39,034 nucleotides of DNA from Sulfuricaulis sp. (lineage in GTDB: Bacteria; Pseudomonadota; Gammaproteobacteria; Acidiferrobacterales; Sulfurifustaceae), in assembly GCA_030650525.1 (NCBI GenBank), contig JAUSDQ010000281.1, positions 1-39,034 of the forward strand, given 5' to 3'. The notes beneath the pieces were generated by a model that saw only the letters and a program-made list of their open reading frames with translations, did not search any database and was not told where the DNA came from. The position numbers were made by a program, and so were the translations under genes. Below are positions 1 through 39,034 of the stretch, in pieces; the first letter of the stretch is position 1, and each line of letters starts with the position of its first letter.

Positions 1-567
1 CGCCAGAATCTTGATCGTAGGGTGCCCATCGACAAAATCCCCGATGGGTTTGGCGGCAAACAGCATAACCACGACCGCCAGGATGATGGCGATGGCCATG
101 ATGGAAACATGCTCGACCAGTCCGACCGCCGTTATCACCGAATCCAGCGAGAAAACAATATCCAGAACCGCGATCTGCACCAGCACCATTCCCAGGCTGG
201 CGGCGACAACCGTGCTACCGCTGTCTTCTATCCCTTCCAGGCTGTTATGTATTTCATGCGTGGCTTTGGCCAGAAGAAACAGACCGCCCCCAATCAGAAT
301 GACATCGCGCCCTGAAATCGCCTGGTTGAGTATCGTAAACCACGGTTCGGTCAGTCCCATGACCCAGGAAATAGAGAACAGCAAGCCCAAGCGGGTAATC
401 ATGGCGAGGCTAAGACCGGTTCTTCTCGCAAAAGCCCGCTGTTTCCGGGGAAGACGACCCACCAGGATCGAGATGAAAATAATGTTGTCGATGCCCAATA
501 CGATCTCCAGCGCGGTTAACGTACCTAACGCTATCCACGCTTCGGGGTTTGCCAGCCATTCAAACAT
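1..567 (-). CDS. TerC family integral membrane protein (C-terminus cut by window edge)
   Basis: The minus-strand reading frame starts with ATG at 567, preceded by a GGAGAC ribosome binding site, and is still open at base 1, so only about the first 189 residues are present. The visible protein begins MFEWLANPEAWIALGTLTAL and carries the TerC hallmark ALEIVLGIDNIIFIS near residue 20, with a second acidic membrane motif (DIVFSLDSV) near residue 135. Several hydrophobic segments alternate with short loops. TerC/Alx proteins are inner-membrane proteins linked to metal-ion (Mn, tellurite) homeostasis; which ion applies here cannot be told. The frames on the opposite strand are shadows of this gene. 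Confidence 0.88.
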   Translation of the reverse strand, partial: MFEWLANPEAWIALGTLTALEIVLGIDNIIFISILVGRLPRKQRAFARRTGLSLAMITRLGLLFSISWVMGLTEPWFTILNQAISGRDVILIGGGLFLLAKATHEIHNSLEGIEDSGSTVVAASLGMVLVQIAVLDIVFSLDSVITAVGLVEHVSIMAIAIILAVVVMLFAAKPIGDFVDGHPTIKILA

Positions 568-608
568 CGGCGTCTCCTATTTTTCATCAAGCACTGCAAA
601 ATAAATTA

Positions 609-1019
609 TTACTCAACGATAAGTGGGGGGCGTCCCGCACGTCGCCGCAGCCAGTTGATGGATCGAAGCACCGGACGTCGCAATACAATCCACCGTTCCA
701 GCTGGTACTTGCCCGGAAAATTCAACAACGTGATCCCGATGAGAATCGTAAAAATACCCTGGCCGGGGAGCACCAGCATGATAATCCCGGCTACAACGAG
801 AACGAAGCCAAGGACGTTCTTAGTTATCACCAATATCGCCCGTACAACGGGATGGTGATGATCAACCCACGGCTCCGTACGCCTTTTACGCACGAAATAG
901 TCGGCAGGGACTCGAACTATCAACGTAGGCACGACGATCAAGGTTGCACTGAAAACGAGTATTGACGCCGCGGCCAGCCACCAGAGAACTGTCTCGTGGT
1001 TTTGAATCCATTCAATCAT
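609..1019 (-). CDS. PGPGW-type small transmembrane protein
   Basis: 136 residues. There are two hydrophobic segments, about 12-34 and 62-95, followed by a basic C-terminal tail. The second segment contains LVLPGQGIFTILIGITLL followed by FPGK, the pattern of the PGPGW family of putative transmembrane proteins, here with Q in place of the second P. The tail (LRRPVLRSINWLRRRAGRPPL) is rich in arginine, consistent with a cytoplasmic side. No biochemical role is established for the family. It lies 41 bases upstream of the TerC gene on the same strand, so the two may be cotranscribed. The accessory patch begins just beyond its start codon. Confidence 0.75.
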   Translation of the reverse strand: MIEWIQNHETVLWWLAAASILVFSATLIVVPTLIVRVPADYFVRKRRTEPWVDHHHPVVRAILVITKNVLGFVLVVAGIIMLVLPGQGIFTILIGITLLNFPGKYQLERWIVLRRPVLRSINWLRRRAGRPPLIVE

Positions 1020-1064
1020 TGGGTTGTCTCACATGCCGCTCGAAAGGAAAAAAGGAAAGAAAAT

Positions 1065-1081
1065 AAGGGGACGCTACCCTT
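1065..1081 (+). repeat. Short hairpin word, copy 1 (AAGGGGACGCTACCCTT)
   Basis: The 17-base word AAGGGGACGCTACCCTT has perfect 5-bp arms (AAGGG/CCCTT) around a 7-base loop. The same 17 bases recur at 2453-2469 and 2799-2815 in the same orientation. The three copies bracket the two unfamiliar genes at 1087-2418. It resembles REP-like palindromes, but no transposase is visible in the window. Confidence 0.7.
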
Positions 1082-1086
1082 TTTCA

Positions 1087-1752
1087 TCATCCTTTATCTC
1101 TTTCCAGCGCCTCGCGCAACGCCTGCACCTCAGCAAGTCCCAGTGCTTTGGCCGCAGGTCCATTCACGTGCTCGTACTGTGAACGCGCCGCATCAATCAC
1201 GCGATAGTATTCAGCCTCGGCTCTTCTTCTCGCATCACTGAATACCGACCCTGCTGCGGCTGTGTGTCGCCTGTATCCATCGAAGGCAATCTCGATCTCT
1301 CTACGATACGTACGATCGTATTCCACCCCAGTCTCATCTTCACCGTTCTCAATATCGGCCCACGCCGCGGCTTCCGCACTGGCGATATCCCGCTCTGCCG
1401 CGTCATATCTACAATCGAGAGCGGCCAACGATACCTCCTTGGCTCGTTGTAGGAGCGCTCGCGCCTCAACGACGATTCGGTCGTACTCCGCACGCGCTTG
1501 CGAGATGCTGTGCTCATAATCTGCCTCAGCCGGGGCTTTGAGGCGATCATACAAATCCAATACACGATCTGCGCCCTTTACTGCTTCATCAAGGCACCAA
1601 ACCGCATCTCCAAGACCGCAGATATCGAGAACGGTAAGGACTAGAAGCGGATCATCATCTGCTTCGGTCTTGCCCAGATGGTCAAGCAACTTCTGCCACC
1701 CATTTATAGGCGGATAGATGGTATCCAGTTTCCGTAGCGTTGTGTGGACCAT
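1087..1752 (-). CDS. Uncharacterised protein with Ala/Glu/Tyr-rich helical repeats; weak resemblance to putative immunity proteins
   Basis: 221 residues, not confidently recognised. The N-terminal 60 residues include DPLLVLTVLDICGLGDAVWCL at about 34-54, which recalls the 'LLxxLDxxGLDDALWCLR' pattern of small proteins annotated as putative immunity proteins; that link rests on memory of the motif only. From about residue 75 on the protein is a long charged helix with repeated segments such as QARAEYDRIVVEAR and RRRAEAEYYRVIDAAR, suggesting coiled coil. There is no signal peptide or membrane segment. Start ATG 1752 has no clear Shine-Dalgarno sequence. It lies immediately inside a short hairpin word and next to the HEPN-like gene, in a stretch less GC-rich than its surroundings, which suggests acquisition. 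Confidence 0.6.
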   Translation of the reverse strand: MVHTTLRKLDTIYPPINGWQKLLDHLGKTEADDDPLLVLTVLDICGLGDAVWCLDEAVKGADRVLDLYDRLKAPAEADYEHSISQARAEYDRIVVEARALLQRAKEVSLAALDCRYDAAERDIASAEAAAWADIENGEDETGVEYDRTYRREIEIAFDGYRRHTAAAGSVFSDARRRAEAEYYRVIDAARSQYEHVNGPAAKALGLAEVQALREALERDKG

Positions 1753-1893
1753 TGCGTTTGAATCCGACTGGAGGGTGCTGGTTAGTTACCCATATCAAAA
1801 ACCCGGGTCAGAGAGGAATTGTTTCTAATGTTGGCCATCTAGAATATTAGCGATCACTGCTCTCTAACTAGGTTTTTTCCGGTTAGGTTTACC

Positions 1894-2418
1894 CTACCTC
1901 TGAACAAGGTAGTTTCCTGAAGCCTCCAGTACGGAGGCCAGTGCTCTGCATGCCATATCGAGGTTGGCAGCTTGATCGTTCAGCATGTCCACCGTCTTGA
2001 GGCCATGAAAGAGATTATTGCGGAGGCGGTACACGATGATCATGACCGCCAAGAGTTGGCTGGCAAGATCGCTCTTTTCTCCTCGGAGCACTGCCTCAAC
2101 ATGATCTCGGCGGTCGTTTTGGCGAAAGCGCAAGTCGTTGAACCGATCCATGAACTCGGAACCTGTCCAGTATCGAAAAGTCCAGAACTTGATTGCCTGC
2201 TCCAACCCCTCAAGATGTGGATCGTGCTGGGAAATCTTTTCAGCGAGACTCTCAAACGTTCGAATGTTGGCGTTGTTTTGGCACGCAGTGCCTTCAAAGA
2301 AGTTCCACATCAAAGTGAAGTTGGAAACTACGCCGACAGTTTCGGAATGAAGGCGGTGCGCGCCGACGCAATTTGCGGCGATCCAGTTCCCGGCGCTGAA
2401 TGATGGGTTCGTAGTCAT
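1894..2418 (-). CDS. HEPN-like protein with R-x4-H motif (uncharacterised)
   Basis: 174 residues, predicted soluble and mostly helical. Near the C-terminus it has YRLRNNLFHGL, in which R133-N134...H138 fits the R(x4-6)H signature of HEPN-superfamily proteins, many of which are RNases in toxin-antitoxin, abortive-infection or CRISPR-linked systems. The flanking helix (QLLAVMIIVY before, LNDQAANLDMACRALASVLEASG after) fits the fourth helix and tail of such domains. Residues 1-60 hold a possible first helix (SNFTLMWNFFEGTA). No partner nucleotidyltransferase stands beside it intact, although a remnant of one lies about 300 bases upstream. Family membership is an inference from the motif; RNase activity is not shown. 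Confidence 0.6.
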   Translation of the reverse strand: MTTNPSFSAGNWIAANCVGAHRLHSETVGVVSNFTLMWNFFEGTACQNNANIRTFESLAEKISQHDPHLEGLEQAIKFWTFRYWTGSEFMDRFNDLRFRQNDRRDHVEAVLRGEKSDLASQLLAVMIIVYRLRNNLFHGLKTVDMLNDQAANLDMACRALASVLEASGNYLVQR

Positions 2419-2447
2419 AGTGAGAAAACTGGTTCAGATAGTAAAAG

Positions 2448-2664
2448 AGTAAAAGGGGACGCTACCCTTATTTCTTCCGACTAAAATCTTAGCTGCGCAG
2501 CAGCCTAGCCCAGCAGGTGGGTTCACACAACTACTGGCCGGTCACGCCGTAGCTATGCAGGCGTGCCGGATTGACCCCTATATTAGGGCCGCCTAATATC
2601 TCGCGGATGAACCATCCGGCCGATATTGAAACAACCACCCAATGGGTTTGACATTCGATGATCT
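2448..2664 (+). repeat. ~217 bp direct repeat, copy 1 (promoter and decayed 5' end of mtnB-like ORF)
   Basis: This stretch matches 2794-3011. About the first 110 bases (2448-2558) are identical to the second copy; the remainder differs at roughly a dozen positions and one single-base indel. It starts with the hairpin word and ends in ATGGGTTTGACATTCGATG, the counterpart of the mtnB start. The intergenic stretch 2419-2988 otherwise holds only the gene remnant at 2716-2796. Confidence 0.9.
2571..2599 (+). promoter_or_regulatory. Sigma70-like promoter, upstream duplicate copy
   Basis: TTGACC (2571-2576), a 17-base spacer and TAATAT (2594-2599). It is the duplicate of the mtnB promoter in the second repeat copy and has kept both boxes. 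It would drive a short frame from the ATG near 2642 (MGLTFDDLKPPWVFPAAAAN) that ends at 2721. Confidence 0.5.
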
Positions 2665-2715
2665 GAAACCGCCCTGGGTGTTTCCCGCCGCTGCCGCTAA
2701 TCCCTGGGGTCAAGG

Positions 2716-2796
2716 GTGCTGAGCGAGCTCGACGTGCTGCGCGATGTCGGCGCCAGGCTGGAGGGCGCCGGTATGGCGTACATGCTCACCGGAAGT
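2716..2796 (+). pseudogene. Remnant of a nucleotidyltransferase-like gene (N-terminus only)
   Basis: From GTG at 2716 the frame reads VLSELDVLRDVGARLEGAGM and continues AYMLTGS. This resembles the N-terminal helix and 'TGS' strand of small nucleotidyltransferases of the AbiEii / MNT type. At about 2793 the frame runs into the second direct-repeat copy and stops at 2840. The GTGCTGA at 2716-2722 overlaps the stop of the preceding short frame, as is common for two-gene toxin-antitoxin operons. So the repeat seems to have cut this gene after about 26 codons. The family assignment rests on a short segment. Confidence 0.5.
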
Positions 2797-3011
2797 AAAA
2801 GGGGACGCTACCCTTATTTCTTCCGACTAAAATCTTAGCTGCGCAGCAGCCTAGCCCAGCAGGTGGGTTCACACAACTACTGGCCGGTCACGCCGTAGCT
2901 ATGCACCCATGTCGGATTGACCCCTATATCAGGGCCGCCTAATATCATCGCGGATGAACCCTCCGGTCGATTTTGAAACAACAACCCAATGGCCCTGACG
3001 TTCGATGATCT
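2794..3011 (+). repeat. ~217 bp direct repeat, copy 2 (includes mtnB promoter and start)
   Basis: Second copy of the 2448-2664 repeat, offset by 346-347 bases. It contains the hairpin word at 2799-2815, the promoter at 2917-2945 and the first codons of mtnB. Confidence 0.9.
2917..2945 (+). promoter_or_regulatory. Sigma70-like promoter of mtnB
   Basis: TTGACC (2917-2922), a 17-base spacer and TAATAT (2940-2945), 43 bases before the mtnB ATG. Good match to the sigma70 consensus, with consensus spacing. Confidence 0.65.
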
Positions 3012-3621
3012 CCCGCCGCGCGCGGCGCTGGTCGAAATCGCGCGCGATTTTCATGCACGCGGCTGGATGGCGGGCACGGCGGGCAATCTATCCGCGCGCG
3101 AGGACGACAATCATTTCTGGATCACCGCGAGCGGTCGGCCCAAGGGCCGGCTGGATGAACTGGATTTTCTGTTGATGCGCGTGCAGGACGGCGAGGTTGT
3201 CGAGCGCGTGCGGCCGGAGAACAAGCCCTCGGCCGAGATCGCCATTCACCGCACGCTCTATACGCTGTTCCCGAACGCGCGCGCTTGCCTGCACGGTCAC
3301 AGTGTCGATGCCTGTCTCGCCGCCGATCGCGCGAAGCAGGGCGCCAAGGTGCTGCGGCTGACGCCGATCGAGATGATCAAGGGTTTTGATGTCTGGGAGC
3401 AGAACCCGAAAGTCGACCTGCCGTTGTTCGAAAACGTCCTCGATGTTGCGCGCATCGCCGACGACATCCGCAAGCGCTTCGCCAAAACCGCGCCGGCCAT
3501 TAGCGCGCTCATGATCCGCTCCCACGGCCCGACCGTGTGGGGCGCGAGCCTGCAAGAGGCCTATAACCGTTTCGAGATTCTGGAATTTATCCTGCGCTAT
3601 CAGGCGCGCGCGCGCCGCTGA
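2989..3621 (+). CDS. mtnB: Methylthioribulose-1-phosphate dehydratase
   Basis: 210 residues, the normal length for MtnB, a zinc enzyme of the class II aldolase/adducin fold that dehydrates 5-methylthioribulose-1-phosphate in methionine salvage. Seen in the sequence: GTAGNLSAR at 29-37, SGRPKG at 48-53, the zinc-ligand motif HGHS with H102 and H104, EMIKGFDVWEQ at 128-138, and RSHGPTVWG with the third zinc histidine H179. The start ATG lies in the second repeat copy and has no strong Shine-Dalgarno sequence. Other salvage genes (mtnA, mtnC, mtnD) are not adjacent; the next gene is nfeD. The assignment over other class II aldolases rests on the EMIKGFDVWEQ segment. Confidence 0.88.
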   Translation: MALTFDDLPPRAALVEIARDFHARGWMAGTAGNLSAREDDNHFWITASGRPKGRLDELDFLLMRVQDGEVVERVRPENKPSAEIAIHRTLYTLFPNARACLHGHSVDACLAADRAKQGAKVLRLTPIEMIKGFDVWEQNPKVDLPLFENVLDVARIADDIRKRFAKTAPAISALMIRSHGPTVWGASLQEAYNRFEILEFILRYQARARR

Positions 3622-3680
3622 TTCCCCTGAAACCGGGCCGGGTTCTCCCCCCCGGTCGATTGTCTGGTAAGGTGTGCCGT

Positions 3681-5072
3681 ATGAAACGCCTGCGTATCCT
3701 GTTTTTGCTGCTCGTGGCTTGGCCGCTGCTGCTGCTGGCCAAGGACGCCGTCACGCCCGGACAGGTGGTGCTGCTCAACATCAACGGTGCCATCGGCCCG
3801 GCGACCAGCGACTATGTGCATCGCGGCCTGGAGCGCGCGAAAGACGAGGGCGCCGTGTTGGTCATCCTGCGCATGGACACCCCCGGCGGGCTCGACACCG
3901 CCATGCGCAGGATCATCCAGGACGTCATCGCCTCGCCGGTGCCGGTGGTCACTTACGTCGCGCCCTCGGGTGCGCGCGCCGCGAGTGCCGGCGCCTATAT
4001 TCTGCTGGCTTCGCACATCGCCGTCATGGCGCCCGCGACCAACGTCGGCGCCGCGACACCGGTGCACATCGGCGGCGTGCCCGATCCGGGCGGCGGCTCC
4101 AAACCGCCGGAGAAGGAGGACAAAAAAGATTCCCCGGACCAGAAGGGCGGCAAGGAAAAACCTGCCAAGGCGGGCAAACCCGGCATGGACGAAAAGACGA
4201 TGAATGACGCCATCGCCTACATCCGCGGTCTGGCGCAAATGCGCGGGCGCAATGTGGAGTGGGCCGAAAGCGCGGTGCGCGAAGCGGCCTCCATATCCGC
4301 GGAGGAGGCGGTCAAGCAGAACGTGGCCGACTTCATCGCCACCGACCGCGCCGATCTGCTCAAGAAACTCGACGGCCGCAAGCTGAACCTGCAGGGCCGC
4401 GACCTCACGCTTAAGACCGAAGGATTGCAAGTTCACGTCTACGAACCCGACTGGCGCAACCGCCTGCTTGCTGTCATCGCCGACCCGAATGTGGCCTACA
4501 TTCTGATGCTGCTCGGCATCTACGGCCTGTTCTTCGAGCTGTGGAATCCGGGCTTCGTGCTGCCGGGCGTGGTCGGCGGCATCTGTCTGCTGCTCGCGCT
4601 CTACGCCTTTCAGGTATTGCCCATCAGCTTTGCCGGACTCGGCCTGATCCTGCTCGGGATCGTCTTCATGGTGGCCGAGGCGTTCCTGCCGAGCTTCGGC
4701 GCGCTTGGCATCGGTGGCGTGGTCGCATTCGTCGTGGGCTCGATCATCCTCATGGATACTGACGTCGAAGGCTATACCGTCACCTGGCCGCTGATTGCCG
4801 TGGTGGCGGCGGTGAGCGCGGCATTTTTCATCGGCGTGGCGGTCATGGCGCTGAAGGCGCGCAGGCAGCGCGTGGTCAGCGGACAGGAAGAGATGATCGG
4901 CGCGCCCGGCGAGGCGCTGGAGAATTTCAAGGACGCGGGACGCGTGCGCGTGCACAGCGAGGAATGGCAGGCGCGTTCGGACACGGCGCTCAAGCGCGGA
5001 CAGAAAGTGAAGGTCGTCGGAATCGAGGGCCTGATTCTGACGGTGGAGCCGTATAACCCGGAGGGTAATTAA
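3681..5072 (+). CDS. nfeD: NfeD-family membrane-bound serine protease (ClpP-like domain)
   Basis: 463 residues from ATG 3681, chosen because AAGGTG lies six bases upstream; a TTG at 3660 is in frame but lacks a site. Order: signal/anchor 1-20, ClpP-class protease domain about 25-230, membrane segments about 265-395, and a C-terminal OB-fold NfeD domain from about 405. The likely catalytic Ser is S102 in AASAGAYI, and the likely Lys is K172 before TMNDAIAYIRG, by analogy with archaeal PH1510. A charged Pro/Lys-rich insert (about 134-170) separates them. Known family members cleave stomatin-type proteins at the membrane. The slipin gene follows directly (TAAATG), so they form an operon. Confidence 0.9.
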   Translation: MKRLRILFLLLVAWPLLLLAKDAVTPGQVVLLNINGAIGPATSDYVHRGLERAKDEGAVLVILRMDTPGGLDTAMRRIIQDVIASPVPVVTYVAPSGARAASAGAYILLASHIAVMAPATNVGAATPVHIGGVPDPGGGSKPPEKEDKKDSPDQKGGKEKPAKAGKPGMDEKTMNDAIAYIRGLAQMRGRNVEWAESAVREAASISAEEAVKQNVADFIATDRADLLKKLDGRKLNLQGRDLTLKTEGLQVHVYEPDWRNRLLAVIADPNVAYILMLLGIYGLFFELWNPGFVLPGVVGGICLLLALYAFQVLPISFAGLGLILLGIVFMVAEAFLPSFGALGIGGVVAFVVGSIILMDTDVEGYTVTWPLIAVVAAVSAAFFIGVAVMALKARRQRVVSGQEEMIGAPGEALENFKDAGRVRVHSEEWQARSDTALKRGQKVKVVGIEGLILTVEPYNPEGN

Positions 5073-5831
5073 ATGGGATTTCTCACAACATCGAGTTTTG
5101 TTCTGGTCATTATCGTGCTGTTGGTGTTCTCGGCGTTCCGTATCTTGCGCGAATACGAGCGCGGCGTGGTGTTCATGCTCGGGCGCTTCTGGAAGGTCAA
5201 GGGACCGGGTCTGATCGTCATCTGGCCCGGTATCCAGACGATGGTGAAGGTCGACCTGCGCATCGTGGTGATGGACGTGCCGCCGCAGGACGTGATCTCG
5301 CGCGACAACGTGTCGGTGAAGGTCAACGCGGTGGTGTTCTTCCGCGTCATTGACCCGCAGCGCGCGATCATCCAGGTGGAGGACTACTACTCCGCCACTA
5401 ACCAGCTCGCCCAGACCACGCTACGTTCGGTGCTTGGCAAGCACGAGCTCGACGAGATGCTGGCCGAGCGCGACAAGCTCAACACCGACATCCAGAAGAT
5501 CCTCGACGCCGCCACCGATGCCTGGGGCATCAAGGTGACGACGGTGGAGATCAAACACATCGACATCGACCCGACCATGGTGCGCGCGATCGCGCAACAG
5601 GCCGAGGCCGAGCGCACGCGGCGTGCCAAGGTCATTCATGCCGAGGGCGAGTTCCAGGCGGCCGAGAAGCTGGTGCAGGCGGCCGAGCTGATCAGCAAGA
5701 GCCCACAGGCCTTGCAGTTGCGCTATTTGCAAACCTTGGCCGGCATCGCTAACGACAGGAGCAACACTATCGTCTTCCCGCTGCCGATGGACCTGATCAC
5801 GCCGTTTTTGGAGATGGCGAAGAAGAAGTAA
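5073..5831 (+). CDS. Slipin / SPFH (band 7) domain membrane protein
   Basis: 252 residues. One N-terminal membrane segment (about 8-22) is followed by an SPFH domain: [15 protein letters not shown] at about 26-40, [24 protein letters not shown] and [21 protein letters not shown]. An Ala/Glu-rich helix ([20 protein letters not shown]) and a C-terminal hydrophobic end follow. Slipins are stomatin-like scaffold proteins forming oligomers at the inner membrane. The ATG directly abuts the nfeD stop, the usual nfeD/stomatin arrangement in which the protease processes its partner, so translational coupling is likely. The operon ends convergently against the next minus-strand gene, 16 bases away, with no clear terminator. 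Confidence 0.92.
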
Positions 5832-5847
5832 ATAATCGGAGGATAGG

Positions 5848-6420
5848 TTATTGAACGGCCCAGGCGTCGATGGAAATGGCGCCGGTGGTGAAGCCGAATT
5901 CGAGCGCGGAGAAATAGCCTTCGGCATTCGGCAGCGCCGTGCCAGTGCGCGCGATCAGGTTGGGAACGCCCTTGACGGAGCTGAGCGGCTGCCAGCGGCC
6001 GTTTACCCGCACTACCAGCGGTTCCTCGTTTAATTGGAAGCGCGCGACCCACTTGCCGTCGTCGCTCGGGTAGTAGCGCGCCTTGACGATGAACAGCAGG
6101 ACGGTTTGATTGCCGGAACCCTGGTAGAAATTGACGGCCCGTTCGCCCGGCCGGGAATTGGATTTGATGGCCTCACCGGCGCGGATGATCCATTGCGGCT
6201 GCAGTTTGCCTTTTTCCGGAGAAATTACCAGGCCGCCCTTGGTCTCGATCCCGGTTTCAATCATTTTGCCGGCTTCGGTATGCGCCAGGATCATCAGCAC
6301 CGGCGCCTTGGCCGCGTACAGCGCGGGCGCAAAACCCGTCACAAGCATCAGCAGCGCGATCGTGGACGCGAGACCGGCGCCGGTCGGCGCGCGACAATAC
6401 TTTGCGATATGGCGGATCAT
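5848..6420 (-). CDS. Uncharacterised exported protein
   Basis: 190 residues from ATG 6420. This start was preferred because it gives a classical signal peptide: basic MIRHIAKYCR, a hydrophobic ASTIALLMLVTGFAPALYA, and a likely cut before AKAP. An upstream in-frame ATG at 6477 overlaps the yciA stop as ATGA and has AAGGA directly against it, so a 209-residue form is possible but would put 19 odd residues before the signal. The mature part is predicted mostly beta and has no recognised domain. It is the last gene of the hemF-yciA string. I cannot assign a function; a periplasmic location is inferred. Confidence 0.7.
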   Translation of the reverse strand: MIRHIAKYCRAPTGAGLASTIALLMLVTGFAPALYAAKAPVLMILAHTEAGKMIETGIETKGGLVISPEKGKLQPQWIIRAGEAIKSNSRPGERAVNFYQGSGNQTVLLFIVKARYYPSDDGKWVARFQLNEEPLVVRVNGRWQPLSSVKGVPNLIARTGTALPNAEGYFSALEFGFTTGAISIDAWAVQ

Positions 6421-6473
6421 GTAAAAGAGCCTAGTGGCTCGGCGCCACGCTGTCCACCCACCGCAGCCGGGTT

Positions 6474-7900
<1,427 letters not shown>

Positions 7901-7909
7901 TATTTGAAA

Positions 7910-8461
7910 TTATCCAGCGCGTATCAATTCGCCAGTGACACCGTCGCGGATCGGCGTAGGTGCAGGGGCGTCGCCCACCCTCCCAGGCAAGATGTAATCC
8001 ACCTCGCCCTTGAATCGGCGCGCGGCTTCGCGATAACTCCGGGCCGGTACGCTCCCGGCGCGGTTGGCGCTGGTGGAGACGATGGCCATGCCCGCGGCCC
8101 GGCACAGGGCCGCGGCCTGGGCATGGGCGGTCACGCGTACGGCGATGCGCGCATGATCGCCGGTAATCCAGCCGGGTACGCCGTCGCGCGGTTCCAGCAG
8201 CCAGGTCTGCGCTCCGGGCCAAGTGGCGCGCACCTGTGCCGGGATATTGTCCACGTAAGCGGCCAGTTGATCGGCATGGGCGGCAATGAGAATGAGGCCC
8301 TTGTCGGCCGGCCGGCGCTTGATGCGCAACAGCCGCCGCACGGCCGCGCGGTTCATGGGATCGCAGCCAAAGCCGAAACAATATTCCGTGGCGTAGGCGA
8401 CAACCCCACCGGTTTGAATGATGCGCGCCGCTCGGGTCAGCACCGCCGTGACCCAGCGCAA
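7910..8461 (-). CDS. tsaC: Threonylcarbamoyl-AMP synthase (TsaC/YrdC type)
   Basis: 183 residues, the size of single-domain TsaC rather than the longer Sua5. The enzyme makes threonylcarbamoyl-AMP from Thr, bicarbonate and ATP for t6A37 of tRNA. Visible YrdC motifs: GGVVAYATEYCFGFGCDP near the N-terminus (the usual PTE is ATE here), KRRPADKGLILI with the nucleotide-binding KxR, and STSANRAG near 128. The frame opens with TTG 8461 directly after the purE stop; GTG 8443 (six codons in) is an alternative, and neither has a clear ribosome binding site. Translation is probably coupled to purE. Confidence 0.9.
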   Translation of the reverse strand: MRWVTAVLTRAARIIQTGGVVAYATEYCFGFGCDPMNRAAVRRLLRIKRRPADKGLILIAAHADQLAAYVDNIPAQVRATWPGAQTWLLEPRDGVPGWITGDHARIAVRVTAHAQAAALCRAAGMAIVSTSANRAGSVPARSYREAARRFKGEVDYILPGRVGDAPAPTPIRDGVTGELIRAG

Positions 8462-8968
8462 TTATTTGGCGAGTTTCTCACGCATGGCCTTGTCCTTGGC
8501 CAGTATCTCCGCGGCGTTGGCCTTACGCTCGTCCGCGAGGCGCTGCGCCATTTCCTTGTCGGACAGGGCGAGAATCTGCGCGGCGAGATAGGCGGCGTTT
8601 TTGGCGCCGGCCTTGCCGATGGCGACACAGGCCACGGGTATCCCACCCGGCATCTGCACGATGGAGAGCAGCGCGTCCTGTCCATGCAAGGGGCCGGTGG
8701 CCATGGGCACGCCGATCACGGGCTTGTGGGTGATTGCGGCGACGGTGCCGGCCAGGTGGGCGGCCATGCCGGCGGCGGCGATGAATACCGCGCAACCCCG
8801 GGCATCCGCGTCCTTGACGTAGGCATGGGTGGCGTCGGGGGTACGGTGCGCCGACAGTACCCGGACTTCACGGGCGATGTGGAATTTGTCGAGTGTCTCG
8901 ATCGTGGTCTGCATGGTTTCGAGGTCCGAGTCCGAACCCATCAGGATGGCAACGAACGGTTTGGTCAT
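8462..8968 (-). CDS. purE: N5-carboxyaminoimidazole ribonucleotide mutase
   Basis: 168 residues, normal for class I PurE, which moves the carboxylate of N5-CAIR to give CAIR in purine synthesis. Motifs: [10 protein letters not shown] at about 10-19, [14 protein letters not shown] at about 37-50, [12 protein letters not shown] with the glycine-rich active-site loop, and a [22 protein letters not shown] stretch. Its start lies against CAGGATT element B. purK, the usual partner, is not next to it; tsaC follows immediately instead, and purD and purH lie upstream in the same direction, forming a purine gene string interrupted by repeat elements. Confidence 0.95.
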
Positions 8969-8978
8969 AAATTTATTT

Positions 8979-9084
8979 CACAGGATTAACAGGATTTTTC
9001 AGGATTAACAGGATTAAAGCAATTGGATTTGAGCAGGAATTCCGAATTAATCCTGTAAATCCTGAAAAATCCTGTTAATCCTGT
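8979..9084 (-). repeat. Inverted CAGGATT element B (purE-purD gap)
   Basis: Left arm about 8979-9017 (CACAGGATTAACAGGATTTT type words), right arm about 9047-9084 (TTAATCCTGTAAATCCTG type words), together filling the purD-purE gap to within one base of the purD stop. Same family as element A. Confidence 0.85.
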
Positions 9085-10374
<1,290 letters not shown>

Positions 10375-10385
10375 ATTTTGATATT

Positions 10386-10492
10386 CACCGCAAAGGCGCA
10401 AAGGACGCAAAGAAAAAACATAAGTGAGCTAAAACTGAGAATTCTCATTATTGCCTTTTGCTTTCCTTTGCGTTCTTCGCGTCTTTGCGGCG
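10386..10492 (-). repeat. Inverted GCAAAGG element C (purH-purD gap)
   Basis: The left arm, 10386-10412, is made of CGCAAAG words; the right arm, about 10466-10492, of CTTTGCG words. The central 50 bases are unrelated. It is a different word family from CAGGATT but has the same architecture: arms of reiterated words in opposite orientation in a gap between purine genes. Confidence 0.8.
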
Positions 10493-10499
10493 ATAACTC

Positions 10500-12071
10500 T
10501 TAATGCCGGAAATGGCGCATGCCGGTGAACACCATGGCGATGCCGTGTTGGTCGGCGGCCTCGATGACTTCTTTATCGCGCATCGAGCCGCCCGGCTGGA
10601 TCACGGCGGTGACGCCGACTTCGGCCGCCTGGTCGAGTCCGTCGCGAAACGGGAAGAAGGCGTCCGAGGCCATGACGCTGCCACGTACTTCGAGGCCGGC
10701 GTCAGTGGCCTTGATCGAGGCGATGCGGGCGCTGTAGACGCGGCTCATCTGGCCGGCGCCGACGCCGAGGGTGCGGCCCTCTTTGCAATAGACAATGGCG
10801 TTGGATTTGACGAATTTCACCACCTGCCACGCAAACAGCAGATCGCGCCGCTCCTGCTGGTTGGGCGCACGTTGAGTAACCACCTTCAATTCTTTTTCGG
10901 CCACCTTGCCGTGGTCGCGTTCCTGTACCAGGAGTCCGCCGACGACGCGACGGTAATCCAGATCGGCCGGGCGTGTGGCGCCCCAGGCGCCGGATTCGAG
11001 CACGCGCACGTTGGGTTTGGCGGCGAGAACCGGCTTGGCGTTCTCGCTGATCGAGGGGGCAATGATGACTTCGACGAACTGACGATCGAGGATGGCCTTG
11101 GCCGTGGCGGCGTCGAGCGGACGGTTAAAGGCGATGATGCCGCCGAAGGCCGAGGTCGGATCCGTGACGTAAGCATGTTGGTAGGCCTCGAGCAGGGTGT
11201 CGGCGATGGCGACGCCGCAGGGGTTGGCGTGTTTGACAATCACGCACGCGGCCACGTCGAAGGATTTCACGCACTCCAGCGCGGCATCGGCGTCCGCGAT
11301 ATTGTTGAAGGAAAGTTCCTTTCCCTGCAGCAGGCGCGCCGTGGCCACGCAGGCCTCGGCCGGATGACGCTCGACATAAAATGCCGCCGCCTGGTGCGGA
11401 TTTTCGCCGTAACGCAACGGCATGGCATGGACAAACTGGGAATTGAAGGTACGGGGAAATTTTTCGCGCGCGCCGCCCGGCCGCTGGCGGCCCAAGTAAT
11501 TGGCGATGGCGCCGTCGTAGGCGGCGGTGTGCTCGAAGGCCTTGGTCGCCAGGGAATAGCGCAACGCGTCGCCTACGGCGCCTTGGCTTTTTTTCATTTC
11601 ATCCAGCACCGGACCGTAGTCATGGGAATCCACGATCACCGTCACCGCAGCGTAATTCTTCGCCGCCGCGCGCAGCAGGGTCGGACCGCCGATGTCGATA
11701 TTTTCAATGGCCTCGGCAAGTGTGCCGTCCCGGCGCGCGACGGTTTCCTCGAACGGATAGAGGTTGACCGCCACGAGGTCGATGGGCGGGATGTCGTGCT
11801 GCTTCATTGTCTGCACGTGGCTGTCGAGGTCGCGCCGTCCCAAAATGCCGCCGTGGATTTTCGGGTGCAGCGTCTTGACCCGCCCGTCGAGCATCTCGGG
11901 AAAGCCGGTGTAGTCCGAGACTTCTGTCACGGCGATGCCGTTTTCAGCAAGCAGTTTGGCGGTGCCACCGGTCGACAGGATTTCGACGTCGAAGGTTTTC
12001 AGCGCGCGGGCGAATTCCACCACGCCGCTTTTGTCAGAAACGCTGATCAGCGCACGTTTTATGCTTGTCAT
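10500..12071 (-). CDS. purH: Bifunctional AICAR formyltransferase / IMP cyclohydrolase
   Basis: 523 residues from ATG 12071; TTG 12089 would add six residues. This start was chosen because [16 protein letters not shown] is the normal PurH N-terminus and GAAAGAA lies just upstream. The N-terminal MGS-like IMP cyclohydrolase domain is about 1-195, and the AICAR formyltransferase domain runs from about 200 to the end. Motifs: [66 protein letters not shown] and C-terminal GMRHFRH. It carries out the last two steps of IMP synthesis. Confidence 0.97.
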
Positions 12072-12090
12072 GTTCTTTCGTGGCAACAAA

Positions 12091-12156
12091 ATGCGGAATG
12101 CGCCGTGCGGAATTCCCCGTCGGATTATTCCGCCGGCCCGATTCCGAGTTCCGCAT
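12091..12156 (-). repeat. Inverted TGCGGAAT element G (fis-purH gap)
   Basis: Arms 12091-12116 (ATGCGGAATGCG...GCGGAATTCC) and 12121-12156 (GGATTATTCCG...TTCCGAGTTCCGCATT) oppose each other between fis and purH. It could also act as the fis terminator, although no T-run follows. Confidence 0.7.
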
Positions 12157-12169
12157 TATACGTGGAATG

Positions 12170-12412
12170 CTAGTTCAGCTTATACAGCTTTAATTTTTTA
12201 CGGAGGGTGTTGCGATTGATGCCGAGAATCTCCGCGGCCTTGCACTGATTGCTCTTGACGTGACGCATGACGATCTCAAGCAGCGGTTTTTCCACTTCGG
12301 CGATCACCATTTCATAGACATCGGTGGTTTTTTCGCCGTCGAGGTCGTTGAAGTAGCGTTCCAGCGACTGTCTCACACAGGCCGCGAGCGGCGCTTTGCG
12401 ATCCTTGGTCAT
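12170..12412 (-). CDS. fis: DNA-binding protein Fis
   Basis: 80 residues, shorter than enterobacterial Fis (98) but typical for other gammaproteobacteria. The C-terminal helix-turn-helix is clear (QCKAAEILGINRNTLRKKLK), preceded by the dimer helices (LLEIVMRHVKSNQ). Fis is a nucleoid protein that bends DNA and tunes rRNA and growth-phase genes. Its start overlaps the dusB stop as ATGA, the conserved dusB-fis operon, so it depends on dusB transcription. This pair is a strong gammaproteobacterial marker. Confidence 0.95.
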   Translation of the reverse strand: MTKDRKAPLAACVRQSLERYFNDLDGEKTTDVYEMVIAEVEKPLLEIVMRHVKSNQCKAAEILGINRNTLRKKLKLYKLN

Positions 12413-13401
12413 GCCGCGAGCTCCATGGCCTGTGCCTGCGCCTGCGTGTCAAAGAATTCCCGCACCATCGCCACTTGCGCCGCGCCAGTTTCCACCCGGT
12501 TGACGCGGTGGCGGAAGGCGGCGCCGTCACGCAGACCTTTGCTGTACCAGGAGATATGTTTGCGCGCCATGCGCACGCCGCTGTATTCGCCGTAAAACAC
12601 ATACAGCGTCTCGAGATGGCCCAGCAATGTATCGCGCACCTCCGTGACCGGGGGCGGGGCGAGCGTTTCGCCGGTGCTCAGGAAATGTGAAATTTCACGG
12701 AAAATCCACGGATTCCCCTGGGCGGCGCGGCCAATCATGAGCCCATCGGCCCCGGTGCGGTGCAGCACATGGGCGGCCTTTTCAGGGGTGGTGATGTCGC
12801 CGTTGGCGATCACCGGAATCGTTACCGCCGCCTTGATGGCGGCAATGGTGTCGTATTCGGCCTCGCCCTGAAACGCGTCGGCGCGGGTGCGCCCGTGCAC
12901 GGCGAGCGCCTGAATGCCGCATTCCTCGGCCAGGCGCGCGATGGCGGCGCCGTTTTTATTCGCCTGGTCCCAACCGGTGCGGATCTTGAGCGTTACCGGA
13001 ACATCGACGCTTTGAACCACCGCTTGCAGGATTTCGGCAACGAGTTTCGCGTTCTGCATCAGCGCCGAGCCGGCGTACACGTTGCAGATCTTCTTGGCTG
13101 GACAGCCCATATTAATGTCGATGATTTGCGCGCCGCGCTCGGCGTTGTAGCGCGCCGCCAGCGCCATCAGCGCCGGATCGCTGCCCACGATTTGCACGGC
13201 GCGCGGCTCTTCCTCGCCGGTATGGTCGGCGCGGCGTTTGGTTTTTTCACTGCCCCACAGCAGGGAATTGGATGACACCATTTCCGAGGCGGCCATGCCG
13301 GCGCCGAGCTTACGGCACAGGCTGCGGAACGGCCGGTCGGTGACACCGGCCATCGGCGCGAGGAACAGATTATTTTTAAGTTTGTAGTGACCGATTCTCA
13401 T
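12409..13401 (-). CDS. dusB: tRNA-dihydrouridine synthase B
   Basis: 330 residues. This FMN enzyme reduces specific uridines in tRNA D-loops. Motifs: LAPMAGVTDRPFR at about 15-27, DINMGCPAKKICN with the catalytic Cys near 100, KIRTGWD, VHGRTRADAFQGEAEY, IANGDITTPEKA and MIGRAAQGNPWIFREI. Together these and its coupling to fis identify DusB rather than DusA or DusC. The 287-base gap upstream (13402-13688) is AT-rich around 13495-13540 and should hold the operon promoter, but I could not pick convincing -35 and -10 boxes. Confidence 0.95.
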   Translation of the reverse strand: MRIGHYKLKNNLFLAPMAGVTDRPFRSLCRKLGAGMAASEMVSSNSLLWGSEKTKRRADHTGEEEPRAVQIVGSDPALMALAARYNAERGAQIIDINMGCPAKKICNVYAGSALMQNAKLVAEILQAVVQSVDVPVTLKIRTGWDQANKNGAAIARLAEECGIQALAVHGRTRADAFQGEAEYDTIAAIKAAVTIPVIANGDITTPEKAAHVLHRTGADGLMIGRAAQGNPWIFREISHFLSTGETLAPPPVTEVRDTLLGHLETLYVFYGEYSGVRMARKHISWYSKGLRDGAAFRHRVNRVETGAAQVAMVREFFDTQAQAQAMELAA

Positions 13402-13688
13402 GATCGGATTTCTCTACCCTGGAAGACGGGAAAGGGCGCAATCTTAACCAGAAACTTCGGACGCAGGGAAGAGGGTATTCGATGAACGGCAAGAATAAAT
13501 TTTTTATTCACCACGATTGACATAAAAAGTGCCAACAATGGGATGAAAGCCAAGGTAATTTCGTCTGGAATCCGGTTTCAGCAATAACCAGGTGAAGCAC
13601 AAAAGAGAATTTGTCTTAAAAATAACCACAAATACTTATGTTGGCCCATGGTGACGTATATCTTTACGTGGTGCCAGCGCCTGAGATG

Positions 13689-14492
13689 TCATGGCGTGAC
13701 CAACCGAATTTCGTAGCCGACGGCTTTTCCGTCGGGATTGGTGACATCGAGCAACGCGGTGGCGACCACGTTCGGGGTTAACTCGCCCGCGGCGGGTGTT
13801 TCCTGATACTGGGCCGGGGTAAAGGCACGTCGTGCGAGTACGGTGCCGGCGTTGTTGGTGAGGCTGATTTCCAGCCAGGGATAGGCTTGGGAAAAACTTG
13901 CCCGATTGACCAGCGTTGTCCGAATGCGCAGGGCGTTTTCGTACTTCGGGTGCGGCGCGATAGTGGTCTGGAGCTGCTCAATGAGCGCGATATCGCGCCG
14001 TGGACGAATCTTGCAGCCGGCATGATGGCAGAACTCCGTTGCCAGCGGGCGCCATGACGGGATGGTGGCCAGTTCATCGCGGTAAAAAAATACAAACTGC
14101 CCCGCGAGCAATGTCAGCAGCAGCAGATTTCCGACCCCCCACAGAACCGGACGCCAATGGGAACGCGATTGAACAAGGCCCGACAGTTCCGTGACCATGG
14201 GGATGTCGGCATCGGCGCCGACCGGTAAATCGAGCGGTCTGAATTTTCCACTCCGGCGCCGGTCGTGCGCGCGCCGGTATTGGCCCATACGCTTGCGCTT
14301 ACTTTTTTTCGTGGAGATTTCTGCTTGCGCCGTTAGCGGCGGCGGGCTCGCCTGGGGCGTTACCTGCAACAGTCGTTGTTTGGCGTGAAAAATCGCCGTG
14401 CAGATGCCGCAGCGCACCCTGCCACCGCGCGCCACCAATTGTGCGGGCGTGATCTTGAAGGTCGTGCGGCAGGCGGGGCACTGGGTGTACAT
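13689..14492 (-). CDS. Zinc-ribbon (MJ0042-type) DUF3426 membrane protein
   Basis: 267 residues. The N-terminus is a zinc ribbon of the MJ0042 type: CPAC at 5-8 and CGIC at 28-31. It is followed by a basic, probably disordered linker (KKSKRKRMG and RRAHDRRRSG), a single membrane helix at about 114-136 and a periplasmic DUF3426 domain (CHHAGCKIRP near 155-164, then beta-rich repeats). Proteins of this build sit between prmA and dusB-fis in many gamma- and betaproteobacteria; their function is unknown. A sensor or assembly factor joining cytoplasm and periplasm is conceivable but unproven. Confidence 0.85.
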   Translation of the reverse strand: MYTQCPACRTTFKITPAQLVARGGRVRCGICTAIFHAKQRLLQVTPQASPPPLTAQAEISTKKSKRKRMGQYRRAHDRRRSGKFRPLDLPVGADADIPMVTELSGLVQSRSHWRPVLWGVGNLLLLTLLAGQFVFFYRDELATIPSWRPLATEFCHHAGCKIRPRRDIALIEQLQTTIAPHPKYENALRIRTTLVNRASFSQAYPWLEISLTNNAGTVLARRAFTPAQYQETPAAGELTPNVVATALLDVTNPDGKAVGYEIRLVTP

Positions 14493-14496
14493 AAAT

Positions 14497-14642
14497 GTCG
14501 ACCTACTCTGTTCGTCTGGCCATAAGATTTGTCTACCTACTTCGTTCGTTCGACCATAAGAACAGTAGCCCTACTCGCTATCGCTCGTTCGTCTTGTCAT
14601 ATGACTAGTCGCCCTACTGCGTTCGTCTGGACATGATAGATG
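14497..14642. repeat. Imperfect tandem repeat, four units
   Basis: Four imperfect units of about 34-43 bases fill the gap between prmA and the zinc-ribbon gene. Each has a CCTACT-type core, a GTTCGT-type core and a CATA or CATGA end. Units begin near 14498, 14532, 14566 and 14609. No start codon context or coding sense was found in it. Confidence 0.65.
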
Positions 14643-14645
14643 AGC

Positions 14646-15539
14646 TTAGCCGAGATCGATCGGTTTGTGCCCCGCGAGCAGTACCCACTGTTGACGTTCG
14701 CGTCGCGTCAATTCAAACGGCGGTTCATAATGCGGTCGCACTTCCACGGCCTGATCGTCTCCGAGCAGCCCCGCCAGCACCAGCCAGCCGCCCGGCCGCA
14801 CGCGCGCGTTGATCTCCGCAGCCAGCTCGATCAGGGTGCCGAACAGGATGTTGGCGATCACGATGTCGGCCTGAAAGTCTGACGGCAGTTCGGACGGGGA
14901 CATGACGTGTATGCCGTTGTGAATCCCGTTGTGCACGGCGTTGCGGCGCGTGACCTCCAGCGCCTGCGCGTCGATGTCCACGGCGTAGGCTGCGCGGGCG
15001 CCGAGCTTGAGCGCGGCGATGGCAAGAATGCCCGAGCCGCAGCCGTAATCGAGAATGGTTTTGCCCGCGAGCGTTTGCTCCGACAGCCAGTCGAGACCCA
15101 GTGAGGTCGTCGGGTGATCGCCGGTGCCGAAGGCGAGTCCGGGGTCGAGAATAATATTGACGGCGTTGGGTTCGGGTGGCGCGCACCAGCTCGGGATTAC
15201 CCACAGACCGTGACCGACCTGCAACGGCTTGTAGTGCGCCATCCACGAGTGCGCCCAGTCCTCGTCGCCGAGCAGGTCGATCTGGTGCGGCGGGTTGTGC
15301 GCGAGGTTCAGGCGCGCGCGCGTGCGTACCAGTATCTCGTCGGTGTCGGTGTGTTCGGGGAACAGTCCCGTGACTTCAACCTGCGACCATAACGGGCTTT
15401 GTTCCCAATAGGTATCGAATACCGGCTCATCGCCCGCGTCCTGGAGCGTGACCGAAATCGCGCCCCATTCCTCGAAGGCTTCCGCGAGCGCGAGCGCGTG
15501 ATCCTGATCGGCGCGCAGTTTCAGTTTGAGCCAAGGCAT
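14646..15539 (-). CDS. prmA: Ribosomal protein L11 methyltransferase
   Basis: 297 residues, the usual PrmA size. It trimethylates L11 with S-adenosylmethionine. The N-terminal substrate-recognition domain is about 1-85; the methyltransferase domain follows with LDPGLAFGTGDHPTT, ILDYGCGSGILAIAALKLGA (motif I), the acidic AVDIDAQAL and IVIANILFGTLI, the N-x-L post-motif of PrmA. Residues near 207-214 read NGIHNGIH, a four-residue tandem duplication that may lengthen a loop. It lies between accC and the zinc-ribbon gene, a common gammaproteobacterial order. Confidence 0.96.
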   Translation of the reverse strand: MPWLKLKLRADQDHALALAEAFEEWGAISVTLQDAGDEPVFDTYWEQSPLWSQVEVTGLFPEHTDTDEILVRTRARLNLAHNPPHQIDLLGDEDWAHSWMAHYKPLQVGHGLWVIPSWCAPPEPNAVNIILDPGLAFGTGDHPTTSLGLDWLSEQTLAGKTILDYGCGSGILAIAALKLGARAAYAVDIDAQALEVTRRNAVHNGIHNGIHVMSPSELPSDFQADIVIANILFGTLIELAAEINARVRPGGWLVLAGLLGDDQAVEVRPHYEPPFELTRRERQQWVLLAGHKPIDLG

Positions 15540-15542
15540 GTT

Positions 15543-15618
15543 CGTGAACCGTGAACCGTAAATCGTGACTTGTGGAACGTTAGCGTACTATTAACGGATC
15601 ACGGATTACGATTCACGG
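15543..15618 (-). repeat. Inverted CGTGAACCGTGA element D (accC-prmA gap)
   Basis: Left arm 15543-15569 (CGTGAACCGTGAACCGTAAA type), right arm 15593-15618 (ACGGATCACGGATTACGATT type). They are near-complementary and fill the gap between accC and prmA. A third word family with the same architecture. Confidence 0.8.
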
Positions 15619-15623
15619 CTTTT

Positions 15624-16964
<1,341 letters not shown>

Positions 16965-16989
16965 AGGAGATTTAGATAATATTTTGGAA

Positions 16990-17073
16990 CCGCGGATGAA
17001 TGTGGATGAACGCGGATAAAAACTTATCTTGGTTTTTCAAAAAATCTGCGTCCATCTGCGTTAATCAGCGGTT
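16990..17073 (-). repeat. Inverted GCGGATGAA element E (accB-accC gap)
   Basis: Left arm 16990-17017 (CGCGGATGAATGTGGATGAA type) and right arm about 17045-17073 (CTGCGTCCATCTGCGTTAAT type). Same word family as element F, placed between accB and accC. Confidence 0.8.
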
Positions 17074-17081
17074 TCAAATTC

Positions 17082-17540
17082 TTATTCGATTATAAAAAGC
17101 GCCTCGCCGTATTCCACCGGCTGGCCGTTTTCCTTGAGGATGGCCTTGATCACGCCGGCCTTGTCGGATTCGATCTCGTTCATCATCTTCATGGCCTCGA
17201 TGATGCACAGGGTATCGCCGATGTTGACCTGGCTGCCGACATCGACAAAGGGTTTGGCTTCGGGGGCGGAGGAGCGGTAGAAGGTGCCGACCATGGGTGA
17301 GGCGACGGCATGGCCCGTGGGAAGCGCCGCCGGGGCAGGTGCGGCCGCCGCGGCGGCGGGTGCCACCGGCGCGGCGGGTGCGATGTGGTGTACCGGTGCC
17401 GGCGCCATGTGTACCACCTGCGTGCCGCCGAAACTCCCGCGGCTGATGCGGATGGCCTCCTCGCCCTCGCGGATTTCAATCTCGGCGAGGCTCGATTCCT
17501 CCAGCATCTCGATCAGTTTTTTGACCTTGCGTATGTCCAT
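17082..17540 (-). CDS. accB: Biotin carboxyl carrier protein of acetyl-CoA carboxylase
   Basis: 152 residues. The N-terminal helix pair ([20 protein letters not shown]) binds AccC. An Ala/Pro linker spans about 46-75. The C-terminal biotinyl domain has [14 protein letters not shown] with biotinyl-lysine K118. It carries CO2 between AccC and the carboxyltransferase. It starts at 17540 with AAGGAGTC just upstream and lies between repeat elements E and F. Function and place in the accB-accC pair are not in doubt. Confidence 0.97.
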
Positions 17541-17562
17541 TTTGACTCCTTGAATATTTTTT

Positions 17563-17646
17563 GAAACCGCCGATTAACGCAAATTATTGAAAAGGCAAAA
17601 TCTGTTTTGAGTTTTATCTGCGTTTATCCGCGTTCATCGGCGGTTC
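17563..17646 (-). repeat. Inverted GCGGATGAA element F (aroQ-accB gap)
   Basis: Left arm about 17563-17580 (GAAACCGCCGATTAACGC) and right arm about 17617-17646 (CTGCGTTTATCCGCGTTCAT type). Its words match element E. It separates aroQ from accB. Confidence 0.75.
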
Positions 17647-17653
17647 CATCAGT

Positions 17654-18094
17654 CTATTTCTTTAATCTTTCTATCGCGGCCGTGAGGGCCAGTTCATAGC
17701 CCTGGGCACCCAGGCCGCTGATCACACCGGCGGCAATATCGGAAAAGTAGGAGTGCTTCCGGAACGGCTCGCGCGCCTGGACGTTGGAAAGATGTACTTC
17801 GATAAACGGGATATGCGCCGCGGCCAGCGCATCACGCAGCGCCACACTAGTGTGGGTGAAGGCTGCGGGGTTCAGGATGACAAACGCCGTCCTGTCTTTC
17901 ATGGCTTGCTGTACCCGACCGACCAGCTCATGCTCGGCGTTGCTTTGATAGAAGCTCACGCGGTGTCCCGCGGCCTCACCCTGCTTGGCGAGCCGCTGGT
18001 TGATAGCCTCGAGCGTGGTGGTACCGTAGAGTTCGGGCTCCCTCGCCCCCAGGAGATTGAGGTTGGGCCCGTTAATTACCAGGATTTCAGCCAT
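17654..18094 (-). CDS. aroQ: 3-dehydroquinate dehydratase, type II
   Basis: 146 residues, the small dodecameric type II enzyme of the shikimate pathway. Seen: [21 protein letters not shown] at the N-terminus with the active-site loop Arg and Tyr, QSNAEHELV near 50, [18 protein letters not shown] near 73-90 and [18 protein letters not shown] with the catalytic His. It starts at 18094 and probably heads the aroQ-accB-accC transcript. The 210-base AT-rich gap upstream (18095-18304) must carry the promoter, though I see no strong boxes. Confidence 0.96.
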
Positions 18095-18304
18095 GGGATG
18101 TTATGGCTGGGTAACTGGTCCGGGCAGCCGGAAGTGGTAATGCCGAATAATTGCCTTAAATATCTTGATTTAGCCATTGATTTGCCGCTATCTCCTCGAT
18201 TGATAATATTGTGCATGCCAAATGCCATCTTGTCCAGCAAAAGGACTCGACTGACAAGATCACCGAAATTTTACAGAAATAAGCCGAAGATCGAAGCAGA
18301 ACGC

Positions 18305-18877
18305 CTATAAAGGCGGTTGAGGGGGAGGATTTTCCGGGGTTATCAGTGGCGCAATCAGACTATTCAGCTCGTTTTTGTCGAAGGCGCCCAGCTTGCGGAC
18401 CGCGATCGAGCCGCTCCGATCGATGATGACGGTAAAGGGGAGGGAGCCGGTGCGGTTGCCATAGTCGGCCATGAGTCCCATCGTCGTGTCGTTGCCAATC
18501 AAGATAGGATAATTCATGCCCTCGGACTGGCGATAGAGCATCACGGCCGTTTTATTATCGATGGCGACGCCGATGGTCTGAAAATTGTCAGCGCCGTGCT
18601 TTTTCTGGAGAGCAATGAACAGGGGAATCTCTTCACGGCACGGCGGGCACCAGGTGGCCCAGAAATTCAACACGATCACCTTACCGCGCCATTCCTTCAG
18701 GGAATGTTTATTCCCGTCCACGGCGGGCAGGGTGAAATCGATCATCGCGCCACCGCCGTAGCTCAGCGTGGTGGTGATCTCCGGATTCGAGCGCAGCGTC
18801 TGGGCCGCCCAATAGCCCGCCATCAACGCCAGCACTGCCAGGATTAGTAGCAGCAGGTTCTTAAAGGTGGATGACAT
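18305..18877 (-). CDS. TlpA/ResA-like membrane-anchored thioredoxin
   Basis: 190 residues. An N-terminal anchor (LLLLILAVLALMAGYWAA, about 8-25) precedes a periplasmic thioredoxin domain with the redox motif WCPPC in FWATWCPPCREEIP at about 73-86 and a cis-Pro segment (GSLPFTVIIDRSG). Such proteins reduce disulfides in apocytochrome c or other periplasmic targets and receive electrons from DsbD. The gene lies 22 bases after dsbD on the same strand. The many c-type cytochromes in the window suggest a haem-attachment role (CcmG/ResA-like), which is inference. Confidence 0.9.
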   Translation of the reverse strand: MSSTFKNLLLLILAVLALMAGYWAAQTLRSNPEITTTLSYGGGAMIDFTLPAVDGNKHSLKEWRGKVIVLNFWATWCPPCREEIPLFIALQKKHGADNFQTIGVAIDNKTAVMLYRQSEGMNYPILIGNDTTMGLMADYGNRTGSLPFTVIIDRSGSIAVRKLGAFDKNELNSLIAPLITPENPPPQPPL

Positions 18878-18899
18878 CCGTCAGGCGCGCTGCCCGCGG

Positions 18900-21218
18900 T
18901 CAGATTTGGCGCAACAGGGCGATGAATTCATCCACGTTGCGAAAGCCGTAGGTGCGGAGTTCCCGTCGCTCTTGTCCATCGGCGGAAAAGAATAACATGG
19001 CCGGCGGACCGTAGACACCGAAATGTTGTTTGATGGCCTTGCCGTCCGGGTTGCTCGGGTCGGTCACATCGGCCTGCAGCAACACGAAGCGACGGCGCAG
19101 TTCCGCACGCACACGCGGGTCGGCAAAGGTGGCCTTTTCCATGCGCAGGCAATCGGTGCACCAGTCGGCGTAGTAATCGAGAATGACCGGTTGGCCCGCG
19201 GTTTTGGCGGCCGTCAGCCGGCTTTCGAGTTCGCCCAGGCTGCTGACGCGCTCGAACAAATGGTTGCTGTCTACGGAGGGGGTGGTCGTGGCGCTGGCGC
19301 CCAGCGTCATGCCGGTCGATGAGGAGGACAGCGGCAGCGGGTGGAGGAAGTCACGATTGCCGGTGAATCCACCCAGCAGCGCGAGCACACCCCAGATCAG
19401 GAAGAAGGTGCCTACGCCTTTCCACAGATAGCGCCAGCCGCTCGCGCCCTCGGGCAGACTCTGGGTGGCGCCGAGATAAACGGCGGAGACGATGAAGAAG
19501 GCCGCCCACAGCAACAGCACCGGCACTTGCGGCAGGTAGCCGAGCAGATAGATGGCGACCGCGATCAACAGCGCGCCGAACAGGTGTTTCACGCTGTCCA
19601 TCCATTTGCCGACCTTGGGCAACAGGAAACCGGCGCCCACGCCGAGCGCGATCAGGATGGTGCCCTGACCGTGCGCCAGCGCGAACATGATGGCACCGCC
19701 GAGCACCGGGTCCTGCGCGGCGATAGCCGCGCCCAGCACCGAAACCAGCACCGGCGAAACGCAGGCGCCGATGATCAGCGCCGAGATCAGACCGAGGATG
19801 AACGCCCCGATCAACCCACCGCCGAACCATTGCTTGGCCTGATGATGTATGCGGGTGGAGTGCTGGTGCAGCAGCGATTGGATCGAGGATGGCACCTGCA
19901 ATTGATAGAAGCCGAACATCGAGAACGCGAGCAGCACCAGCAGGGTGGCGAAGGTTCCGATGGCCCAGGGAGTCTGGAAATAGGCCTGCAACTGTTCTCC
20001 GGTGGCGCCGGCGACGGCGCCGGCGACGGTGTAGGTGAGCGAGGTGCCGAGCACATAGCTGTATGAGAGCAGCCCGCCGCGCAGTTTGGTGAGCTGTGTG
20101 CCCTCCGTGCCCACGATGACGCCCGTGAGAATCGGCACCATGGGCAGCACGCAGGGGGTGAAGCTCAGCAGCAGCCCCGCGCCGAAGGCGGCGAGCACGG
20201 CGAAGATCAGTGTGCCGTTAGCGCCTGTCTCCTTGACGGCGGCGGCGGATAACGTTTGCTGCGGTGCGGAGGCCACGCTTAACACGCCGCCGCGGAATTG
20301 CGCGTCGAATTTTTTGGTCAGCGGCGGGTAGCAGATCACCACACCTTTTTCCGAGCAGCCCTGATACGTCACCTTGAGCAGCAGCTCCCGGTCTTGGGTG
20401 CCGAGACCCACGACCGGGAGCGCCACCTCGGCGCCCATTTCATAAATCTCGGTCTGGCCGATGAACTCATCGGTTTTGGTTTTGCCCGCCGGGAGCTTGA
20501 AATCGGCGAGACGCACGTCCGCGGGCGGCGCAGCGCCGTCGGCCGCAGCCAGCTCAAATTTCATCTTGTCGCGATACAGGTAACAGCAGTCAGCTACATC
20601 GAAGCGCACGAGCAAGGTATCGTTGCCGCGCGCCATGACGTTCACCATGAAGGCTTTTTCCGGATCCAACGGTTCCAGATCAGCGCCAACCGGCGCGGTG
20701 GCGCGGGTCAGATCTTTCAGCGACTGCAGCGACTGGATGGCGCCGACCGGTGCTTGGGCCGGGGACGTAATCTGAGCGCGCCCCCCTTTGACCGGCGGCA
20801 GATTGAAATCGACTTGCTTGACGATGGGTGGATAGCACACGCCCACGGGTTCGTTGCAACCCTGGGCGGTGATCCGCAAGCGCACGAAGGGCGCGTTATT
20901 CAGGCGCTCAAACGGCAGGCGTACCTTCACCGTTTTGGTGTAGGTTTCGACCTCGCCGAACAGCGGGTCCTGTTTTTTCTTGCCGTGCGGGTAAGCCGGA
21001 TTTTTCAGTGTCGCGCCTTCCAGCGCTTCGAATTTGAATTTGTCCCGGTACAGGTAGTAGCCGGGGGCGATCTTCCAGCGCGCTTCCAGCGTGGTGCCAT
21101 TGACGACGCGCGTGGATAAACGAAACGCCTGATCGGCTTCGAGTAAATCGTCGCCTGTCGGCTCCGCCTGAGCCGGCGACAGGAGCAGCAGCAACAAGAC
21201 GGCAAAGAATCGGGTCAT
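18900..21218 (-). CDS. dsbD: Thiol:disulfide interchange protein DsbD with two N-terminal alpha domains
   Basis: 772 residues, about 200 longer than E. coli DsbD. After a signal peptide (1-18) there are two DsbD-alpha-type domains in tandem: about 25-140, with Cys pair C121/C128 before YPP, and about 185-305, with C288/C296 before YPP. Each has a YLYRDK segment. The membrane beta domain (about 335-620) has C356 in TPCVLP and C486 in GACVSP. The C-terminal thioredoxin domain has WCTDC (C687/C690). It passes cytoplasmic reducing power to the periplasm. It overlaps cutA as ATGA. The second alpha domain also has an extra vicinal pair, C211-C212. Confidence 0.95.
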   Translation of the reverse strand: MTRFFAVLLLLLLSPAQAEPTGDDLLEADQAFRLSTRVVNGTTLEARWKIAPGYYLYRDKFKFEALEGATLKNPAYPHGKKKQDPLFGEVETYTKTVKVRLPFERLNNAPFVRLRITAQGCNEPVGVCYPPIVKQVDFNLPPVKGGRAQITSPAQAPVGAIQSLQSLKDLTRATAPVGADLEPLDPEKAFMVNVMARGNDTLLVRFDVADCCYLYRDKMKFELAAADGAAPPADVRLADFKLPAGKTKTDEFIGQTEIYEMGAEVALPVVGLGTQDRELLLKVTYQGCSEKGVVICYPPLTKKFDAQFRGGVLSVASAPQQTLSAAAVKETGANGTLIFAVLAAFGAGLLLSFTPCVLPMVPILTGVIVGTEGTQLTKLRGGLLSYSYVLGTSLTYTVAGAVAGATGEQLQAYFQTPWAIGTFATLLVLLAFSMFGFYQLQVPSSIQSLLHQHSTRIHHQAKQWFGGGLIGAFILGLISALIIGACVSPVLVSVLGAAIAAQDPVLGGAIMFALAHGQGTILIALGVGAGFLLPKVGKWMDSVKHLFGALLIAVAIYLLGYLPQVPVLLLWAAFFIVSAVYLGATQSLPEGASGWRYLWKGVGTFFLIWGVLALLGGFTGNRDFLHPLPLSSSSTGMTLGASATTTPSVDSNHLFERVSSLGELESRLTAAKTAGQPVILDYYADWCTDCLRMEKATFADPRVRAELRRRFVLLQADVTDPSNPDGKAIKQHFGVYGPPAMLFFSADGQERRELRTYGFRNVDEFIALLRQI

Positions 21219-21544
21219 GATATTTTATCCGGGTTGCGAATCCAGGCGAGGTAGTCGCTTAAGCCTTCCGCAATCGGGACGGCGATCACCTCGGGAAGTT
21301 CGTAGGGGTGCAGTTCGAGAATCTTTTTTTGAATAGCGCGATAAGCGTGGGTCATGGATTTGATGATCAGTAATTGCTCGGCGGTTGACTCGACCTGGCC
21401 TTTCCATAAATAGATCGACTTGGCGATTGGCAGAATGTTGACACAGGCCGCGAGACGTTCTGAGACCAGTGCCTGGCCGATACGTTCCGCCGCCCCGGCA
21501 TCGGGACAGGTTGTCAGGACCAGCTGGTAGCTCGGTTGTTTCAT
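21215..21544 (-). CDS. cutA: CutA1 divalent cation tolerance protein
   Basis: 109 residues, typical of the trimeric CutA1 fold. Seen: VLTTCPDAGAAERIGQALVSERLAACVNI at the N-terminus, SIYLWKGQVESTAEQLLIIK with the conserved W-KG-E segment, and LHPYELPEVIAVPI near 80. CutA is linked genetically to copper tolerance, though its molecular role is unsettled. It is the first gene of cutA-dsbD-tlpA; the cutA-dsbD neighbourhood is conserved in enterobacteria too. The promoter should lie in the 150-base divergent gap shared with fxsA. Confidence 0.95.
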   Translation of the reverse strand: MKQPSYQLVLTTCPDAGAAERIGQALVSERLAACVNILPIAKSIYLWKGQVESTAEQLLIIKSMTHAYRAIQKKILELHPYELPEVIAVPIAEGLSDYLAWIRNPDKIS

Positions 21545-21695
21545 GGTATGTCCGGCGTTCCGGCGTCAGCCGTATGACGGCACGGATGAGATTTTATTCA
21601 TTGTAGCGAATGCGCTGCCTTCACGCCCCCGGATGCGACGCGTTGGCCAACCGGTTATGCTGGAGGTTTCCTCAAGGTGGGAGACCCTTGTTTTC

Positions 21696-22133
21696 ATGAC
21701 GTTCATTCTCTTTCTGTTGGTGATTCCGGTGGCCGAGATCGCGATATTTATCCAGGTCGGTTCCCGGATTGGCGTGGGCCTGACCCTGTTGCTGGTGGCC
21801 GCCAGCGCCGTGGTCGGAATCTGGCTGGTGCGCCGGCAGGGCTTTGCCGCGGCCACGCGGGTTCAGGCCATGATGGCACGGGGCGAGTCGCCGGCGCTGG
21901 GCATGTTGGAGGGCCTGGCGCTGCTGGCCGCCGGGGTGTTACTGGTGCTGCCCGGTTTTTTGACCGATATCCTCGCCTTTGTCCTGCTGATCCCCCCCAT
22001 CCGCCGGGGATTTATCCGGCTTTACATGCGCCATATCCCGGTAGCGGGCGCTGGGCCGTATCATCGACCCCCGGGAGCGCCGCCGGATTCCCGGCGTACT
22101 CCGCTGGATGGCAAGTCCCGCCGGGTGGACTGA
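21696..22133 (+). CDS. fxsA: FxsA-family membrane protein
   Basis: 145 residues from ATG 21696. The frame is open to 21543, but MTFILFLLVIPVAEIAIFIQ is the usual FxsA start; GGGAG lies about 14 bases upstream, so the start is slightly uncertain. Motifs: ILFLLVIPVAEIAIFI, VGSRIGVGLTLLLV and LVLPGFLTDILAFVLLIPPIRR. A Pro/Arg-rich tail follows. FxsA is an inner-membrane protein; its E. coli version eases phage exclusion by F plasmid, and the general role is unknown. Location just before groES-groEL is the common arrangement. Confidence 0.9.
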   Translation: MTFILFLLVIPVAEIAIFIQVGSRIGVGLTLLLVAASAVVGIWLVRRQGFAAATRVQAMMARGESPALGMLEGLALLAAGVLLVLPGFLTDILAFVLLIPPIRRGFIRLYMRHIPVAGAGPYHRPPGAPPDSRRTPLDGKSRRVD

Positions 22134-22149
22134 CCAGCTGTCCTTCCGG

Positions 22150-22177
22150 TTGACAAGATTTCACTACCGTTTATGAT
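22150..22177 (+). promoter_or_regulatory. Sigma70 promoter of groES-groEL
   Basis: TTGACA (22150-22155), a 16-base spacer and TATGAT (22172-22177). The -10 box touches the CIRCE operator, so HrcA bound there would block transcription start. Confidence 0.8.
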
Positions 22178-22203
22178 TAGCACTCGCTTGAGCCGAGTGC
22201 TAA
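22177..22203 (+). promoter_or_regulatory. CIRCE operator (HrcA binding site)
   Basis: TTAGCACTC, nine bases, GAGTGCTAA: a perfect match to the CIRCE consensus inverted repeat. It lies 79 bases before ATG 22283. By established knowledge, the HrcA repressor binds here and releases under heat stress; no hrcA gene is in the window. Confidence 0.97.
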
Positions 22204-22318
22204 TGATCCTCAAACACCCGGTTTTCAGCACTTTAGCCAGAGTCAGCCGTACCAGCATATCGAGTTAATCAAGGAGCACAGCATGAGTGTAAAACCCGCT
22301 ATCAAAGGAGAATCATCC

Positions 22319-24294
<1,976 letters not shown>

Positions 24295-24317
24295 CGCCGT
24301 ATTGTCTAGCTGTGACA

Positions 24318-24347
24318 GAAAGGCCCCGCCAGGGGCCTTTCTTTTTT
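24318..24347 (+). terminator. Rho-independent terminator after groEL
   Basis: A perfect 10-bp stem (GAAAGGCCCC/GGGGCCTTTC) with loop GCCA, followed by six T residues. Confidence 0.95.
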
Positions 24348-24453
24348 GGCGTTTGTGTTCGACCGATCTCTTACAGCAACATTCTTGTCCATTAGCTTCT
24401 TCTTATATTTCATCCCCTCTGAAGTGATTGTTTATCAAGGGAAAACAATCGTG

Positions 24454-24469
24454 TGGCATGGGCATTGCA
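24454..24469 (+). promoter_or_regulatory. Sigma54 (RpoN) promoter upstream of chemoreceptor
   Basis: TGGCATGGGCATTGCA has the -24 GG and -12 GC exactly ten bases apart and matches TGGCAYG-N4-TTGCA. It lies about 82 bases before the ATG of the chemoreceptor gene. An enhancer-binding activator would be needed; none is in the window. Confidence 0.75.
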
Positions 24470-24551
24470 TACTCCATGACGTGGATTTTCGCCGCAGTAA
24501 CCAGGACGGACAATTTTAATAATTAGGTTAAGTAGGCACGTCGAGAAGCAG

Positions 24552-26252
24552 ATGAGTTACTTCACGGGATTACAACATTTAACCATAGGAAAGCGCCTAG
24601 CCATCGGCTTCGGCCTCTTGGTGACGCTGGCCGCCATTCAGGGATTCTGGGGCTTGAGCTATATGGGCGTTCTGAACGTCCGCATGGACCACGTGTATAC
24701 CCGAAACCTGCTCGAGATTAAGGGATTGAGTGGGATGCAGTCGGGTCTGTACCGCATGCGGGTCGATGCCCTGAGTCATATCTTGTCCAAGAGCGGTGGC
24801 GAAATGACGCAGCTGGCGCAGGATATCCAGCGGCAGCGCCAACAGATCGAGGCGGTCCTTGAGCAATACAAGGCAACCCCGCACCTGGCGGTCGAACAGA
24901 AGCTGTTCGACAACTACCAATCCAATTTCAAAAAATACGCCGAGAGCATCACCCGCGACGTCCTGTCCCTCAGCGCGGCCGGTGACAAGGGCAAGGCCAT
25001 GGCTATGTTTCAGGACCGGGTGACGGCGGAGTTCCGTAAGGCGCACGACTTTTTAGACGATCTCATTGATTACAACAATAACATCGCGCGCACCGACTAT
25101 GAATATGCCGCGGCGGATTACAAGACGGTTTCCTCTTGGGTGCTGGGATTGATCATAACGATCGTCGCCGCGGGCTTTACCATCTCCGTTTGGATAACGC
25201 GCAGCATCACGCGGCCGATCAAGGCCGCGGTCAACATTGCCAACCGGGTCGCGACCGGCGACTTGACCGGCAAGATAGAGATAAAGACCAGGGACGAAAC
25301 CGGAGATCTGCTCAAGGCGCTGAAGAAAATGAACGACGATCTCACCCAGATCGTGCGCCAGGCGCGACGCGCGAGTGAATCGATCATGACCGCGACGCAG
25401 GGAATCTCGACGGGCAACGCCGATCTGGCGCAACGCACCGGCGAGCAGAGCGCGTCGCTGGAGGAAACCGCTTCCAGCATGGAAGAGCTTACCGCGACGG
25501 TGAAGCATAACGCCGATAACTCAATCCAGGTCAATGACGCCGCCCAAAGCTCGCGCACGAGCGCGCAAGAAGGCGCGACTCGCATAGGCGAGGTGGTGAA
25601 AACCATTTCCCGAATCAACGACAGCGCGAAGCAGATCACCGGCGTAATCAGCGTGATCGACGAGATCGCCTTTCAGACGAATCTTCTGGCCTTAAATGCC
25701 GCAGTCGAGGCGGCGCGCGCCGGTGAGCACGGCCGCGGCTTCGCCGTCGTTGCCGGCGAGGTGCGCGCGCTGGCGCAACGCAGCGCCACGGCGGCCAAGG
25801 AAATCAAGGGCCTGATCGCCGATTCGGAGGCCACGATCAACGACGGCGGCAAATTCGTCGATCAGGCGCGCACGTCGATGGATGGAATCGTGGAACAGGT
25901 GGAGCGAGTCAGCGTGCTCATCAAGGAGATTGCCCATGCCTCTGGCGAACAGAGCCAGAGTCTCGAACATATCAATATCGCCGTCACCCAGCTGGGCGAT
26001 AACACCCAGAGAAATGCCGCGCTGGCCGAGGAGACCACGGCGGCCACCTCCATGCTCATGGAGCAGGCCGAGCATCTTGTGCGCGTAGTGCAGATTTTCA
26101 AAATTGCCGACGCCCCGGAATCCAAGAGCGCGTCGGATTCGGCGGATCAAAACCAACCGGCGAAGACCGAACCGCGAGTCGTGGCAAAAGTGTCTGGGAG
26201 GCCGGGTTCCGCGCCACCGCCCAACAAAAGATTGTGGGTGGCCAAGCGTTGA
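24552..26252 (+). CDS. Methyl-accepting chemotaxis protein (4HB sensor, HAMP, MA domain)
   Basis: 566 residues. TM1 is about 13-35. A periplasmic four-helix-bundle-type sensor of about 155 residues follows, then TM2 (about 192-214), a HAMP domain (RSITRPIKAAVNIANRVATG), and a long signalling coiled coil whose hairpin tip is FQTNLLALNAAVEAARAGEH. Such receptors steer flagellar motors through CheA/CheW. The tail is Pro/Ser-rich and lacks the NWETF-type pentapeptide for CheR. It is preceded by a sigma54 promoter and followed, 61 bases on, by a di-heme peroxidase gene, so a redox-linked signal is a reasonable guess. The ligand is unknown. Confidence 0.93.
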   Translation: MSYFTGLQHLTIGKRLAIGFGLLVTLAAIQGFWGLSYMGVLNVRMDHVYTRNLLEIKGLSGMQSGLYRMRVDALSHILSKSGGEMTQLAQDIQRQRQQIEAVLEQYKATPHLAVEQKLFDNYQSNFKKYAESITRDVLSLSAAGDKGKAMAMFQDRVTAEFRKAHDFLDDLIDYNNNIARTDYEYAAADYKTVSSWVLGLIITIVAAGFTISVWITRSITRPIKAAVNIANRVATGDLTGKIEIKTRDETGDLLKALKKMNDDLTQIVRQARRASESIMTATQGISTGNADLAQRTGEQSASLEETASSMEELTATVKHNADNSIQVNDAAQSSRTSAQEGATRIGEVVKTISRINDSAKQITGVISVIDEIAFQTNLLALNAAVEAARAGEHGRGFAVVAGEVRALAQRSATAAKEIKGLIADSEATINDGGKFVDQARTSMDGIVEQVERVSVLIKEIAHASGEQSQSLEHINIAVTQLGDNTQRNAALAEETTAATSMLMEQAEHLVRVVQIFKIADAPESKSASDSADQNQPAKTEPRVVAKVSGRPGSAPPPNKRLWVAKR

Positions 26253-26313
26253 ACCCCGCGCCAACCGATAAATGTATGACGTTAACGATGACTGTAAAAA
26301 CGGGAGAGCAACC

Positions 26314-27345
26314 ATGAACACCGAGCAACGTTTGATCCGGCACGGCCGCGAGGCCCTGATAATACTCTTGTCGTGTCTGATTTTCGGCGCGACAGCCAGT
26401 GCCGCCAGCGGCAAGCCCGACCCTTATCGGCGTCCAGCCGTGGCGGCGCCGGCGGACAATGCGGTCACGCCGGCGCGCGTTGAATTGGGCAAGATGCTGT
26501 TTTTCGATCCGCGCTTGTCCGGCTCGCAGTGGATGAGCTGCGCCACCTGTCACAATCCGGCCCTGGGTTGGTCGGATGGACTGCCGACGGGCATCGGCGA
26601 AGGCATGCATAAACTCGCACGCGCGACGCCGACGATCTTAAACGTGGCGTACAACAAGATTTTAATGTGGGACGGGCGCGCCGCCAGCCTGGAAGATCAG
26701 GCCACGGGTCCGATCAAGGCCAAAGCCGAGATGAACCAGGACATGAAAATATTGGTCCAGCGGCTTTCCGCCATTTCGGGATACGCCGAGATGTTCGAGC
26801 ACGCCTATCCCGGCGAGGGCATCACGGAAAAGACCATTGCCAAGGCGCTCGCCAGTTTCGAGCGCACCGTCGTAGCCACCGAATCGCCGTTCGACCAATG
26901 GCGCCAAGGCAAAGAAACGGCCGTGGAAGAATCGGTTAAACGGGGATTCAAGCTGTTCACGGGCAAGGCCAAGTGCGATGCCTGCCATGACGGCTTCAAT
27001 TTCACCGACAGCGGTTTCCACAACATCGGCCTTGAGACACCGAAAGATATGCCGGACGACGTCGGTCGCTACGCGCATCGCAAGGTTAAGATCAACATGG
27101 GCGCGTTCAAGACCCCGACCCTGCGCGACGTGGCGCTGACCGGACCCTATATGCACAACGGTATTTTCAACACCCTGGAAGAGGTTGTGGACTGCTACGA
27201 CCGCGGTGGTGACGTGCAGGGCAATCTGGACCCCAACATCAAACCATTGAATTTGACCTCGCAGGAAAAGCAGGACCTCGTCAGTTTTCTTAAGAGCCTG
27301 ACCGGCAAACCGATGCTGGTCACCCTCCCGCAATTACCACAATAA
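26314..27345 (+). CDS. Di-heme cytochrome c peroxidase / MauG-family protein
   Basis: 343 residues from ATG 26314, with GGGAG nine bases upstream; an in-frame ATG at 26272 is less likely. A signal peptide (about 1-30) is followed by two c-haem sites, CATCH at 76-80 and CDACH at 221-225. Motifs of the bacterial cytochrome c peroxidase/MauG family are clear: LGKMLFFDPRLSGSQWMSC, RATPTILNVAYN, WDGRAASLEDQA, FKTPTLRDVALTGPYMHNG and LVSFLKSLTG. It acts in the periplasm, reducing H2O2 or oxidising a protein partner. The following cupredoxin and cytochrome c could be its electron donors. Confidence 0.93.
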   Translation: MNTEQRLIRHGREALIILLSCLIFGATASAASGKPDPYRRPAVAAPADNAVTPARVELGKMLFFDPRLSGSQWMSCATCHNPALGWSDGLPTGIGEGMHKLARATPTILNVAYNKILMWDGRAASLEDQATGPIKAKAEMNQDMKILVQRLSAISGYAEMFEHAYPGEGITEKTIAKALASFERTVVATESPFDQWRQGKETAVEESVKRGFKLFTGKAKCDACHDGFNFTDSGFHNIGLETPKDMPDDVGRYAHRKVKINMGAFKTPTLRDVALTGPYMHNGIFNTLEEVVDCYDRGGDVQGNLDPNIKPLNLTSQEKQDLVSFLKSLTGKPMLVTLPQLPQ

Positions 27346-27355
27346 GGAGTAAATC

Positions 27356-27673
27356 ATGTTTCTCAGAAATTTGTTCGGTTGTCTGTTGCTGACGGTGGCG
27401 TTGAACGCCACGGCGGCGGAATTTCAGGTTGACCAGAAGGACAAACAGTTCAGCGTGTCGCACCTCAAGATTAAGGCCGGTGACACGGTGAATTTCGTCA
27501 ATACCGATCCGTTTTTCCACAACGTGTTCTCTTTGTCCGACGCCAAGACCTTCGACTTGGGCTCGTATCCCCAGGGCCAGGGCAGAACGATCACGTTCAA
27601 TAACCCCGGCGTGGTGGAAGTCGAATGTGCCATCCACTCACAGATGAAACTGGTCATCGAGGTTACAAAATGA
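27356..27673 (+). CDS. Periplasmic cupredoxin (plastocyanin-like)
   Basis: 105 residues with a signal peptide cut near residue 21. The mature protein is a small cupredoxin; predicted copper ligands are H55 (in FFHN), C91 and H94 (in CAIHSQM) and M97, the usual type 1 set. GDTVNFVNTD is the typical strand before the first histidine. An AAGGAG site precedes the ATG by six bases, and the gene lies 10 bases after the peroxidase. Its stop overlaps the start of the cytochrome c gene as ATGA. A role as a one-electron carrier between peroxidase and cytochrome is inferred from position. Confidence 0.92.
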   Translation: MFLRNLFGCLLLTVALNATAAEFQVDQKDKQFSVSHLKIKAGDTVNFVNTDPFFHNVFSLSDAKTFDLGSYPQGQGRTITFNNPGVVEVECAIHSQMKLVIEVTK

Positions 27674-28065
27674 GGAACGTTCTCAAGACGCTGTTGTGGT
27701 TTGTCGCCTTGGGATTAGGTCTCCCCGCCTGGGCCGCGGGACCGGACCCGCAGGGACCGGAAGAGGCGTTCAAGGACGTGCGCGGCTATATCGTGTTCAA
27801 GACCCATTGCGTGCTGTGCCACGGCATCCACGCGGATGGCAACGGCCGCGCGGCCAAGAATTACGATCCACGGCCGGCGAATCTGCGCCTGAGCACCAAG
27901 AATGACCAATACAAAGAAATGATTATCCGCAATGGCGGCGCCGCTATGGGCCGCTCCCCCTTCATGCCGCCCTGGGGCCAGGAACTTACGGACGAACAGA
28001 TTCGCGACGTGGTGTATTACCTGAGCGTGATCAATGTCAACAGCAAGCCAGCCGCCCAACGGTGA
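27670..28065 (+). CDS. Monohaem cytochrome c (class I type)
   Basis: 131 residues from ATG 27670, chosen because it gives a clean signal peptide (LKTLLWFVALGLGLPAWA) and overlaps the cupredoxin stop. One haem site, CVLCHGIHADGNGRAA (C47-H51), and a likely Met ligand in the SPFMPPWGQELTDEQI stretch before the C-terminal helix (DVVYYLSVIN). It resembles small periplasmic cytochromes of the cytochrome c / cbb3 accessory type. It ends the sigma54-linked chemoreceptor-peroxidase-cupredoxin-cytochrome string. Confidence 0.92.
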   Translation: MRNVLKTLLWFVALGLGLPAWAAGPDPQGPEEAFKDVRGYIVFKTHCVLCHGIHADGNGRAAKNYDPRPANLRLSTKNDQYKEMIIRNGGAAMGRSPFMPPWGQELTDEQIRDVVYYLSVINVNSKPAAQR

Positions 28066-28118
28066 TGCCTGCCGGCGGTATGGATAGGTAAGGTCCGCCG
28101 TAGATAGGCAGTAAAAGT

Positions 28119-28148
28119 GAAAGCCCCGTATGCGGGGCTTTCTTTATT
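28119..28148 (+). terminator. Terminator after cytochrome c
   Basis: Stem GAAAGCCCCG / CGGGGCTTTC (10 bp) with loop TATG, followed by a T-rich TTTATT. Confidence 0.9.
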
Positions 28149-28160
28149 AGGTGGTAATGC

Positions 28161-28189
28161 CGTCATCCCCATGAAAGCGGGATCCAGGT
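28161..28189. repeat. Dispersed GTCATCCCC...GCGGGATCCAG-type element
   Basis: CGTCATCCCCATGAAAGCGG then GATCCAGGTA. It matches a short imperfect palindrome that is common between genes in many proteobacterial genomes. One copy, placed between two terminators. Confidence 0.5.
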
Positions 28190-28198
28190 AGTGAATAA

Positions 28199-28227
28199 TC
28201 AAAAGCCGCTCTTCGGGCGGCTTTTGA
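28199..28227 (-). terminator. Terminator for the minus-strand O-methyltransferase
   Basis: Stem TCAAAAGCCGC / GCGGCTTTTGA (11 bp) around a 7-base loop. Read leftwards it is followed by TTATT. It can serve the convergent minus-strand gene. Confidence 0.8.
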
Positions 28228-28326
28228 CTTTATCCTCGATTCCGGCTGCGATGCTCGGCGGCGGCTACGGGTGATCTAAAACACGTCTCGAAGGATTAGC
28301 ATGTAGCAATCCGGGACAGTTGGCCA

Positions 28327-28968
28327 TCAACGTTTTCTGATCAAGCTCACACCGTCGCGCACCGGCAGCATCACACACTCGACCCGCGGGTCGCGGCGGG
28401 CGTGTTTGTTGAAGGCGACGATGGCGCGGTCGGTTTTATTTTTCGGCGCGAGCACGCGCCCTGACCACAGCACGTTGTCGGCGACGATCAGCCCGCCGGG
28501 TCGCAGGCGCGGCAGCACCGCCTCGTAGTAGTTCATGTAGTTCTCTTTATCGGCATCAAGAAAAACGAAATCGAAGCGGGTCGAGGCTGGCAGTCCCGCG
28601 AGCGTCTCGAGCGCCGGGCCAAGATGTATCTTGATCTTGTGCCCGTGAGGACTGCGGGCGAAGAATGAGCGTGCGATGTCGGCATGCTCCGACTTGATCT
28701 CGCAGGTGGTGAGCTTACCTTTGGCAGGCAGCGCTTCGGCCATGCACAGCGCTGAATAACCGGTGAAGCAGCCGATCTCCAGGATGCGCCGCGCGCCGGT
28801 GAGGCTCACAAGCATCGCGAGCAAGGCGCCTTCGTGCGGGCCGATGAGCATCTGGGCATTAGCGCAGTGCCGCTGGGTGTACTTTTCGAGCTCACGCAGC
28901 AGGCTATCGCGCGCGGTGGTATGGCGCAGACAGTAATCTTCGATCTTTTGGGGGATTATCGTTTTCAC
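28327..28968 (-). CDS. SAM-dependent O-methyltransferase (catechol/caffeoyl-CoA type)
   Basis: 213 residues of the Methyltransf_3 (COMT-like) family. Motifs: MLIGPHEGALLAMLVSLTGA, ILEIGCFTGYSALCMAEALP (SAM motif I, about 62-81), FVFLDADKENYMNYYE with the metal-binding Asp, GGLIVADNVLWSGRV and the C-terminal LPVRDGVSLIRKR. Members use a divalent metal to methylate catechol-like hydroxyls; bacterial substrates are usually unknown. It is transcribed alone, ending in the terminator at 28199-28227. It is unrelated in sequence to the ArsM and the other methyltransferase further on. Confidence 0.92.
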   Translation of the reverse strand: MKTIIPQKIEDYCLRHTTARDSLLRELEKYTQRHCANAQMLIGPHEGALLAMLVSLTGARRILEIGCFTGYSALCMAEALPAKGKLTTCEIKSEHADIARSFFARSPHGHKIKIHLGPALETLAGLPASTRFDFVFLDADKENYMNYYEAVLPRLRPGGLIVADNVLWSGRVLAPKNKTDRAIVAFNKHARRDPRVECVMLPVRDGVSLIRKR

Positions 28969-29013
28969 GGACGGGCTCCTCCTGCCGCGATGCGGGAAAA
29001 ACTAAATACCGCG

Positions 29014-29430
29014 TCAGCGCTTTTTCAGTATTTTCAGAAATTCCGCCGCCGTCACGATGCGCGTGCTGCCTGCCCGCTTGAGTGACAGCAACCCGCGTCG
29101 GTCACCGGTGACGAGGTAATCGGCCTTGCCTTCGATGGCCATGGCGATCACCGGGTTGTCCTGCGGGTCCCGGGACAGATCCACCTCGGGCAATTCCGTC
29201 AACACGATTGCGTGCCGCTTGAGACCGTTGACGAGATTACCGGCCTCGGTGGGCCTGAGGAATTTTTTGACTCGCTCATAACGGCTGGCCCGGCGGAATT
29301 CCTCAAGCTGCCACATCGAGGTGATGAGCGTGAAGCGCTTCTTGCGCCATGTCTGATAGACCCGGTCCGGTGATGTGTCGGCGGTGATCAACGCCGCGAT
29401 CAGGATGCCGGTATCGAGGACGACCCGCAT
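29014..29430 (-). CDS. PIN-domain toxin (putative RNase)
   Basis: 138 residues of the PIN family type often named 'putative toxin-antitoxin system toxin component'. Acidic active-site residues appear in VLDTGILIAAL (D6), WQLEEFRRA and the pairs DPQDN and VTGDRRGL. It is expected to cut RNA using Mg2+. The start at 29430 lies five bases after the stop of the ribbon-helix-helix gene, giving an antitoxin-first TA operon. The target RNA is unknown. Confidence 0.87.
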   Translation of the reverse strand: MRVVLDTGILIAALITADTSPDRVYQTWRKKRFTLITSMWQLEEFRRASRYERVKKFLRPTEAGNLVNGLKRHAIVLTELPEVDLSRDPQDNPVIAMAIEGKADYLVTGDRRGLLSLKRAGSTRIVTAAEFLKILKKR

Positions 29431-29435
29431 CGGGT

Positions 29436-29663
29436 TCAGTGCGCGCCGAGGGCCTCTTCGATCGCCTCCAGAATCTCTTTCTGGGAGTGGCTGCGATTGC
29501 GTTTCTTGACGCCCTCCACGGTGAGCTCGAACAGCCGCGCCTGGACCGCTTCTTCTACGAAGCGGGAGATGTCGCCCTTCTTGCTGCCTCGGCGAGCGAG
29601 GTAGGTGCGCAAGGCGCGATCGGTGGACTCGGGCACGACGACAGACCAGCGGATATTACTCAT
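29436..29663 (-). CDS. Ribbon-helix-helix-like antitoxin
   Basis: 75 residues from ATG 29663; the frame is open further upstream but runs into the operator. The N-terminal MSNIRWSVVVPESTDRALRT has the strand and helix pattern of RHH DNA-binding proteins (beta strand RWSVVVPE, helix TDRALRTYLARRG), followed by GDISRFVEEAVQARLFEL, the second helix. The C-terminal part should bind the toxin. It is expected to neutralise the PIN toxin and repress the operon through the palindrome at 29684-29713. Confidence 0.8.
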   Translation of the reverse strand: MSNIRWSVVVPESTDRALRTYLARRGSKKGDISRFVEEAVQARLFELTVEGVKKRNRSHSQKEILEAIEEALGAH

Positions 29664-29683
29664 GAGGAGCCTCGGACCAAAAC

Positions 29684-29713
29684 GGTTGATATGATGATAT
29701 GCGTATATCAACC
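29684..29713 (-). promoter_or_regulatory. Palindromic operator of the toxin-antitoxin operon
   Basis: GGTTGATAT (29684-29692) and ATATCAACC (29705-29713) are perfect 9-base inverted arms around a 12-base AT-rich spacer, 21 bases upstream of the antitoxin ATG. A typical place for RHH antitoxin autorepression. Confidence 0.7.
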
Positions 29714-29740
29714 TATCCGCAAGTCTGGCACGGAGGGTGG

Positions 29741-30802
29741 TTAACAGCAGGACCCACCGGGGGCGGCACGGTTCTCCGGGACGGCGGCGGCAGGTTTTGG
29801 TTCGCAATCGAACAGGCCATAGTGAACACGGGTATCGCCGATGACTTTGAAATGCGGCGCGTAGCGCGTTTGGCTCAGCATCGCGGCGGTATTGCCGCAG
29901 ACCGGCTGCGGTTGACCCGTTTCAAACAGGTGATGATCGTCCAGAACGAAACCGTGCGGCTGTTCCGCGACGGTGCCGAGATAATGGGCCACCTGCCCGA
30001 AATCCTCGCAGCGGTCCTCGAGGTCGAGCTTGAAGGCGCGCACGGTGAGCGAATGGAAACCGATCATGCCGGTTTTTTGTTCGACGGCGGGATCGGTGAG
30101 CGCGAGTTTTGAGTTACTGACGATCCGGTGGTCGAGGCAGCCGACCCCGGCGAGCAGCCGCCGGAAATCCTCGATGTAGAGCGCGCCGCCCAGACACTCG
30201 CCCAGCAGCACCGGGTCTTCGGCGAGTGGCGGCGGGATTCTGCGGTCGGCAAACACGTCGGAGAAATACAGCTCACCGCCCGGCTTGAGCACGCGGAAGA
30301 TTTCCGCAAACACGCGCTGCTTGTCCGGCGAGAGATTGATGACGCAATTGGAAACCACGACGTCGACCGAGTCGTTTTCGATGCCGAGACTTTTCAGGTC
30401 CTCGATATATCCCGACAGGAATTCGACGTTGGGTTGCGCGAAGCCGAATTTTTCCATGTGATACCCGACGTGACGGCGGGCGGTGTCGAGCTGTTCCGGC
30501 GTCATGTCCACGCCGATGACGCGGCCGGCGGGACCGACCAGCTTGGAAAGAATAAAGCAGTCCCTGCCCGAACCCGACCCCAGATCGAGCACCGTCCGGC
30601 CCGTCAGTTCGGGCGGGATCGGTGAGCCGCAGCCATAGAACCGGGCGACGACATCAGGGTGAATGTCCTTGAGAATTTCCCGAATCGGCGCCGCGAGCGA
30701 CGCGCCGGCGCAACAAACGCTGGTTTTCAAATCCTGGTTCGTCTTGAGCACCCGCCCGTAATAATTCCGTACGCTGTCGAGCGTTCCAATGTTGCCGTTC
30801 AT
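29741..30802 (-). CDS. arsM: Arsenite S-adenosylmethyltransferase
   Basis: 353 residues from ATG 30802, with GGAGATTGAAT upstream. ArsM methylates As(III) using SAM. SAM motif I is VLDLGSGSGRDCFILSKLVG at 71-90. Four cysteines fall at C30, C58, C153 and C203; the first and last spacings (28 and 50) equal those between C44-C72 and C174-C224 of CmArsM, the As(III) binders. The protein ends in SCC. No arsR, arsB or arsC is nearby. It is the last gene of the multihaem cytochrome operon, three bases after another methyltransferase. Confidence 0.9.
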   Translation of the reverse strand: MNGNIGTLDSVRNYYGRVLKTNQDLKTSVCCAGASLAAPIREILKDIHPDVVARFYGCGSPIPPELTGRTVLDLGSGSGRDCFILSKLVGPAGRVIGVDMTPEQLDTARRHVGYHMEKFGFAQPNVEFLSGYIEDLKSLGIENDSVDVVVSNCVINLSPDKQRVFAEIFRVLKPGGELYFSDVFADRRIPPPLAEDPVLLGECLGGALYIEDFRRLLAGVGCLDHRIVSNSKLALTDPAVEQKTGMIGFHSLTVRAFKLDLEDRCEDFGQVAHYLGTVAEQPHGFVLDDHHLFETGQPQPVCGNTAAMLSQTRYAPHFKVIGDTRVHYGLFDCEPKPAAAVPENRAAPGGSCC

Positions 30803-30804
30803 AT

Positions 30805-31488
30805 TCAATCTCCGTTTTCGTGTCGCAACCGATTTTCCGAAATCACTTCGCCATGGTCCGGTTTGCGCAAGACCACCGCCAGGAACGCGCCCCACGGCAA
30901 CACGCCGGGGAGCACCGCCTCGGCCGCGCGCGCGAATGCGCTGCCGCCGGGCATGAATATGGCGCTGCGTACCGTGATCTGCGGCGCGGGCTCGAGTTGC
31001 CACGCCCAACGCCGGACTTCCGCCGGTGTATCCCAGCGCGCACCGCGATAGGCGCCGCGGCCGCGCTTCTGCCGATAGAGCAGGCTGCGGCGGTTGAGTA
31101 GCCCGAGTAGAACTGCGTGCCGCGCCACGCGCCACATCTCCCGCAAGGCCCGCTCGGGATCGGCGATGAAACACAAACTGGTCACCGCCGTGACATAGTC
31201 GTAGGCATAATCGCCGAAGGGAAGCCCGGTTCCCGTACCGAGCAGGTAGCTTACTCCGCCGCCGAGGCCACGTGCATGTTCCAGCATCGCCGGGTCCGGG
31301 TCGAGCCCGGTGACCTGCAGACCGGCGGCGGCGAAACGGCGGCTGAAATGGCCCGTGCCGCAACCGACATCGAGCAGCGTGGCGCCGGCCGGCGGTTCCA
31401 GCAGCCGCCTCATCAAGTCGAATTCGCGGCCGGCGATCCAGCTTCCGCGTGCGGTTTGGTACCACGCCTCGTACTCGCCCGGGTTCAT
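30805..31488 (-). CDS. Class I SAM-dependent methyltransferase (UbiE-like), substrate unknown
   Basis: 227 residues from ATG 31488, which overlaps the pentahaem cytochrome stop as ATGA. A longer frame begins at 31620 but is shadow sequence. SAM motif I is LLDVGCGTGHFSRRFAAAGL, then LDPDPAMLEHARG (acidic motif II), PFGDYAYDYVTAVTSLCFI and ERALREMWRVARHAVLLGLLN. This is a Methyltransf_11 pattern, related to UbiE-type proteins, with no substrate signal. Its coupling between a cytochrome and ArsM suggests a shared pathway, perhaps metalloid or sulfur methylation, but that is inference. Confidence 0.87.
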   Translation of the reverse strand: MNPGEYEAWYQTARGSWIAGREFDLMRRLLEPPAGATLLDVGCGTGHFSRRFAAAGLQVTGLDPDPAMLEHARGLGGGVSYLLGTGTGLPFGDYAYDYVTAVTSLCFIADPERALREMWRVARHAVLLGLLNRRSLLYRQKRGRGAYRGARWDTPAEVRRWAWQLEPAPQITVRSAIFMPGGSAFARAAEAVLPGVLPWGAFLAVVLRKPDHGEVISENRLRHENGD

Positions 31489-32354
31489 CGTTGCCCGGGC
31501 GTGGAGTGGCTGTCCGCCGTGATACGCGCGCGCTCGACAAGGCGGCGGCGCTCCTGTTCCGCGACCACCCCCTTGATGCGAAGCAGGTCGCCATCGAGCG
31601 CCGGTTGCCCGTGCCACCATTGATAGTCCGGTGACTGATGTCCGGTGCCGAGACGCACGTTGCGTGCGTGCGTCTGCATGCCGCCGAACAGCGCATCGAG
31701 CGCCGCGCGATCCGGCGGCGTGAGCGTCGCGCGCTGGTGCGCGACGACATCATGCGCCTCGCGCAGTTTCATGCGCGCGATGTCGAGCATGCGCGCGCCA
31801 ACGCCCGCCTGTTCGGCGATGTAACGCGGCGCGTGACAATCCCCGCACACGGTCATGATAGCCGGGAGCTCCGCGTCCGGTACCGCTGTTTTTGACAAGG
31901 CCAACGGAACCCAGGGCGTGATGGACCGGCTGACATCGTGTTCGCCGGCGTGCAGATGACAGTAGGCGCAGCCGGGCGCGCGGTAATTGCCGCGTGCGAG
32001 CGGTTGCGACCAGTCGTAGCCGGCCTCCTCGAGTCGCATGAGGACGCCATGCTTCGAAGTGGCGTAGCTGTGCACGACCGCACGATTTAGTTTTTCATGG
32101 CAACCCACGCAGGCGCTATCGCGGCGGGCGCGCGCGAGGCTGCCGGCGTGCACGGTGCCGTGACAGGCAACGCAATCGGCCTTCGGGACGGTACGCGCGT
32201 GGTTGCTCGCGCGCCAGGCGGCGATGAGTTTCGCGTCGCGGCTCGCGTGACAGCTCAGGCATTGTGCATTCGTGAATTGCCCGGCCGGCGGCTTTTCACC
32301 TGCCATGGCGAGCGCCGGTAACAGAATGAGCAGCAGGGAACAGAGCCCACGCAT
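31485..32354 (-). CDS. Pentahaem c-type cytochrome, HAO-related paralogue
   Basis: 289 residues with a signal peptide (about 1-18). Five CxxCH sites: CLSCH 32, CVACH 61, CVGCH 82, CAYCH 129, CGDCH 170. Its segments parallel the octahaem cytochrome encoded just upstream: WRASNHA versus WRASRHA after haem 1, and DWSQPLARGNYRAPGCAYCH versus DWSKPLAKGNYATPTCAYCH near the last haems. By this alignment it lacks the octahaem protein's haems 3 to 5. The start shares one base with the previous stop (TGATG). Expected periplasmic electron carrier or partner of the octahaem protein. Confidence 0.88.
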   Translation of the reverse strand: MRGLCSLLLILLPALAMAGEKPPAGQFTNAQCLSCHASRDAKLIAAWRASNHARTVPKADCVACHGTVHAGSLARARRDSACVGCHEKLNRAVVHSYATSKHGVLMRLEEAGYDWSQPLARGNYRAPGCAYCHLHAGEHDVSRSITPWVPLALSKTAVPDAELPAIMTVCGDCHAPRYIAEQAGVGARMLDIARMKLREAHDVVAHQRATLTPPDRAALDALFGGMQTHARNVRLGTGHQSPDYQWWHGQPALDGDLLRIKGVVAEQERRRLVERARITADSHSTPGQR

Positions 32355-33712
32355 CAATTGTGCTCCCGATTGTGGCGCGTGTACTCGCCATCGAGCCACA
32401 GGCGGCCCGGGTCGGCGCGCCGGCCGAGCATTTTTTTCTCGACCGCGCCCTGTGTGCGCAAGGCACCAGCCTTGGTTTCGATGCCGGCGAGCGCACGGTC
32501 GAGATCCGAATGCCAGCGCTTTACCCCCGCGTCGTCGTTGTGGGCGGCGGACTTGTAGGCGCTGAGGCTCGCGAAGTACCACATCTCGAAGTAATCGCGC
32601 TCGATCGGCGAGACGTTGTAAAACGCCGAGGACTGGCCGTCGAGATAGCCAATGCGCGCATGCGGGAAGAAATTTTCCATCATGTCCACCGGGTAAGGTG
32701 GCCGCTCCTTCGCGCCTGGGTACAACAGGTCTTTCGCGCGCAGATCCTTGAGCAGATTCTCGGCCTTGTAGAGCTTGGTCCACGCCTGTTTGCGTTCGCG
32801 ATCGAGGCCCTTGAGTTGCTCCGCCGACCATGCAGCGTCATGGCAATCGCCGCATACCTTGACCCAGGCGGCACGGCGTACCTCGTTGCCGGAGGTGTTC
32901 GGATTCACCTCCTGCAGGCCGAATTTCCAGATCGTCTTGTCCGCGACCTGATGATTACCGTTATGCAGGTGGCAGTAGGCGCAGGTGGGTGTGGCGTAGT
33001 TGCCCTTGGCGAGCGGCTTGCTCCAGTCCTGCTTCGCGCTCTCCGCAAGATACTTCTTGCCATGCGCTGAGGCGAAATAGCTGTCGTCGTCCGGATGCGG
33101 CGGGCCGCTGTGGCAGGTGACGCAGGCTTCGGGCCGGCGCGCCTCGGCGGCGCTGAAGCGGTGGCGGGTATGGCAGGAGTCGCACTTGGTCGCGACCGAG
33201 TGGCACAGCAGACAGGCTGCGACCTCGGCCTTGGGCTTGTCGGCGAAATGCTTGGCGTCCACCGCGCGTTCCATCGCCAGGGCATGACTCGGGAAGCCGT
33301 AGCGCTTCTCGTCCAGAAACTGCGTGACGCGATGCTCGTGGCACTGCGCGCAGACCTTGGGTGTGGGCATGTGCAGCGCCTGATGATTTGTACCGTGGCA
33401 CGCGGAACAGTACACCGTCTCCCGGCCTTGGCCGGGATTCGCGTGCCGGCTGGCGCGCCAGTCGTTAACAATGCCGGGTGTGATGGCGGTATGGCAGGCG
33501 ACGCACTCCTCACCCTTGAACTCGCCTTGCACGGTTTGCACCGATTTATAGAAATGATCCGGATCCCAGTAGGCCTGGACCGGCTCGGGTTTCCATTCGC
33601 GCGAATACAGACCGGCGCCCGGTCCGCTCTTGTTCCAATAGACATAGGCATAACCCGCGGGAATCGCGAGTAGCGTAATCGCCAGCGTGACCCAGATGTA
33701 GCGGCGGCGCAT
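32354..33712 (-). CDS. Octahaem cytochrome c, hydroxylamine-oxidoreductase-like
   Basis: 452 residues with an N-terminal membrane anchor (about 5-25). Eight CxxCH sites: 70, 102, 121, 167, 177, 197, 244, 287 (CVACH, CSACH, CAQCH, CLLCH, CDSCH, CVTCH, CAYCH, CGDCH). CLLCHSVATKCDSCHTRHRF and the PEACVTCHSGPPHP stretch are the central layout of the HAO family. In HAO the fourth haem is the catalytic P460, crosslinked to a Tyr; Tyr residues at 356, 365, 374 and 379 lie in the matching C-terminal part, so the crosslink cannot be ruled in or out. It could oxidise or reduce small nitrogen or sulfur compounds. It is followed by its pentahaem paralogue. Confidence 0.87.
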   Translation of the reverse strand: MRRRYIWVTLAITLLAIPAGYAYVYWNKSGPGAGLYSREWKPEPVQAYWDPDHFYKSVQTVQGEFKGEECVACHTAITPGIVNDWRASRHANPGQGRETVYCSACHGTNHQALHMPTPKVCAQCHEHRVTQFLDEKRYGFPSHALAMERAVDAKHFADKPKAEVAACLLCHSVATKCDSCHTRHRFSAAEARRPEACVTCHSGPPHPDDDSYFASAHGKKYLAESAKQDWSKPLAKGNYATPTCAYCHLHNGNHQVADKTIWKFGLQEVNPNTSGNEVRRAAWVKVCGDCHDAAWSAEQLKGLDRERKQAWTKLYKAENLLKDLRAKDLLYPGAKERPPYPVDMMENFFPHARIGYLDGQSSAFYNVSPIERDYFEMWYFASLSAYKSAAHNDDAGVKRWHSDLDRALAGIETKAGALRTQGAVEKKMLGRRADPGRLWLDGEYTRHNREHN

Positions 33713-33715
33713 GGT

Positions 33716-33964
33716 TCAGCCCCGCGGGTTTTTGTTTTTGCCTTCGCGGTGGCGGCGGTAACCCCAGCGCAATGCGCCGAGTGCAGCCAGTGCGAAGAAC
33801 GGCCCGAGTGCCAGCCACAGCCCGCGTCCGTTGTCGTCCGGTGCTTTCGGTGTGACAGTTGCCGCCGTCGGCGACGAGGGGGCGCCGAGCACATGTTCCT
33901 TGGTGTGATGCGCGCGCGCGGGAATCGCGAAGACGAATAATAGGATGAATAGCGCGCGCCGCAT
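33716..33964 (-). CDS. Small exported, membrane-anchored protein
   Basis: 82 residues. A signal peptide (RRALFILLFVFAIPARA, cut near 18) precedes a His-rich start (HHTKEHVLG), a Pro/Thr linker and one C-terminal membrane helix (about 49-67) with a basic tail (RRHREGKNKNPRG). No family is recognised. It lies three bases from the octahaem gene and two from the fusion gene, so all three are surely cotranscribed. A small subunit or assembly helper of the complex is plausible. The HH near the mature N-terminus could bind metal or haem. Confidence 0.75.
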   Translation of the reverse strand: MRRALFILLFVFAIPARAHHTKEHVLGAPSSPTAATVTPKAPDDNGRGLWLALGPFFALAALGALRWGYRRHREGKNKNPRG

Positions 33965-33966
33965 GT

Positions 33967-36333
33967 TCAGTGCTCCGCGGCGGCCGTGGCCGGGCGTGGC
34001 GCTGCCGTCGCTAACGGGCCGCGCAACGCCGCCAGCGCGCGCGTGGCCAGCCGGAAACTTTCGAGAATGCCTTGCGCCGCCGCGCGGCCGTCAGCCATCG
34101 CGGTCACCACCAGGTCCGGACCGCGCGCATTGTCCCCACCGGCGTAAATTTTGGGATGAGTCGTGCGCCCGTGTGCGTCCACGCGGATACGTCCATGCGC
34201 GTCGGTCTCGACGCCGAGCGTGGCCAGCCACGCGGGTGGCTGTGCAACGAAGCCGAAGGCGAGGATCACCGCATCGCAGGCCTCGGCGCGCTCGCCGTCG
34301 GGCGTCTGGAAGCGCACCGCCGCGACCGCGTCCGTGCCGATGATTTCAAGCGGATAATGCCGGAAGCGGAAGGCCACGCCTTCCTCGCGCGCCGCCTTCA
34401 GCTCGCGCGGCGAAGCGCGCAGGCTCTCCGCGGCGGCGCGTGCGCAGACCGTGACCGCCGCGCCCGCGCGCCGCGCCGTGCGCGCGCAGTCCATCGCGGT
34501 GTCGCCGCCGCCCAGCACGATCACGTGCTTCGCTCGGTAAGCCGTCGATGGCTTTAGGTAATCGAGCGCGGCGATGACGCCACGCCGTTTCCGGCCCGGC
34601 AATGCAATCTCGCGCGGTGTCTGTGTGCCGGTGGCGAGGAATACCGCATCGTAACCATCAATGAGCCGGTGCATCGCCGGTCCGTCCACCTCGACGCCGA
34701 GTTGAAATTCGATGCCCGCCGTTTCCAGCAAGTCGCGGCGCGTTGCGAGCGCCGCGCGGTCGAGCTTGAACGGCGGCACGCCTTGGGCAAGCAGCCCGCC
34801 GATCTCGGCGTGCCGGTCGAAAACAGTCACCGCGCAGCCTTCGCGGTTCAGGAAATCCGCGCAGGCAAGCCCGGCCGGGCCGGCGCCGATGACGGCGATG
34901 CGCCGGCTGTTGTGCGCTGTTGGCGCCGCCGGCCGCCACCCATCTTCTAGGGCAATCTCGGTAACGTAGCGCTCGATTGCTCCGATGGTAACGGCACCGT
35001 TCTCCCTCGCGCGCGTGCACGCGCCTTCGCATAGCCGGTGCTGCGGGCAGAGCCTTCCGCAGACCTCGGGCAGCGTGCTCGTGGCGTGCACGATCTCGGC
35101 GGCGGCGGTGAACTCGCCTTTCGCTGCGGCCTGCATCCAGTCGGGGATGCGGTTGGTAAGCGGACAGCCGCTGCGGCAGCCGGGCGCCCCGCAGTCGAGG
35201 CAGCGCGCCGCCTGCCGCTGGATCTCGGCGAGCGGCGGACGCACGTATATCTCGTTGGTGTCGCACACACGCTCTCCGGCCGGCCGTGCCGTCGGTTCGA
35301 TGCGCGGCACCGGCTCCATGGGAACTTGCTTCATCAGATGGCTGCCGTTCTGGACGAGCTTCGGGCGGAAGAGATTGCGCACGTCGCGGATCTCGAGCGC
35401 GTCGGTCGGACACGACACCACGCAGCGTCCGCAACCCATGCAGTCCTCGATACCGGTGATGCGCCCGAATTGTTTCCCCTGTTCCCACACCGGGATGCCC
35501 ATGTCGCACACCTGCTCGCAGCGCCGGCAGTCGTTGCATTTGTCCTGGTCCATTTGGATGCCGTAGAAGCCGGCGTGGTTGAGCAGGCCGAAGGTCGCGC
35601 CGTACGGACACAGGTAGCGGCAATAGAAGCGGTTGCCGGTGATCGGCGCGACGAAGAACGTGCCGAAGTAGGTGAGCCCGATGATAAGATAGAACAGTCC
35701 CACGAAACTTATGGTCCAGGAATTCGGCGGGTACTGAGTCACGACCATCACGCCGACGTAGAAAACGAAGAAGAACCACTTGCTGTGGCGCAGCCGCCAC
35801 GCCCATTTGCCGCGCACCGTGCGGTCGCGGAAGGCAAAGCCCACGGTCTCGCGGATGCCGACGCAGGGGCAACCCCAGCCACAGATAACCCGCCGCCCGA
35901 AAAGAAACACGGCCGCGAGCACGAGAAAAAAAGTGATGGTACCGGGGGCGTGGATTGACGGGAAAATCGGCTGTCCCCAGAGATAACCGACGTAGGGCTC
36001 GAACATCGGCCACAACCAGGGGGTGAGCCACCAGAGCACCGTGACCAGGGCGACCAACACGGTGAGGCGCAGGCGCGTGTAACGGTTCTGTTCCGCATAA
36101 ATGCGCCAGAGGCCAAACGCGAGAATGATCGCGTACTCGGTGTAGCGGTTGAGCCAGATCGGATTGTCGAACAGGAACAGCCAGGTTTCGTTGAGCCAGC
36201 CGATGAAGGCGAGGGTGAAGGCCGCCATGCTCAGCCACTGTACGGCTTGGCCGTAGCGGCGCGGCAGACTTTCCTGCTCCGCGGCCGCGGCGCGGCGCGG
36301 CTGGTAACGGATCGGATGGATCGTGGCGGCCAT
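33967..36333 (-). CDS. Fusion of NapH/RdxA-like membrane iron-sulfur protein with GltD-like FAD/NAD(P)H oxidoreductase
   Basis: 788 residues. The N-terminal half has about six membrane helices (about 32-52, 64-80, 88-108, 130-148, 185-202, 208-232), CGWGCPC at 151-157, CRYLCP at 238-243, and two 4Fe-4S sets: C266/C269/C272/C276 and C298/C301/C304/C308. The C-terminal half matches the GltD/glutamate synthase small subunit and related enzymes: cysteine sets C378-C390 and C425-C439, FAD motif GAGPAG at 483-488, NAD(P)-binding GGGDTAMDC at 608-616. It could feed NAD(P)H electrons through flavin and iron-sulfur centres to quinone or cytochrome. Start chosen at ATG 36333; AAGGAG is about 15 bases upstream. 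Confidence 0.9.
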   Translation of the reverse strand: MAATIHPIRYQPRRAAAAEQESLPRRYGQAVQWLSMAAFTLAFIGWLNETWLFLFDNPIWLNRYTEYAIILAFGLWRIYAEQNRYTRLRLTVLVALVTVLWWLTPWLWPMFEPYVGYLWGQPIFPSIHAPGTITFFLVLAAVFLFGRRVICGWGCPCVGIRETVGFAFRDRTVRGKWAWRLRHSKWFFFVFYVGVMVVTQYPPNSWTISFVGLFYLIIGLTYFGTFFVAPITGNRFYCRYLCPYGATFGLLNHAGFYGIQMDQDKCNDCRRCEQVCDMGIPVWEQGKQFGRITGIEDCMGCGRCVVSCPTDALEIRDVRNLFRPKLVQNGSHLMKQVPMEPVPRIEPTARPAGERVCDTNEIYVRPPLAEIQRQAARCLDCGAPGCRSGCPLTNRIPDWMQAAAKGEFTAAAEIVHATSTLPEVCGRLCPQHRLCEGACTRARENGAVTIGAIERYVTEIALEDGWRPAAPTAHNSRRIAVIGAGPAGLACADFLNREGCAVTVFDRHAEIGGLLAQGVPPFKLDRAALATRRDLLETAGIEFQLGVEVDGPAMHRLIDGYDAVFLATGTQTPREIALPGRKRRGVIAALDYLKPSTAYRAKHVIVLGGGDTAMDCARTARRAGAAVTVCARAAAESLRASPRELKAAREEGVAFRFRHYPLEIIGTDAVAAVRFQTPDGERAEACDAVILAFGFVAQPPAWLATLGVETDAHGRIRVDAHGRTTHPKIYAGGDNARGPDLVVTAMADGRAAAQGILESFRLATRALAALRGPLATAAPRPATAAAEH

Positions 36334-36357
36334 GGGTTTTATCCGTCGCTCCTTACA

Positions 36358-37512
36358 TCAGAACCATTTGAACAACCAAAACTTCTCATAAGCCACCTTG
36401 CCGAGGTGCCGCAGCCGGCTGGGCGGATAAAGCGCGATCTGGGGTTTCGGTTCGGCGTAGAAATTTCCGCTGCCAAAACCCGCGCGGCCGTCGCCGATTT
36501 CAACGAAGCATTCACCGTGCCCCTGGAATGTTTGCGCATCGCCGTGGCCGGTAATGGCGCGGGCAATGTTGTGCGCGATGACCTCGGCCTCTTCATGAGC
36601 GAATACACCGGCCTTGGGCAAAGGCTTGCCGATGGCCAGCGGGATGCCGGTCACGTCGCCGATCGCGTAGACGCCGGGATATTTCGTTGCGAGAGTGCCG
36701 CGATCGACCGGTATCCAACCGCTTTCGCCGCACAGGCCGGCTTCGCGCACCACCTGCGGCGCGCGATGCGGTGGAACATAAGCCAGCAGATCGAAGCTCG
36801 CCGTGGTGTTGTTGGTGAAGTAAATCCGCCGCGCCTGCGGATCGATTTTGGCGACCGCCTGTTCGGGGTGGTAGGCGATGCCCTTGCTTTCGACCATCTG
36901 CCGCACCATGGCGGAAACTTCCGGACCGGCCACGCCCATGGGTCCGGGTTCGGGCGAGTAAAGGTCGATGGTGACGCGATCACGCACGCCGCGCTGGCGC
37001 AGGTCGGCCTCCAGCAGCATCGCTGCCTCGTACGGCGCCGCCGGGCATTTGAAGGGAACGCCGCTGACCAGAACCACCAGCCGACCTTGTTGGAAATTTA
37101 CGCGCGCCGCGCGCAAGGACTCCGCACCGGCGAGGGTGTAGAAGTCATGCCCGGCCTGTGCCAGGCCGGGGATGGTTTCCGGCGCAAACTCCGCGCCCAG
37201 CGCGATGACAAGATAGTCGCCGGTCAATTCGATTCCATTCACCTTGACCGCGCGCGCCTGGGGATCGATGCGCTCGACGTTTCCTCGTATCAGCTCTATG
37301 CCCCGCTTCTTCAGCGCCTCGAGCGGACGCGAGATACGCTTCGGCGTGCGCTGGCCGGTCATGAGCCAGAGCAGGGAAGGTGGAAAGACATAACGTTCCT
37401 CGCGTTCCACCAGCACCACCCGATGCGCGCGCGGCAATGCCTTGCGCAGCAGACTCGCGGCGACAATGCCGCCGATTCCAGCGCCGAGAATCATGATCGT
37501 CTTGGAGTTCAT
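36358..37512 (-). CDS. SQR-like FAD-dependent oxidoreductase
   Basis: 384 residues from ATG 37512, with GGAGGGAACTG upstream. N-terminal FAD motif ILGAGIGGIVAA at 9-20, YVFPPSLLWLMTG, a central ALGAE, C156 in VPFKCPAAPYE, and GDVTGI at 285-290 for the FAD-binding C-terminal region. C156 and C335 fall about where SQR and flavocytochrome c sulfide dehydrogenase carry their redox pair; C261 is a third. Sulfide:quinone oxidoreductase or a related enzyme is likely. It sits 24 bases upstream of the membrane fusion and downstream of DsrE, supporting a sulfur role. Exact activity not shown. Confidence 0.87.
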   Translation of the reverse strand: MNSKTIMILGAGIGGIVAASLLRKALPRAHRVVLVEREERYVFPPSLLWLMTGQRTPKRISRPLEALKKRGIELIRGNVERIDPQARAVKVNGIELTGDYLVIALGAEFAPETIPGLAQAGHDFYTLAGAESLRAARVNFQQGRLVVLVSGVPFKCPAAPYEAAMLLEADLRQRGVRDRVTIDLYSPEPGPMGVAGPEVSAMVRQMVESKGIAYHPEQAVAKIDPQARRIYFTNNTTASFDLLAYVPPHRAPQVVREAGLCGESGWIPVDRGTLATKYPGVYAIGDVTGIPLAIGKPLPKAGVFAHEEAEVIAHNIARAITGHGDAQTFQGHGECFVEIGDGRAGFGSGNFYAEPKPQIALYPPSRLRHLGKVAYEKFWLFKWF

Positions 37513-37541
37513 CAGTTCCCTCCTTCGTATGGGGATCTTTG

Positions 37542-37898
37542 TTAGAACACGATTACCTTGTCGGCCCACCCGGTCCACTCGGCCAGCAGGGCCATGCTGC
37601 CACGCACGGCGCCGGCCACGAGATCGGTGTCGGCAATGCCGCGGGCGTCGATGCAGGTGCCGCAGACCGCGATTTTGGCTCCGTGGCGGACGAGGATCTG
37701 CAGCATGGATTCGATGTTGTAGTACCCCTGCGGAACCTTCTGCCCGGCCTTGGCGCAGGAGGCGGCATCGCCGATGAGAAAGACATTCACCTCGTTGCCG
37801 GCTTCGCTGTTCTTGAGCAGCTCGCGCACATAGCGGATGGCGTTGTAGCTGCGCTCGGTGCCATAAGGCGGATCGTTCAGGACGAATAGATATTTCAT
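37542..37898 (-). CDS. DsrE-family small protein
   Basis: 118 residues with a good AAGGAGAAAGCACC site. DsrE fold signs: KYLFVLNDPPYGTERSYNAIR, EVNVFLIGDAASCAKAG (C48) and a CGTC motif (C79, C82) before IDARGIADTD. Proteins of this family relay sulfur or are found in sulfur oxidation clusters; without the rest of the dsr operon this could be a persulfide-handling or accessory protein. It lies 29 bases before the SQR-like gene. Confidence 0.87.
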   Translation of the reverse strand: MKYLFVLNDPPYGTERSYNAIRYVRELLKNSEAGNEVNVFLIGDAASCAKAGQKVPQGYYNIESMLQILVRHGAKIAVCGTCIDARGIADTDLVAGAVRGSMALLAEWTGWADKVIVF

Positions 37899-37910
37899 GG
37901 TGCTTTCTCC

Positions 37911-38150
37911 TTACCGATAATCCATCGGTGCCAACGGCGCCGCTGTTATTGCCGGGTATGGGCGTGACAGCCGGTCCGGACGGGTCATGAATCGGGTGGC
38001 TAGTCTTCCGTAGCGGTGCACGCGTAGTTCACCCGGCGCGAACACGTAATCGGCTTCACGGTCGATGAGCACGACGCGGTGTTCGTGCGGGAGTTTCTTG
38101 CGCCGGCGGCCGGCGCCGAGCGCAAGAATGGTTTTTCCTGTGACCATCAT
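37911..38150 (-). pseudogene. Degenerate N-terminal fragment of an SQR-like flavoprotein
   Basis: 79 codons that read MMVTGKTILALGAG, then jump to RRRKKLPHEHRVVLIDREAD and YVFAPGELRV, then diverge and stop. Compared with the intact SQR-like gene (KTIMILGAG, then RKALPRAHRVVLVERE and YVFPPSLL), the FAD dinucleotide loop (IGGIVAAS) is missing and the frame ends after about 80 residues. No ribosome binding site is seen. A second truncated copy of the same 5' region is at 38462-38593. Confidence 0.75.
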
Positions 38151-38175
38151 GTCAGTATTCCAGCGATGGCCGAGA

Positions 38176-38418
38176 TTAAAGACCCGCCATTACCGCCTTC
38201 GTATCGCATTTCCTGATCTCGGCAAGAACCTCTTGCGAGGTAACGGCGTCCGGGTTGTACGCCACCACCACGGCATGGGGGTGTCCCTCCGTGTTGAAGT
38301 GCACGGAAATCACGCCGTTATGGGCGCGAAGATCCCGCTCGATCTTGTTCCTGTCGTCACAGGAACTCTCCGGATGGAGATGAACTACAATGTCTGCAAT
38401 GTTGATGTCTTTGCTCAT
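38176..38418 (-). CDS. Small HMA-like (ferredoxin-fold) protein without CxxC
   Basis: 80 residues from ATG 38418, chosen because AAGGAGG lies six bases upstream. The pattern (IADIVVHLHPESSC, then DRNKIERDLRAHNGVISVHF, then HAVVVAYNPDAVTSQEVLAEIRK) resembles the beta-alpha-beta-beta-alpha-beta heavy-metal-associated domain, but the loop holds a single Cys (C20) instead of CxxC, and there are several histidines (H13, H15, H40, H46, H48). A metal-binding or persulfide-related role is possible; function unknown. Homologues next to DsrE and SQR genes are what I would look for. Confidence 0.7.
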   Translation of the reverse strand: MSKDINIADIVVHLHPESSCDDRNKIERDLRAHNGVISVHFNTEGHPHAVVVAYNPDAVTSQEVLAEIRKCDTKAVMAGL

Positions 38419-38461
38419 GACAACCTCCTTAGCTGGTTTTACCAGCGACATTTAGGTGCAG

Positions 38462-38593
38462 CTAGACAGCCACACGTTTGCATAGGAATCTGGGACGGAT
38501 CACGCCACAGATCCTGCCTTCTTTGCTCGAACGTCTCGCGGCAACGATGCCGCCGATTCCGGCGCCGAGAATCACGATCGTCTTGGAGTCCAT
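38462..38593 (-). pseudogene. Truncated 5' copy of the SQR-like gene
   Basis: ATG 38593 opens MDSKTIVILGAGIGGIVAA, nearly identical to the N-terminus of the intact flavoprotein (MNSKTIMILGAGIGGIVAA), then shifts to unrelated codons and stops at 38462. At the DNA level 38535-38608 matches 37454-37527, including the ribosome binding site region, with only a few mismatches. A broken duplicate. Confidence 0.85.
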
Positions 38594-38629
38594 CAGTTCT
38601 CTCCTTCGGCCTTCACGGGATTTCTCTTC

Positions 38630-38863
38630 TCAGCCATCGAGGTCACGCTTCTTCTGCTCGAACTCCTCTTTGCCGATCTCACCGCGGGCGTAACGCTCCT
38701 TGAGGGTGTCGAGTGCGGACTTGCCGCGCGGCGCATCGCCGGACCGTTCGAAGATCCACTTCCCAAGCGCCACGATCGCCACGATGACCAGGCCCCAGAA
38801 CAGCAGCATGGGGAGAGGACCGAATCCCCACCACCAGCCATGATTGCTCATATCACTCCACAT
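38630..38863 (-). CDS. SHOCT-domain small membrane protein
   Basis: 77 residues from ATG 38863 with GGAGG upstream. One membrane helix (about 15-38) and a C-terminal SHOCT motif, in which LDTLKERYARGEIGKEEFEQ is the classical oligomerisation helix-turn. Such proteins are common and of unknown function; they often appear with heavy-metal or sulfur modules. It is the upstream neighbour of the truncated flavoprotein copy. Confidence 0.88.
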   Translation of the reverse strand: MWSDMSNHGWWWGFGPLPMLLFWGLVIVAIVALGKWIFERSGDAPRGKSALDTLKERYARGEIGKEEFEQKKRDLDG

Positions 38864-38896
38864 CGTTGCCTCCTTCGCCGGCTGCGTTGGCGCAAG

Positions 38897-39034
38897 CTAA
38901 AAGGTCAGGTTCATGTCCGCCGGGATGACCACTTCCTTGTAGTACTTCGTTGGGTCGGCCGGCTTGACCCCGTCCACCAGGTCCTTCGGCGTCATGCCGA
39001 AGAGCGACAGGTTGAGCGGGCAGGCGAGCACGGT
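38897..39034 (-). CDS. DsrE/DsrF-like protein, C-terminal part (window edge)
   Basis: Only the last 45 codons are in the window, ending with TAG at 38897. The visible part reads TVLACPLNLSLFGMTPKDLV and ends PADMNLTF. The CP-(x)4-LFGM pattern recalls DsrE/F-fold peroxiredoxin-like small proteins with an active Cys. The rest lies beyond the edge, so the family call is tentative. Confidence 0.55.
   Translation of the reverse strand, partial: TVLACPLNLSLFGMTPKDLVDGVKPADPTKYYKEVVIPADMNLTF

Follow-up and report, generated by a model that had tools for sequence, protein, structure and literature searches.

A conserved operon of Sulfuricaulis sp. encodes two HAO-family paralogues that may divide one active site

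In nitrification, anammox and ammonification, the enzymes of the HAO family determine in which direction, oxidative or reductive, nitrite, NO and hydroxylamine react, and in HAO trimers the loop of one subunit reaches the haem 4 of its neighbour. Membrane FeS proteins of the NapH/NosR type have a role in electron transfer. Oxidative HAOs are described with a Tyr at the key site and reductive HAOs with a His (PMC12758564 for the latter), and a Magnetaquicoccus protein is placed beside HOX/HDH (PMC12758564). A reductive HAO role in nitrate ammonification is proposed for the reverse-HURM of Nautilia (PMC3701875) and nitrite-reducing activity is described for BOGUAY_0691, an HAO-type octahaem protein of orange Beggiatoaceae (PMC6449678).

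The window (the whole stretch of DNA that was analysed, 39,034 nucleotides) contains a minus-strand operon at 31485-36333, made of a NapH/GltD fusion, an 82-aa protein, OCC and PHC (Table 1). An earlier note had seen here four adjacent minus-strand genes 2-3 bases apart or overlapping; all four genes and their spacing are confirmed, with gaps of 2 bases and of 3 bases followed by a 1-base stop/start overlap (TGATG). The likely start of PHC is the ATG at 32354, and the reading frame reaching 32831 was rejected as a mere open frame. The MT1 methyltransferase starts at 31488 and overlaps the stop of PHC by 4 bases, so that the transcription unit probably extends beyond the end of the operon first noted.

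Table 1. Positions of the operon genes, of the two loop regions and of the neighbouring genes in the window
Feature	Position	Strand	Size and basis
NapH-type membrane FeS protein and GltD-type FAD/NAD(P)H module, fused	33967..36333	-	788 aa; Pfam/NCBIfam/PDB matches, motifs
82-aa small protein	33716..33964	-	BLAST to C-terminal end of larger haem proteins, same position
OCC, octahaem HAO-family protein	32354..33712	-	452 aa; 8 CxxCH; PDB matches; N-terminal hydrophobic anchor
PHC, pentahaem shortened HAO paralogue	31485..32354	-	289 aa; 5 CxxCH
OCC residues 394-401, HAO active-site loop position, degenerate, without Tyr	32509..32532	-	alignment to HAO/HDH and entropy, 81 rows
PHC residues 239-262, HQSPDYQWWHGQPALDGDLLRIKG, HAO-type active-site loop retained	31569..31640	-	aligned on HAO loop
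MT1, class I methyltransferase	30805..31488	-	Pfam; not counted as core
ArsM-type methyltransferase	29741..30802	-	NCBIfam PRK11873, 188 bits, below cut-off 263
SQR-like flavoprotein	36358..37512	-	NF049943, 244 bits, below cut-off 525

With a profile built from 12 gammaproteobacterial rows, 170 relatives were found, of which 80 were kept for the counts, some being near-identical. Among these 80, NapH lies upstream of OCC at 70 of the 72 loci whose flank on that side is 1.5 kb or longer, and PHC downstream of it at 73 of the 75 whose flank there is 0.9 kb or longer. This gene order is far beyond chance, and it is found in Gamma- and Betaproteobacteria, Magnetococcales, Alphaproteobacteria and Nitrospinota MAGs, the relatives including Thiobacillus, Sulfuritalea, Thiodiazotropha, tubeworm symbionts and Magnetococcales MAGs. 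The suspected HAO-like gene set with unusual partners is thus conserved, and the objection that its order might not be conserved elsewhere falls. A text search of titles and abstracts in the open-licence literature found no description of the gene set or of a split HAO.

The fusion carries the motifs CGWGCP and CRYLCP and two 4Fe-4S motifs, followed by Fer4_20 and Pyr_redox_2. Its NapH part scores 75 bits with TIGR02163, below the curated 213, but CxxxCP and 4Fe-4S motifs are present, and hence we call it NapH-like only; its GltD part scores 440 bits with TIGR01318 (GltD gamma family), below the curated 483, the domain type being the same. Where the upstream sequence extends over 2.8 kb or more (64 loci), we counted 44 NapH-GltD fusions, one broken fusion and 19 cases of NapH alone, the last in Magnetococcales, Alphaproteobacteria and Nitrospinota. 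The GltD module is not core to the gene set, and the interpretation given in the earlier note is supported in part: a route from cytoplasmic flavin and FeS centres through the NapH-type membrane protein to the periplasmic haem proteins is plausible. The 82-aa protein has no match in Pfam or NCBIfam. By BLAST it resembles the membrane end of larger mono- or dihaem cytochromes, and at 23 other loci a one- or two-haem protein occupies its position; it is a probable haem-less remnant of such a membrane-anchored cytochrome.

OCC belongs to the HAO-like octahaem family, with eight CxxCH in the HAO order, a Multi-haem_cyto domain (PF13447, 4e-40) and an end-to-end profile alignment (E=3e-80). Its best PDB relative is KsHAO (4n4j, E=8e-75), other matches being 6h5l, 6hif and 1fgj, and a hydrophobic stretch spans residues 6-24. 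There is no DxxWWxG-type loop in the chain of OCC, this loop being present in PHC instead. The cross-link Tyr of HDH, Tyr462, aligns to a Tyr-less loop in OCC; this region is among the most variable of the protein (entropy, 81 rows), and a Tyr occurs anywhere in it in only 2 of the 81 rows. Pro205-His206 is found in 81/81 rows, the Pro replacing the catalytic-type Asp of the Asp-His pair near haem 4 (Asp267-His268 in NeHAO). OCC thus lacks two marks of an oxidative HAO, HOX or HDH, the cross-link Tyr and the Asp of this pair, and it scores 211 bits with the hydrazine dehydrogenase model NF052343, well below the curated 900. Having no cross-link Tyr, OCC agrees with the reductive Tyr-less HAOs of the HAOr type.

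PHC is devoid of haem 4 and retains the HAO active-site loop, whose core H, P, D, W, W, G is present in 73/73 rows that reach it. The key position of this loop is a Trp and not a Tyr, that is, the loop is of the W type, as in the nitrite-reducing anammox HAOr. PHC was also tried as a pentahaem nitrite reductase NrfA, and does not belong to that family. OCC and PHC are paralogues that appear to divide the HAO active site, a point absent from the earlier note.

From these sequence features we tentatively propose, at somewhat less than an even chance, that the product of the operon is a split HAO, reductive and anchored in the membrane, in which the loop of PHC would complete the haem-4 site of OCC in order to reduce a nitrogen oxide. 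OCC would have kept the catalytic haem 4 and lost its own loop, and PHC would have kept the loop and lost haem 4; the two would form a hetero-oligomer where the Trp246-Trp247 loop of PHC closes the catalytic site of OCC in trans. It may be, with the same reserve, that an HAO was split by duplication and complementary loss, the site being functional only in the heteromer and wired to quinol and, by way of the GltD fusion, to NAD(P)H for nitrogen-oxide reduction. Alternatively, OCC could be a self-sufficient reductive HAO using His401 or other residues of its own, with PHC serving only for electron transfer or docking in the manner of the dihaem Kustc0457 of HAOr; we consider this rather doubtful. 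The conservation of H401 in 77/81 rows, which could serve OCC's own site and so counts against a split HAO, would fit this, as would the His claimed for the key site of reductive HAOs (PMC12758564) and the dihaem partner with which HAOr functions; yet self-sufficiency leaves unexplained why the loop core of PHC is invariant while the loop of OCC varies freely.

In the split HAO, electrons would come from quinol via the NapH-type membrane protein; in Gamma- and Betaproteobacteria the GltD part of the fusion would bring in NAD(P)H as a second source. The flavin module could work both ways, and the relatives include groups known as autotrophs, which need NAD(P)H; thus OCC-PHC might oxidise a reduced nitrogen (or other) compound, with NapH/GltD delivering electrons to quinone and NAD(P)+. 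We judge this reverse direction very unlikely: the key-site Tyr described for oxidative HAOs is absent in OCC and replaced by Trp in PHC, and hydrazine is the only known HAO substrate whose potential is low enough for direct NAD+ reduction.

Co-occurrence was studied in 80 chosen genomes, 15 carrying OCC and 65 without it, the latter taken in list order and mostly >90% complete. G090, whose OCC is broken, was excluded, and G319 was counted as a carrier despite its internally deleted OCC; a fragment sufficed to score G123 as NapA-positive, and split fragments that stayed under the cut-off to score G273 as dsrA-positive, whereas G089 (371 bits, just below the cut-off) was scored dsrA-negative. 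PF02239, which also matches NirF/NirN, serves as a marker of cd1/haem d1 genes in general. The dsrA gene is present in 14/15 carriers against 36/65 non-carriers, and Nap and cd1-type genes are enriched in carriers (uncorrected for kinship and multiple testing), including within the dsrA-positive genomes. The associations hold without G319 (dsrA p=0.013, cd1 3e-6, NapA 9e-6, again uncorrected for kinship and multiple testing). Kinship and lifestyle both confound this signal. A search for NrfA in the same 80 genomes, the 15 carriers among them, found none. Counting against a split HAO are the two Magnetococcales OCC loci where PHC is absent nearby, the lack of association of NarG with OCC in the 80 genomes, the absence of cd1-type matches in two carriers, G138 and G265, and the absence of an FNR/DNR-type box upstream of NapH (0 of 62 loci).

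Since most of the carriers studied have dsrA, and Nap and cd1-type genes are overrepresented in them, the likeliest substrate is a nitrogen oxide; this enrichment and the Tyr-less site suggest that it would be reduced. The reaction would take place in the periplasm, in sulfur oxidisers that denitrify and that include animal symbionts, with nitrite to NO most likely and reduction of NO or hydroxylamine possible. The same dsrA counts could instead point to a role with sulfur compounds (sulfite, tetrathionate, polysulfide) or with arsenicals, as could the DsrE-like and arsM-type genes in 23/80 and 18/80 loci, the ArsS- and GT-type clusters in 8 and 7 loci and the close ArsM of 6/15 carriers against 2/65 non-carriers. 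That role seems unlikely to us, for the matches of OCC are of the HAO fold and not of the solved sulfite or tetrathionate families, and the Nap and cd1-type associations survive among dsrA-positive genomes. Moreover, genomes of the same genus that lack the block still have arsM, MT1 and SQR-like genes: in one the four genes are missing while the flanking SQR-like gene and arsM are there, and MT1 is present without OCC in G006. The link of arsM and the SQR-like gene to the operon is thus not upheld, these neighbours being separable from the block.

If the split HAO is real, the sharing of an active site by two paralogues would add a new architecture to the HAO family and a new way to build a nitrogen-cycle enzyme. 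It would also point to an unassigned nitrogen-oxide reaction in sulfur oxidisers, namely the groups named above among the relatives.

Finally we compare the operon with known systems. The HAO of the Nautilia reverse-HURM has a cM552-type partner, whereas the partner here is NapH-type and not NapC/cM552-type. The two have in common a proposed reductive role (PMC3701875). BOGUAY_0691, compared by its description, is likewise an HAO-type octahaem protein of sulfur oxidisers, but the passages that describe it name no NapH or PHC partner (PMC6449678). The Kuenenia HAO/HOX (4n4j) and hydrazine dehydrogenase (6hif) are the closest solved sequences to OCC, but they have the cross-link Tyr and the Asp-His pair, of which OCC lacks the Tyr and the Asp. 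NapH/NosR-type proteins share the CxxxCP motifs and 4Fe-4S sites of the fusion, while here the protein is fused to GltD in Gamma- and Betaproteobacteria and its partner is an HAO-like pair. The anammox HAOr Kustc0457/Kustc0458 (6h5l) is also of the HAO family, without cross-link Tyr and with a small cytochrome partner, the dihaem Kustc0457, whereas the partners here are NapH(-GltD). HAOr resembles PHC by the Trp at the key loop site, but it bears the loop in its own chain, while here OCC is without it and a shortened HAO paralogue, PHC, carries it.

Four adjacent minus-strand genes had been described in the earlier note as a NapH/GltD fusion, a small anchored protein, an octahaem protein like hydroxylamine oxidoreductase (HAO), here called OCC, and a pentahaem cytochrome (PHC), and they are confirmed, save for the start of PHC. 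We read PHC as a shortened HAO paralogue. Along the operon the genes are separated by 2 bases, then 3 bases, and then share a 1-base overlap, while PHC is itself overlapped by 4 bases by a class I methyltransferase (MT1) starting at 31488. Separately, a toxin-antitoxin look-alike, a PIN-domain protein (PF13470) adjoining a ribbon-helix-helix protein (PF16762), lies at 29014-29807 on the minus strand.

Genes of the operon in the window
Feature	Position	Strand	Remark
NapH/GltD fusion	33967-36333	-	domain call backed by Pfam, NCBIfam and PDB searches
Small protein	33716-33964	-	
OCC, octahaem	32354-33712	-	domain calls of the operon backed by Pfam, NCBIfam and PDB searches
PHC, pentahaem	31485-32354	-	start corrected

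Its own genome apart, an OCC orthologue (59-84% identical) was found in 3/59 relatives and 10/274 genomes of the class, two of these orthologues being cut by contig ends. OCC is broken in two further class genomes, by stops in G090 and an internal deletion in G319, which is either true decay or assembly error; in both (L051, L050) it adjoins NapH-GltD. Within 15 fetched regions, NapH or NapH-GltD adjoins OCC in 14 and PHC does so in 12, those lacking NapH or PHC being cut by contig ends. We scanned the species collection with a 12-row profile and kept 80 of 170 relatives, which include Thiogranum, Thiohalobacter, Thiobacillus, Sulfuritalea, Thiodiazotropha, Lamprocystis, the Lamellibrachia and Escarpia symbionts, Rhodospirillales, Magnetococcales and two Nitrospinota MAGs. 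Of 72 loci where the upstream side extends for 1.5 kb or more, 70 have NapH there; L055 and L081 show the GltD end only, because the contig begins within the gene. PHC follows OCC at 73/75 loci with at least 0.9 kb downstream, and both misses (L125, L128) belong to one Magnetococcales MAG. This MAG, DH2_bin6, has two OCC copies, neither with PHC close by. At the Magnetococcales loci L127 (11347-13261), L126 (7189-8560), L123 and L129, genes are inserted between OCC and PHC, among them, as named by eye, one for a TVP38-like membrane protein whose end is rhodanese-like.

Where at least 2.8 kb is available upstream (64 loci), the GltD fusion occurs 44 times, NapH alone 19 times (15 Magnetococcales, 3 alphaproteobacterial, 1 Nitrospinota) and a broken fusion once (L085). 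In the window, the small protein is similar to the membrane end of one- or two-haem proteins, a group found at 24 loci, at 23 of them before OCC; a short haem-less form occurs at 17.

In the same-genus genome G001, about 400 bases separate the SQR-like gene from the MT1 start/arsM region, where the window has 4.9 kb, and the whole block from NapH-GltD to PHC is missing together with most of MT1; G006, also of the genus, retains the SQR-like gene, MT1 and arsM, with OCC absent. Going by these arrangements, the block acts as a single unit that is acquired or lost as a whole, and its neighbours are separable. We treat the arsenic and sulfur neighbours as linked yet distinct genes. That the block itself serves sulfur or arsenic chemistry stays a rival reading: arsM-type genes lie within 9 kb at 18/80 loci, ArsS-type genes at 8, TIGR04283-type at 7 and DsrE-like at 23, and a close ArsM is seen in 6/15 OCC carriers vs 2/65 non-carriers, the latter two being same-genus genomes retaining arsM without OCC. 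ArsS (TIGR04167) and the arsenosugar glycosyltransferase TIGR04283, both over cut-off, occur near the block (L093, 12258-13220; L070, 15205-16092), which suggests arsenosugar synthesis in these sulfur oxidisers. A conserved membrane hydroxylase-like gene (90 bits against the OlsE profile, under its cut-off of 475) recurs on the same strand some 5 kb upstream of OCC, at L118 (1447-2313) and 31 further loci; G006, which has no OCC, carries a similar gene next to MT1/arsM.

OCC carries the full set of eight haems, including the tandem haem 4/5 motif, and its alignment with Tyr-type HAOs covers the whole length (E=3e-80). In the window, the OCC stretch D-D-A-G-V-K-R-W aligns, by counting along the printed alignment, with the key loop Tyr of hydrazine dehydrogenase (HDH), which we take to be Tyr462. 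Across 81 OCC rows, positions 394, 395, 398 and 399 rank in the 90th-99th percentile for variability, and a Tyr occurs anywhere in the stretch in 2 rows; just past it, H401 is kept in 77. Pro205 replaces NeHAO Asp267 in 81/81 rows, with His206 adjoining in all. H155 and P204-P205-H206-P207-D208 are likewise invariant (81/81; window 33089-33250). In oxidative HAOs, according to PMC12758564, haem 4 of one subunit is linked to a Tyr from another. Judging from sequence, the HAO active site appears to be shared out between OCC and PHC, the former keeping catalytic haem 4 and the latter the active-site loop.

HAOs without the cross-link are regarded as reductive, and slow reduction of nitrite to NO is reported for HAOr, an HAO-like enzyme of anammox bacteria. 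Among 80 genomes, 15 with OCC, cd1-type genes were found in 13/15 carriers vs 12/65 others (Fisher 1.2e-6), NapA in 11/15 vs 7/65 (2.8e-6) and dsrA in 14/15 vs 36/65 (0.007), kinship being ignored in these tests. No association was found for NarG (1/15 vs 8/65), and NrfA, with E. coli as positive control, was detected in 0/80. Within dsrA-positive genomes NapA (10/14 vs 5/36) and cd1-type genes (12/14 vs 12/36) are still associated with OCC, and remain so when G319 is dropped. Since HAOs lacking the cross-link are taken as reductive, and given this co-occurrence, the favoured putative function of the block is nitrogen-oxide reduction in sulfur-oxidising denitrifiers.

In the tree, seven Tyr-type HAOs fall outside the group formed by the 81 OCC rows (support 81/99, not starred), and a Muproteobacteria MAG is the partner of the window OCC (100/100). 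A different octahaem family, with loop DYTHWHG or DYTWWNG, is present in class genomes (L034, L035). In PMC12758564 a protein of Magnetaquicoccus sits beside HDH and HOX, the Kuenenia HAO, and we found no mention there of the gene set or of PHC; the Magnetaquicoccus OCC of L127 is presumably that same protein. The first interpretation of the operon as a whole, a possibly undescribed respiratory or detoxifying complex, is upheld in part. We regard the block as a variant of the HAO kind, and the proposed division of its active site between two proteins as a bold, testable reading.
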